A stretch of 45,886 nt of DNA from NCBI GenBank assembly GCA_023667845.1, contig JAMPIU010000039.1, positions 1 through 45,886 of the forward strand, given 5' to 3'. Positions 1 through 45,886 of this stretch are shown in pieces. The number at the start of each line of letters is the position of its first letter. Position 1 is the first letter of the stretch. The notes below the pieces were generated by a model. It did no database searches. It was not told where the DNA came from and saw only the letters and a program-made list of their open reading frames with translations. The position numbers and the translations under genes are program-made. This DNA comes from Dehalobacter sp. Its GTDB lineage: Bacteria; Bacillota; Desulfitobacteriia; Desulfitobacteriales; Syntrophobotulaceae.

Positions 1-285
1 CAGCAGAACGTTATCAATAAATTCCAGCAGGATCAGCCCTTTTTGATCCAACGCCGTTATTTCAATATTCCGGCCAAATGTCCGAATCTCGATCGGAGGA
101 TTAATAAATCCGATGTCCCAGCGGGTGTACCTGCCCGGATATTCAAAGCTGCTGCAAAAGTAGGCACCCCGAACATCATTCAGCTCCGTAATGATTTTTT
201 CACGATAGGACTTATCAACTTCTTCCGTTACGGAATGAATCAAAAGCCCTCCGCTGGTGTAATACGATTTGATTGAAGTATTCAT
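1..285 (-). CDS. trpE: Anthranilate synthase, fused TrpE(G) type, N-terminal part (runs off left edge)
   Basis: The first 95 codons of a reverse-strand gene are present; the rest lies outside the window. The product would be chorismate-binding anthranilate synthase, the first step of tryptophan synthesis. Residues around 50-60 read YPGRYTRWD, followed by GFINPPIEI and later FGRNIEI, a pattern I associate with the long TrpE-TrpG fusion found in rhizobia and some other bacteria rather than with ordinary short TrpE. The ATG at 285 follows a GGGGGAGG ribosome site. A Trp-specific T-box leader lies upstream, which independently supports a tryptophan gene. Whether the glutaminase domain is really fused cannot be seen here. 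Confidence 0.8.
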   Translation of the reverse strand, partial: MNTSIKSYYTSGGLLIHSVTEEVDKSYREKIITELNDVRGAYFCSSFEYPGRYTRWDIGFINPPIEIRTFGRNIEITALDQKGLILLEFIDNVLL

Positions 286-431
286 ATTGCTTAGCCTCCC
301 CCAAGTTTGCTATAGAATACCGCTCTTTGCCATCCCTGGTAAAAGCGATGCGCCAAATCTATCCTTTGGATACCCGGTTAACATGGTACCTCGCTAATGC
401 GTGGTCTCCGTTCGGCATCAAGTCTTCCGTG

Positions 432-716
432 AATATAAAAAGCCCCTTATCCCTAGAAAGGGACAAGAGGCTATATCTCCTGCGGTACCACCCAAATTGG
501 TATATTACTATACCCGCTCAATCATGTACAAACATACACGTCCTGATGATAACGGGTAGGATTCCCGACGACGCCTACTATCGATGATTTCGGGTCGTAC
601 TCATGAGGCCATTCGTCATAAACTTCCCTGCCGCAATCACACCAGCCTGCGACTCTCTGTAATTTTCCGTTCATGGTTACTATTCTCAATCTTCGCTTTA
701 AAGCTATGCAGTTATT
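432..716 (-). promoter_or_regulatory. T-box riboswitch, tryptophan-specific (specifier UGG)
   Basis: On the reverse strand the leader shows a GAATAGTA motif, a CAGAGAG element, GGCTGGTG, then GAA followed by TGG (609-611) in the specifier-loop position. The antiterminator T-box core TGGGTGGTACCGCAGGAG lies at 477-494, followed directly by a terminator hairpin. Uncharged tRNA-Trp would stabilise the antiterminator and allow transcription into the trpE gene. About 145 nt of leader separate the terminator from the ATG; I see no gene there. Confidence 0.9.
436..471 (-). terminator. T-box terminator hairpin
   Basis: The reverse strand reads GCCTCTTGTCCCT, loop TTCT, then AGGGATAAGGGGC followed by TTTTT. 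The stem competes with the adjacent T-box antiterminator. Confidence 0.85.
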
Positions 717-723
717 GTAAATC

Positions 724-752
724 ATTATATACAAATGCTTTTTATTTAGCAA
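724..752 (-). promoter_or_regulatory. Sigma-A promoter for the T-box/trpE transcript
   Basis: The reverse strand has TTGCTA, a 17-bp spacer and a perfect TATAAT. The predicted start near 717 is just ahead of the first T-box elements. Confidence 0.75.
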
Positions 753-857
753 GTGAATTCACGAAAATTATTTTGAAACATCCGGTTATGCCGGTCATAT
801 ACATAGTATTAGATGATACCAGCTATCATTATTTCATTACTTAAGGAGTGAATAGCT

Positions 858-2699
858 TTGTGCGGAATTACAGGCTGGCTGGATTGGACGCAGGATCTGT
901 CCGAATCCGGCCCTGTCATTGACAAAATGGTTGAAACCCTTACTCCCCGCGGTCCTGATGCTCGGGGAAAATGGCTTTATCCCGAAATTGCTTTGGGCCA
1001 CAGCAGGCTGGCGGTTGTAGATATTGAAGGAGGAAAGCAACCCATGACCCGCTGGCGCGGCGGCTGGGCCTATACGATTACTTATAACGGAGAATTGTAT
1101 AACACCGAAGAAATCCGCCAGGCTCTCTCAGTGAAAGGATATTCCTTCCAAGGGCATTCTGATACGGAAGTCCTGCTTCTGGCTTATCTGGAATGGGGCG
1201 TGGATTGCGTTCAGAAGCTCAATGGCATTTTCGCGTTTGGGATCTGGGACTGCCGGGAAAAATCTCTCTTTCTGGCCCGGGATAGAATGGGCGTTAAACC
1301 GCTGTTTTATTATCACAAATACCCGTCGTTCATTTTTGCTTCAGAAATGAAAGCGCTGCTTGCCCATCCGGATATCCCTGCGGTCATTGACCGTGAAGGC
1401 CTCGCCGAACTTTTTATGATTGCCCCGGCCAGGACTCCGGGTTTTGGTGTTATTAAAAACATTTGTGAACTAAAACCCGGATACGCCATGCTTGTTAAGT
1501 ATGAGGGGATAAGACAGTGGCCGTACTGGCAGCTTGAGAACAAACCTCATACAGACGATATCCGAACAACGGTTGATCATGTTCGCGAGCTGGTCATCGA
1601 TGCCATTTCCCGTCAGCTTGTCTCCGATGTTCCGCTCGGGACTTTATTGTCCGGAGGTCTGGATTCCAGTATCATAACGGCTATCGCTGCCAAGAAGTAC
1701 CAGGCTGAAGGGAAAATCCTCCCCACGTTCTCTATTGACTACATTGCCAACGACAAATATTTTCAAGCAAATGACTATCAGCCTGATCCGGATGCTCCAT
1801 GGGTGCGTAAAATGGCCAATTGCTTCAACACCGACCATCATAATCAGTTTCTGGATACTGCAGAACTGGTGGAAGCATTGACCGACGCTGCCGCAGCCAG
1901 AGACCTGCCTGGTATGGCCGATGTTGATTCTTCCCTGCTGCTGTTCAGCCGGAAAATCAAAGAGTCGGTGACGGTCGGACTTTCCGGGGAATGCGCAGAT
2001 GAAGTTTTTGGCGGATATCCGTGGTTTCACCGGGATGATCTTAAAAATGCAGATACCTTTCCGTGGTCAACGGACCTTCAAACCCGCCTCCAGATCCTAT
2101 CTCCGGAAATTCTCCAGATCATCGCACCTTTAGATTATGTAAGAGAGCGCTACCGGGAAGCCGTTTCAGAAGTTCCCGTTTCGGGGACCGCAAACGCCAA
2201 AGCAGATAACGATAAACGAATCAGTTACCTGACTTTGACCAGGTTCATGCCCACCTTGCTTGACCGCAAAGACAGAATGACGATGGCTTCCGGTCTGGAA
2301 GTCCGCGTGCCTTTCTGTGATCACCGGATTGTAGAATATGTCTGGAATATTCCTTGGGAAATGAAGTACTGGCAAAATCGTGAAAAAGGCCTTTTGCGAA
2401 CCGCCCTGGAAGGCATCCTTCCTGAAGATGTTCTATGGCGGCGCAAAAGCCCTTACCCCAAAACCCACCATCCGCAATTCCTGGAAATGGTCACGAGTAG
2501 ACTTCGTACCGTTCTGGAAGACTCTGCCTCACCGCTGTATGATTTGGTGAATAAAAAACAGCTTCTGGAGTTAATGGCCAATCCGTCATCCGATGCCAAT
2601 CGACCATGGTTCGGTCAGCTGATGGACACACCCAGACTTTTTGCCTTTCTGCTGCAGATGGATTTCTGGTTCAAAAAATATAAGATCAGGATCATCTGA
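858..2699 (+). CDS. asnB: Asparagine synthase (glutamine-hydrolysing)
   Basis: The enzyme makes asparagine from aspartate, ATP and glutamine in the cytosol. Translation starts at a TTG (858) behind AAGGAG, so that the second residue is the nucleophilic Cys of the class II glutaminase (M-C-G-I-T-G-W). The N-terminal amidotransferase domain (residues about 1-210) has RGPDARG and SDTEVLLLAYLEWG. The synthetase domain follows with the PPi-loop LSGGLDSS and the SGECADEVFGGYPW motif. The length of 613 aa fits the family. It is divergent from the trpE leader, with no close partner; a TTGAAA-like -35 lies near 773. Confidence 0.96.
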   Translation: MCGITGWLDWTQDLSESGPVIDKMVETLTPRGPDARGKWLYPEIALGHSRLAVVDIEGGKQPMTRWRGGWAYTITYNGELYNTEEIRQALSVKGYSFQGHSDTEVLLLAYLEWGVDCVQKLNGIFAFGIWDCREKSLFLARDRMGVKPLFYYHKYPSFIFASEMKALLAHPDIPAVIDREGLAELFMIAPARTPGFGVIKNICELKPGYAMLVKYEGIRQWPYWQLENKPHTDDIRTTVDHVRELVIDAISRQLVSDVPLGTLLSGGLDSSIITAIAAKKYQAEGKILPTFSIDYIANDKYFQANDYQPDPDAPWVRKMANCFNTDHHNQFLDTAELVEALTDAAAARDLPGMADVDSSLLLFSRKIKESVTVGLSGECADEVFGGYPWFHRDDLKNADTFPWSTDLQTRLQILSPEILQIIAPLDYVRERYREAVSEVPVSGTANAKADNDKRISYLTLTRFMPTLLDRKDRMTMASGLEVRVPFCDHRIVEYVWNIPWEMKYWQNREKGLLRTALEGILPEDVLWRRKSPYPKTHHPQFLEMVTSRLRTVLEDSASPLYDLVNKKQLLELMANPSSDANRPWFGQLMDTPRLFAFLLQMDFWFKKYKIRII

Positions 2700-2862
2700 T
2701 CTTTAGAGGAAATTATACAGGCGGTTACATCGAAGAGGCCAATAATGCCTAAAAGTAGCGCTTTTTCTATTCAGAATTCGCCAAGATTCGGATCCTGAAT
2801 TCCCAACATGACGGCTTAAGAAGAAAGCTTATCACACTATCCTGCATCTCTTAAAATACTAA

Positions 2863-2964
2863 CGTAACGTAATCCAATCGCGCCCAAGCGGAACAAGGAT
2901 GTGGAGCGCGGCTGTTAGCGCCAGGAGGGCGCTATCTGCCGAAGAGCGGTTGGATTACGTTACG
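2863..2964. repeat. 102-bp structured inverted repeat with 18-bp arms
   Basis: The arms at 2863-2880 and 2947-2964 are inverted copies of CGTAACGTAATCCAAYCG that differ at one base, as a G.T wobble. The enclosed 66 bp contain further self-complementary pieces, including TAGCGCC/GGCGCTA around an AGGAG loop and a pair of GCGC blocks. This would fold as a multi-branched structure closed by a long stem. No gene is seen in 2700-3038. It could be a small mobile or REP-like unit, a structured RNA, or a site for the neighbouring ParR protein; the sequence alone does not decide. Confidence 0.7.
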
Positions 2965-3007
2965 AAAACATGCATATCGTTATCTGAGCTGCAAATAATA
3001 TCATCAA

Positions 3008-3062
3008 AAGAGAAACTGCCCCGCGGAGAGCATTTGCTTTATTCCTCTCCGGAGGCAGTTTG
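3008..3062 (-). terminator. Terminator overlapping the end of parR
   Basis: The reverse strand reads AAACTGCCTCCGGAGAG ... CTCTCCG..GGCAGTTT followed by CTCTTTT. The left arm lies within the last codons of the parR-like gene. The stem is long and GC-rich, but the T-run is modest. Confidence 0.65.
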
Positions 3063-3548
3063 ACTTTTTCGGACAAATTCAATCACTTTTTCATCATCCT
3101 CTTCACCAATGACATTCGTAAGCAGGAAGTCAAGACCAGGCAGTGAGGTCTTGGTCCTTGCCTCACCGGTCTGCAGCAATTCTTCCACGCGTACGAGGTC
3201 GAAATCCACCTCGGGTCTGGGATTTCCCCTGCTCTGAGGAATACCGTTCATTAACGGCCGCATGACTGTTTCATCCGCAGCAGCAATCGTGCTGTAGCCT
3301 AGCTCCTCCATGGCCACCTCATTCATCACCGGGCTTTGACCGGCGCTCTTATCAAGCCGCAGAACGTTATTTTGCCTTGCCCAACCGTCCTGAGGATTTC
3401 TGGACTCATTGTTTTGGACAATCGCAGTTTTCAGGGCATTTTTAACAAAAGCAGACCGTTCCTCCGGAGGGATCTGCGAAAGAACCCTCCAGAGCTCAAA
3501 ATCTTCATTTTCAGAAATGTAAAGTACAAGATGACCTGTTGTTTTCAT
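3039..3548 (-). CDS. ParR-like DNA-binding adaptor of an actin-type segregation system
   Basis: This 169-aa protein overlaps the stop of the parM-like gene by one base (TAATG), so the two are one operon. Residues 5-45 (HLVLYISENEDFELW, then IPPEERSAFVKNALKTAI) resemble the N-terminal ribbon-helix-helix of ParR/StbB adaptors, which bind centromere repeats and cap ParM filaments. The remainder is acidic and without a recognised domain, as expected for the variable ParM-interacting tail. The identification rests on position and the N-terminal pattern; a different small regulator is possible. A terminator overlaps its end. Confidence 0.6.
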   Translation of the reverse strand: MKTTGHLVLYISENEDFELWRVLSQIPPEERSAFVKNALKTAIVQNNESRNPQDGWARQNNVLRLDKSAGQSPVMNEVAMEELGYSTIAAADETVMRPLMNGIPQSRGNPRPEVDFDLVRVEELLQTGEARTKTSLPGLDFLLTNVIGEEDDEKVIEFVRKSQTASGEE

Positions 3549-4654
3549 TATTCAACATTTACTTTCCTGGTAAGATTATTGACCAGGTTTGCGGCCATAA
3601 TCCGGAAACCTGCTGCATTCCCAAACTGAGGATCGTCAATCAGAACCTTATTTTCCAGATTCAGATATTCGAAGATCATTTCCCCGACTTTACCGGCGAC
3701 AAGGATTGTATGAATCCTGCCGGCCATCGGTTTCAGCGTCTTCATAATTTCTCTGGAAATATCGGCGGCCAGCTGGGCCAGCATCTTCTTCATGACAGGA
3801 TTAAGGTCAATTGCTCCGTTATTCCACGGATATAATCCTTTATTCACTCTGAAAATTTTATCAAGTTCCTTGTCATCCGTCTCGATCGGGTTGGTATGGT
3901 CCATGGTCATTTCTTTGAGTTTTTCGGCTACGCCGGCATACGCCCATTGCAGCCCCTTCTCGATGCTGAATGAATTCGGTGGATCAAGCATAATGCCATC
4001 GTAAAATGTGGCAATATCCGTCGTTCTGAAACCGGGATCTATGACAACAACATAACCGCCGAAAAGCTTCGGATTGGTCGGTTTGCCGTCTTCAGTCAGT
4101 GTCTCCTTGATGAATACGCCGTAACTTTGAGGCAGCACTCTCGAACGGAGAATGTTCATACTGCGCGTTTGTCCCTTGAATGTGCCGGACAGAAAAGTCA
4201 CAGAAAAAGAACCCTTTAATTCCGCCTCGTATTTGTCTTTCAGAGAGGCGTAGAATTTGACAGGAACCCCGGTTCCGAGATAGATGTTCGTCTTAGGATA
4301 AGGCTGGGCCAAAGCTAAGCCCACGATCAGCAAAGACATCGCTTCTTCATCCGTAGATTTATCTTCATCCCAGCAATAATGAGCTTCTTTGGGATTCAGA
4401 CTCTCGGCCAGGCTTCCCATAAAATAATGCCGTTCTACGCCGCTGGAATTATTTCTGACAATGACATCAAGAGAAGCGATTTGTTTATCGAGATCCGATC
4501 CTTTTTCAAGCTCAGTTCTGCCCAAGGTTGAGAAAATTCTCTCATTACCATTACAGATGACTGCAGGAAATAATATCTTCGTATCGCCAATATCGAGCTT
4601 TATGGCGCCAAAACCAGGATCTGCACCAGCAACCAGTATGTCGTTTTCGAACAC
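3548..4654 (-). CDS. ParM/Alp-like bacterial actin
   Basis: The protein has 368 aa and an actin-fold ATPase signature. The first phosphate loop is GADPGFGAIKLDIGD near residue 10, the second VVIDPGFRTTDIATF near 210, and an adenosine-type motif ILVAGKVGEMIFEYL lies near 325. These place it in the StbA/ParM-like group, which polymerises to push DNA molecules apart, usually on plasmids. Here it sits among chromosomal housekeeping genes with a ParR-like partner. The start follows GGGAGGAAAGCACG. Obvious iterated parC repeats are not visible upstream in 4655-4856. Related chromosomal or integrated ParM-like actins occur in desulfitobacteria, as far as I recall. Confidence 0.8.
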   Translation of the reverse strand: MFENDILVAGADPGFGAIKLDIGDTKILFPAVICNGNERIFSTLGRTELEKGSDLDKQIASLDVIVRNNSSGVERHYFMGSLAESLNPKEAHYCWDEDKSTDEEAMSLLIVGLALAQPYPKTNIYLGTGVPVKFYASLKDKYEAELKGSFSVTFLSGTFKGQTRSMNILRSRVLPQSYGVFIKETLTEDGKPTNPKLFGGYVVVIDPGFRTTDIATFYDGIMLDPPNSFSIEKGLQWAYAGVAEKLKEMTMDHTNPIETDDKELDKIFRVNKGLYPWNNGAIDLNPVMKKMLAQLAADISREIMKTLKPMAGRIHTILVAGKVGEMIFEYLNLENKVLIDDPQFGNAAGFRIMAANLVNNLTRKVNVE

Positions 4655-4880
4655 GTGCTTTCCTCCCTATTCTACAAAAAATATGAATTTCCAAAATAAT
4701 TCTATCATTCTATTCATTGTATATCAAAACAAAGTTCTTGGGAAGATTTTAAACGCTCCATTTTCTTGATTTTTTTGGTAATCACATGGCATTTTCATCA
4801 TAACTTTCAGAAAATCGAGAATAAATTGCCTGGACAAGGAAAAAATTAATAGAGATATGGACCGAAAGGAGCGCAAGCCA

Positions 4881-5564
4881 TTGCTGATCGGTATTGTTCG
4901 AACGATTATCCTCTATTTGATTATTGTCCTCGTCTTAAGAGTCATGGGCAAAAGACAAATTGGTCAGCTCCAGCCTTTTGAGCTTGTTATTATTCTGATG
5001 ATTTCCGAACTTGCCGTTATCCCGAGTCAGGATTCTGGTATTCCGCTGGTGGCGGGCTTATTTCCGGTCCTGATCCTGCTTCTGCTCGGTCTGGCCATTT
5101 CGGAGATCGCTTTAAAGAGTGAAAAAGCCCGCGGTATTATCTGCGGTACACCGACCATTCTGATCAATAAGGGGCAAATCCTTGAAGGAGAACTCAGAAA
5201 ACTCCGCTACAACCTCAGTGATCTGCTTGAACAGCTCCGGTCGAAAAATCTGCCGAACATCGCCGATGTTGAATATGCGATTTTAGAAACCAACGGTCAG
5301 CTTAGTGTTATCCCCAAAATAGGCAAACGTCCGGTGAATACGCAGGATTTGAAGCTGCAGATAACAGCTGAAGGTCTGCCTTTAGCCTTGATCATGGACG
5401 GTAAGCTCCAGCAAAAGAATCTGGAGAAATCCGGTGTCAATATTCAATGGCTGAATAAGGAACTGACCAAAGCAAATGTTCCCGATATTAAGAAGGTGTT
5501 TTTTGCGAGCATCGACTCCCAGCGCAAGCTCTATATTCAGCAAAAAGCAGACCCAAACAAATAA
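4881..5564 (+). CDS. DUF421 (YetF/YcaP-type) membrane protein
   Basis: The N-terminal part has about three membrane segments and the family hallmark RVMGKRQIGQLQPFELVIIL. The cytoplasmic DUF421 domain follows with TPTILINKGQI and LRKLRYNLSDLLEQLR. I chose the TTG at 4881, which lies 9 nt behind AAGGAG and gives the usual start (M-LIGIVRTII); an ATG at 4857 would put that ribosome site inside the gene. Members are common in spore formers, several being spore-associated; the biochemical role is not established. A DUF4363 gene follows 39 bp later, a frequent pairing in Clostridia. Confidence 0.88.
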   Translation: MLIGIVRTIILYLIIVLVLRVMGKRQIGQLQPFELVIILMISELAVIPSQDSGIPLVAGLFPVLILLLLGLAISEIALKSEKARGIICGTPTILINKGQILEGELRKLRYNLSDLLEQLRSKNLPNIADVEYAILETNGQLSVIPKIGKRPVNTQDLKLQITAEGLPLALIMDGKLQQKNLEKSGVNIQWLNKELTKANVPDIKKVFFASIDSQRKLYIQQKADPNK

Positions 5565-5603
5565 TCCCAAACAAATATTCTCTTTTGAAAAGGAGGAGAC
5601 AGC

Positions 5604-5984
5604 ATGCGTTCGACGCTCACCATTATCCTGGGTTTCGTGATTCTAATCGGATCGACCTTATGGGTTGCCGACAGGATCGATTCTACTTCCGGCGCTGTGC
5701 TGGATAATCTGAATCAGGTCGAGCTTCTGATCGCCTCTGAGAAATGGGACGAAGCCTCCTTAAAGATACAGCAAACTTATGACCATTGGACCAAACTGCA
5801 CGATTGGTGGTCCATTTTTCTCAATCACAGTATCCTGAACAATATAGAAATCTCCTACAAACGCCTTTCCCAATACGTTAAGTACAAAGAAAAAAGCCAT
5901 TCCATGGCTGAATTGAATACCCTGACTTTCCTGTTGCAGGAGGTCCCAAAATCAGAAACGCTGAAGTTAAATAACATTTTGTAA
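5604..5984 (+). CDS. DUF4363 family small membrane-anchored protein
   Basis: The 126-aa protein has one N-terminal hydrophobic segment (STLTIILGFVILIGSTLWVA), so it is probably anchored facing outward. A helical domain follows with EKWDEASLKIQQTYDHWTKL and WWSIFLNHSIL, typical of DUF4363. It follows AGGAGGAG and sits just behind the DUF421 gene, so the two are probably cotranscribed. The function is unknown. Confidence 0.8.
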   Translation: MRSTLTIILGFVILIGSTLWVADRIDSTSGAVLDNLNQVELLIASEKWDEASLKIQQTYDHWTKLHDWWSIFLNHSILNNIEISYKRLSQYVKYKEKSHSMAELNTLTFLLQEVPKSETLKLNNIL

Positions 5985-6029
5985 AAGTTAAGCAGGATCA
6001 GGCTTGTTCAAAACTGCGGGGCTGACAAT

Positions 6030-6845
6030 ATGAACTGGCGTAGCTTTTTCCGGAAGTATGTCCGGATCATCTCCATCAATGAATTATTTGCGCTTAGCGG
6101 ACAGGTTGCCTACTACATCATCCTGTCCTTTTTCCCGTTTGTTATTTTTCTTCTGACCCTGGTCGGTTTTCTGAACATCAGCAATGCTGAGTTTTTCAGC
6201 AGTTTTAAGTTCCTGCTGCCTGCAGAAACCGTCCAAATGGTTGAAACCATTGTCAATGAGGTCTTCGGCGTCCGCAGCAGCCCTGCTTTGCTTATCGTAA
6301 GCATGCTTGGGGCTCTGTGGGCATCTTTGAATGGTATCAACGCCTTGATGAGAGGAGCCGGCAAAGCCTACGGTCTTCAGGAAACCTGGTCGTTTTTTCG
6401 TTTGAAACTTTCGGCTTTGCTTTTTTTTGTTATCGTTGCGCTGGCTGTCGTCGGTTCATTCCTGGTATTAATCTTCGGCCAAAAACTGGCCAATATTTTT
6501 GTCTATCTTTTAGGGCCGGACAACATCTTTCCACTCATTTGGCAGAACCTTCGCCTGCTTATCCAGTTTATTTTTCTGATTATGATCTTCATCCTGCTGA
6601 ATATCATCGCAACCCACAACAAATATCCGATCCGCAGTTACTTTGCCGGTTCGTTATTTTCCGCAGGCGGATGGATCATTATTTCGATGGTTTTTGCCTA
6701 TTACGTGAATCATTTCAACAGCTATACCCTGGCCTACGGAAGCATTGCGGGCATCATCCTTCTTTTGTTGTGGCTGTACTGGAGCTGTGTTATACTGCTG
6801 CTCGGCAGCGCGTTGAATGCTGTATTCATTGATAGGACTAATTAA
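6030..6845 (+). CDS. yihY: YihY/BrkB-family inner membrane protein
   Basis: The 271-aa protein has six predicted membrane helices. Family hallmarks are LSGQVAYYIILSFFPF near residue 22, NGINALMRGAGKAYG near 100, and the C-terminal AYGSIAGIILLLLWLYWSC. The family was once misannotated as ribonuclease BN; its true role is unsettled. It closes a run of three envelope genes and overlaps the end of lysA tail-to-tail by 8 bp. Confidence 0.9.
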   Translation: MNWRSFFRKYVRIISINELFALSGQVAYYIILSFFPFVIFLLTLVGFLNISNAEFFSSFKFLLPAETVQMVETIVNEVFGVRSSPALLIVSMLGALWASLNGINALMRGAGKAYGLQETWSFFRLKLSALLFFVIVALAVVGSFLVLIFGQKLANIFVYLLGPDNIFPLIWQNLRLLIQFIFLIMIFILLNIIATHNKYPIRSYFAGSLFSAGGWIIISMVFAYYVNHFNSYTLAYGSIAGIILLLLWLYWSCVILLLGSALNAVFIDRTN

Positions 6846-8091
6846 GCCCGGAAAAATCCAGCGTTGCAAAATAATCGTCAATGGTTTCGGCTCTTCTGAT
6901 CATCTCAACCCGGCCGTCAGGTTTCAGAAGAAGTTCTTTGGATCTGAGCTTGCCGTTATAATTGAATCCCATGGCATGTCCATGTGCGCCCGTATCGTGA
7001 ATCACCACAAGATCCCCGATATCTATTTTGGGCAAAATCCTGTCTACCGCAAATTTATCGTTGTTCTCACAAAGCCCTCCGGTCACATCATACTGATGGT
7101 CCGGTATCAACTGTTCTTTCCCGACAACCGTGATATGATGATAAGCGCCGTAAATCCCCGGACGCATCAGATCAGCCATGCTGGCATCAAGTCCGATATA
7201 GTTCTTATAGATTTCTTTTTTATGAAGCGTTCTGGCAACCACATAACCGTAAGGTCCTGTAATCATCCGCCCGCACTCCATGGCTACCTTCAACGGGTCC
7301 AGTCCGGCCGGAACAAGCAGTTGTTCGTAAACCTGTTTGATCCGTTTCCCGACATATTCCAGATTTACAGGATCTTGACCCAGCCGGTACGGAATTCCGA
7401 TCCCACCGCCAAGGTTAATGATTTCAATCCGGATACCGAGCTTTTCTTTCAGCTCCACCGCCAGTTCGAACATCATCCGGGCCGTCTCGACAAAAAACTC
7501 CGGATCAAGTTCATTGGAAATCACCATGGTATGAATACCGAATCTTTTGGCACCGAGACTTCTGACTTTGGCATACGCTTCAAAAAGCTGCTCTCTTGTC
7601 AGTCCGTATTTGGCATCTTCAGGTTTTCCGATAATCGTATTGCCCTCGCGCAGCGGACCGGGGTTATAGCGGAAAGAGATCATTTCAGGTATTCCGGCTT
7701 CTCTGTCCAGAAAATCGATATGGGTGATATCGTCCAGATTGATGATCGCTCCAAGGTCCCTGGCCTTGCAGAATTCGGCTGCCGGCGTATCATTGGAGGA
7801 GAATACAATGTTTTCCCCTTTCAACCCGGCCTTCTCGGCCAAAATAAGTTCTGGAAGAGAACTGCAGTCCGCGCCGGTGCCCTCTTCGGCTAAAATTTTT
7901 AAGATATACGGATTAGGCGTCGCCTTTACCGCAAAATATTCTTTAAAGCCTGGATTCCAGGCAAAGGCAGCCTGAAGCCTGCGTACGTTCTCCCGGATTG
8001 CTTTTTCATCATAAATATGAAAAGGCGTTCCATACTCCTGGGCAATTCTTTCAATTTCCTGACTGGAAAAAGGCAGTGATTTATTCGACAT
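6838..8091 (-). CDS. lysA: Diaminopimelate decarboxylase
   Basis: This PLP enzyme converts meso-diaminopimelate to lysine, the last step of the pathway. It has a fold-III alanine-racemase barrel with the PLP lysine in EYFAVKATPNP (near residue 53), the glycine-rich loop INLGGGIGIPYR, and the active-site blocks GGLCENNDKF and HDTGAHGHAMG. I placed the start at ATG 8091 behind GAGGAGG; an ATG eight codons earlier lacks a good site. The length of about 417 aa is normal. No lysine riboswitch is visible upstream. In B. subtilis lysA directly follows spoVA; here the spoVA genes are some 28 kb away. Confidence 0.95.
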   Translation of the reverse strand: MSNKSLPFSSQEIERIAQEYGTPFHIYDEKAIRENVRRLQAAFAWNPGFKEYFAVKATPNPYILKILAEEGTGADCSSLPELILAEKAGLKGENIVFSSNDTPAAEFCKARDLGAIINLDDITHIDFLDREAGIPEMISFRYNPGPLREGNTIIGKPEDAKYGLTREQLFEAYAKVRSLGAKRFGIHTMVISNELDPEFFVETARMMFELAVELKEKLGIRIEIINLGGGIGIPYRLGQDPVNLEYVGKRIKQVYEQLLVPAGLDPLKVAMECGRMITGPYGYVVARTLHKKEIYKNYIGLDASMADLMRPGIYGAYHHITVVGKEQLIPDHQYDVTGGLCENNDKFAVDRILPKIDIGDLVVIHDTGAHGHAMGFNYNGKLRSKELLLKPDGRVEMIRRAETIDDYFATLDFSGLN

Positions 8092-8120
8092 GGTCGCATC
8101 CTCCTCATTTCTCATACACT

Positions 8121-8151
8121 AAAAAGGTTTACGGACACTACCCGTAAACCT
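8121..8151 (-). terminator. Intrinsic terminator between the small gene and lysA
   Basis: The reverse strand has the perfect 10-bp stem AGGTTTACGG/CCGTAAACCT followed by TTTTT. It lies between the stop of the 58-aa ORF and the lysA ribosome site. It ends the small transcript and might also act as an attenuator for lysA. Confidence 0.85.
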
Positions 8152-8159
8152 GAAAAATC

Positions 8160-8336
8160 CTATTTTACCGGCATATCAAACACCGGAATTTGAAAGGTTC
8201 CGAATAGCGCTTCATTCCGTTTCAGAATGACAGTTTTATACTCTTTCAGTATAAACCCAGCCGGACTCTTGGCCATCATCCGGCTTCGGCAGTGTTTCCT
8301 TTCTTTATTCGTCATCGACTGGCATCTCGGAATCAT
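8160..8336 (-). CDS. Small basic hypothetical protein (58 aa)
   Basis: I do not recognise this protein. It is basic, with two Cys in MIPRCQS and KERKHCRSRMM, and ends NEALFGTFQIPVFDMPVK. A good promoter lies 50 bp upstream and a terminator follows 9 bp after the stop, so it looks like an independent short transcription unit. No clear Shine-Dalgarno precedes the ATG at 8336 (AGAGGCG is 17 nt away), and the frame stays open upstream, so the start is uncertain. Alternatively the unit is a small RNA with a chance ORF. Confidence 0.45.
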   Translation of the reverse strand: MIPRCQSMTNKERKHCRSRMMAKSPAGFILKEYKTVILKRNEALFGTFQIPVFDMPVK

Positions 8337-8385
8337 TACTCTTAAGCACTGCGCCTCTATCCCTAAATATTCAATTCGTTCAATT

Positions 8386-8414
8386 ATTTTAGCATATACG
8401 ACAAAAAAAGACAA
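8386..8414 (-). promoter_or_regulatory. Sigma-A promoter of the small gene
   Basis: The reverse strand has TTGTCT, a 17-bp spacer and TAAAAT. Its predicted start is about 43 nt before the small ORF. Confidence 0.6.
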
Positions 8415-8443
8415 CTTTTCCGATCAGAACAATTGAGATTGTT

Positions 8444-8580
8444 TTACCACTCAACCAATATAGCACCTGAAGTAAGTCCTCCACCAAAGGCTACGAAAAT
8501 AAGCAAGTCTCCTCTGCAGATTTTATTATTGCTGACAACTTCATCAAGTGCAATTGGAATAGTAGCCGACAATTTGGTTT
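8444..8580 (-). pseudogene. fabH: C-terminal scrap of a 3-oxoacyl-ACP synthase III (FabH-like)
   Basis: About 45 codons in one reverse-strand frame read SATIPIALDEVV, CRGDLLIFVAFGGGLTSGA and end ILVEW, then stop. This matches the end of FabH-type condensing enzymes, including the GGGLT loop. Everything N-terminal, with the catalytic Cys-His-Asn residues, is missing and replaced by unrelated sequence running into scpB. It is a deletion scar. Confidence 0.8.
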
Positions 8581-8653
8581 GTGATCTAAATCCTCAGAAT
8601 TCAAGGGATTAAAAAATATCCCAAACATTAGCTTTGGAATATTTTCAAACTGA

Positions 8654-9229
8654 TTAGACATTTTCTGATCGTTCTTCCTCAAAATACGTTGAAGCTTCCT
8701 CTTCCTCTTCTTCTGCCGTATGCTCCAGCGGCGGAAGATCCTGAATAGATTTCAGGCCAAAGTGGATAAGAAAATCTTCAGTTGTCCCGTAAAGGATCGG
8801 GCGTCCCGGACCATCCTTCCGTCCCAAGTCTTTGACCAGTCCTCTTTCAACCAGCGTGGCCAGCGCCCGGTCGGATTGGACGCCGCGGATGAAATCAATT
8901 TCGCCGCGGGTAATCGGCTGCTTGTAAGCAATAATCGACAGGACTTCCAGCGCTGCATTCGACAGCACCTGAGAAGGCTGTTTGTATAAAACTTCGATAT
9001 AACCGGCAAGTTCAGGCTTTGTTCCAAGCCGGAAACCCTGTTCCAGCTCGATAATCACCAGACCACTCGCGGGATCTTCATATCTGTCCTTTAGAACCTG
9101 CAGAAATTCAGGCACATGATCGACTGGTATCTCCAGTATCTCTGCAATCTTCGTCATGCTCAGCGGTTCCTTAGCCACAAAAAGTAAAGCTTCCAGGGCA
9201 GCAATCTCCGTATCCTGAAACAGCATCAT
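8654..9229 (-). CDS. scpB: Segregation and condensation protein B
   Basis: ScpB is the winged-helix subunit of the SMC-ScpAB condensin that organises and segregates the chromosome. Visible hallmarks are ALEALLFVAKEPLSMTKIAEIL at the N-terminus, ALEVLSIIAYKQPITRGEI (near residue 98) and RGVQSDRALATLVERGLV with GRKDGPGRPILYGTT. The C-terminus is a glutamate-rich tail. It overlaps scpA by 4 bp (ATGA), indicating translational coupling. Confidence 0.95.
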   Translation of the reverse strand: MMLFQDTEIAALEALLFVAKEPLSMTKIAEILEIPVDHVPEFLQVLKDRYEDPASGLVIIELEQGFRLGTKPELAGYIEVLYKQPSQVLSNAALEVLSIIAYKQPITRGEIDFIRGVQSDRALATLVERGLVKDLGRKDGPGRPILYGTTEDFLIHFGLKSIQDLPPLEHTAEEEEEEASTYFEEERSENV

Positions 9230-10002
9230 CCCAATTCCTCATTTCGAAAGTCCCAAGCTTTTTCGGTTGGAACCAAAAATATTTCATTGGCCTCTTTGCT
9301 TTGCTCCGCCCTGACTTTTCCTTCTTTGAGCAGCTCAAGCAAGGCAATAAAGGCTACCACAATTTCTACTCTCGACCCGTATCTTAGAAGCTGACTGAAC
9401 TTCAACCCTCTGGGATGCAGGATCATTCTGCGCATGATGTCGCTCGTCATCATCTCCACAGGGATTTCCTCGATCTGCACATACTGGATATCCTCACCTT
9501 TTTCAACCCGCTCCAGAACAGCTTGAAATGCCTTGAACAAATCCTCCATGACAATGCCCTGCAAAGGGTTCGGCGGCGGGATCCTGGAAAGGATCTCTTC
9601 CAGATCGATTTCCCGAAAATATCTGCTGCCCAGCGTTTCGTCCCTCGAGCTCAAAAACGCGGCAATACTTTTAAAAGCCCTGTAGGTGACAAGCCTTTCC
9701 ACAAGGTCTTGTTTCATCTCTTCTTCCAGTAACAGCTCCTCTTCGGTCTTTTGCGGTTTTGGCAGCAGCTGCCGTGATTTCAGATACAACAAATGGGCCG
9801 CCAGTACCAAAAATTCCGAAGTCACTTCCATATCCAGCGCTTCTAATTTGCGGACAGTAGCGATGAATTGATCGGCAATAAGCGCGATAGGAATATCATA
9901 AATATCAACTTTGTGCTCCTGGATCAGATGAAGGAGTAAATCCAGAGGGCCTTGAAAATTGGGAATTTCAACATAAGGTTTATGTTTTAGCGCATCATCC
10001 AT
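9226..10002 (-). CDS. scpA: Segregation and condensation protein A (kleisin)
   Basis: This 258-aa kleisin bridges the SMC heads. The N-terminus YVEIPNFQGPLDLLLHLIQ and the motif VDIYDIPIALIADQF are classic ScpA. The C-terminal winged helix contains VVAFIALLELLKEGKV. Its ATG overlaps the trpS stop by one base and its stop overlaps the scpB start, so trpS-scpA-scpB form one coupled operon. Confidence 0.95.
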   Translation of the reverse strand: MDDALKHKPYVEIPNFQGPLDLLLHLIQEHKVDIYDIPIALIADQFIATVRKLEALDMEVTSEFLVLAAHLLYLKSRQLLPKPQKTEEELLLEEEMKQDLVERLVTYRAFKSIAAFLSSRDETLGSRYFREIDLEEILSRIPPPNPLQGIVMEDLFKAFQAVLERVEKGEDIQYVQIEEIPVEMMTSDIMRRMILHPRGLKFSQLLRYGSRVEIVVAFIALLELLKEGKVRAEQSKEANEIFLVPTEKAWDFRNEELG

Positions 10003-10982
10003 CAGATTCCCAGCGCTGACCGGACTTCCGCCATGGTTGCTGCAGCGGTGATTCCGGCTTTCTCGGCGCCCTCCTGCAGTACTTTTTCAACCTTGCCGTC
10101 TTCATCCCAGAATAGCCTTCTTTCCCGATAGGGGGCAAGCACTTTATCGATGTTTTCGGCCAGATACTTCTTACAGGCGACGCAGCCGATCTTGCCGGCG
10201 CAGCATTCTTCTTCAACCCGGTTCACATCCGGCGTATAAATATGATGAAACTTGGAAACCACACAGACTTCCGGATGTCCCGGGTCATCCTTGCGGAGGC
10301 GCTCGGGATCCGTGATCATCTGTCTGACCCTGATATTGATTTCTTCCGTTGAGGCTGTAAGCGAGATCGCGTTGTTATAGCTTTTGCTCATTTTTCGGCC
10401 GTCAACACCCGGCAGCAGCGGCACTTTGCCGATAAGGGCCTGCGGTTCGGGAAAAACGTTCCCATACAGGTAATTAAAGCGGCGTCCGACTTCCCGGCAA
10501 AGTTCGATATGCGGAATCTGGTCTTCTCCTACCGGGACGGCTTTGGCCTTGTAGACAAGAATATCCGCCGCCTGCAGTAAAGGATAACCGAGAAAACCAT
10601 ACGTATGCAGGTCTTTGCCTTCATTCCCGAGCTGCTGGAGCTGATCCTTATACGTCGGCACTCTTTCCAGCCACGAAATCGGCGTGAACATGGAGAACAA
10701 AAGGTGAAGTTCCGCATGTTCCTTGACCTGGGACTGAATGAACACCGCGCTCTTTTCGGGATCGATTCCGACACTCAGCCAGTCCAGGGCCATTTCTCTG
10801 ATGAAAGCCTTAAGGTCAAGCTTATCTTCATAACCAGTGGTCAGCGCATGCCAGTCGACAATGCCAAAATAGCATTCATATTCATCCTGGAGCGCAGCCC
10901 AGCTCTGCAGAACGCTTAAATGTCCTATATGCAGCGAACCTGTCGGCCGCATACCGCTAAAAATTCTGTTTCTCAAAGTCAT
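10002..10982 (-). CDS. trpS: Tryptophanyl-tRNA synthetase
   Basis: This class I synthetase charges tRNA-Trp. The signature motifs are present: SGMRPTGSLHIGHLS (HIGH-type) at the N-terminus and GRKMSKSYNN (KMSKS). The 326-aa length is usual. I chose ATG 10982 (MTLRNRIF) behind AAGGGAGAA rather than an ATG nine codons upstream. No T-box leader is seen before it; it lies 23 bp after the A-adding enzyme gene. Confidence 0.96.
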   Translation of the reverse strand: MTLRNRIFSGMRPTGSLHIGHLSVLQSWAALQDEYECYFGIVDWHALTTGYEDKLDLKAFIREMALDWLSVGIDPEKSAVFIQSQVKEHAELHLLFSMFTPISWLERVPTYKDQLQQLGNEGKDLHTYGFLGYPLLQAADILVYKAKAVPVGEDQIPHIELCREVGRRFNYLYGNVFPEPQALIGKVPLLPGVDGRKMSKSYNNAISLTASTEEINIRVRQMITDPERLRKDDPGHPEVCVVSKFHHIYTPDVNRVEEECCAGKIGCVACKKYLAENIDKVLAPYRERRLFWDEDGKVEKVLQEGAEKAGITAAATMAEVRSALGI

Positions 10983-11005
10983 TTCTCCCTTCAGGATTTT
11001 ACAAT

Positions 11006-13606
11006 TCATAAAAATCTATGATCGAATGGTTTATTATCTACGCAATCAGCTCTGTCATTTTTTTCGAGCAGGATTTCGAGATACCTTTTTTCTTCATCCG
11101 GAGTCCGAATTTTTCCTTCGAGCCAGGCCAGCCGAATCTGTTTCAGGATGCGGCCGATTTCCGGTCCTTCCCTGACGCCTAATTGCCGCAGATCTTTTCC
11201 GGTTGTTTTCATCTGGATTCCATCGCGCAGCAAACGGTATTTTTTCAGAGAATCCGTATAGGCATCATCACTGCCAAGAATATTAAACAACAATAACGGA
11301 ACTCCTGCAAGTAATTCATCAACGTTTTTCAGATCGGTAAGATCTTCCAGTTTTAAGGCTTGCTTCAGCCGCAGATATTCCAGCGTAATCTTTTTGAGCG
11401 ATTTATGTAAGGCCAGTCTGTCCAAAACAGCGGAAATCTCTGTACTGTCCAGATTTTTCAGGCTGATGAGCCATCGTTCGGTCAATGACCTTTGCTCACC
11501 GACGGACTCCGCCTCCTCAAAGTTCCAGGCATAATCCGCTTTAAACCAGGCTTTGAAAACACCGGTCCGTATTAATTCGCGGCCCATGTACTGAAATTTG
11601 GCTTCCTTATAGATCAGGATCAGTTCTTCCGTAAAGCGGTCCGCGCTGATTTTGGCAAAAACGTCCTCTTTTAAGGCGATTGGTATCGCATCTGCCGTCA
11701 CCTTGGCAAGCTTGAACGCATACCGAACTGCAAACTTTATGGCTCTGAGCATCCGGGTAGGATCGTCAATAAAGCTGAGGTTATGCAAGAAACGAATTTC
11801 CTTTTGCTGCAGGTCACGAAAACCGCCATAATAATCAATGATATCGCCAAAACTGTCTTCGTTCAAACATAAAGCCATGGCATTGATGGTGAAATCTCTC
11901 CGGAGCAAATCCTCTCTGAGGGTTGACTCCTCCACAACCGGCAAAGCTCCGGGAAAATCATAATCCTCCCGGCGGGTTGAAGCAATATCCAAATGTGTGC
12001 CGTTGCTGAAAATCAGACTGGCTGTACCAAAGGACGCATGCAAGACCAATTTGTCGCAAGCCAGTTTTTTACTCAGAATCCTGCCCAGTTCAATCCCGTT
12101 GCCTTCGACAACAATATCCAGATCATGGTTCGGCATATTCATCAGTAAATCTCTGACAAAACCGCCAACCAGATAGACCTGGTTCCCCATTTCCGAAGCG
12201 GCTTCCCGAATTGCCGCCAGATCATCCTGAATGTACTGGGGAAGCTCTGCAATATGCCGCAGGATTTCTTCCCGTCTGGCTATGCTTCTGTCTCTGGCAA
12301 GCTCATTTAAGGTCGGTACGACGCTGCCATAAATGAGCCGCATCACATCAGATCTCGACACAATACCGGTAAGGATCTCGTTTTCCACCACCGGGATTCT
12401 GCCGATATCATGTAAAACCATCAGCTTCTGGACTTCTTCCCAGCTTAAATCCGGCTGGACCGTAATCACGTCCCGGGTCATAAACCCTTTAACCGGAGCG
12501 TGCTGCAACCCGTGTTTCAGGGCCTTGTCCACGTCCCTGCGCGAGATGATCCCGACAAGCTTTTCCGCCTGGACAACAGGCAGGCCGGTATGCCCGTACT
12601 TTAGAAGCAGCTTGCCTACCTCTTCGATCGAGGTATCCGGGAAAACCGTTTTAACAGGATAACTCATAATATCGCGTATCGTCGTTGGTTTCTCTGCCCT
12701 CAGCTTGATTTCTTCTCGTAACAGCCTGAGGATACTGTCGATATTGCCATTTTTGATTACGGCTGAAGCGGCTTTTTCATGACCTCCGCCGCCAAAAGCC
12801 TGAACAATTTCATTGAGCGGCAGGCTGCTGCCTCCTCTTGCTCTTCCGACAAGATAGACCCTGTCTTCCATCTTCACGACGAGGAAAAAGATCTCCGCAT
12901 TCTCAAATTCACCGATCCGGTGAGCAAGCAAAGCCAGCCCTGAAAAATATTCCTTGCTTTCGGCATAGGAGATAAAAACCGGCATTTCGTTATATTTTTC
13001 GATCATGCCGTTATCCAGTAACTGCTGGAATAAGTCCTTTTGCTCCGAGGTAAGCGGTCTCTGCAGATACTCCGCCATGACGGCAAGCTCAGCCCCTTCT
13101 TCCACAAGATAGGCGGCTGCCAGCAGATCCCTCGGTGTTGTGTTGGCAAAAAGCAGGCTCCCGGTGTCATCATAAATCCCCAGAGCCATTAACGTCGCAT
13201 CAAAACTGGTCAGATTAATGCCTCTTTGCTGAATCTGTTCCACCAGAATCGTCGTACAGGCCCCAACCATTTCAACCGTCCGGTCCCGGCCATCCGGTTC
13301 AAGGACAGGATGATGGTCAATGATCTCAATCGGGATGGTCCGAAGCCGGTCCATAAGATTTTTATTGCCGATGGACCGTTCGATTTCCTGTGTATCCACG
13401 AGAATGATCTTTTCTACCTTGTCCACGTCAATATCTTTGAAGCGGTAGTAGGGCAACTGTTCTTTGGCCAGCGATAAAAACTCCTGTACATAAGAACCGT
13501 ATTTGCCGTCGATCACCAATACGGCTTCCGGACATAGCTTTTGCGCTGCGGCCATCGCTGCAAGCGCATCAAAATCGAGAAATTGATGTGACAGGATAAT
13601 GATCAT
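11006..13606 (-). CDS. DHH-CBS-tRNA nucleotidyltransferase fusion (probable A-adding enzyme)
   Basis: The protein is about 866 aa with three modules. Residues 1-300 are a DHH/DHHA1 phosphoesterase (LVDTQEIERS, DHHPVLEPDG, GGGGHEKAASAVI). Residues 310-440 hold two CBS domains (TGLPVVQAEKLVGIISRRDV, IPVVENEILTGIVSRSDVM). Residues 460-866 are a class II tRNA nucleotidyltransferase with GGFVRDLLMNMPNHDLDIV and RRDFTINAMAL. In lineages with split CC- and A-adding enzymes this architecture usually goes with the A-adding enzyme. I start it at ATG 13606 behind GGAGA; an ATG six codons earlier is weaker. The substrate of the DHH part is unknown. Confidence 0.9.
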   Translation of the reverse strand: MIIILSHQFLDFDALAAMAAAQKLCPEAVLVIDGKYGSYVQEFLSLAKEQLPYYRFKDIDVDKVEKIILVDTQEIERSIGNKNLMDRLRTIPIEIIDHHPVLEPDGRDRTVEMVGACTTILVEQIQQRGINLTSFDATLMALGIYDDTGSLLFANTTPRDLLAAAYLVEEGAELAVMAEYLQRPLTSEQKDLFQQLLDNGMIEKYNEMPVFISYAESKEYFSGLALLAHRIGEFENAEIFFLVVKMEDRVYLVGRARGGSSLPLNEIVQAFGGGGHEKAASAVIKNGNIDSILRLLREEIKLRAEKPTTIRDIMSYPVKTVFPDTSIEEVGKLLLKYGHTGLPVVQAEKLVGIISRRDVDKALKHGLQHAPVKGFMTRDVITVQPDLSWEEVQKLMVLHDIGRIPVVENEILTGIVSRSDVMRLIYGSVVPTLNELARDRSIARREEILRHIAELPQYIQDDLAAIREAASEMGNQVYLVGGFVRDLLMNMPNHDLDIVVEGNGIELGRILSKKLACDKLVLHASFGTASLIFSNGTHLDIASTRREDYDFPGALPVVEESTLREDLLRRDFTINAMALCLNEDSFGDIIDYYGGFRDLQQKEIRFLHNLSFIDDPTRMLRAIKFAVRYAFKLAKVTADAIPIALKEDVFAKISADRFTEELILIYKEAKFQYMGRELIRTGVFKAWFKADYAWNFEEAESVGEQRSLTERWLISLKNLDSTEISAVLDRLALHKSLKKITLEYLRLKQALKLEDLTDLKNVDELLAGVPLLLFNILGSDDAYTDSLKKYRLLRDGIQMKTTGKDLRQLGVREGPEIGRILKQIRLAWLEGKIRTPDEEKRYLEILLEKNDRADCVDNKPFDHRFL

Positions 13607-13654
13607 CGCTGATTCTCCATCCATACCCTTTTCGCCGATAAATCCCGAACGTCT

Positions 13655-14002
13655 TTACTGCTCAGCAGCCTTATTTATCTCACCCATTACCGCGTCAATC
13701 TCATTCTGCGTCATTCCTTCTTTTTTCAGCCGATGATCAATCGCATCGACCCAAAATCCGCATTTGGCAGCCATTTTTTTGAAGGCTTTCCCATTCACTT
13801 TGCTTCTCTGGGCACGAGATTCGGCGTTTCCCTGAACGATACTGCAGATATACCTGGCTTTCAAGCAGGCAGCCTGGTCCATCTCGTTATACGTTTTGTT
13901 CAGCTGTTCAATCACACTGGTATAATAGGTCTTGAATTCTTCGAAAGCAATCTCTGTCTCCATTTGAAGGTATTCCTTCAATTTGGCCATTTTTTCGTCC
14001 AT
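13655..14002 (-). CDS. Hypothetical helical cytosolic protein (115 aa)
   Basis: I do not recognise the family. The sequence is mostly charged helix, with EYLQMETEIAFEEFKTYY and YNEMDQAACLKARYICSIV, and ends in a short coil (EGMTQNEIDAVMGEINKAAEQ). It has no signal peptide or membrane segment. A strong AGGAGG lies before ATG 14002. It is upstream of the A-adding enzyme gene (49-bp gap), so they may share a transcript. Confidence 0.75.
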   Translation of the reverse strand: MDEKMAKLKEYLQMETEIAFEEFKTYYTSVIEQLNKTYNEMDQAACLKARYICSIVQGNAESRAQRSKVNGKAFKKMAAKCGFWVDAIDHRLKKEGMTQNEIDAVMGEINKAAEQ

Positions 14003-14214
14003 TGTACCCTCCTGTATCTCCTCTTCAATCGGAGCGATCTTTTTGATTGGAATTTCTCCATATATTATATCAGTTTATTATATAAGAAAATAAAGAATTT
14101 GGAAAATATAAATATTTGTCCTGCTCGCCTCATACTTGTTGATTAATTTGCCAAGAATGTCATAATGTATGAGGAAAAAGTTTACTGTCCAAAGACGAAG
14201 GAGGCCTCTCAACT

Positions 14215-15495
14215 ATGGAATTCACACCTGCCATGACACTGTCTGTCATCATCTTTGCGGCTGCCTATCTGCTCATCGTGACTGAAAAGATTGACAGAGT
14301 GATCATCGCGCTCGGCGGCGGTGTTCTGATGGCGCTTATGGGGCTATTAGATCATGAGAATCCTTACGAAGCCATCGACTTTAATACACTTGCCCTGCTG
14401 ATCAGCATGATGGTGATCGTCATGATTACCCAGCGCACCGGTGTGTTCGAATTTCTGGCCATTAAAGTTGTCAAGCTGGCCAAGGGAGAACCCTGGAAAG
14501 TGTTGGTGTACCTTTCCTTCATCACAGCGGTCGCTTCAGCCTTCCTGGACAATGTAACCACAATCCTGTTGATTCTCCCGATCACGCTGGATGTCACAAA
14601 AGACCTTAAGATAAAGCCCATCCCGTTCGTCATCAGCCAGATCTTTGCCTCGAACATCGGCGGCACGGCGACCCTGATTGGCGACCCGCCAAATATCATG
14701 ATCGGGACAAAGGCGGGCTTAAGCTTTATGGATTTTGTTATTAATGTTGCACCAATCATTGTTCCTATCCTGCTCGTCACGATTGGAGCATTTCTGCTGG
14801 TCTATAAAAAATATCTCCATACAAAAGAAGAGAACAAAAAAAAGGTCCTGCTGTTCAACGAATACGAAGCACTCAAGGATAAGAAGCTCCTTACTAAATG
14901 CCTCATCGTACTGAGCCTGACCATCCTGGGCTTTATCCTGCATGGCGTTTTAAATTATCCGTCTTCGGTCGTAGCCATGACCGGGGCAGTCCTTCTTCTG
15001 CTGATTTCCAAAGTCAAACCGGAAAAAGTATTGAAAGAAGTCGAGTGGAAAACGATCTTCTTCTTTGCCGGTCTTTTTATGCTGGTGGGCGGTCTGGAAC
15101 GGGCCGGAGTTTTGGAAGTGCTCGCAAAAAGCATCGTTCAGCAAACCAACGGCGACATGTTTTTACTCGGAATGGCCGTTCTCTGGGTTTCCGCGATCGC
15201 TTCGGCCTTTGTTGACAACATCCCGTTTACCGCAACCATGATCCCGCTGATTCAGGAAGTCGGCGTGCTGACCGGAATGGATATTACACCGTTATGGTGG
15301 GCGCTCTCACTGGGGGCCTGTCTGGGCGGAAACGGCACCATTATCGGGGCAAGTGCCAATGTTGTGGCTTCCGGCATGGCCGAGGAAGCAGGATATAAAA
15401 TAACCTTCGGCCAGTACTTTAAAGTCTGCTTCCCCATAATGCTGATCACCGTCGCCATCAGTACGGTTTACCTTGTTCTGCGCTATTTGCTTTAG
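14215..15495 (+). CDS. ArsB/NhaD-type ion transporter (SLC13 superfamily)
   Basis: The 426-aa integral membrane protein has about eleven helices. Hallmarks are FNTLALLISMMVIVMI near residue 60, the hairpin FLDNVTTILLILPIT, and GGTATLIGDPPNIMIG near 145, repeated in inverted-repeat fashion as FVDNIPFTATMIPLI and LGGNGTIIGASANV. This fits the ion-transporter superfamily with ArsB and NhaD; the substrate (arsenite, Na+/H+ or an anion) cannot be told from sequence. No ars regulator lies nearby. GGAGG precedes the ATG and a terminator follows. Confidence 0.87.
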   Translation: MEFTPAMTLSVIIFAAAYLLIVTEKIDRVIIALGGGVLMALMGLLDHENPYEAIDFNTLALLISMMVIVMITQRTGVFEFLAIKVVKLAKGEPWKVLVYLSFITAVASAFLDNVTTILLILPITLDVTKDLKIKPIPFVISQIFASNIGGTATLIGDPPNIMIGTKAGLSFMDFVINVAPIIVPILLVTIGAFLLVYKKYLHTKEENKKKVLLFNEYEALKDKKLLTKCLIVLSLTILGFILHGVLNYPSSVVAMTGAVLLLLISKVKPEKVLKEVEWKTIFFFAGLFMLVGGLERAGVLEVLAKSIVQQTNGDMFLLGMAVLWVSAIASAFVDNIPFTATMIPLIQEVGVLTGMDITPLWWALSLGACLGGNGTIIGASANVVASGMAEEAGYKITFGQYFKVCFPIMLITVAISTVYLVLRYLL

Positions 15496-15514
15496 TAATT
15501 TGACATCAGTTCAA

Positions 15515-15553
15515 AGACCACAAGGTTTTTGGTCTTGTGGTTTATTGTTTTTG
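15515..15553 (+). terminator. Intrinsic terminator after the transporter gene
   Basis: GACCACAAG, loop, CTTGTGGTTT followed by ATTGTTTTTG lies 20 bp after the stop codon. Confidence 0.8.
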
Positions 15554-15602
15554 TGGGAGATAAGCGGGATCGAACCGCTGGCCTCTTGAATGCCATACAA
15601 GC
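15554..15602 (-). tRNA. 3' fragment of a tRNA-Ala(GGC), truncated
   Basis: The reverse strand holds an anticodon arm CTTGT-ATGGCAT-TCAAG (U33, anticodon GGC), a variable loop, a normal T arm (AGCGGTTCGATCCCGCT) and an acceptor 3' strand TATCTCC. The D arm and the 5' acceptor strand are absent, and pair 31-39 is a T.T mismatch. It cannot be a working tRNA. Such 3' fragments are typical of attachment sites left by integrative elements using a tRNA gene, and this one marks the start of the accessory region. Confidence 0.75.
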
Positions 15603-15607
15603 ATTTC

Positions 15608-15919
15608 CTATATTAAATTGCGGTATTCCCTTCTTCCGTCCATAATAGCGTATATAATAACTGTATTTTTTTCCTCATTATATTTATAAAATACAAGATG
15701 ACTCTCAACAATTATTGCCCTGTATCCCTGCTTTTTTAAAATTGAATATCTAGGTATGCTTCCTGACTCCGGAAATTCTTGCAGACGATTAATTACTGTT
15801 TCAATTTTATCCAGATATTCTAGTGCAATATCTACATCTCCGGAATCATCAGCTATATAGAATATGATTTCACGAAGCTGCTCCTCTGCCTTATCTGTTC
15901 TTAAAATATTGCACTTCAT
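15608..15919 (-). CDS. RelE/ParE-superfamily toxin
   Basis: The 103-aa protein has the ParE/RelE layout: N-terminal LRTDKAEEQLREIIFYIAD, the central INRLQEFPESGSIPRY, then the strand-rich end YRAIIVESHLVFYKYNEEKNTVIIYAIMDGRREY. Such toxins act on ribosome-bound mRNA (RelE) or gyrase (ParE); which applies is not clear here. It overlaps the antitoxin gene by 4 bp. Confidence 0.88.
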   Translation of the reverse strand: MKCNILRTDKAEEQLREIIFYIADDSGDVDIALEYLDKIETVINRLQEFPESGSIPRYSILKKQGYRAIIVESHLVFYKYNEEKNTVIIYAIMDGRREYRNLI

Positions 15920-16194
15920 ACATTCTTCCTTTCTAATAAAGATGCACGAAGTTCGTCGAATGTGTTCTGCATCGGCGCCACTCGACCGGATTTCACATCG
16001 TCTTCCGCTTCTGCCAACGTTTTTAAAAGCTCTAATTCAGATTTCATCCGATAGTAATCCTGCAGTCCAAGAACCACCGTATCACCACGCCCATTTACTG
16101 TAATAATAACAGCTTCCCTTGTTTCTTTGCACTGCTTGGATATTTCGCTGTAATGATTTCTTAAATCTGCTGACGGCCGAATTACTTTCTCCAT
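15916..16194 (-). CDS. Phd/YefM-family antitoxin
   Basis: The 92-aa protein starts IRPSADLRNHYSEISKQCKE, followed by VIITVNGRGDTVVLGLQDYY, which is the Phd/YefM DNA-binding fold. A C-terminal acidic helix for toxin neutralisation follows. It is the first gene of the pair and sits behind a palindromic operator, consistent with autorepression. AGAGGTGA precedes ATG 16194. Confidence 0.9.
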   Translation of the reverse strand: MEKVIRPSADLRNHYSEISKQCKETREAVIITVNGRGDTVVLGLQDYYRMKSELELLKTLAEAEDDVKSGRVAPMQNTFDELRASLLERKNV

Positions 16195-16223
16195 GGTATC
16201 ACCTCTTTTTCAAACATTCTCTT

Positions 16224-16252
16224 ATAGTCATATTATATCTCAATATGACTAT
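16224..16252 (-). promoter_or_regulatory. Toxin-antitoxin operator/promoter
   Basis: A perfect inverted repeat ATAGTCATATT-N7-AATATGACTAT ends 30 bp before the antitoxin ATG. The reverse strand carries a TATAAT within its spacer and right arm, so binding there would block transcription. Confidence 0.7.
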
Positions 16253-16277
16253 TTTATCTATAAATATTGAGCGTTTT

Positions 16278-16387
16278 ATTTATTTCCTTCAATAACTGAA
16301 GCGTTTGAAAGCGCTTTCAAATTCTACAGATTCATAAATTTTACCGCATGGAAGATTCACATCGCAAGCACAGCCTATCATCTTATG
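16278..16387 (+). repeat. Palindrome-leader repeat, degenerate copy A
   Basis: This stretch matches copy B (18402-18498): TTATTTCCTTCAATAA, a TTTGAAAGC/GCTTTCAAA palindrome core, and CCGCATGGAAGATTCACAT CGCAAG. It then jumps straight to 19 bp (16369-16387) identical to codons inside the DUF3102 gene at 18753-18771. It is therefore a deleted duplicate of the repeat plus the start of that gene. Confidence 0.8.
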
Positions 16388-16393
16388 GACTAT

Positions 16394-17722
16394 TCATTCC
16401 CTATTAATGGAAGCTGCAGCTTTCTTAGCGATTAGTTGAGAAACTACAACACAGATCATTATCAAAAGAAACGGTACCGTTGCGAATACGATAAAGTTCG
16501 TTATCAAAGACGCTTCTTGGGCTATCAACATCCCTCCAGTCATCGGTGCGAAAGATCCGCCGAAACGCCCCACAGCATTAGCCCATCCTAATCCGGTTCC
16601 ACGGAAGGCAAGTGGGTAACTGACTGATATGAATGTAAAGATCAATCCCAATAACCCATACATACCAGCTCCAAGGACAAACAGAACAATTGATACCAGA
16701 ATTGTATCTAGTTTCAGCATCAAAAGCAGAACAACAAAGGCAGGAACCGCTGCATAGAAGGATAGTGTATTTTTAAGTCCAATTTTATTGGCTAACGGAC
16801 CCGATAGAAGAATACCAGGTATTGACCCGAGGCTGAAAGTGAAAAAGAACATGAGACTGGATCCTAAGTTATATCCTGCATCCATCATCATTTTTGGCAG
16901 CCATGTTACTAAGCCGTAAATGATAAACATACATAGTGCCATGATTGACCAATATAAAATAGTATTCACAGCCATGCCATCTCTAAATAAACTAAGGAAT
17001 GATCCTTTGTTGGAAGGATTGATTTCTACTTCGTATTGCTCGTCTATGCTAGGGGTGTGTTCAGGGGTAACTGATTTTAAGATCTTTTGAATTTTTTCTC
17101 TTTTACCGTCTTTTATCAATTTTTGCATAGATTCAGGTAAGTAAATAATACAAAAAACAATCAAAATCAGGGGAATAAAACCAATCAGAAACATTGGTCT
17201 CCACCCAAACGATGGCAAAATAGCCATACCTGCCAAAGTGCTCAACATTCTTCCAAGCGGCATTCCCAGAGTCGTCGCGTTAATCAATTGAACACGATTT
17301 TTTAAAGGACTATATTCAGCAAGCATCGCAAAGGTAACTGGGGCAATTCCGGCAGCACCCATTCCTGTTAAAACTTGGTATAAAGAAAACTGCCATACTG
17401 TTGTTGCAGTTCCCATCAGACCTGTGAACATCGCGTAAAAGCCAATAGCTAACATGAATACTTTTTTATTACCGATTTTATCAGCTAACATTCCAAATAT
17501 TATTCCGCCGGCAATCATTCCATATAGTGTATAACTACCAATTAGGCCGAAAACTGTTGGCTCAATACCAGTATCTTGAATCAGCGAAGGAAGGGAAGTA
17601 CTGTAAACCCCCTGAGCGTATCCATCAAATAATAGACCCAAGAAAGCTAATACCGCCACAATAACAAAAAATCTATTCATTTTGCTTTGGTCGATGGTTT
17701 TGGGAACATTTACAGTGCTCAA
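16394..17722 (-). CDS. MFS transporter, aromatic-acid/H+ symporter type
   Basis: The 442-aa protein has 12 predicted membrane helices. The N-terminal FDGYAQGVYSTSLPSLIQD and the loop 2-3 motif GMLADKIGNKK are typical of the AAHS branch, which imports benzoate-like acids; the second half repeats SGPLANKIGLKN. The central cytoplasmic loop (near residues 200-245) is charged. Substrate specificity is inferred only from family resemblance. It has no catabolic neighbours, and it lies between two copies of the palindrome-leader repeat, so it may have come in or been trapped as a cassette. Confidence 0.85.
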   Translation of the reverse strand: MSTVNVPKTIDQSKMNRFFVIVAVLAFLGLLFDGYAQGVYSTSLPSLIQDTGIEPTVFGLIGSYTLYGMIAGGIIFGMLADKIGNKKVFMLAIGFYAMFTGLMGTATTVWQFSLYQVLTGMGAAGIAPVTFAMLAEYSPLKNRVQLINATTLGMPLGRMLSTLAGMAILPSFGWRPMFLIGFIPLILIVFCIIYLPESMQKLIKDGKREKIQKILKSVTPEHTPSIDEQYEVEINPSNKGSFLSLFRDGMAVNTILYWSIMALCMFIIYGLVTWLPKMMMDAGYNLGSSLMFFFTFSLGSIPGILLSGPLANKIGLKNTLSFYAAVPAFVVLLLMLKLDTILVSIVLFVLGAGMYGLLGLIFTFISVSYPLAFRGTGLGWANAVGRFGGSFAPMTGGMLIAQEASLITNFIVFATVPFLLIMICVVVSQLIAKKAAASINRE

Positions 17723-17754
17723 TTAACTCATCTCCTTTTTATTGATCCTCATCT

Positions 17755-18057
17755 TTAAATTGCTTTCTTTGTCAGCGTTACCACTCCCCTTGCACTCCAG
17801 GTAATCCATTGGCAGATAAGATAGGATTTTTGGCGACTATTCTGCGTATCCCCTGCCACCCGGCGTGCAGTGGCATCGATTTGCGGATCTGATTGAACAG
17901 CTTCATCCAGGGTTACCCCATTAAAATAGGTGATTACCCAACCCTTACTCTTCGTCGGGTCGGAGACCGCATTTTGTCTAAAATAGTCATTGACCAGCGC
18001 CGTTATCTTTTGCGCAAGATTAGAGTTCAGGATATTCGGGTCCCCTGCCTGGTTATA
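17755..18057 (-). pseudogene. Unidentified coding remnant
   Basis: A reverse-strand frame of about 100 codons without an obvious start reads convincingly like protein: DPNILNSNLAQKITALVNDY, then KGWVITYFNGVTLDEAVQSD and IDATARRVAGDTQNSRQ. I cannot name the family. The 5' part is cut off close to the DUF2922 remnant on the other strand, so it looks like debris of a rearrangement. Confidence 0.45.
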
Positions 18058-18109
18058 TGGTTATTCTTCCCACAGGCTGGATTATTAGCCTTTTTAAAAG
18101 AATCTTTGA

Positions 18110-18301
18110 ACCGCCGGCGACACCACCTTCACCATTCCGATGCCGAAGCCGGACCTTACAGCCCAGGAAGTGGAAACGGCCATGGAGCTGATCGTGACAA
18201 AGAACATCTTCACCACCCCTAACGGCGACTTGACCGGCAAGCAAGATATCAAGATCATTGATACCACAATCAATAATCTTGATGATCCGCCCCAGGCCTA
18301 G
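18110..18301 (+). pseudogene. DUF2922 gene remnant
   Basis: Sixty-three codons read TAGDTTFTIPMPKPDLTAQE, then MELIVTKNIFTTPNGDLTG and IIDTTINNLDDPP, matching DUF2922, a short protein family of spore formers. A TGA precedes the fragment and the usual N-terminal strand is missing, so the gene is broken at its 5' end. Confidence 0.75.
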
Positions 18302-18401
18302 AGCGTTCCAGAGGACAAGCTAAACCAGGATAACGTTACCTCAGCCAAATTAGAACCAGCGGCCGCAAGGCCGTCTTTATTTATTTATTTCTTTCTTTAT
18401 T

Positions 18402-18498
18402 TCTTTCTTTATTTCCTTCAATAATCGAAGAATTTGAAATCGATTTCAAATTCTTCGATTATTGAAATTTTGCCGCATGGAAGATTCACATCGCAAGA
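18402..18498 (+). repeat. Palindrome-leader repeat, copy B, with a perfect 50-bp palindrome
   Basis: Positions 18417-18466 form a perfect palindrome without loop, centred on TTTGAAATC/GATTTCAAA and flanked by TTCAATAATCGAAGAA and its complement. It is preceded by TTTATTTCTTTC repeats and followed by CCGCATGGAAGATTCACATC, which is shared with copy A. A TTGACA and an AGGAGG before the DUF3102 gene follow directly. In a transcript it would be a 25-bp hairpin. Confidence 0.85.
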
Positions 18499-18552
18499 CT
18501 TGACAACATATCATGCGGGGTAAGAGTACTACCAGTAGGAGGATTATTAACC

Positions 18553-19094
18553 ATGAATGCTGATATAAACGATATAACCGAAAGGACGCCGGAGATTATC
18601 GCCGCTGAAATAACCATGATTAAAGAACAGGCCAAAAAATACATGTTAGTCAGCGCCATTGAAATAGGACGGCGCCTTTTGGAGGCCAAGGAAAAGATCC
18701 CTTATGGTAAATATGTTTCATGGCTGGAGAACGCCGTGCAGTATACCGAGCGCACAGCCTATCATCTTATGCGCATAGCGGAAGAATATGGTGCCGGTCT
18801 GTTCGGCTTCGCCGACCCAAGCGCATCGCCGAGATAGAACTTGAAAGCAAGATCTTAAAGCTCAACCTGTCCATGACCCAGGCAGACGCCCGCTTCGTTC
18901 TGATAGCCCAAGGATTCGACGATCTGTTTATCGCTATGAGCGAAATGGCCGCAGCGGACCCGAATGCTTTCAAGCTTTATTTAATTCATACCAACCAGTT
19001 TATATCAAAAATGTCGAAGAAGTTAAGTCGAATTGAGAAAGCTGCTCCCGCTGCTCCCGAAGTTCCGGCAACTCCTGAAGCTCCCGCCCCATGA
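18553..19094 (+). pseudogene. DUF3102-family gene, internally deleted and frameshifted
   Basis: The N-terminal part (EIIAAEITMIKEQAKKYMLV, GRRLLEAKEKIPYGKYVSWL, NAVQYTERTAYHLMRIAEEY) is standard DUF3102, a mobile-element-associated family. After LFGFADP the frame breaks at 18837. The C-terminal part (LNLSMTQADARFVLIAQGFD ...) resumes in another frame, with the middle of the family missing. A good AGGAGG precedes ATG 18553. The Pro/Ala-rich tail ends at 19094. Confidence 0.75.
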
Positions 19095-19199
19095 GCTCTC
19101 TTAAAAAAGCTGTCGGTCGGTGGAATTGTTGATAAGCTCCCCTTTGAGTAGACACCTGAAATAACAAAAATTCAGGACTACGTAAAGGGGAGTTTTTCT

Positions 19200-19886
19200 A
19201 TGGGAAGAAGAGTTCATTATGAAAAGAAATTGGAAGCAGTAGAAAAATACAAGCGAGGAGATGGAACCCAGGATAGCATAGCACGGGAATATGGAGTAAA
19301 GAAAGCTAGTTTTCAGCAATGGATAGCAAATTATGAGTCCATGGGTCCATCTGGGTTAGCACTCCAAAAGACAAATAACAGATACAGTTTGGAACTTAAA
19401 ACCACAGCAGTAGAGGCTTACATCCAGGGTGAAGGAAGCCTATTGGAGATATGTAAGAAGTTTAGCATCCGTGGTAAAGCACAACTTTTAGATTGGATAA
19501 CGATGTATAATGGTCATAAAGATTTTCGGGCTACCAGCGGCCGAGGTAGAGGAAGAGGGATGTATATGACCAAAGGACGGTTGACCACGTTAGATGAGCG
19601 GATTGAAATTGTCAGTTACTGCATAGCCAAAGGTAAGGACTACAGAGCAGCAATAGACAAGTATGAGATATCCTACCAGCAGATATATAGCTCGGTACGA
19701 AAGTATGAGGTAAAGGGAGTAGCCGGCCTTATCGACAAACGAGGGAAAAACAAGCCGATGGATGAAATGACTGAAGTCGAACGCCTTCGAGTAGAGAACA
19801 AGATGCTCAAAGCCGAGAACAAACAAAAAGAAATGGAAATTGCTGTGTTAAAAAAAGTCCAGGAGATCGAAAGGAGGCGGGGCTAA
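19200..19886 (+). CDS. IS3-family transposase OrfA
   Basis: The 228-aa DNA-binding subunit has two or three tandem helix-turn-helix units (DSIAREYGVKKASFQQWI, LEICKKFSIRGKAQLLDWI, AAIDKYEISYQQIYSSVRKY). A C-terminal leucine-zipper coil (VERLRVENKMLKAENKQKEM) follows. A run of seven A (19850-19856) near the end is a likely -1 slippery site for making the OrfAB fusion. GGGGAG precedes ATG 19200. Confidence 0.9.
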   Translation: MGRRVHYEKKLEAVEKYKRGDGTQDSIAREYGVKKASFQQWIANYESMGPSGLALQKTNNRYSLELKTTAVEAYIQGEGSLLEICKKFSIRGKAQLLDWITMYNGHKDFRATSGRGRGRGMYMTKGRLTTLDERIEIVSYCIAKGKDYRAAIDKYEISYQQIYSSVRKYEVKGVAGLIDKRGKNKPMDEMTEVERLRVENKMLKAENKQKEMEIAVLKKVQEIERRRG

Positions 19887-19927
19887 GCGGTGTCCGGCAG
19901 GAAAGGCTTTACCTAGCTGTAAAGGAG

Positions 19928-20773
19928 TTGCACGAAAAAGAAAGATACCCGGTAGAAAATATTTGTAGGATATTAGACCTGAATAGGTCCTCCTATTACA
20001 AATGGCTTCACCGCAGCAAGAGTGTCAGTGAGTATGAGAACGAAGATCTTCTTCACAAGCTTGGTTATCTTTACGCAGAATTTAACGGAATATATGGATA
20101 CCGGAGACTGACAGATGAACTGAATGCCCGGTACAAGACCAACTACAACTACAAGCGTATATACCGTCTTACCCAACTGGTGGGATTAAAAGCAGTTATC
20201 CGCAGAAAACGTCCGCAATACCAACGTTCCACGCCGGAAGTTACAACTGAGAACCTTCTTAATCGTGACTTTATAGCTAAAAACCTTAACGAGAAATGGT
20301 TGACTGACGTTACGGAATTCAAGTATGGAGATCATTCAAAGTTGTATCTGAGCGCTATCCTTGATCTTAAAGATAACGGTATTGTCTCTTTCACCATGGG
20401 CCGGAGTAACAATAACCAACTCGTATTTGACACCTTCGATTTGGCCATTTCCAGATACCCTAACGCTCACCCTCTATTCCATAGTGACCGAGGTTATCAA
20501 TATACAAGTAAACAATTCAGAACCAGATTGGATAGAGCTGGAATGAAACAAAGCATGTCCCGTGTTGGCCGCTGCATCGACAATGGCCCTATGGAAGGCT
20601 TCTGGGGTATTCTCAAATGTGAGATGTTCTACCTTGGAAACTTCAGGGATTATGACAGCCTTGCAGCAGCCATTGAGAGCTACATATATTTTTATAACTA
20701 CAAACGACGGCAAAAAAAGTTAAATAAATTGGCTCCAATGACCTATCGCCAGTTGCTCGAAAATGTTGCATAA
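19928..20773 (+). CDS. IS3-family transposase OrfB (DDE integrase)
   Basis: This is the catalytic subunit with an rve integrase core. WLTDVTEFKYGD gives the first Asp, LFHSDRGYQYTS the second, and NGPMEGFWGILKCE the Glu of DDE. The HTH_21 region YGYRRLTDELNARY precedes it. The -1 frame is open back to the A7 run at 19850, so translation probably enters by frameshifting rather than at the TTG at 19928. Confidence 0.92.
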   Translation: MHEKERYPVENICRILDLNRSSYYKWLHRSKSVSEYENEDLLHKLGYLYAEFNGIYGYRRLTDELNARYKTNYNYKRIYRLTQLVGLKAVIRRKRPQYQRSTPEVTTENLLNRDFIAKNLNEKWLTDVTEFKYGDHSKLYLSAILDLKDNGIVSFTMGRSNNNQLVFDTFDLAISRYPNAHPLFHSDRGYQYTSKQFRTRLDRAGMKQSMSRVGRCIDNGPMEGFWGILKCEMFYLGNFRDYDSLAAAIESYIYFYNYKRRQKKLNKLAPMTYRQLLENVA

Positions 20774-20886
20774 AAAACTGGACCCCGTTTTTGACGAAGT
20801 CCAGTGATAGCGATTTTCATTTTTTCATCTGTCTACTTGACAGGGAGCGGTTCATGTGTCCCACGATTGGCAGCTTTATTTCTTAA

Positions 20887-21015
20887 AACAAACAGCTCGT
20901 TTTCGGAAATAACAAACTGAGTACTATTCCAAATATTGCCAAAGGCAAGATCCTCATTCCAAAATATTTGTTGAGTGAACTCGACTGGTTAGAACAAAGA
21001 GAAGATAAACAATAA
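20887..21015 (+). pseudogene. Small C-terminal fragment, excisionase/HTH-like
   Basis: Forty-two codons after a stop read LSTIPNIAKGKILIPKYLLS and end WLEQREDKQ. The pattern K-G-K-I-L-I-P-K then a helix resembles the end of small winged-helix excisionase-type proteins. The front half is missing and an IS3 element lies just upstream. Confidence 0.35.
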
Positions 21016-21020
21016 AAAAA

Positions 21021-21806
21021 TTAAACAATCTTCACATGTTCTACCAACATAGGTTCGTACATCATAATTGCATGATTTTCCGTGACAAAATCATCACCTA
21101 TTTGATTATCATCAAGATCAAACACCTTACGTCTAATAATGTTGTGACGCATGTAACCTCCCCACCATTCCTGTGTGATCAAATGGTCACTTTCGTAAAC
21201 CTCATATTTGGGGGTCAATGGTTGTTCACATCGCCATTCGCCTTCTAAATCCGATTCCCCTACCCTTATTAGAAGCTGATATTTGTATTGGGTATCGTTC
21301 TTTATTTGGAGATCTATATAATTGTAAACAATTGTGGCCCCACTTCCGAATGGTTGAGTTCGATTGGCGTCCGGGAATATGTCGTGTGTGTGACGCCATC
21401 GTTCCGTAACCCGCAATGGCGTATGTAAGGTCATCCAATAAATAAGATTTGAGAGTTGGCACAGGCCTCCTCCTACTCCGGGAACGAACGAACCGTTATG
21501 TAGGACCATTCCTTCGGTGAAACCTTTTCTCTTTGTCGGTTTACCTATTAAACGCCAAACGGAAAGTGTCTCTCCTGGTTTGAGAATTAGGCCATTTATC
21601 TTTGCCGTAGCCAACTTCAAATTGGTTACTTTGTTTTCCTGCAACCACATATCAACATTTCGGAGGCGCCGATACAATGGGGTGCTATGTTCTGCCACTT
21701 TGAAACGAAGTTGACCCGACTGGAAAGTTACCGCATACTGTGTTGACTTGACAAAAAACCATTGAAGGTAACGACGCACTGTAAAGTAAATCCTTCCTAA
21801 AAACAA
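21021..21806 (-). CDS. vanW: VanW-family protein
   Basis: The 261-aa protein carries the VanW domain: NLKLATAKINGLILKPGETL near residue 60, GGGLCQLSNLIYWMTLHTPL near 115, and GSGATIVYNYIDLQIKNDT near 155. VanW is named from vancomycin-resistance clusters but is widespread without van genes and its role is unclear. No other van genes lie here. The first residues are basic and somewhat hydrophobic, without a clear signal peptide. Confidence 0.85.
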   Translation of the reverse strand: MFLGRIYFTVRRYLQWFFVKSTQYAVTFQSGQLRFKVAEHSTPLYRRLRNVDMWLQENKVTNLKLATAKINGLILKPGETLSVWRLIGKPTKRKGFTEGMVLHNGSFVPGVGGGLCQLSNLIYWMTLHTPLRVTERWRHTHDIFPDANRTQPFGSGATIVYNYIDLQIKNDTQYKYQLLIRVGESDLEGEWRCEQPLTPKYEVYESDHLITQEWWGGYMRHNIIRRKVFDLDDNQIGDDFVTENHAIMMYEPMLVEHVKIV

Positions 21807-22044
21807 TCGAAACTTCGAACGATTAACCGGCTTTTTTGACGGATATATTGACTTAATAGCCAGAACGTTTCACTTCCTCCCTAACGCGGATAGGTCATAC
21901 ACTGTTAGACGGCGATGCTTTTTATCTTGCCTAAAGAAAAATATCCTACTTTATTATAATAAATATTAACACATATTATAGGATGAATGACAGGAATAGT
22001 GCTGAGATTGATTTTCTTATTGATAACGGTAGGATGTAATTCCC

Positions 22045-22209
22045 ATGGAAGTAAAAGCCGAAGTGAATCTGCAGGCAAAAAGTTTGAAGACTTTTCGCGA
22101 AAAATTCAATCCGAAAATTTCATTGCGTATTTCAATGGCAGATTACAAAAAAGAGGATTGGCTGATAAATTTGCCTCTTTACGCGATTGGGACTATCGAT
22201 AAGGTTTAA
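22045..22209 (+). CDS. Small hypothetical protein (54 aa)
   Basis: The reading frame MEVKAEVNLQAKSLKTFR ... ISMADYKKEDWLINLPLYAI ... DKV looks like a compact folded protein. A TAGGATG site lies 7-8 nt before ATG 22045. A longer ORF in another frame covers the same DNA but has an improbable composition. I do not know the family. It lies between vanW and the recombinase remnant, with a terminator 115 bp downstream. Confidence 0.5.
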   Translation: MEVKAEVNLQAKSLKTFREKFNPKISLRISMADYKKEDWLINLPLYAIGTIDKV

Positions 22210-22324
22210 CAGAAAAGCAAGACGGATTTGCTCTGATTTATTTTACTGCTGACCACCAGTTTGTTAGAATGTGTTAGAATCGGTGCTAGAATAAGTAAAT
22301 ATAAATATGCGGTTTATAAACTTA

Positions 22325-22349
22325 AGCCGCCCTTCGGGGCGGTTTTTTT
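22325..22349 (+). terminator. Intrinsic terminator
   Basis: A CCGCCC-TTCG-GGGCGG stem-loop is flanked by AAG and a run of seven T, with a UUCG-type tetraloop. It ends the transcript of the small gene at 22045. Confidence 0.9.
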
Positions 22350-22431
22350 ATGCCTGTAAGGAGGTGATCGTGGCAAGATAAACAAGATTAACCCATGCAT
22401 TCCTGGCGTAATACCCCGCTGTGCGGCTCCT

Positions 22432-22528
22432 GGTTTTTGCCGCAATAATAGTCGGCGACACGGGACAGCGGCAAAAACCGCGGTGAAGCGAAGGCTGAAA
22501 AGAGATGCTGAAATGCGCCTCTTTTCAG
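22432..22528 (+). repeat. Two consecutive perfect inverted repeats before the recombinase remnant
   Basis: GGTTTTTGCCGC (22432-22443) pairs with GCGGCAAAAACC (22468-22479), and CTGAAAAGAG (22495-22504) pairs with CTCTTTTCAG (22519-22528). They lie between a terminator and the truncated recombinase. They may be recombinase arm sites, IS ends or a structured leader. Confidence 0.6.
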
Positions 22529-22887
22529 GCCAAGCGAAGCCGCCAACGGGGGACCGAAAGCTATTTAAGAAAAGCTACGATAATACCTACACCGACTATG
22601 TCTGTGTGGATGAGATGGGCAAGCTGTTTCACCCCAACTACATCACCAGGCATTTCGGATATCTGTTGAAGCGGTATCAATTTAGAAAAATTCGCTTTCA
22701 CGATTTGCATCACTCCTGCGCCAGTTTGTTTTTGACGCATGGCATTCCCATGAAAGCGATTCAGGAGTGGCTCGGCCATTCCACTTTCGCGACCACGGCG
22801 GATATCTACTCGCACGTGGATTTCAGTTCCAAGCAGGAATCAGTAAAGCCATCAGTGCCGCCTTTGGCAAACAGAAAAAACCGATAA
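22483..22887 (+). pseudogene. Tyrosine recombinase (integrase), C-terminal fragment, inactive
   Basis: The convincing part starts near 22560 (YTDYVCVDEMGKLFHPNYIT) and covers the C-terminal catalytic half: IRFHDLHHSCASLFLTHGI, MKAIQEWLGHSTFATTADIY with the nucleophile Tyr, then SHVDFSSKQ. The N-terminal arm-binding and core-binding domains are missing. The H-x-x-R of the catalytic box reads HDLHH instead of HDLRH, so an essential Arg is lost. This is a dead element integrase. Confidence 0.82.
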
Positions 22888-22980
22888 CAGATGCTGTCAG
22901 AGCGTGAAGAACCGGAGGCGACCCAAGAGAAGGTACACGAATCGGAATGACCATAAGTATGATATAACAGGAGAGAGAAA

Positions 22981-23316
22981 ATGGATCAAGATTATTTGGC
23001 GTTATTAAAAGACTGCCCGGAAACGCTCTCATTACAGCATTTCCGGGCAGTCGCATATATCAGCAAACGAAAAGCAAAATGGCTGCTGGAAAACGGAATA
23101 ATTCCCTGCCAGGATTCGGGAAAACAGACCCGTCGCTTTCTGATTCGACGCAGCGTTGTTGCGGAGTTTCTTCGGCGGCAGGACGCGGGAGAGTTGGAAG
23201 CTGTCATCCCTGTTGGCGCGTTCAACGGCAAACCTCCCACTGTTGATTCGTCATCTCTCATGGAACCGGAGGAGTTATTTCCTTTTCTGCTTGATGAGTG
23301 GGCGGACGAACTTTAG
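22981..23316 (+). CDS. Excisionase-like helix-turn-helix protein
   Basis: The 111-aa protein has a MerR/excisionase-type winged helix: SLQHFRAVAYISKRKAKWLL, then GIIPCQDSGKQTRRFLIRRS and VVAEFLRR. An acidic C-terminal tail follows. Such proteins accompany integrases in Clostridial integrative elements. Here it lies 93 bp after the recombinase remnant, in the same direction, behind AGGAGAGAG. It seems intact although its presumed partner is broken. Confidence 0.65.
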   Translation: MDQDYLALLKDCPETLSLQHFRAVAYISKRKAKWLLENGIIPCQDSGKQTRRFLIRRSVVAEFLRRQDAGELEAVIPVGAFNGKPPTVDSSSLMEPEELFPFLLDEWADEL

Positions 23317-23396
23317 TAATTTGAACCATCCTCTGAAGACTTTGTGAGTACCTTCTCCTTTGGCTTTGAACCCAACAAAGGCTTTTTTAAATCTAA

Positions 23397-23586
23397 AAAT
23401 CGTACGGAATTTCAGTACTGAAAGAATGGCTATTCCAGGTAAGAAAAAGAGAGCCCAATTTGTTTGCACATTGGGCCCTCTATAGGAAATCTATGTATGA
23501 GTGAATGATCGGAGCCGATATGAACCGAGAGGTTCACGTATGGATCTGAGAGAGCCTCGAGGTGAATCTCCCCTTGGCTACTCGAC
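23397..23586 (+). mobile_element. Group II intron remnant: reverse transcriptase tail and domains V-VI
   Basis: Positions 23397-23504 encode the end of a group II intron protein (KEWLFQVRKREPNLFAHWAL..). Seven bases later domain V begins with GAGCCGATATG, AACC-GAGA-GGTT and CACGTATGG, keeping the catalytic AGC. Domain VI and the 3' end CTACTCGAC follow at about 23586. All upstream intron domains and most of the protein are absent. The last intron base is estimated. Confidence 0.78.
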
Positions 23587-23625
23587 TGGAAGGCCGGCCA
23601 TTCAAATAATGGATGGCCTCCTATC

Positions 23626-24570
23626 CTATTTTTCATTCAAAGCTCGGGTAAGTTCCGGAACAATTTCATACAAATCTCCGGCAATACCATAGTCGCTGTA
23701 ACGGAACATAGGGGCTCGAGGGTCCTTGTTGATGCATACAATGACCCGGGACTCGTTCACGCCGACCATATGCTGGGTTTGACCGGAAATACCCACAGCA
23801 ATGTATAGTTCCGGCTTAAGCTGAATCCCGGAGACCCCGATGTACGGCTCACCTTCCGCAAAGGGCGGATTTCCTTCGGTAACAGGACGTGAATAGCCAA
23901 CCTCACCGCCGAGCGCATCGGCGAGCCCTCTGGCCAGCCCGAGGTCTTCCTTGGTGGCAAAACCTCTTCCAGCCCCAACAACAATCTTCGCCGCGCCAAT
24001 ATTGGAGGCATTTGATTTTTTAGGTTTACTCTCCAGCTTGGTTATTTGGGTCACAGGCTCAACGAATTCAACGTGTTCCAGTTGGTCGCTGCGGGAAGTG
24101 TCGGCTACAGCCTTAGTAAAAACTCCCGAACGGACTGTTGCAATAAGCGTACCCCCCAACGGTTGTTCAACACGTATGACGGCTCCGCCCAGAATTATAT
24201 GCCGAACCTGAAATGATCCATCTACCACTTTTATTTCCTTAGCGTTTACTATTGCTGCCATATCGAGAGCAGCTGCCACACGGCCGGCAACGGCCTTTCC
24301 TCTTGTGGTCGCCGCAACCAGAAAAGCCGCTGGTTTTTCGGTCATGATAAGTTTATTGAGGGTTGGCACAAAATCGTCGATGATTCTATTGCCTATCTCA
24401 CCGAGCCAGTATACTTTATCTGCTCCCATAGAAGCTGCCGACATGGCCTCAGATTCTGAACCGATGATTATGGCAGCTATGCTCCCCCCGCTTGTCCCAA
24501 CGAGCTTGTTGGCCCCGCCCAACATTTCAGGCAGCAATGTTGCGTTGTCCGAAAATATAAAGATATTCAT
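23626..24570 (-). CDS. fixB: Electron transfer flavoprotein alpha subunit, FixB type
   Basis: The 314-aa FAD-binding subunit pairs with FixA. The N-terminal half carries MAAIVNAKEIKVVDG. The C-terminal FAD domain shows KIVVGAGRGFATKEDLGLAR, GYSRPVTEGNPPF and the strongly conserved SGQTQHMVGV, then NKDPRAPMFRYSDYGIAGDL. In FixABCX systems the complex takes electrons from NADH or an acyl-CoA partner and splits them between quinone (via FixC) and a low-potential acceptor (via FixX). It lies 32 bp behind fixA on the reverse strand. Confidence 0.93.
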   Translation of the reverse strand: MNIFIFSDNATLLPEMLGGANKLVGTSGGSIAAIIIGSESEAMSAASMGADKVYWLGEIGNRIIDDFVPTLNKLIMTEKPAAFLVAATTRGKAVAGRVAAALDMAAIVNAKEIKVVDGSFQVRHIILGGAVIRVEQPLGGTLIATVRSGVFTKAVADTSRSDQLEHVEFVEPVTQITKLESKPKKSNASNIGAAKIVVGAGRGFATKEDLGLARGLADALGGEVGYSRPVTEGNPPFAEGEPYIGVSGIQLKPELYIAVGISGQTQHMVGVNESRVIVCINKDPRAPMFRYSDYGIAGDLYEIVPELTRALNEK

Positions 24571-24602
24571 TTTATTCTCTCCTTCGGAGTATTGTCACGT
24601 TC

Positions 24603-25376
24603 CTACAGAAGCCCTTCCGCCTCGATATTACGGATCAGTTCGGCGACCGTTTCCTGGATAGTGCCGTTTATGATTATACCTTTACGGTCCACATTTTCCG
24701 GTGCCGACGCACTTATGACATCGATACGGGCAGCCTGACCGGCATCAATGCCGGCGTCACTTAAGCTCCAAACTTTAACAGATTTTTTACCCGCTGAAAG
24801 GATCGCCTTCATACCGGGCATAGGCGGCGTGTTAATACTGGAGGTAACTGTGAGCGCAGCCGGGAGCCGGACTTCCAGAACCTCGATTTCATCTTCCAGC
24901 AATCGCTCAACTCTTACCCGATCCCCCATAGGCTCAATAGCGTCAATCGAATTGAGATTGGCCCAGGCGAGTCTCTCGCCAACCTGTAAGCCGGTTTGCT
25001 GGAAATAATAATCCGCCGAACCATCGCCAAAGAGCACCAGATCGGCTTCTAGCTTTTTGATCATCTCAGCCAACACCTTGCTTATTACAGCAGTATCGGC
25101 ATCCCCCAAAATAGAATCGGTTACCAGATGAAGTTCCTCAGGTCCGCGGGATAACAGATCCTTTCTCAATTGTGTAGCCTCGATACGGGAAGAACCGACT
25201 GAAAGCGCGAGCAGTCTGCTACCGGTAGTGTTAGCCAGCTGAACTCCAGCTTCTATAGCTTGAAGGTCATAATCGCTGATTTGCCATTCAGCCTTATCGA
25301 GACTGTATGAGCCGTCCGGCCGGATTTCTATGTCCTGGGTATTGGGAACAAATTTGCAACAGACAACAATATTCAT
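24603..25376 (-). CDS. fixA: Electron transfer flavoprotein beta subunit, FixA type
   Basis: The 257-aa protein starts MNIVVCCKFVPNTQDIEIRP, then SDYDLQAIEAGVQLA, typical FixA/EtfB. The nucleotide-binding region has LVLFGDGSADYYFQQTGLQV, and the recognition-loop region VEVLEVRLPAALTVTSSINT is visible. It is first in a reverse-strand fixAB operon, divergent from fixCX. Three 11-bp direct repeats lie 66 bp ahead of its ATG. AAAGGAGGAAG precedes the start. Confidence 0.93.
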   Translation of the reverse strand: MNIVVCCKFVPNTQDIEIRPDGSYSLDKAEWQISDYDLQAIEAGVQLANTTGSRLLALSVGSSRIEATQLRKDLLSRGPEELHLVTDSILGDADTAVISKVLAEMIKKLEADLVLFGDGSADYYFQQTGLQVGERLAWANLNSIDAIEPMGDRVRVERLLEDEIEVLEVRLPAALTVTSSINTPPMPGMKAILSAGKKSVKVWSLSDAGIDAGQAARIDVISASAPENVDRKGIIINGTIQETVAELIRNIEAEGLL

Positions 25377-25427
25377 GTTCTTCCTCCTTTCCTCTTTATA
25401 GAATTTATAATCGGATTTTAACAGAGG

Positions 25428-25472
25428 AGAATAATCGGGAAATCAACAACGAATCAACAACGAATCAACAAC
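25428..25472 (-). promoter_or_regulatory. Candidate BTAD/SARP-type operator and promoter of fixAB
   Basis: The reverse strand has three GTTGATT heptamers (ending at 25463, 25452 and 25441), each exactly 11 bp from the next. A 7-bp spacer and a -10-like TATTCT (25433-25428) follow. This one-turn-spaced direct-repeat geometry close to the -10 is what SARP activators use. An isolated copy lies at 25524-25532. Confidence 0.65.
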
Positions 25473-25576
25473 GTTATTTGATAAACATACTTCTATTAAT
25501 ATCGCCTGAGATTTTATTGATTTATCAACAACATATTTTGGCATTAAACAAAAAGAAAATAACATCTTTTGATATA

Positions 25577-25610
25577 TTTGTTGATTATACGTTGCTTATG
25601 TAGTTATTCC
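25577..25610 (+). promoter_or_regulatory. Candidate BTAD/SARP-type operator and promoter of fixCX
   Basis: GTTGATT (25580-25586) and GTTGCTT (25591-25597) are 11 bp apart on the forward strand. A 7-bp spacer and TATTCC (25605-25610) follow. Orientation and spacing mirror the fixAB site, giving a 200-nt leader to fixC. Confidence 0.6.
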
Positions 25611-25710
25611 TCATCAATAAAATATACTCAAAGTCATAGTTGCTAACAGATATACTAGGTAAGCTGATTTTGTTCAGTTCTAGAAATCAAAACTGAAAGG
25701 GGTTATAAGA

Positions 25711-25800
25711 GTGGGGTTATCATATGCTACAAATTCACACTTGATGTCCGGGAGATCAAAGTCAATGCCGATGGCTCAACCAGTCTAAGAACAGAAAGGA
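25711..25800 (+). pseudogene. fixA: N-terminal scrap of a second fixA in front of fixC
   Basis: After a one-base shift from a GTG behind GAAAGGGG, the frame reads VIICYKFTLDVREIKVNADG followed by STSLRTE. This strongly resembles the FixA N-terminus (compare CYKCVPDEQDIAVNNADGS of E. coli FixA). It then runs straight into the fixC ribosome site. It indicates that fixC was once preceded by its own fixA (and presumably fixB), since deleted. Confidence 0.7.
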
Positions 25801-25809
25801 GGTTCACAA

Positions 25810-27099
25810 ATGAGTGACTATGATGCCATTGTGGTAGGGGCGGGACCGGCCGGTTTAGCTGCCGCCTACAGGCTTGCTAAGGCAGGCGCGGAAGTCTTGG
25901 TGATAGAGCGTGGCTCTTACCCCGGGGCGAAAAACCTCTCAGGCGGGCTGTTGTTTGGCCGGATTCTGAGGGAACTTATCCCTGAGTTTCCGCAGGAAGC
26001 GCCTCTGGAGCGCCACATCAACCGCTATATTTTAACCTTCATGACTAAGGACTCCACATTCAACCTTGACTTTAAGGGCCAGGGCTTTTCGCAGGAACCG
26101 CATAACGGTTATTCGGTTCTGCGGGCTAAGTTTGATCGTTGGTTGGGGGAAAAAGCCGAAGAAGCCGGAGCCACCCTTATTACTAATATTAAGGTTGATT
26201 CACTGCTTATGGAAAACAACGTTGTTAAAGGTATTGTGGCCGGGGAAGAAGAAATGACGGCGAATGTCGTAATCGCTGCCGATGGGGTCCTTTCCTTTCT
26301 CGCTGAACAAGCCGGTCTCCGTGATCGGTACAATCCTGCTAACTTTGCCGTCGGGGTAAAAGAATTGATCGGATTGGACCGAACTACGCTGGAAGAACGT
26401 TTTGGTCTTACCGGTAATGAAGGTACCGAATACGCTATGCTCGGCTATCCGACCAAAGGTGTTTCCGGAGGCGCTTTTTTCTATACGAATGCCGATAGTA
26501 TTTCGGTTGGTCTGGTCATGCATATAGATCACACCAGTTCCCATCAGGTCAGCCCGTCCGAGGTCCTGGAGGATTTTCTGGCTCATCCCGCTATTGCACC
26601 GCTGATCCGCGGCGGCAAGGTATTGGAGTACGGTGCCCATGTTGTGCCTGAAGGCGGCTACAACGCGCTCCAGAAACTATTCACCGACGGTCTTTTAGTA
26701 GTTGGCGATGCGGCCGGCTTGGGTTCCAATAACGGCTTTACGGTAAGAGGGATGGATTTGGCGATAGCCTCCGGCATTTATGCTGCAGATACAATCCTGG
26801 AGGCTAAAGCCAAAGGTGACTTCTCGGCCGCAACACTGGCCTCGTATAAAAAGAAATTAGAAGACAGTTTTGTGCTCAAAGACATGAAAACCTATGCCGG
26901 TGCGGCAGCTTTCATGAAGGGTGATCGGCTATTTAACGCCTATCCAAAATTGGTGGAAGGCATATTCACTTCTATCTATACCCAGCAGAGTACCCCGAAG
27001 GAGAATCTTCTGAAGAGCGTATTGAAGGCCAGAAAAGAGAGCGGTGTTACCTACATGAGCTTGGGTAGTGATGTTTGGAAGGCGGTGAAAAATCTATGA
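25810..27099 (+). CDS. fixC: FixC-type FAD-dependent ETF:quinone oxidoreductase
   Basis: The 429-aa flavoprotein passes electrons from FixAB to the quinone pool at the membrane. The dinucleotide fold is DYDAIVVGAGPAGLAAAYRL, followed by ERGSYPGAKNLSGGLLFGRI. The second FAD motif is DGLLVVGDAAGLGSNNGFTV, with RGMDLAIASGIYAA. It starts behind GAAAGGAGG and ends overlapping fixX by 4 bp (ATGA). Confidence 0.94.
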   Translation: MSDYDAIVVGAGPAGLAAAYRLAKAGAEVLVIERGSYPGAKNLSGGLLFGRILRELIPEFPQEAPLERHINRYILTFMTKDSTFNLDFKGQGFSQEPHNGYSVLRAKFDRWLGEKAEEAGATLITNIKVDSLLMENNVVKGIVAGEEEMTANVVIAADGVLSFLAEQAGLRDRYNPANFAVGVKELIGLDRTTLEERFGLTGNEGTEYAMLGYPTKGVSGGAFFYTNADSISVGLVMHIDHTSSHQVSPSEVLEDFLAHPAIAPLIRGGKVLEYGAHVVPEGGYNALQKLFTDGLLVVGDAAGLGSNNGFTVRGMDLAIASGIYAADTILEAKAKGDFSAATLASYKKKLEDSFVLKDMKTYAGAAAFMKGDRLFNAYPKLVEGIFTSIYTQQSTPKENLLKSVLKARKESGVTYMSLGSDVWKAVKNL

Positions 27100-27377
27100 A
27101 CGGCTTGAGTGTTCCAGAAAAGCTTTCTATTAATAAGTATGAACTCGACGAGAGTCCGCACATCAAGGTTGACCAAGAAATCTGCCGGAAACGTTGTCAG
27201 AACAGGGTCTGTTTGTTTATTTGTCCCGCCAAGGTCTACAATGAACAGAATGGTGAACTTGCTGTCGATCACGCGGGCTGCCTGGAATGCGGTACTTGTT
27301 TAGTCGCCTGTACCCAGAAAGCCATAGATTGGCAATACCCGGCAGGCGGTTTTGGCATAGTCTATCGAAACGGTTAA
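27096..27377 (+). CDS. fixX: FixX-type ferredoxin-like protein
   Basis: The 93-aa iron-sulfur partner of FixC has the cluster motif CLECGTCLVAC preceded by ICPAKVYN, enough for one [4Fe-4S] cluster. A further Cys group (CRKRCQNRVC) near residue 30 is common in FixX. I chose ATG 27096, which overlaps the fixC stop; a GTG-like start seven codons earlier is less likely. It ends at YPAGGFGIVYRNG, the usual FixX tail. Confidence 0.93.
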   Translation: MNGLSVPEKLSINKYELDESPHIKVDQEICRKRCQNRVCLFICPAKVYNEQNGELAVDHAGCLECGTCLVACTQKAIDWQYPAGGFGIVYRNG

Positions 27378-27562
27378 ACAAAAAATTTGATTAAAAATGG
27401 TTCAAGAAACTAATAAGAGCGGTGAAGAACACCACTCCAAAACAATTATCTGTGCTCACTTCGCTTAGCAGTAGGTGGGCACGGATTTAATTATGTTACA
27501 TTGTAAGCACACGGAGAAGCCTTCTCTACTTTGCCATTTTTCGTTATCTTTCCGTAGAGTTT

Positions 27563-29518
27563 TTAGAGGTTCTCCTTATTATTCTGAACAGACAGAGCAA
27601 TATTTGAATGAAGCCATTGACGCCGGGATGGAGTTAATAGCTGATAGGCACCTTCTCTCACCATAGGATTATGAAAAGCATAACCTTGTTCATTGTCAAT
27701 AACTATAAAACCTTTTTCCAACAACTCTTCAATGCCTCTGAGCACCTCTGTTTGGGATAAATTAGTCGCCTTAACTATTGTAGCGTAATCGAAAACTTTA
27801 CCGAAAACTGCGGCGGCATCTATAACATTGCGGGCTTGCTCCGACAGACCAACAAATTGCGAAAAAAGTCCGTCCTTAATAGTCTGAGGTAAAACAGATT
27901 TATTAATAATAGAATTAATATCCACATTACCTTCGGGTGCCGCTTCAATTTCATCTCGAACATATCTGAGCAACTCAATCATAATAGAAGGATTTCCATC
28001 TGAAAGCTTCTTTAGCCAATCGACCAGAACCTCGCTATCGCCCATTTGGAAAAACTGGGCAAAAACACGGATGCTGGCGTTGTCTAATGGTTCTAGGGAT
28101 ATGACATTAAGCAGATTTAATTTGTTCAGAAGCTTCTTAAATTTAACTAGCATCGGATTGATGCTACTCAGTAAGCCTTCTGTACAGAGAAAAAATACAT
28201 CCAGATTTTCACTATACTTAATAATATTCCCTAATAATATTAGGGAATCGTTATCTGTCCACTGAATATCATCAATAGCAAAAAGCAATTTTCGTTTTTT
28301 ACTTAAAATAACTATAAATTGATAAATAGATTTAATTATATCATAATCGTGGCAGGGTTTTTGAAAAGGCGATTTGTCTTGAGGGTCAATTTCCGGTACA
28401 AAGCATCGTAATTCACCCCACCAATCAGGGCCTAGCTCCGTTTTTACATCCTCTTTTAACTCATCCCAATTTACGGTTTGAATACATCTTCGAATAGCGC
28501 TAGAAATGGGGTGGTATAGAATATTATTATTCAACTCAAGACATTCACTATAAAAAATAAAGCCTTCCCAGTTTTGCATGAACTCTTGTATAAGTCTGGT
28601 CTTACCAATACCAGGAGAACCGTGAACCAACACAAGCTTTCCTGGGAGACACAATCTTTCAAGCATTTTCATTTCCCCGTCCCGACCATTGAAAGGCACG
28701 TGGAAGCGCGAAGTGGCAACGTGATTATATCCAGTTTCTTGAGCATTTTTGTTGATTCTTTGTTGAGCATGAGCAAACTTTTTTATAGGCTTGTCATTAA
28801 TAATTGCTTCATACAGTTCCTGCACCTCTTTCATTGGCGGCAGTCCAACTTCTTCAGACAAAATATGCCTCAGCTTTTCATATACTTGAGTTACCTTTAG
28901 ATAATTTCCCATATGATAATGGGCAAGTATGGCGTTGCGGTATAATTCTTCGCATAAGGGATCAATACTTAATGCTTTTTGTATGACAAACAAGCATTGT
29001 TGATAATCACCCGCATCCAAATAAAGCTCCGATAAAGTTACTAAGCCCCTTAACATCAGCATTTTGTAATGCTCTTGCAGTAGTATTATCCAATCATTGA
29101 ATGCCGGAGATTCGCTAAGGGAGAATCCGTCCAGAAAATCGCCACGGTATAAGTTGAGGGTAGATAGCGTGTCTTTTAGTGAGTTAGAGTTTTTTACAAT
29201 AAATAATTCAAATATTTGTGTATCCCTTTTTACCTCCGGTGCAATTGATACATAGGCTTCATTGCTGATAATTATGTTGGGAATGTGCTTTTTAATTTCA
29301 TAAAGATGTACATTAAGATTATGCTGCGCACTATAAATATCTCTATTCGGCCAGAAGATTTCTACAAGGCGTTCTCTTCTGATTGGTCTGTTTTGTTCCG
29401 CTAAGTAATAGATAAGTCCCCTGCACTTTTTACGTTTAAGCTGTAATTGGAGTTCATTACTGGAGATAATAGGCTTTCCCAAGAGGAAGATTCTCAAAGC
29501 ATTATCATGAGTAGACAT
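27563..29518 (-). CDS. BTAD-domain transcriptional activator with AAA/STAND ATPase
   Basis: The 651-aa regulator has an N-terminal OmpR-like winged helix (residues about 8-95: GLIYYLAEQNRPIRRERLVE, HNLNVHLYEIKKHI). A bacterial transcriptional activator (BTAD) helical domain follows (about 100-245: YRGDFLDGFSLSESPAFNDW, EELYRNAILAHY). An ATPase comes next with Walker A GSPGIGKTRL near 300 and Walker B LLFAIDDIQWTD near 405. The long C-terminal TPR region of larger homologues is absent. SARP/BTAD proteins bind direct repeats with 11-bp period, and such repeats precede the flavoprotein genes around it. I infer it activates the fix, oxidoreductase and dehydrogenase genes; the ligand is unknown. 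Confidence 0.88.
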   Translation of the reverse strand: MSTHDNALRIFLLGKPIISSNELQLQLKRKKCRGLIYYLAEQNRPIRRERLVEIFWPNRDIYSAQHNLNVHLYEIKKHIPNIIISNEAYVSIAPEVKRDTQIFELFIVKNSNSLKDTLSTLNLYRGDFLDGFSLSESPAFNDWIILLQEHYKMLMLRGLVTLSELYLDAGDYQQCLFVIQKALSIDPLCEELYRNAILAHYHMGNYLKVTQVYEKLRHILSEEVGLPPMKEVQELYEAIINDKPIKKFAHAQQRINKNAQETGYNHVATSRFHVPFNGRDGEMKMLERLCLPGKLVLVHGSPGIGKTRLIQEFMQNWEGFIFYSECLELNNNILYHPISSAIRRCIQTVNWDELKEDVKTELGPDWWGELRCFVPEIDPQDKSPFQKPCHDYDIIKSIYQFIVILSKKRKLLFAIDDIQWTDNDSLILLGNIIKYSENLDVFFLCTEGLLSSINPMLVKFKKLLNKLNLLNVISLEPLDNASIRVFAQFFQMGDSEVLVDWLKKLSDGNPSIMIELLRYVRDEIEAAPEGNVDINSIINKSVLPQTIKDGLFSQFVGLSEQARNVIDAAAVFGKVFDYATIVKATNLSQTEVLRGIEELLEKGFIVIDNEQGYAFHNPMVREGAYQLLTPSRRQWLHSNIALSVQNNKENL

Positions 29519-29605
29519 AATGTTCCCTCCTAGTATTGAAAATGCGTTGCTGAAACCCCTTAACTATACTAAATCACCAGTTTTATATGAAATTGCTTAC
29601 TTTTT

Positions 29606-29625
29606 GTTGATTGCACCGTTATTGT
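29606..29625 (+). promoter_or_regulatory. Candidate BTAD-type site before the FAD oxidoreductase gene
   Basis: GTTGATT (29606-29612), a 7-bp spacer and TATTGT (29620-29625) reproduce the geometry at fixA and fixC. The partner heptamer 11 bp upstream (GCTTACT) is degenerate, so this is weaker than the fix sites. Confidence 0.4.
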
Positions 29626-29689
29626 TAATTGTTTTAATAACAGTGAACCAGTTTTAAAATAATGTTCCCTTACAGAATTTCCCAAGCGT

Positions 29690-29719
29690 ATTGTATTACC
29701 TTTTTTTAATCATTGTCAA
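29690..29719 (-). promoter_or_regulatory. Possible sigma-A promoter of the BTAD regulator gene
   Basis: The reverse strand has TTGACA, an 18-bp spacer and TACAAT about 170 bp before the regulator ATG. Confidence 0.4.
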
Positions 29720-29828
29720 CAAATTTTTTACGGCAATAAACCGACCCGACTTTGGCAAAAGGATGGAAAAGGACACGGCTGGCTTGCCGCGCCATTACCA
29801 TAAATTTATTACAGAAAGGACAGATATT

Positions 29829-29900
29829 ATGAAAGAGAATTTTGGAATGCGTGTCAGTCTCAGATCAAATTCAGAGGGGGGCGGTGAACAAGTTGGATAA
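29829..29900 (+). CDS. Possible leader peptide overlapping the oxidoreductase start (23 aa)
   Basis: ATG 29829 lies 8 nt behind AAAGGA. The ORF encodes MKENFGMRVSLRSNSEGGGE followed by QVG, and stops at 29900, 17 bp past the GTG of the next gene in another frame. The strong ribosome site and overlap suggest translational coupling. It could also be a chance ORF. Confidence 0.35.
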   Translation: MKENFGMRVSLRSNSEGGGEQVG

Positions 29901-31251
29901 GAACAAGAAAATTATTATTGTTGGAGCTGGCTGCGCGGGGCTTACAACCGCCCACAAGCTGATGAAGGAAGGTTATACCAACTTCGAGATTCTGGAGCGA
30001 AATCCCGTTGGCGGCGGACGTATGCTCACCTATAAGGAGAACGGTTATTCTTGTGACCTAGCGGCCCAAGTCGTGCATCCCGGGTATAAGTACGCCAAGA
30101 ATCTCATCCACGAGCTCGGCATGGATGACCAACTCTGCACGGTAAAATTGAGCCAAATGTTGATTGACGACGGGGAAAAACTAATCCCGACAATACCGAC
30201 CGGAACCCCGGAACTTGATAAATACAACGCCGAATGGATGGCTAAAATGGGGCCTGAAAACTTCATGAGGCTGGCGGCGGACATAAAGGCGCTCTGTGAT
30301 AATGAAAAGTACCACGAGGGTTCTGTAGAATGGGGCATACACTTGGACAACAAAGGAAACTTCAGGGACTATATTGTTGACAACTATGGTGAGGGTGTGC
30401 TGAAAGGATTTGTCGAGCCCGTACTGTCGGCGATTGGTCTGGTGCATCCGGAGAACACCGGCGTCATATTCGGCTCGATGATAATGTGGACCATGCTGGC
30501 TGGCGCAGCGGATGTCCTTGCCAACGGAGTAGGCAGCCTTGCCGAGGCCATTATCAAAAAGTGCGGAGATAAGGTTAAGACGGGCGTCGAGGTACAGGAG
30601 ATCGTCATCAAAGACGGAAAGGCTGTTGGCGTCAAGACAAAGAGCGGATTTATGCCGGCCGACGCTGTTGTCTGTGCCGCGTCCGCAAATAAAGCCCTAA
30701 AGATTCTGCCCAACGCTCCCGAATCAATTCGCTCCGCGCTCTCAAAGGTTACTTACTGTCCGACGATAACCACGCTTCTCTTCCTCGATAGGGACAAGGC
30801 GCGGTTTCCATATGACGCCACTGGAGCACTGCTCATGCGGAGCAACGGTAACCCAATGGGTGCAATTTCGCTGTCGTCCTCCAAAACTGAACGCTGCGTC
30901 CCGCCCGGAAAAGAGTGTATCCTTATGTGCCTTTATGAGGAAGGGGCAAGGAAGCTTTGGAACGCAAGCGATGAGGAAGTGCTAAATGAGGTTATGCGTT
31001 ATATGGGTCGCATCATGCCAGAAACCGTAAACGCCATAGAGGGTATTCATACTGCCAGATTTGCTGAAGGGAACTATATCATGGAACCGGGTTGCGCAAC
31101 AGCGATAAAGTACATGCGCGAGAATCACTACAAGGATGTGGAGGGGTTGTATCTCTGCGGCGAGTATATGTACACCGGTTCCTACGAGTCGGCTATCGCC
31201 GCGGGAGGCCGTACCGCCCAAGTAATCATGGGGCAGTTGGAGCACATATAG
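29884..31251 (+). CDS. FAD-dependent oxidoreductase, amine-oxidase/phytoene-desaturase fold
   Basis: The flavoprotein has about 455 aa. The N-terminal dinucleotide fold reads KIIIVGAGCAGLTTAHKLMK, followed by the ERNPVGGGRMLTY motif typical of protoporphyrinogen oxidase/CrtI relatives. The C-terminal FAD motif is GLYLCGEYMYTGSYESAIAA followed by GGRTAQVIM. I favour the GTG at 29884 behind AGAGGGGGG (TTG 29893 is an alternative). The substrate is unknown. Its position beside fixCX, the BTAD regulator and an acyl-CoA dehydrogenase suggests a role in the same redox module. Confidence 0.85.
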   Translation: MNKLDKNKKIIIVGAGCAGLTTAHKLMKEGYTNFEILERNPVGGGRMLTYKENGYSCDLAAQVVHPGYKYAKNLIHELGMDDQLCTVKLSQMLIDDGEKLIPTIPTGTPELDKYNAEWMAKMGPENFMRLAADIKALCDNEKYHEGSVEWGIHLDNKGNFRDYIVDNYGEGVLKGFVEPVLSAIGLVHPENTGVIFGSMIMWTMLAGAADVLANGVGSLAEAIIKKCGDKVKTGVEVQEIVIKDGKAVGVKTKSGFMPADAVVCAASANKALKILPNAPESIRSALSKVTYCPTITTLLFLDRDKARFPYDATGALLMRSNGNPMGAISLSSSKTERCVPPGKECILMCLYEEGARKLWNASDEEVLNEVMRYMGRIMPETVNAIEGIHTARFAEGNYIMEPGCATAIKYMRENHYKDVEGLYLCGEYMYTGSYESAIAAGGRTAQVIMGQLEHI

Positions 31252-31377
31252 CTTCGCGGCTTTTAAAAGAAACCCATATAGGCCAGCGGTCAGGCAGGTG
31301 CAAAACATTTTGAACTAAACAGCCGGCGCGGTAGAGCGACGGAACAGACAATCCCTTAGCCAAAAGCAAAAATATCA

Positions 31378-31430
31378 GATACCTTTTTGAGAGCATAGAA
31401 AAGGCTTAAAAACAGGTATCTTTTTATTTT
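31378..31430 (+). terminator. Terminator after the FAD oxidoreductase gene
   Basis: AGATACCT...AGGTATCT is followed by TTTTTATTTT. The stem is 8 bp with a long loop, 125 bp after the stop. Confidence 0.6.
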
Positions 31431-31470
31431 GGGTGTGACAAATTTTTGTGACAAAAGTTTTTGCTGAATA

Positions 31471-31540
31471 GCGAAAACACCAAGGACTGAGGACAATTAG
31501 TCCGAAAGTTCATACCCTTGGTGCTATTTCGCTTTTTGTA
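31471..31540. terminator. Large interrupted hairpin between convergent genes
   Basis: AGCGAAAACACCAAGG pairs with CCTTGGTGCTATTTCGCT with a small bulge, and an inner GGACT/AGTCC pair lies in the loop. A TTTTTG run follows on the forward strand. It lies between the convergent oxidoreductase and acyl-CoA dehydrogenase genes and could terminate either. Nothing else is seen in 31252-31599. Confidence 0.6.
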
Positions 31541-31599
31541 TATGGTATTTTGTTACGGAATTTACGTTACAGTCTGCTGATAACATGATCACGAATGTT

Positions 31600-32805
31600 T
31601 TATACACACTCAAATTCTGCGCCAGGCAGCCTCATGTATTTGGCAGCGGTAGCCAACTGCATCTCGCTGGTGCTAACTCCGATTGCAAACCCCACTGCGT
31701 CACGTAAATGGCGTTCGATGCCGGTATCGGGGTTATACCCTGCGCAGCCCCACAACTGAATACAGTCGGAAGTAATTTCACGGGCCGTATCACAGATATA
31801 CGCTTTAGCAAGGGGTGCGTAAACTACTGCGTCTTTATGGTTCGTTTCAATCATTCTGGTTGCGGCGATTAAGAAAGAGCGGCTCGCTTCTATTTTGCTC
31901 TTCATAAGCGCCAGCTTGTACTGGATTGAGCCAAGAGATGCGAGTGGCTGGAAATTTGTAGTGCGATGCTTGAGATATTCTACAGTCTTGTCAAAAGCTG
32001 CTCCCATTGCCCCCATAGCAAGAGCGGCACTTGTTACTGCATTTCCTTTCCCCCTAGGTACTGCATCCACCTTTTTCCTATTAATAACAGTGCCCGTTTT
32101 GGCTCCAAATTCTTTAGGTACGCGGACGTTATTCAACTCTATCGCACCATACATCGGACTATTTCCCATTTCAGGATTGGGGGTTATTTTCAGACCAGGA
32201 GTATTCTTTGCATCCATTGCCCATCTGTGCATATCGCCGTCAACAAGCCCGGTTACCATAAGAACGTCACAGAAAGATGCACCTGATGAAAATACCTTAG
32301 TGCCATTTATTACCCACTCGTCTCCTTCGAGCCTCCCGATATCGGCGTGTTCACTATAGTTACACTGTCCCTCGGGACTATTCTCCGCATCCGCAATAAT
32401 AAGTTCGCCTGAGAGAAGCGCCTCTCCCCATTTGGCGAAAGCGGCAGGTAACTCTAGCGCAAGCAGAAGTGCAAACCCGCCGTTTTCCCCAGTGTGGATA
32501 GCTAATCCTCCGTTAACTCTGGCAACCTCTTCAAGGATTATAGTTTGAGCGGTTAATCGCTGCCCATACCCGCCAAGCTCTTCCGGCACAAATATTCTGA
32601 GATAACCTTTATCCCCAAACTTCTTGATAAATTCCTTTAATAAAGGATCTGCCGTTTCTGCCTTAAATGATTCTCTGAACCTGGGATCAATGAATTCCTC
32701 ACAAAATTGTCTAACATTTTTCTTTAGCAGCCACTCCTCTTCCGTATACCCGTAACCTTCCCCGCCGGTTGCTATGCCCGGCATAGCGCCATGTAAATCG
32801 GACAT
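31600..32805 (-). CDS. Acyl-CoA dehydrogenase family protein
   Basis: The 401-aa flavoenzyme has the standard three domains: an N-terminal helical part (FGDKGYLRIFVPEELGGYGQ), the middle beta domain (NYSEHADIGRLEGDEWVING, TKVFSSGASFCDVLMVTG), and a C-terminal helical domain with CIQLWGCAGYNPDTGIERHL and TSEMQLATAAKY. By eye the Glu of the IYEGTSEIQ box is replaced (IGVSTSEMQ), and the alternative Glu used by isovaleryl-CoA dehydrogenase is also absent. With FixABCX next door, a CaiA-like enoyl-CoA reductase role is plausible. GGGGCAAGAGAG lies before the ATG. Confidence 0.9.
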   Translation of the reverse strand: MSDLHGAMPGIATGGEGYGYTEEEWLLKKNVRQFCEEFIDPRFRESFKAETADPLLKEFIKKFGDKGYLRIFVPEELGGYGQRLTAQTIILEEVARVNGGLAIHTGENGGFALLLALELPAAFAKWGEALLSGELIIADAENSPEGQCNYSEHADIGRLEGDEWVINGTKVFSSGASFCDVLMVTGLVDGDMHRWAMDAKNTPGLKITPNPEMGNSPMYGAIELNNVRVPKEFGAKTGTVINRKKVDAVPRGKGNAVTSAALAMGAMGAAFDKTVEYLKHRTTNFQPLASLGSIQYKLALMKSKIEASRSFLIAATRMIETNHKDAVVYAPLAKAYICDTAREITSDCIQLWGCAGYNPDTGIERHLRDAVGFAIGVSTSEMQLATAAKYMRLPGAEFECV

Positions 32806-32871
32806 TACTCTCTTGCCCCTTTCTCATTCAAATTTGTAAATATGCCTTATAAAAAAATAATAATCATTAGA

Positions 32872-32889
32872 CGTCAACATAAAGACAAC
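32872..32889 (-). promoter_or_regulatory. Candidate BTAD/SARP-type operator before the acyl-CoA dehydrogenase gene
   Basis: On the reverse strand GTTGTCT and GTTGACG start exactly 11 bp apart, followed by an AT-rich TATTAT about 9 bp later. The nearest GTTG lies about 70 bp from the ATG, close to the 68 bp seen at fixA. Confidence 0.5.
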
Positions 32890-33066
32890 AAATAGTAACA
32901 GTATTGCACACCACGGGCAGCAGTTCGCTGACACTTTTCATTGGCATTTTTTTAGATCTTGCTAATTTCTTTGATCCCATAACTGGTCAGAAGCATTAAA
33001 GACATGGGCGGTCTTGCGCTGAAGCTCATAACACCGGGATACGATGGCATGCCGAACCGGTTAGTA

Positions 33067-33441
33067 CTACTGCCTAATGCCAAGAGAGGTATGGGTTTTT
33101 CCTGATCCAGGGTTACCGATCATGACGATGTTTTGTCTATTCTTAATAAAATCACAAGATGCAAGTTCCTGAATATATCCTTCTGAAACATGTTCTAATC
33201 TGGTAAAGTCAAATTCGTCCAAAGTCTTCACTACAGGAAATCCGGCTTTTCTGATCCTGCGAAGCTGACCGGCTTCCTGTCTTTGCCTGAGCTCAGCTTT
33301 CATCAGTTCACATAAGAATTTATCGTAGCCATCGCCTGGCGAGAGTTGCCTTATGATATTTTCGTAACCGCTGAATGTTGGGGTTCTCAGTTGTTTAGCG
33401 TAGAGTTTAATCGTCTCTTTTAAAGGATTGATACTACTCAT
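33067..33441 (-). pseudogene. istB: IstB-like ATPase helper, truncated after Walker A
   Basis: The 124-codon fragment has the IstB N-terminus (LYAKQLRTPTFSGYENIIRQ, then LMKAELRQRQEAGQLRRIRK) and reaches the Walker A NIVMIGNPGSGKTHTSLGI, then stops. The rest of the AAA+ domain is missing. Confidence 0.85.
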
Positions 33442-33477
33442 ACCACAGCACCCACACTAAGGAAGCTGTCGTATTTT

Positions 33478-34045
33478 TCAAACTGTGGTTTTGTTACTTT
33501 GACATCCCATCTTGAAGGCATTTTTACCGGTTGAGAAGTCGTCTACTCTGGCAATGAGGTTTCGCCCAGGATCAAATTTAAATTTAGGAAGGTTAGCCAT
33601 CCTTGCACTTGCGCTCTGCGCCATGACGCCAACGGTTTGCTCTCTGCCTGTGATGTTGTTCTCCCGGTATTTTAGACACCGGCGCAGGATTTCCGCATTT
33701 AGCTCCTCGATGGTTGCTACCCGGGGGATGGGAACAAGGATATTGCGTCTTCCCCAGCCGACCAGCCCCTCAACGAGCCCTTTTTCATGTCCGGCTGCGA
33801 TGTTGCAAAATTCTGCTTTGAAAGCATAGTGAGCGGCTAGAGCAGCATACCTGTACTGTATTCCGGCATGGAAGCCAAAGCCTTCTTTTACTGCTACTTT
33901 GGCATTGTCAAAGATCACTTTGCGAGGATCCCCGCCAAAATACTCCAATCCACAGACTTGTCCTTCAAGGAAGCTTTCTTCGTTTTGCCGGTAAAATTCT
34001 TGGCAATAGATATCTGAACTGTAACATTCCCGCCTTTTCTTTCAT
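33478..34045 (-). pseudogene. istA: IstA transposase, C-terminal fragment
   Basis: The frame is open from about 34045 and reads SSDIYCQEFYRQNEESFLEG, GLEYFGGDPRKVIFDNAKVA, AAGHEKGLVEGLVGWGRRNI. This matches the later part of the IS21 integrase core and the region beyond it. The N-terminal helix-turn-helix and the first catalytic Asp are lost. Confidence 0.85.
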
Positions 34046-34089
34046 TTCTAAAATTAGACTCCGCTTTAAATAAGGTTTAAATCCATTAG

Positions 34090-34674
34090 CTAATGCCCGT
34101 ACGCCCCTTGATAATGCTTCACGCAGAAATAAATATCGTAGGCGTCTTTAGGTTTTCCTCTGCCTAACGCTGCAGTTTTCATAACTAAAAAGGGAATTAT
34201 GGAAACAACCCTAGCTGTACCGGAATCACCCGCCCCATCGGGGCGTTTCGCTTCTAATACAATTTCTGTTGCCCCTACTTCAAAAGCAAAATTACCACCT
34301 TTAGCTTTTAATGCTTTTAATCCTTGAATATGTTGACCTCTTTTGCTTTCATTTGTACCACCATACAAAAAGGCGAGTATATCTAAGTCAACCTCATAAG
34401 TTTGGGCTTCGTCAAACCCTTCCTTACCTGTGCCTCCACTGACAATGATATATTGAAAATATTTGTCTTTATAGAGTTCTGCGGCTTTATCTAATCTGCC
34501 CTGCAATCTTTGTGACGGAGTTCCATCCAATTCAACCTTATTTCCTAAAACGATCCCAACATCACACTGACCCAGGTTATCGACTAATCCATCAATCGTG
34601 ATCAAAATAGTATGTGATAGAAACCATAGTAGACCGGCAATTATTATTACTTTTAAAAACCTCTTCAGCATCAT
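34090..34674 (-). CDS. Chimera: DUF218 (YdcF/SanA-like) N-terminus fused to an AbiEii-type nucleotidyltransferase tail
   Basis: Residues 1-91 are the start of a DUF218 envelope protein: one membrane segment (VIIIAGLLWFLSHTILI), DVGIVLGNKVELDGTPSQRL and IIVSGGTGKEGFDEA. After that the sequence switches to EVDLDILAFLYGGTNESKRG, then RPDGAGDSGTARVVSIIPFL and KPKDAYDIYFCVKHYQG. This tail matches AbiEii-like nucleotidyltransferases, themselves cut at both ends. The reading frame is open across the joint. I infer a deletion fused two unrelated genes; a working product is doubtful. Confidence 0.7.
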   Translation of the reverse strand: MMLKRFLKVIIIAGLLWFLSHTILITIDGLVDNLGQCDVGIVLGNKVELDGTPSQRLQGRLDKAAELYKDKYFQYIIVSGGTGKEGFDEAQTYEVDLDILAFLYGGTNESKRGQHIQGLKALKAKGGNFAFEVGATEIVLEAKRPDGAGDSGTARVVSIIPFLVMKTAALGRGKPKDAYDIYFCVKHYQGAYGH

Positions 34675-34714
34675 TTACCTCTCTGCAAAGAATTCTCCGA
34701 AAAAACGGTGTCCC

Positions 34715-34960
34715 CTAAAGCCTGATAATAAATCCGGTCTTTTTCCCCCTTTCAAATCCTACTTTTTCATAGAATTTAAGAGCTTCCTCGCCCCTGCCCG
34801 ACATCAGCATCACTTTATAGCAGCCTTCTCCCTGCGCAATTTCCAGTGCTTTTTTCAGCAACCTTGTACCATATCCTTTATTGCGATAACCCTCGTACGT
34901 AACGACATTTTCGATCAATCCATACGGCTTTGCTCCCCTTGTCAGATTATTAACAATCAC
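34715..34960 (-). pseudogene. GNAT acetyltransferase, N-terminally truncated
   Basis: The 81 codons contain the acetyl-CoA-binding part of a GNAT: YGLIENVVTYEGYRNKGYGT (the R-x-x-G-x-G/A loop), LLKKALEIAQGEGCYKVML, and KFYEKVGFERG. About 60 N-terminal residues of the usual fold are absent. The frame overlaps the preceding GNAT gene by 4 bp (GTGA). Related sequence (HEEDGVLVIVNNL) continues in-frame upstream inside that gene's end, showing a junction. Confidence 0.65.
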
Positions 34961-35424
34961 AAGGACACCATCTTCTTCATGGGTGCAAATGTTATTCCAT
35001 CCTTCGTAGCTTGTTGTCCTGTTACTTCAAACCCAAGTTTTTTATATATTTCAACTGCATATGGCGACGAATTTACACTTATCTCGCCAATCTCTGATTT
35101 TTTCTGAACACACTTCTTTAAAGCTTCTGAAAAAAGGGCTTTGGCAATTCCCCTGCCGTGATATGCTTTATTAACAAAAAGCAGGCTGATATGACTATGG
35201 TCCCTCATCGCTATGACGCCTACAAGTTCTTCGCCGTCAAAACAGCCTGATATAAAAAATCTTCCGCTTTCCAGTAATATTTTAAGTTCTTCCGGCTGTA
35301 TGAATTTTCTAAATGTATCAATCCCCTCCTGAGAATAGCCAGGCGCGACATATTGTGAAAAAACAATCCATATAAGGCTTGAAGCCTCGGCTAAATTATC
35401 GGGTTTTAATTCTCTGATTTCCAT
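34957..35424 (-). CDS. GNAT family N-acetyltransferase
   Basis: The 155-aa single-domain GNAT has the fold in order: MEIRELKPDNLAEASSLIWI, RFFISGCFDGEELVGVIAMR, the CoA loop NKAYHGRGIAKALF (R-G-x-G-x-A), and EISVNSSPYAVEIYKKLGFE near the end. The substrate is unknown. Its last codons (MKKMVSL) look altered by the junction with the next GNAT fragment. AACAGAGATGG-type spacing precedes the ATG, with only a weak ribosome site. Confidence 0.8.
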   Translation of the reverse strand: MEIRELKPDNLAEASSLIWIVFSQYVAPGYSQEGIDTFRKFIQPEELKILLESGRFFISGCFDGEELVGVIAMRDHSHISLLFVNKAYHGRGIAKALFSEALKKCVQKKSEIGEISVNSSPYAVEIYKKLGFEVTGQQATKDGITFAPMKKMVSL

Positions 35425-35811
35425 CTCTGTTCCTTTAACCTGCTCCCTTATATCGTTTATAATTGGTTAAATAACCCAAGGTTATAACTGGAAATTTATT
35501 TCTAATATAACATGGTGTGTAACCAACTTCCATGTTTTTTATGATCATTTTGTTTGTTTATAAAAATTCTCTGATTTCAGTCCAAATCTTACTCAATAAT
35601 ACAAAAAAGACGCTGTTTGAATCTGGCATCTCCTTGACGGCAGGCCATATTTCTAAAAAGCATCTATAATGATAAATTAACTCTCAAATCAGTATCTGTA
35701 AGTAATCCCGGATTGAAAGCATTAACGGTAATCTGTTTTCATATGAATCGCCTTTCATTGAGTACGTAGACAGGTACAGACAAGCCCTGATTATTAGGGC
35801 TTCGTACTACA
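35425..35811. other. Intergenic stretch without a recognisable gene
   Basis: I see no coding frame here. An AGCCCT-GATTAT-AGGGCT hairpin at about 35784-35802 lies just after the end of the next reverse-strand gene and may be its terminator, although no T-run follows. The region is AT-rich and probably holds the promoter of the GNAT gene. It may be the right edge of the accessory region. Confidence 0.5.
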
Positions 35812-36087
35812 TTACTTTTCCCCGTCTAGCTCCCGGTTAATTCTTTCCTCAATTTCCTGATCGGTCAGATCATACGCGTCCATCAATTCCCTGGCCCTTT
35901 GTCTTTGTTCATAGTAGTAGGCGCGTTTTCTCCGCCTGAGTTCTGAGATATCACTGCCCCTATCATCGGTCCAGTCAATGTTCCGTCGACCTCTGATCGC
36001 TTTAAAGAAAAAATACGAAAGCGACGCTGTGACGACCAGCATCAAAAGCGCCGTTAACGGACTTCCAAAACCAAAACCTACGATCAT
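35812..36087 (-). CDS. Small membrane-anchored hypothetical protein (91 aa)
   Basis: An N-terminal membrane helix (SPLTALLMLVVTASLSYFFF) is followed by a charged cytoplasmic segment, SDISELRRRKRAYYYEQRQR, and an acidic end, AYDLTDQEIEERINRELDGE. ATG 36087 follows a perfect GGAGG; a start nine codons upstream lacks one. I do not recognise the family. It is divergent from the next gene. Confidence 0.7.
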   Translation of the reverse strand: MIVGFGFGSPLTALLMLVVTASLSYFFFKAIRGRRNIDWTDDRGSDISELRRRKRAYYYEQRQRARELMDAYDLTDQEIEERINRELDGEK

Positions 36088-36257
36088 GATTAACCTCCAC
36101 CCATAAATCACCATGATTGTATCACAATGGCAATTTATTTCGTATAATACCTTAGCATGGTCAACGCTATATCTTCTTTCTTTATCTTATCATATTTCTG
36201 TTGAGTTTTAATGCTCCAAATCAGGTACCCGGTACGAATTAATTGAGGGAGATCAAC

Positions 36258-36683
36258 ATGAGTAATATGTTGTTTACCAACCATATATCTTTGGCAGCAG
36301 CTGCAAACGATCCGCGTTATTTTTCTATGGCCAGAGGGAATTACGGTAATCCCCGGACAGTTTCATTCCCGTATCCCCACACGGGACAGACAGGACAGCC
36401 AAGGGCCGTACTTCCGGCGGCATTTTTACCTGGTACCGTTCTACCGGCTGCAAATCTGCCAGGTACACTTCCGCCGGGCTCGGTTCTGCGAAGTCCTGTT
36501 TCCCCCTCTTCTATTCTTCCAGTTTCTTATCAAAACGGCTATCCGATGCTTGCTGCCCCGCAGATGACTGTCTCTGCAAATAATCTGAATAAGATCCTAA
36601 TCGCCATTTTACTTCTTGTTTCCCTGGACTTGGTGTTTGTCCGGCCGGGCCGCTCTTTGCCTTCCATGGCATCGCGGCACTAG
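36258..36683 (+). CDS. Proline-rich low-complexity protein with C-terminal hydrophobic segment
   Basis: The 141-aa protein has a central run of short imperfect repeats around LP-A/G-x-x-LPG (AVLPAAFLPGTVLPAANLPG, then TLPPGSVLRSPVSPSSILP). A hydrophobic stretch, NKILIAILLLVSLDLVFV, follows near the end. Such sequences recall spore-surface or envelope proteins, but I cannot name it. The last codons run into a 51-bp tandem repeat, so the original C-terminus may have been altered. GAGGGAG precedes ATG 36258. Confidence 0.6.
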   Translation: MSNMLFTNHISLAAAANDPRYFSMARGNYGNPRTVSFPYPHTGQTGQPRAVLPAAFLPGTVLPAANLPGTLPPGSVLRSPVSPSSILPVSYQNGYPMLAAPQMTVSANNLNKILIAILLLVSLDLVFVRPGRSLPSMASRH

Positions 36684-36751
36684 GCCGTCCATGGCCGTCG
36701 CCGCTCTTTGCCCTCCATGGCATCGCGGCACTAGGCCGTCCGTGGCCGTCG
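36650..36751 (+). repeat. Two tandem 51-bp repeats
   Basis: The unit starting CCGCTCTTTGCC and ending GTGGCCGTCG occurs at 36650-36700 and 36701-36751, differing at two positions. It is GC-rich unlike its surroundings. The stop codon of the Pro-rich gene is in the first copy. The period is 17 codons, so expansion would be frame-neutral. Confidence 0.85.
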
Positions 36752-36779
36752 CCGAGCCTTGTCTTTCGTGACCATCCGT

Positions 36780-38303
36780 CTAGGGATTTGTTCTTTCTTT
36801 AGGCTGTTTTCCCTTCGTTTGTTTATCCTTAGGCTGCCTGATTCGGTCCTTTGGTTTGAAGATACTCGGTCTAAGGTTGTTAATCGGGACCGGATTACGT
36901 ATCAGGATTGTGGACAGCGCCTTGATATCCATTGGAATCAATGGCCAGAGATACGGTACACCAAAAGAATTGGTCCGCAGCAGAACAAATAAAACAAGCA
37001 AAACGCCCGCTCCAAATCCCCAGAAATTAAACAGCCCGGCAGCCAGGACAAGGAATAGGCGGACAAGCCTGTTAGCCTGAGCCAGTTCATAACTTGGTGT
37101 CGCAAATGTCCCGACTGCCGCAATAGCGGTATACATCACAACCTCCGGTGTAAACAGCCCGACCTGTATCGCCACATCACCCATCATGAACACCGCGATT
37201 AAACCCAGGGCTGTAGCCAGAGGCGAAGGGGTATGAATCGCCGCCATCCGCAGCATATCGATTGACAATTCTCCCATTAGCACCTGAAACAACAAAGGAA
37301 TTCTAGCCGGTTCTTGTACTCCGATAAATTTAAGTCCCTCGGGAAGCAGCTGCGGATTCAAAGCGGCAGCGAGCCAAAGCGGCGTAAGAAATACGGACAG
37401 AAATATCGCGATAAACCTGACCCACCGCAAATACATACCCACAACCGGCTCTTGGCGGTATTCTTCCGCATGCTGGACATGGTGCCAGAACGTACACGGC
37501 GCGATGATAATACTCGGAGAAGTGTCGACCATCACAATAACATTGCCTTCAAGCAAATGTATTGCTGCCACATCAGGTCTTTCCGTGTACCTGACCCTCG
37601 GAAACGGATTCCAGAATTTGCTTCCTAGAATAAATTCCTCAACTGTTTTTTCCGCCATAGGAATCCCGTCTATTTTTATATTTTTAATTTCTTTTTCAAT
37701 GTATTCCACCATTTTAGGATTCGTAATATCTTCGATATAAGCAATGCAAACATCCGTTTTGGAACGGCTGCCTGCTTTCACGAGCTTCATCCGCAATCCC
37801 GGATCACGCAGGCGGCGACGAATCAGGATGGTATTAAAAACCAACGTCTCCGTGAAACCATCACGTGAACCCCTCGTTACCCGCTCAATATCCGGTTCCT
37901 GAGGCATGCGGCCCGGGTAAGTCCTGAGATCCACAATGATAGCCTGCGTTCTTCCCTCAATCAGTATCGCCATTGTTCCGGATAATAGAAAGTAGATGAC
38001 TTCATCCATGGCTTCGACTTCCGAAACCTGCAGATCAACTATTTTGGACTTTACAAGCTTGTCTACCGCATTCACGGCGAGTTCCACGCGTTCGATCTGC
38101 GAAAGCACTTGCAGGATCATATTGCTGGCAGGTCTGCTGATCATTCCATTAACGGAATAGATTGCAATCTTTTTACCGCCGATGTTCATTTCCCGAAGTA
38201 CAATGTCAAAGCTTTCAGGTACACCGAGTTTTTGATTCAAATAAGTGACGTTTTCCTGATAGTTTTTGGAAATGCTCATTGTCGTTTCTGCTGTTGAGCT
38301 CAT
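36780..38303 (-). CDS. spoVAF: SpoVAF/GerA-type spore germination protein
   Basis: The protein has about 507 aa and belongs to the GerABKA family. The cytoplasmic N-terminal part has DLRTYPGRMPQEPDIERVTR and GFTETLVFNTILIRRRLRDP. Membrane segments follow (RWVRFIAIFLSVFLTPLWLA ... RLVRLFLVLAAGLFNFWGFG). The C-terminal tail is basic and glutamine-rich. I start it at ATG 38303 behind AAAGG, overlapping the spoVAE frame end only slightly upstream. It is the last gene of a spoVAC-D-E-F operon, which serves dipicolinic-acid movement and germination in the spore membrane. Confidence 0.93.
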   Translation of the reverse strand: MSSTAETTMSISKNYQENVTYLNQKLGVPESFDIVLREMNIGGKKIAIYSVNGMISRPASNMILQVLSQIERVELAVNAVDKLVKSKIVDLQVSEVEAMDEVIYFLLSGTMAILIEGRTQAIIVDLRTYPGRMPQEPDIERVTRGSRDGFTETLVFNTILIRRRLRDPGLRMKLVKAGSRSKTDVCIAYIEDITNPKMVEYIEKEIKNIKIDGIPMAEKTVEEFILGSKFWNPFPRVRYTERPDVAAIHLLEGNVIVMVDTSPSIIIAPCTFWHHVQHAEEYRQEPVVGMYLRWVRFIAIFLSVFLTPLWLAAALNPQLLPEGLKFIGVQEPARIPLLFQVLMGELSIDMLRMAAIHTPSPLATALGLIAVFMMGDVAIQVGLFTPEVVMYTAIAAVGTFATPSYELAQANRLVRLFLVLAAGLFNFWGFGAGVLLVLFVLLRTNSFGVPYLWPLIPMDIKALSTILIRNPVPINNLRPSIFKPKDRIRQPKDKQTKGKQPKERTNP

Positions 38304-38307
38304 ATCA

Positions 38308-38670
38308 TCAACCTTTCGGATTAAATACAATTGCTGTCAGATATCCGAACAATACCGCAACGGCAATTCCTGTTGCACCGGTCTGAACACCGCCGGCCAG
38401 AACCCCAAGTATGCCGCCGCTTTGTGCTCCTTCGATCGCACCTTTGACCAGCGTATATCCAAAACCGGAAAGCGGTACGGTTGCACCGGCACCTCCGATT
38501 TTGACCAGAGGTTCATAAAGCCCCAGTCCGCCAAGAATAACTCCACCGGTCACGTACCCGACCAGTACATGTGCCGGCGTGATTTTGGCTTTCGTCAAAT
38601 CCATCAGCAGCTGTCCGGCGACGCACAGAAGTCCGCCAACCAGAAAAGCAGGTAAAATGTTATTCAGCAT
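38308..38670 (-). CDS. spoVAE: Stage V sporulation protein AE
   Basis: The 120-aa membrane protein starts ILPAFLVGGLLCVAGQLLMD and contains GGLGLYEPLVKIGGAGATVP followed by LSGFGYTLVKGAIEGAQSGG, typical SpoVAE (SpoVAEb). It works with SpoVAC and SpoVAD in dipicolinate channels of the inner spore membrane. It lies 13 bp behind spoVAD. Confidence 0.95.
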   Translation of the reverse strand: MLNNILPAFLVGGLLCVAGQLLMDLTKAKITPAHVLVGYVTGGVILGGLGLYEPLVKIGGAGATVPLSGFGYTLVKGAIEGAQSGGILGVLAGGVQTGATGIAVAVLFGYLTAIVFNPKG

Positions 38671-38683
38671 CCAAAGACCTCCC

Positions 38684-39697
38684 TTAACTCATTTCAATCG
38701 ACACAGCATGACCAATTGCCGGCATGGATTCACCCTGTTGGGATGATACAGAACTATGAAGGCTTCCGCTTCCGACAAACAAGATCTTTTGCAGTTCACG
38801 GCTATTCAATTTATTCAGGAGATACCCTGTCAGCACGACCGCGGAACAGCCGCACCCGCTCCCGCCGGCATGTGTATCCTGTTCGCTGCTGTAAATCATC
38901 ACGCCGCAATCTGAGAAGTTATTGGACAGCTGCAGGCCGCTTCGTTTCAAAACCTCAAGCAAAAGCTGAAACCCGACCATCCCAAGATCTCCGGTAATAA
39001 TCATGTCATAGTAATCCGGCTGACGACTGAGGTCCTGAAAATGATTCAGGATGGTGTCGGCAACAGCAGGCACCATGGCCGCACCCATATTATTGGTATC
39101 GGTCTCACCGTAGTCTAAGACCCGGCCAAGCGTTGCACTTGTGATTTTGGGTCCTTCTCCTTGATCAGCCAGAAGGATGCTCCCTGCTCCTGTTACCGTC
39201 CACTGGGCATACATTGCTCTCTGGTTACCCTGCTCATTTGGGAAACGGTATTGTCTCTCTGCTGTCTCATGATGACTGGATGCACTGCAAAGTACTTTAG
39301 ACGCGAACCCGCCGTCGATCAGCATTGCACCAAGGGCCGTGGAAAGCGCCATCGTCGAGCAAGCGCCATAGAGGCCGATAAACGGAAGACCGATTTGTCT
39401 GGCAGCATAGTTCGACGAAATAATCTGGTTCAGCAGATCCCCCGCCAGGTTATAATCCACAGAATTTAGCGGGACATTTGCTTTGGCCGCAGCTCTCGTC
39501 ATGGAAGTTTGCAGCATTTTCATCTCCGTTTTCTCCCATGTCTTTTCATGCCCATAACTGTCTTTTAAGACCAGGTCAAAAGTATCTTTTAGCGGACCCT
39601 GTCCTTCCTTGGGGCCGACAACGTTATACCCTGCCAGAATAACCGGCGGCTGCCTAAATACAACTGTCTGATTGCCTGCTCTTTTGGAATGCAACAT
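38684..39697 (-). CDS. spoVAD: Stage V sporulation protein AD
   Basis: The 337-aa protein has a thiolase-like (KAS III) fold but binds dipicolinic acid rather than catalysing condensation. Motifs seen are LPFIGLYGACSTMALSTALG near residue 125, the central GAGSILLADQGEGPKI, and the C-terminal GGSGCGCSAVVLTGYLL. It sits between spoVAC and spoVAE. Confidence 0.95.
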   Translation of the reverse strand: MLHSKRAGNQTVVFRQPPVILAGYNVVGPKEGQGPLKDTFDLVLKDSYGHEKTWEKTEMKMLQTSMTRAAAKANVPLNSVDYNLAGDLLNQIISSNYAARQIGLPFIGLYGACSTMALSTALGAMLIDGGFASKVLCSASSHHETAERQYRFPNEQGNQRAMYAQWTVTGAGSILLADQGEGPKITSATLGRVLDYGETDTNNMGAAMVPAVADTILNHFQDLSRQPDYYDMIITGDLGMVGFQLLLEVLKRSGLQLSNNFSDCGVMIYSSEQDTHAGGSGCGCSAVVLTGYLLNKLNSRELQKILFVGSGSLHSSVSSQQGESMPAIGHAVSIEMS

Positions 39698-39717
39698 TTT
39701 TCCTTCTTCCTCCGTGT

Positions 39718-40188
39718 TTATCTGATTAATAAATAGATCAAGCCGACAATGATTGAACTTGTAATTCCATAAACCAAAACTGGGCCGGCAATCGTAAAAA
39801 GCTTCCCGCCTACACCGAACACATAACCTTCTCTCTTATATTCAAGTGCCGGTGAAACCATCGAATTTGCAAAACCGGTCACGGGAATGATCCCTCCGGC
39901 TCCCCCGTATTTGACAATCGTGTCATAAACACCGAGACCGGTCAAAATAGCCCCTATTATTATCAGCGTCGCTGTTCCTGCTGTCTGAGCAGCTGTTTTA
40001 GCCAGCCCGATGTAATTCATGTAAAAATTGACAATCATCTGACCAAAGCTGCAGATGATTCCGCCGACAACAAATGCTGACAGCACATTTTTCAAAACCG
40101 TTGGTTTTGGCGAAAACTTTTCTGTTAATTGTTTATATTCCTCCTGGGTCACCGCAACGGATGGAGGACGGAGTTTTGATTCCGACAA
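39718..40188 (-). CDS. spoVAC: Stage V sporulation protein AC
   Basis: The 156-aa membrane protein has four to five helices, with SPKPTVLKNVLSAFVVGGII, GVYDTIVKYGGAGGIIPVTG and FANSMVSPALEYKREGYVFG typical of SpoVAC, the mechanosensitive dipicolinate channel component. The start is TTG 40188 behind AAGGGGTG. It is the first gene of the operon; the spoVAA and spoVAB genes known from B. subtilis are absent, as in many Clostridia. Confidence 0.95.
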   Translation of the reverse strand: MSESKLRPPSVAVTQEEYKQLTEKFSPKPTVLKNVLSAFVVGGIICSFGQMIVNFYMNYIGLAKTAAQTAGTATLIIIGAILTGLGVYDTIVKYGGAGGIIPVTGFANSMVSPALEYKREGYVFGVGGKLFTIAGPVLVYGITSSIIVGLIYLLIR

Positions 40189-40314
40189 TGATTTTCACCC
40201 CTTTTTTTGATTAATAATTCCCGATTTTTCGCTAAGAAATTCAGGTATTGTCAATTGTTTTATTTGTTTATCAACTTTATACCAGAATCAGTCAATAATT
40301 TCAGAACCAAGCAC

Positions 40315-40343
40315 GAAGGAAATATTTGGGTGATGTCGAAGAT
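40315..40343 (+). promoter_or_regulatory. Candidate sigma-H promoter of the spoIIA operon
   Basis: GAAGGAAAT, an 11-bp spacer and GTCGAAGAT match the sigma-H pattern RNAGGAWWW-N11/12-RNNGAATWW except for one -10 base. It lies 36 bp before the spoIIAA ATG. The spoIIA operon is sigma-H driven in B. subtilis. Confidence 0.6.
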
Positions 40344-40378
40344 AGATTTAACGACTTGTAATAAGGAGCGTGGCATCC

Positions 40379-40696
40379 ATGAAAAAAAGAATTGAACGAC
40401 AAACCCTGCATTTATATCTTGAAGGCGAACTCGATATGAAGAATGCCAGTGAATTAAAAAGCGTGATTGACCTGGATATAGAGAAAAAAGGAGTCAGGAC
40501 GGTGATCCTGCATCTGGATGATCTCCGTTTCATTGACAGTTCCGGTCTAGGGGTTATCTTGGGACGATATAAAAAACTGCTTCCTCTTGAAGGAAAACTT
40601 AAAATTGCCAATGCTCCGCCGCATATTTACCGGATCATGGAACTGTCGGGGCTTCCCAAAATTATAGAATTTTTACCAAAAGAACCTGCCGTATAA
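40379..40696 (+). CDS. spoIIAA: Anti-sigma F factor antagonist
   Basis: The 105-aa STAS protein frees sigma F by binding SpoIIAB when unphosphorylated. LHLYLEGELDMKN opens the fold, and the phosphorylatable Ser is in LRFIDSSGLGVILGRYKKL. I use ATG 40379, 10 nt behind AAGGAG; a GTG three codons earlier is too close to that site. It is the first gene of spoIIAA-AB-sigF. Confidence 0.95.
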   Translation: MKKRIERQTLHLYLEGELDMKNASELKSVIDLDIEKKGVRTVILHLDDLRFIDSSGLGVILGRYKKLLPLEGKLKIANAPPHIYRIMELSGLPKIIEFLPKEPAV

Positions 40697-40726
40697 ATGA
40701 ATTTAGAGTTGAAAGGAGAATAATCA

Positions 40727-41164
40727 ATGGAAGTCAATAAAATAATTCTGACATTCTCGAGTCTGCCGCAGAATGTAACAATCGCCCGCATGCTGGCCTC
40801 TTCGCTTGGAGCCCAAATGGATTTGGCCTTAAGCGAGCTTGAAGAACTGAAAGTCGCTGTCTCTGAAGCAGTTTCCAATGCAATCATTCATGCTTACAGC
40901 AATGCACCTGATCAATTTGTCACGTTAGAGCTGGAGGCAGATGAAACGAAGATCTCCATACAGGTAACCGATAACGGCTGCGGTATCCCCGATGTGAATC
41001 AGGCCATGCAAGCTTCTTATTCTACGGACCCTGACAGAATGGGACTTGGTTTTATCTTTATGCAGTCCTTCATGGATGAACTGCGGGTTGAATCTGAAGT
41101 TAACAAAGGAACCAAAGTATTGATGGTGAAATACTTAAGCCACAACCGTCCGTCCTCTCATTAA
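40727..41164 (+). CDS. spoIIAB: Anti-sigma F factor / SpoIIAA kinase
   Basis: The 145-aa GHKL ATPase has the N box ELKVAVSEAVSNAIIHAYSN, the G1 box VTDNGCGIPD and the G2 box DRMGLGFIFMQSF. It holds sigma F inactive in the predivisional cell and phosphorylates SpoIIAA. AAAGGAGAA precedes the ATG, 30 bp behind spoIIAA. Confidence 0.96.
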   Translation: MEVNKIILTFSSLPQNVTIARMLASSLGAQMDLALSELEELKVAVSEAVSNAIIHAYSNAPDQFVTLELEADETKISIQVTDNGCGIPDVNQAMQASYSTDPDRMGLGFIFMQSFMDELRVESEVNKGTKVLMVKYLSHNRPSSH

Positions 41165-41178
41165 GAGGGGGTGTGAAA

Positions 41179-41967
41179 ATGATTCAACGACTTTCAGATA
41201 TGAACCTGCCCCGTTTTCCCCTGCTCTCCGAACAAGAATTGATGGAGCTTTTGCACAAAGCCCAAAATGGCGACATCGATGCCCGGGAGCGTTTGGTCAA
41301 TTGTAATTTGAAGCTCATTTTTAATATGATCCAGCGTTTTTCCCACAGGGGATATGATCTGGAGGATCTCTTTCAGATCGGCACCATTGGCCTAATCAAA
41401 GCCATCGATAAATTTGATTTCTCGTACGGTGTTAAATTTTCTACGTACGCCGTACCGATGATCATTGGAGAAATCCGAAGATTTTTAAGAGATGACCATC
41501 CGATTAAAGTTCCACGTTCTTATAAAGAGCTGGTTTACAAAATCAACCGTTCCCGAGAAAAGCTTTCTTCGGAATTAAATAGAGAACCCACGCTGAACGA
41601 AATTGCAGAAGATATTGGCACCCCGAGCGAAGATATTATACTCGCCATCGAAGCAGTGCAAAGCCCGTCGTCGATACATGATACGCTTTATCAGGACGAT
41701 TCCGATCCTATTTATGTGATTGATCAAATTCCGCAGGAGAAGGATGCCGATCCGGGATGGTTTGAAAAAATTGCCTTGCAGGAAGTTCTCGATAAACTGC
41801 CCGGAAGGGAGAAAGAGGTTCTGTATCAGCGATTCTTTGAGGACAGAACGCAAAATGAAATTGCTAAAGTCATGAACCTCTCCCAAGTCCAGATTTCCAG
41901 GATCGAACGCGCGGCCTTACTCCATTTAAAGCAGATTCTGAACGACAGTCCTTCTGAATACGAGTAG
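41179..41967 (+). CDS. sigF: RNA polymerase sigma-F factor
   Basis: The 262-aa forespore sigma factor has region 2 as LIFNMIQRFSHRGYDLEDLF, then QIGTIGLIKAIDKFDFSYGV, region 3 with INRSREKLSSELNREPTLNE, and region 4 DRTQNEIAKVMNLSQVQISR. I start at ATG 41179 behind AGAGGGGG. It is the third gene of the spoIIA operon, 14 bp after spoIIAB, convergent with dacF. Confidence 0.96.
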   Translation: MIQRLSDMNLPRFPLLSEQELMELLHKAQNGDIDARERLVNCNLKLIFNMIQRFSHRGYDLEDLFQIGTIGLIKAIDKFDFSYGVKFSTYAVPMIIGEIRRFLRDDHPIKVPRSYKELVYKINRSREKLSSELNREPTLNEIAEDIGTPSEDIILAIEAVQSPSSIHDTLYQDDSDPIYVIDQIPQEKDADPGWFEKIALQEVLDKLPGREKEVLYQRFFEDRTQNEIAKVMNLSQVQISRIERAALLHLKQILNDSPSEYE

Positions 41968-42062
41968 ATCGCTTTGTAAATCCCGTTAACAACAAAGATA
42001 AAGTGGCTTTGCTCGGATTCGTCTGAAGATAATGGAAGCAACGTTACTTTGGAATCGAGCTA

Positions 42063-43235
42063 CTAGTTGGCATAGATCGGCGGGGTCATGCTGTAGGACT
42101 GCCGGACCGTACGCTTGAACATCTCCAGCAGTCCTGCTTTTCCAACTGCTTCTCCAGCTACAAGCTTTATGCTGGCTGCTTCTTTCTGGCCGCAATAAAT
42201 GATCATCTCTCCGAGCTGCTGTCCCTTGGCAATTGGTGCGGATACCGGGTTTGCAAAATACCTGGTTTCAATCCGGCATTCTTTCTCCTTCCCTTTTTCA
42301 ACACACAAGCCGACAGCTTCCTGACTGACAAGGTCAACTGTTTGCAGCTTCCCTTTATGAACAATGACTTCTCCCTGTTTGGAACCGGCAGGGGCAAATT
42401 CTTTATAAACATAATTGGCAAAACCATAATTGTACATCTTCATAGACTCCTGAAAATGGCCTCTGACCTGCGGGACTCCCATGACAACACAGATCAGTCT
42501 CAGGCCATCTCTTTTTACGGTTGAGGCCAAGCAGTATTTCGCTTCCTGCGTCCAGCCGGTCTTAAATCCATCGGTTCCCTCATACCACCATAAAAGTTTA
42601 TTGGTGTTCCATAATTTAAAATCGCCGTTGCGCAGTTCATATTCCTTCATGGATGTCAGCTGTGATACCAGCTGGTATTTGAGTGCTTCCCTGCCTAAAA
42701 TCGCCAGATCATAGGCACTCGTGTAATGCCCCTCAGCCGGCAGTCCGTATGCGTTGGCAAAATGGGTATTCTTAAGTCCTAATTCCTTGGCCTTTCTGTT
42801 CATCGAATCCACGAATTCCTCATGGGTTCCTGAGATATGTTCCGCAACAGCCACGCAGGCATCATTTGCCGACCCTACTGCGATCGAGATCAAGAGTTCT
42901 TTCAGGGTGAACTTCTCTCCTGGTTCAAGATATATTTGCGATCCGCCGAGAGAAGAGGCATTCTCACTCGCCGTCACCGTGTCGGTCAGTTTGACTTTGC
43001 CCTCTTCGACAGCTTCTGCTGCCAGCAGCATTGTCATCAGCTTCGTAACGCTTGCCGGAGGCAGTTCCTTGTGAGCATTCTTTTCATAAAGAATTTTGCC
43101 CGTTGCCGCATCCATAAGAATGGCACTTTCAGCAGATGTCTCAATATTTGCGGCCTTTACCGGCGCCGCAATCCATCCGAGCAAACATGCCGCGGCCAGA
43201 ACCACTGTCAGCATCCGTAAACAAAATTTAGGCAT
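42063..43235 (-). CDS. dacF: D-alanyl-D-alanine carboxypeptidase, DacF type
   Basis: The 390-aa exported peptidoglycan enzyme has a signal peptide (LRMLTVVLAAACLLGWIAAP, cleavage near VKAA). The SxxK motif is ASVTKLM, SxN is in VGSANDACVAVAEH, and KTG is FKTGWTQEAKYC. The C-terminal PBP5_C domain follows. ATG 43235 lies behind GGGAGG. In B. subtilis dacF heads the spoIIA locus in the same direction; here it is convergent with sigF. Confidence 0.93.
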   Translation of the reverse strand: MPKFCLRMLTVVLAAACLLGWIAAPVKAANIETSAESAILMDAATGKILYEKNAHKELPPASVTKLMTMLLAAEAVEEGKVKLTDTVTASENASSLGGSQIYLEPGEKFTLKELLISIAVGSANDACVAVAEHISGTHEEFVDSMNRKAKELGLKNTHFANAYGLPAEGHYTSAYDLAILGREALKYQLVSQLTSMKEYELRNGDFKLWNTNKLLWWYEGTDGFKTGWTQEAKYCLASTVKRDGLRLICVVMGVPQVRGHFQESMKMYNYGFANYVYKEFAPAGSKQGEVIVHKGKLQTVDLVSQEAVGLCVEKGKEKECRIETRYFANPVSAPIAKGQQLGEMIIYCGQKEAASIKLVAGEAVGKAGLLEMFKRTVRQSYSMTPPIYAN

Positions 43236-43271
43236 ACTAAAACCTCCCAAGCTAAATTGTGTTTGTTGTTT

Positions 43272-43281
43272 TAGTATGCCC
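43272..43281 (-). promoter_or_regulatory. Possible sigma-F -10 element of dacF
   Basis: The reverse strand reads GGGCATACTA, fitting GGNNANANTR of sigma F, 37 bp before the ATG. A matching -35 at the right distance is poor, so this is tentative. Confidence 0.3.
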
Positions 43282-43345
43282 TTATAAAATTAAATCATGT
43301 TATGTTTCCAATATTCTTCAGATTGGATTAAATCCTCTGATTAGA

Positions 43346-43834
43346 TTAACTCCTCTGATGCTTTCCCGGTACTTTACTAACCTTCCAGCCGTGCCAATAA
43401 CAAGGATTCAGATACGCAAATGGTCTTGGATAGGTTTTATGTTTCAAAACGCAACCGCGAACCACTTCGATTTCATTCTCCACACACGCTGCGTCAAGTT
43501 CAGGTGTCCAATTCTGTTCCTGAAACCAGATTGCTTTGGCCTCGCATTCCACAGTTTTCCTGACAATGTCCTGAATCAGCTCCGCCCTAAGGCACGGAAC
43601 CACAACATCAACTCTACCCTGAAGTGCGCTTAAATCCGGATAAACCCTGCTCCCTTCAAATGTTTTTAGATCCGGAGCAACCAGGTAGACCCTGCAGCCA
43701 AAGTACTTAAGACAATGGGCTGCTTTCCAAGCATGCTTATGCTTCAGAAAACGGTCTGAACTGGCATAGACAGCATACCGCATACTTGTATCCAGACTGC
43801 CGGAAAACGCATAGATCGTCTTGGCTTCTTTCAT
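43346..43834 (-). CDS. Hypothetical protein with CoA-binding-like (Rossmann) fold
   Basis: The 162-aa protein has KYFGCRVYLVAPDLKTFEGS, then VDVVVPCLRAELIQDIVRKT and AKAIWFQEQNWTPELDAACV. This resembles YccU-type CoA-binding proteins (VDIVDVFR..., IWLQ.G). The N-terminus YAFSGSLDTSMRYAVYASSD is longer than usual and lacks the typical glycine motif, so substrate binding is uncertain. ATG 43834 follows TGGAGTG. It is upstream of dacF in the same direction. Confidence 0.6.
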   Translation of the reverse strand: MKEAKTIYAFSGSLDTSMRYAVYASSDRFLKHKHAWKAAHCLKYFGCRVYLVAPDLKTFEGSRVYPDLSALQGRVDVVVPCLRAELIQDIVRKTVECEAKAIWFQEQNWTPELDAACVENEIEVVRGCVLKHKTYPRPFAYLNPCYWHGWKVSKVPGKHQRS

Positions 43835-43984
43835 CGGTTTCACTCCAGTCAGCGTCAGTATCGGGTTAGACCCCACGCATGAGTGTAATGTTTACAAATG
43901 ATTGATCAACAGGTATATAAAGAACCGTTAAATAGCTGTATTTAAGAATAGTCTATGAGATGCGCATTTAAAAATTGCCTGAAG

Positions 43985-44022
43985 ACACAAAAAGACCTAA
44001 ACCTTTTACCGTTCAAGTCTTT
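43985..44022 (-). terminator. Terminator downstream of the pyridoxamine-oxidase-like gene
   Basis: The reverse strand AAAGACTTGAAC pairs, with two G.U pairs, with GTTTAGGTCTTT, then TTTGTG. It lies 65 bp after the stop. The T-rich other side could also serve the forward strand. Confidence 0.65.
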
Positions 44023-44084
44023 ATTTTTTCTAAGTCTTTATTTCGTTCAGGTCATATTAAGTTTTTCAGGTGATATTGAAATTC

Positions 44085-44477
44085 TCAGAACGTAATCTCC
44101 ACCGGGTCTGCGGTAAAGGAATAAATCGCTGCTGCGGCTTGCGTAAAGTACAGAACCTCACAAAGCCCGTCATCGCACTTGTACATATTTCTTAAACTTG
44201 GATTGGCTTCGAACATCGCTTCACGTGCTTCAGGGCGCGGATCAACGGCAACTTCCCCGACGAGACGGATCCATTTGTCTCCAACCATTCCGGAAATTTC
44301 AACTTTCGGGTTCTTAAGCAATTGTGCAAAGACATTTTTCTGATTATTGGTGCAAATGTACGTTTTCCCGTCATACTCTGCGACGGCGCCGAATGGACGG
44401 ACATGCGGCTGATCACCGTCTACTGTAGCAAGGTAAAATGTCTTGGCGTCAGCCAGAAACTGGGCAATTGGATTCAT
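44085..44477 (-). CDS. Pyridoxamine 5'-phosphate oxidase-like flavin protein
   Basis: The 130-aa split-barrel protein starts MNPIAQFLADAKTFYLATVD, continues DQPHVRPFGAVAEYDGKTYI and NPKVEISGMVGDKWIRLVGE, and ends IYSFTADPVEITF. This subgroup probably binds FMN; the substrate is not known. It is divergent from an HxlR regulator with repeat sites between them, suggesting joint control. Confidence 0.85.
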   Translation of the reverse strand: MNPIAQFLADAKTFYLATVDGDQPHVRPFGAVAEYDGKTYICTNNQKNVFAQLLKNPKVEISGMVGDKWIRLVGEVAVDPRPEAREAMFEANPSLRNMYKCDDGLCEVLYFTQAAAAIYSFTADPVEITF

Positions 44478-44586
44478 GATCTTGACTCCTTTCAGAATAA
44501 CACGTTATAATTGTGACATATCATCATAATAACAGATATCCAATATCGAACAAGTACGATTATTTTCTATTCTAAGTATTCAAATA

Positions 44587-44613
44587 GATACTATACATAC
44601 TATAGATACTATG
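44587..44613. promoter_or_regulatory. Candidate HxlR operator
   Basis: Three near-identical units (GATACTATACATACTATA GA, then TACTAT) spaced 9-10 bp apart lie in the 174-bp divergent region, 40 bp before the HxlR ATG. HxlR proteins often bind such repeats in divergent promoters. Confidence 0.45.
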
Positions 44614-44651
44614 GACACTAACCATGATATTACAAGAAGTGGAGCAAAAAA

Positions 44652-45026
44652 ATGGAACAAGAAATCAATTTGTTTGGCAAATGTCCGTACTTTACCGCCC
44701 AAAAAATTTTTTCCGGAAAATGGTCCATTCTGATTATTAACCATCTCAGAGAAAAGACCCATCGCTTTGGTGAATTGCAGCGCAAGATCCCGGGTATCAC
44801 CCAGGCCACACTGACCAAACAGTTGAGATTTCTCGAAGAGTTCGGTATGATTGACCGCTATGTTTATCCGGAAGTACCGCCAAAAGTCGAGTATTCCCTT
44901 AGTAAGATCGGCCAGGAATTTATTCCGGTATTAGAGCAGTTTGAAATTTTCGGCAATAAGTTCATCGCCCAGATGTCCGAATATAACGGTCATTTTACCG
45001 GATCACTGTCGAAACCGTCGGTTTAA
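44652..45026 (+). CDS. HxlR-family winged-helix regulator
   Basis: The 124-aa DNA-binding protein has a Cys near the N-terminus (LFGKCPYFTAQKIFSGKWSI) and the winged helix (HRFGELQRKIPGITQATLTK, LRFLEEFGMIDRYVYPEVPP). It ends with VEYSLSKIGQEFIPVLEQFE. In HxlR relatives such as HypR and YodB the N-terminal Cys senses electrophiles or oxidants, so redox control of the divergent flavin protein is plausible. The 3' end overlaps the nucleoside phosphorylase gene by 32 bp on the other strand. Confidence 0.88.
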   Translation: MEQEINLFGKCPYFTAQKIFSGKWSILIINHLREKTHRFGELQRKIPGITQATLTKQLRFLEEFGMIDRYVYPEVPPKVEYSLSKIGQEFIPVLEQFEIFGNKFIAQMSEYNGHFTGSLSKPSV

Positions 45027-45886
45027 GCAGCGGCTTTTCTTCGCCAATGGTAATCGCCTCTGCAGCCTTTGCCAATCCAAGCGAACTTTTTTCGGCAGAA
45101 GAAGTATAAAGCATGCATAATGGTTCACCGCCTTGCACTGCGTCACCGGCCTTTTTCAACAGATAAACGCCTGCGCCAAGGTCGATCTCACTGTCTTTGT
45201 TTTCCCGGCCGGCTCCAAGAACCATGGCTAGAAGTCCAATCTTCCGAGCATCAATATGCTGAATATAACCTGCTCTTTCGGCTTTATAAACGATTTTCTC
45301 TGAAGCCAGGGGCAGGTTTTTGGCATGCAGCACGGCCGTATTGCCTCCCTGGGCTTGAACAAACGCCAAAAACTTCTCCCAGGCTCTGCCGCTCTGCAGT
45401 GTATCTTTCAGGATCTCTCCAGCTTCCGTGGTTGTAGCGGCTTTCTTCCCGAGCACAAGCATCCAGCTTGCCAGTTCCAAACACACTTCCATTAAATCAT
45501 CAGGTCCTTTGCCCTGCAGACACTCAATCGCCTCGAGAACTTCAATACCATTGCCGACGGCCCTCCCGAGCGGCTGATCCATCCTGCTCAGCACCGCTAC
45601 CATATCTCTGCCCAGATTTTTACCGATCCCAACCATGATTTCCGCCAGTGTTTCGGCTTCTTCCAAAGTCGCCATAAAGGCACCTGAACCGTATTTTACA
45701 TCCAGCACAACTCCCTGGGCGCCCGCAGCAATTTTTTTGCTCATGATCGAAGAAGCGATCATCGGAATCGAATCGATGGTTGCCGTAACATCCCGTAAGG
45801 CATAGAGTTTTTTATCTGCTGGAACCATCCTTCCGGTCTGAGCGATAACCGCTAAGCCGATCCTGCCGACCTGCTGCAGGAATTCC
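44995..45886 (-). CDS. pdp: Pyrimidine-nucleoside phosphorylase, C-terminal part (runs off right edge)
   Basis: The reading frame is open to the window edge; 296 residues are visible. It contains GLAVIAQTGRMVPADKKLYA, LRDVTATIDSIPMIASSIMS, KIAAGAQGVVLDVKYGSGAF and the C-terminal GDAVQGGEPLCMLYTSS, typical of the pyrimidine-nucleoside/thymidine phosphorylase family. It splits uridine and thymidine for salvage. Genes of this pathway lie near dacF in other Firmicutes. Confidence 0.92.
   Translation of the reverse strand, partial: EFLQQVGRIGLAVIAQTGRMVPADKKLYALRDVTATIDSIPMIASSIMSKKIAAGAQGVVLDVKYGSGAFMATLEEAETLAEIMVGIGKNLGRDMVAVLSRMDQPLGRAVGNGIEVLEAIECLQGKGPDDLMEVCLELASWMLVLGKKAATTTEAGEILKDTLQSGRAWEKFLAFVQAQGGNTAVLHAKNLPLASEKIVYKAERAGYIQHIDARKIGLLAMVLGAGRENKDSEIDLGAGVYLLKKAGDAVQGGEPLCMLYTSSAEKSSLGLAKAAEAITIGEEKPLLKPTVSTVIR

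Follow-up and report, generated by a model that had tools for sequence, protein, structure and literature searches.

An open reading frame that runs without interruption through two unrelated protein families raises the question of whether it encodes a genuine fusion protein or is a relic of gene decay. ORF 34090-34674 (minus strand), in the 45,886-nt stretch of Dehalobacter sp. DNA analysed here (the window), is such a case, and automatic annotation could call it a DUF218 protein or a fusion family. An initial annotation made from the sequence had described it as an in-frame chimera of an envelope DUF218 protein and an AbiEii-type nucleotidyltransferase, open throughout; both points are borne out, since the frame is open over 194 codons (194 aa), the Pfam DUF218 match is above its cut-off and AbiEii relatives align at 54-65% identity from codon 92. 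The ORF is an accidental join of the front half of an envelope-type DUF218 gene to the middle of a broken AbiEii toxin gene; it is very probably a chimeric pseudogene joint, a real feature of the DNA and ordinary genome debris. A working protein is unlikely to come from it, and the biological weight of such a decayed joint is small.

Two gene fragments joined in frame

The components of the ORF and its immediate continuation are as follows.

34405-34674, minus strand: 5' part of an envelope-type DUF218 gene (codons 1-90 of 189), with 98% DNA identity to the intact genes L015 (from 9785) and L016 (9530-10099); PF02698 above cut-off
34402-34404, minus strand: joint codon CAA (Q91), which belongs to neither side
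34105-34401, minus strand: central portion of an AbiEii-type nucleotidyltransferase gene, sharing the reading frame of DUF218; this is exactly the stretch that tblastn with L065 and L075 matches, at 56-59%, in agreement with other relatives
34034-34105, minus strand: AbiEii homology continued in another frame, beyond the ORF (frameshift after KHYQ); 24 aa, 58% to L068/L070, E 7e-7 and 1.3e-6

The joint is sharp: in sequence alignments the DUF218 identity extends to 34405 and the AbiEii homology sets in at 34401, and the chimeric ORF reads GFDEAQTYEVDL across it. DNA identity to the intact DUF218 genes stops exactly after codon 90 (GACGAAGCC), in agreement with the earlier statement that the DUF218 side stops at GFDEA (residue 90). 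When the halves were searched separately, as had been proposed, each matched its own family, i.e. DUF218 and the AbiEii-type nucleotidyltransferases, and on these sequence comparisons chance is excluded as the source of the two homologies.

The DUF218 half is well preserved as far as it goes. Codons 1-90 differ at 5 of 270 nt from the gene of G002 and at 6 of 270 from that of G001, with 2-3 amino acid changes relative to the intact genes; the split may simply be recent. The Pfam match (PF02698, residues 38-93, 31.9 bits vs a cut-off of 27.6) covers profile positions 1-46 of 133, vs 1-133 in an intact relative, and the domain is thus incomplete. Like the SanA/ElyC-type membrane proteins of this family, the chimera has a hydrophobic anchor at its N-terminus and the domain's first third, but unlike them it stops after codon 90 of 189 and lacks the remainder. 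Because these codons are little changed and a purine-rich AGAGAGG still stands upstream of the ATG, translation of the chimera is possible.

A look for full DUF218 genes in related strains had been proposed, and they are found intact in two complete genomes of the same genus at the same place, with no AbiEii at the locus: uninterrupted in G001 (189 aa, L016 9530-10099), and whole in G002 (L015) with its start fused to a GNAT fragment. A more distant relative in G015 (61%) is also intact. The lost half of DUF218 is not found elsewhere in the Dehalobacter sp. assembly itself. In the G002 gene (L015 9638-10354, 238 aa) a truncated GNAT acetyltransferase is joined in frame to the start of DUF218 and Pfam sees both domains; GNAT and DUF218 are separate genes in the window, and neither GNAT gene is present at this place in G001. 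The GNAT-DUF218 gene is a second, independent in-frame deletion fusion of the same gene.

The AbiEii fragment and its relatives

As a query the 104-aa AbiEii half alone gave no match in 61 relatives, 299 genomes of the phylum or viral contigs, and the family was reached only via tblastn of plasmids, followed by a small alignment (A2) of the plasmid proteins found. The plasmid proteins align to the 104-aa tail at 34-53% identity (E 7e-6 to 4e-4), and at three of the plasmid loci an annotated AbiEi antitoxin gene lies directly upstream, overlapping the start of the AbiEii-type gene in two (Comamonas, Cupriavidus). Searched with the A2 alignment, 84,980 species genomes yielded 242 relatives; the best come from Erysipelotrichaceae, Oscillospiraceae and Lachnospiraceae, at 54-65% identity and E about 1e-38. 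Most of the closest full-length relatives have 277-284 aa; they open with the nucleotidyltransferase motifs (VGGWVP...SVDVDI), and DUF218 is absent from them. At all eight relative loci inspected, a gene of 357-374 aa ends at or overlaps the AbiEii start, and AbiEi_2 is above cut-off in each of the four upstream genes that were scanned. No solved structure was found to match a close AbiEii relative by sequence.

In the closest AbiEii relative (L063, about 3300, from a metagenome-assembled genome), the gene ends early by a frameshift in an A run, a few codons past the site of the window's own frameshift; L064, a near relative of L063, is intact, and the L063 frameshift is probably a coincidence or an assembly indel.

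The alignment of the window with L065 and L075 begins at 34401, where TYEV of one sequence faces SYDV of the other, and spans query residues 109-206; the second segment starts at query residue 207, directly after the first, with 50% identity for L075, and its score was never reached by shuffled peptides for five of the six relatives tested. The AbiEii gene is therefore frameshifted, and the stop codon of the ORF falls just past the frameshift rather than at the end of the homology. The initial annotation was right that the AbiEii piece is cut short, but the cut is not at the ORF's own end, as the homology continues in another frame to 34034. In all, ~108-116 N-terminal and ~45 C-terminal codons of AbiEii are lost.

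An early alignment had equated YEVDLDIL with the catalytic DVD motif; a trimmed alignment and closer relatives place it instead in a later V-D-V-D-x-L strand, and the internal deletion within the AbiEii piece that the first assignment implied was accordingly dropped.

The fragment starts after nucleotidyltransferase motifs I and II (hG[G/S] ... DhD), which are lost, while motifs III (K..R) and IV (+DxxD: KDAYD) are kept in the ORF (MKTAALGRGKPKDAYD). In the AbiEii that has been studied, toxicity and GTP binding depend on motifs I and II (PMC3985639), and a fragment without these catalytic motifs would be inactive. The piece thus resembles the AbiEii/DUF1814 nucleotidyltransferases of type IV toxin-antitoxin systems, whose genes are paired with AbiEi, in its middle part with motifs III and IV, but differs from them in that motifs I and II, the antitoxin gene and the last ~45 codons are missing and the sequence is frameshifted. 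The Pfam AbiEii profile gives the fragment 12.2 bits, below the cut-off of 22.5; since the full-length close relatives L064 and L070 are also under this cut-off, the profile is ill suited to judging this branch. The AbiEii kinship rests on tblastn and alignment matches, not on the Pfam profile. Homology to the full-length relatives supports the earlier proposal that an AbiEii-type nucleotidyltransferase gene once stood at the locus.

Other parts of AbiEii were not found elsewhere in the Dehalobacter sp. assembly, and PF08843 found no AbiEii in this genome. An AbiEi antitoxin gene had no match in the window, and the best match in the genome was at E 0.01 and 25% identity.

Conservation of the same full-length two-domain protein in other genomes had been named as the observation that would make the ORF a real fusion family, and no such protein appeared among the genomes searched. 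A DUF218-AbiEii fusion was found neither in the 61 relatives, nor in two draws from the phylum (299 and 398 genomes), nor among the closest AbiEii relatives from the 84,980 species. With the whole chimera as query, a scan of genome contigs gave no relative; the exact joint is absent from viral contigs, the surrounding DNA from plasmids and the protein from phages. There is thus no conserved DUF218-AbiEii fusion family in this material. A functional fusion that reuses the membrane anchor with the C-terminal domain of the nucleotidyltransferase would suit a frame that is open over 194 codons with its DUF218 part little changed, but it is extremely improbable given its absence from any second genome among those searched, the loss of half the DUF218 domain and of AbiEii motifs I and II, and the frameshift of the AbiEii homology before its own end. 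Just as little credence is given to translation of the chimera into a stable membrane-anchored protein with a new role, e.g. one in which the AbiEii C-terminal part would bind a nucleotide or a partner protein. In-frame joining is a one-in-three chance and selection is not needed to account for it. If translated, the pseudogene would yield a membrane anchor, part of a DUF218 domain and a nucleotidyltransferase fragment devoid of motifs I and II, a product that presumably does nothing.

A foreign block within the DUF218 gene

The DUF218 gene of the window is not simply truncated but split, and its end lies far from the joint.

21946-21956, minus strand: last 11 bp of the same DUF218 gene (TAATAAAGTAG, stop codon included), followed by native downstream sequence to 21899
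21957-34404, no strand assigned: 12.4 kb block inside DUF218, not at the locus in G001 and G002
22483-22887, plus strand: tyrosine recombinase of the phage integrase family, C-terminal half only, close to the block's left edge; PF00589, profile positions 88-170 of 172
33529-34032, minus strand: IS21 istA remnant, residues 157-324 of 490; at the amino acid level 70.8% identical to istA of L057 and L058
33447-33527, minus strand: IS21 istA remnant, residues 461-488 of 490, in another frame after an internal deletion of ~136 codons
33076-33432, minus strand: IS21 istB remnant, residues 4-122 of 251; 76.5% to istB of L057, Pfam/NCBIfam IstB

Window positions 21956-21899 align with 10344-10401 of L015 (G002) over 58 bp with one mismatch, starting 11 bp inside DUF218. 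Of the gene, 270 bp therefore remain at 34405-34674 and the final 11 bp at 21946-21956; the two pieces are 12.4 kb apart and 289 bp are missing. A tail at such a distance indicates that a foreign block was inserted in DUF218. This bears on a simpler reading, a deletion between old chromosomal neighbours DUF218 and a downstream abiE operon, which would fit two genes on the same strand that are both truncated at the joint; that reading is very unlikely, as the 3' tail of DUF218 lies 12.4 kb off, beyond the block, and in neither of the two other genomes that have this DUF218 does the locus contain AbiEii. The initial annotation's deletion joint stands, but insertion of a 12.4 kb block that brought AbiEii into DUF218 was no part of it.

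The block holds the integrase C-half, a weak HTH_17, Etf/Fix genes, a BTAD regulator, an amine oxidase, an acyl-CoA dehydrogenase, the IS21 debris and the AbiEii piece, of which the electron-transfer flavoprotein, FixC/FixX-like and acyl-CoA dehydrogenase genes were assigned by eye. As a unit it was not found in 30 relatives. Repeats of an inserting element were sought at the edges, and none was seen that the two edges share or that lies within either edge region; the right end of the block is deleted. The DNA of the block is foreign and decaying.

The decay is plainest on the right. AbiEii homology ends at 34034, cut by istA, which begins at 34032. The earlier view, that a deletion brought two unrelated broken genes together next to IS21 debris, is upheld. 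Mapped against copies in G005 and G026, the IS21 remnant lacks its ends, middle and tail, with the remaining pieces on one strand in the expected order, a layout such as repeated deletions would leave; several truncations (AbiEii, IS21) fall within 1.4 kb. Truncated genes beside transposase remnants are a known pattern and the same one is seen here, the difference being the chance in-frame join of two unrelated coding regions.

An erroneous join of two unrelated contigs by the assembler was weighed against these observations, as the assembly is a draft of 209 contigs with 3.7% estimated contamination. Each half is single copy, so that no repeat explains a wrong join, and the rest of DUF218 and of AbiEii is on no other contig of an assembly that is 99.95% complete, which likewise speaks against it; moreover the far edge of the block runs smoothly into native downstream DNA, and there are several joints in a row. 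An assembly chimera is accordingly very unlikely.

Proposed history and neighbouring observations

The arrangement suggests that DUF218 was interrupted close to its 3' end by the insertion of a foreign block, which carried an IS21 copy and a toxin-antitoxin operon of the AbiE type. The insertion site is next to the integrase remnant, and the integrase may have been the inserter. Later deletions would have eroded the block: one at the right edge would have taken 289 bp of DUF218 (codons 91 to about 186), the antitoxin gene and the first ~108-116 AbiEii codons, joining the remains in frame by chance, and further deletions would have removed the AbiEii 3' end, the left end of IS21, the middle of istA and the end of istB. 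The former presence of abiEi and the order of these events are likewise inferred. Insertion with one right-edge deletion would explain both losses at the joint, no further step being needed.

Beyond the initial annotation, the locus thus adds the block inside DUF218, the exact joints, the AbiEii frameshift and the loss of catalytic motifs, and it documents a foreign block with a toxin-antitoxin remnant arriving inside a gene that sister Dehalobacter genomes carry intact.

Other features of the region deserve mention. Between the FixX-like and amine oxidase genes of the block, positions 27563-29518 encode a regulator of 651 aa that has a BTAD and an AAA (weakly NACHT-like) domain. Outside the block, two adjacent ORFs at 19200-20773 look like a complete IS3-type transposase pair; they stand between a VanW gene and the ORF at 18553-19094 and are absent at this place in G001 and G002. 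The latter ORF is akin to a protein that has 307-343 aa in G001 and G002 (L016 10335-11258, L015 10473-11504); it appears to have been disrupted by a deletion within it and to lie in two overlapping frames.
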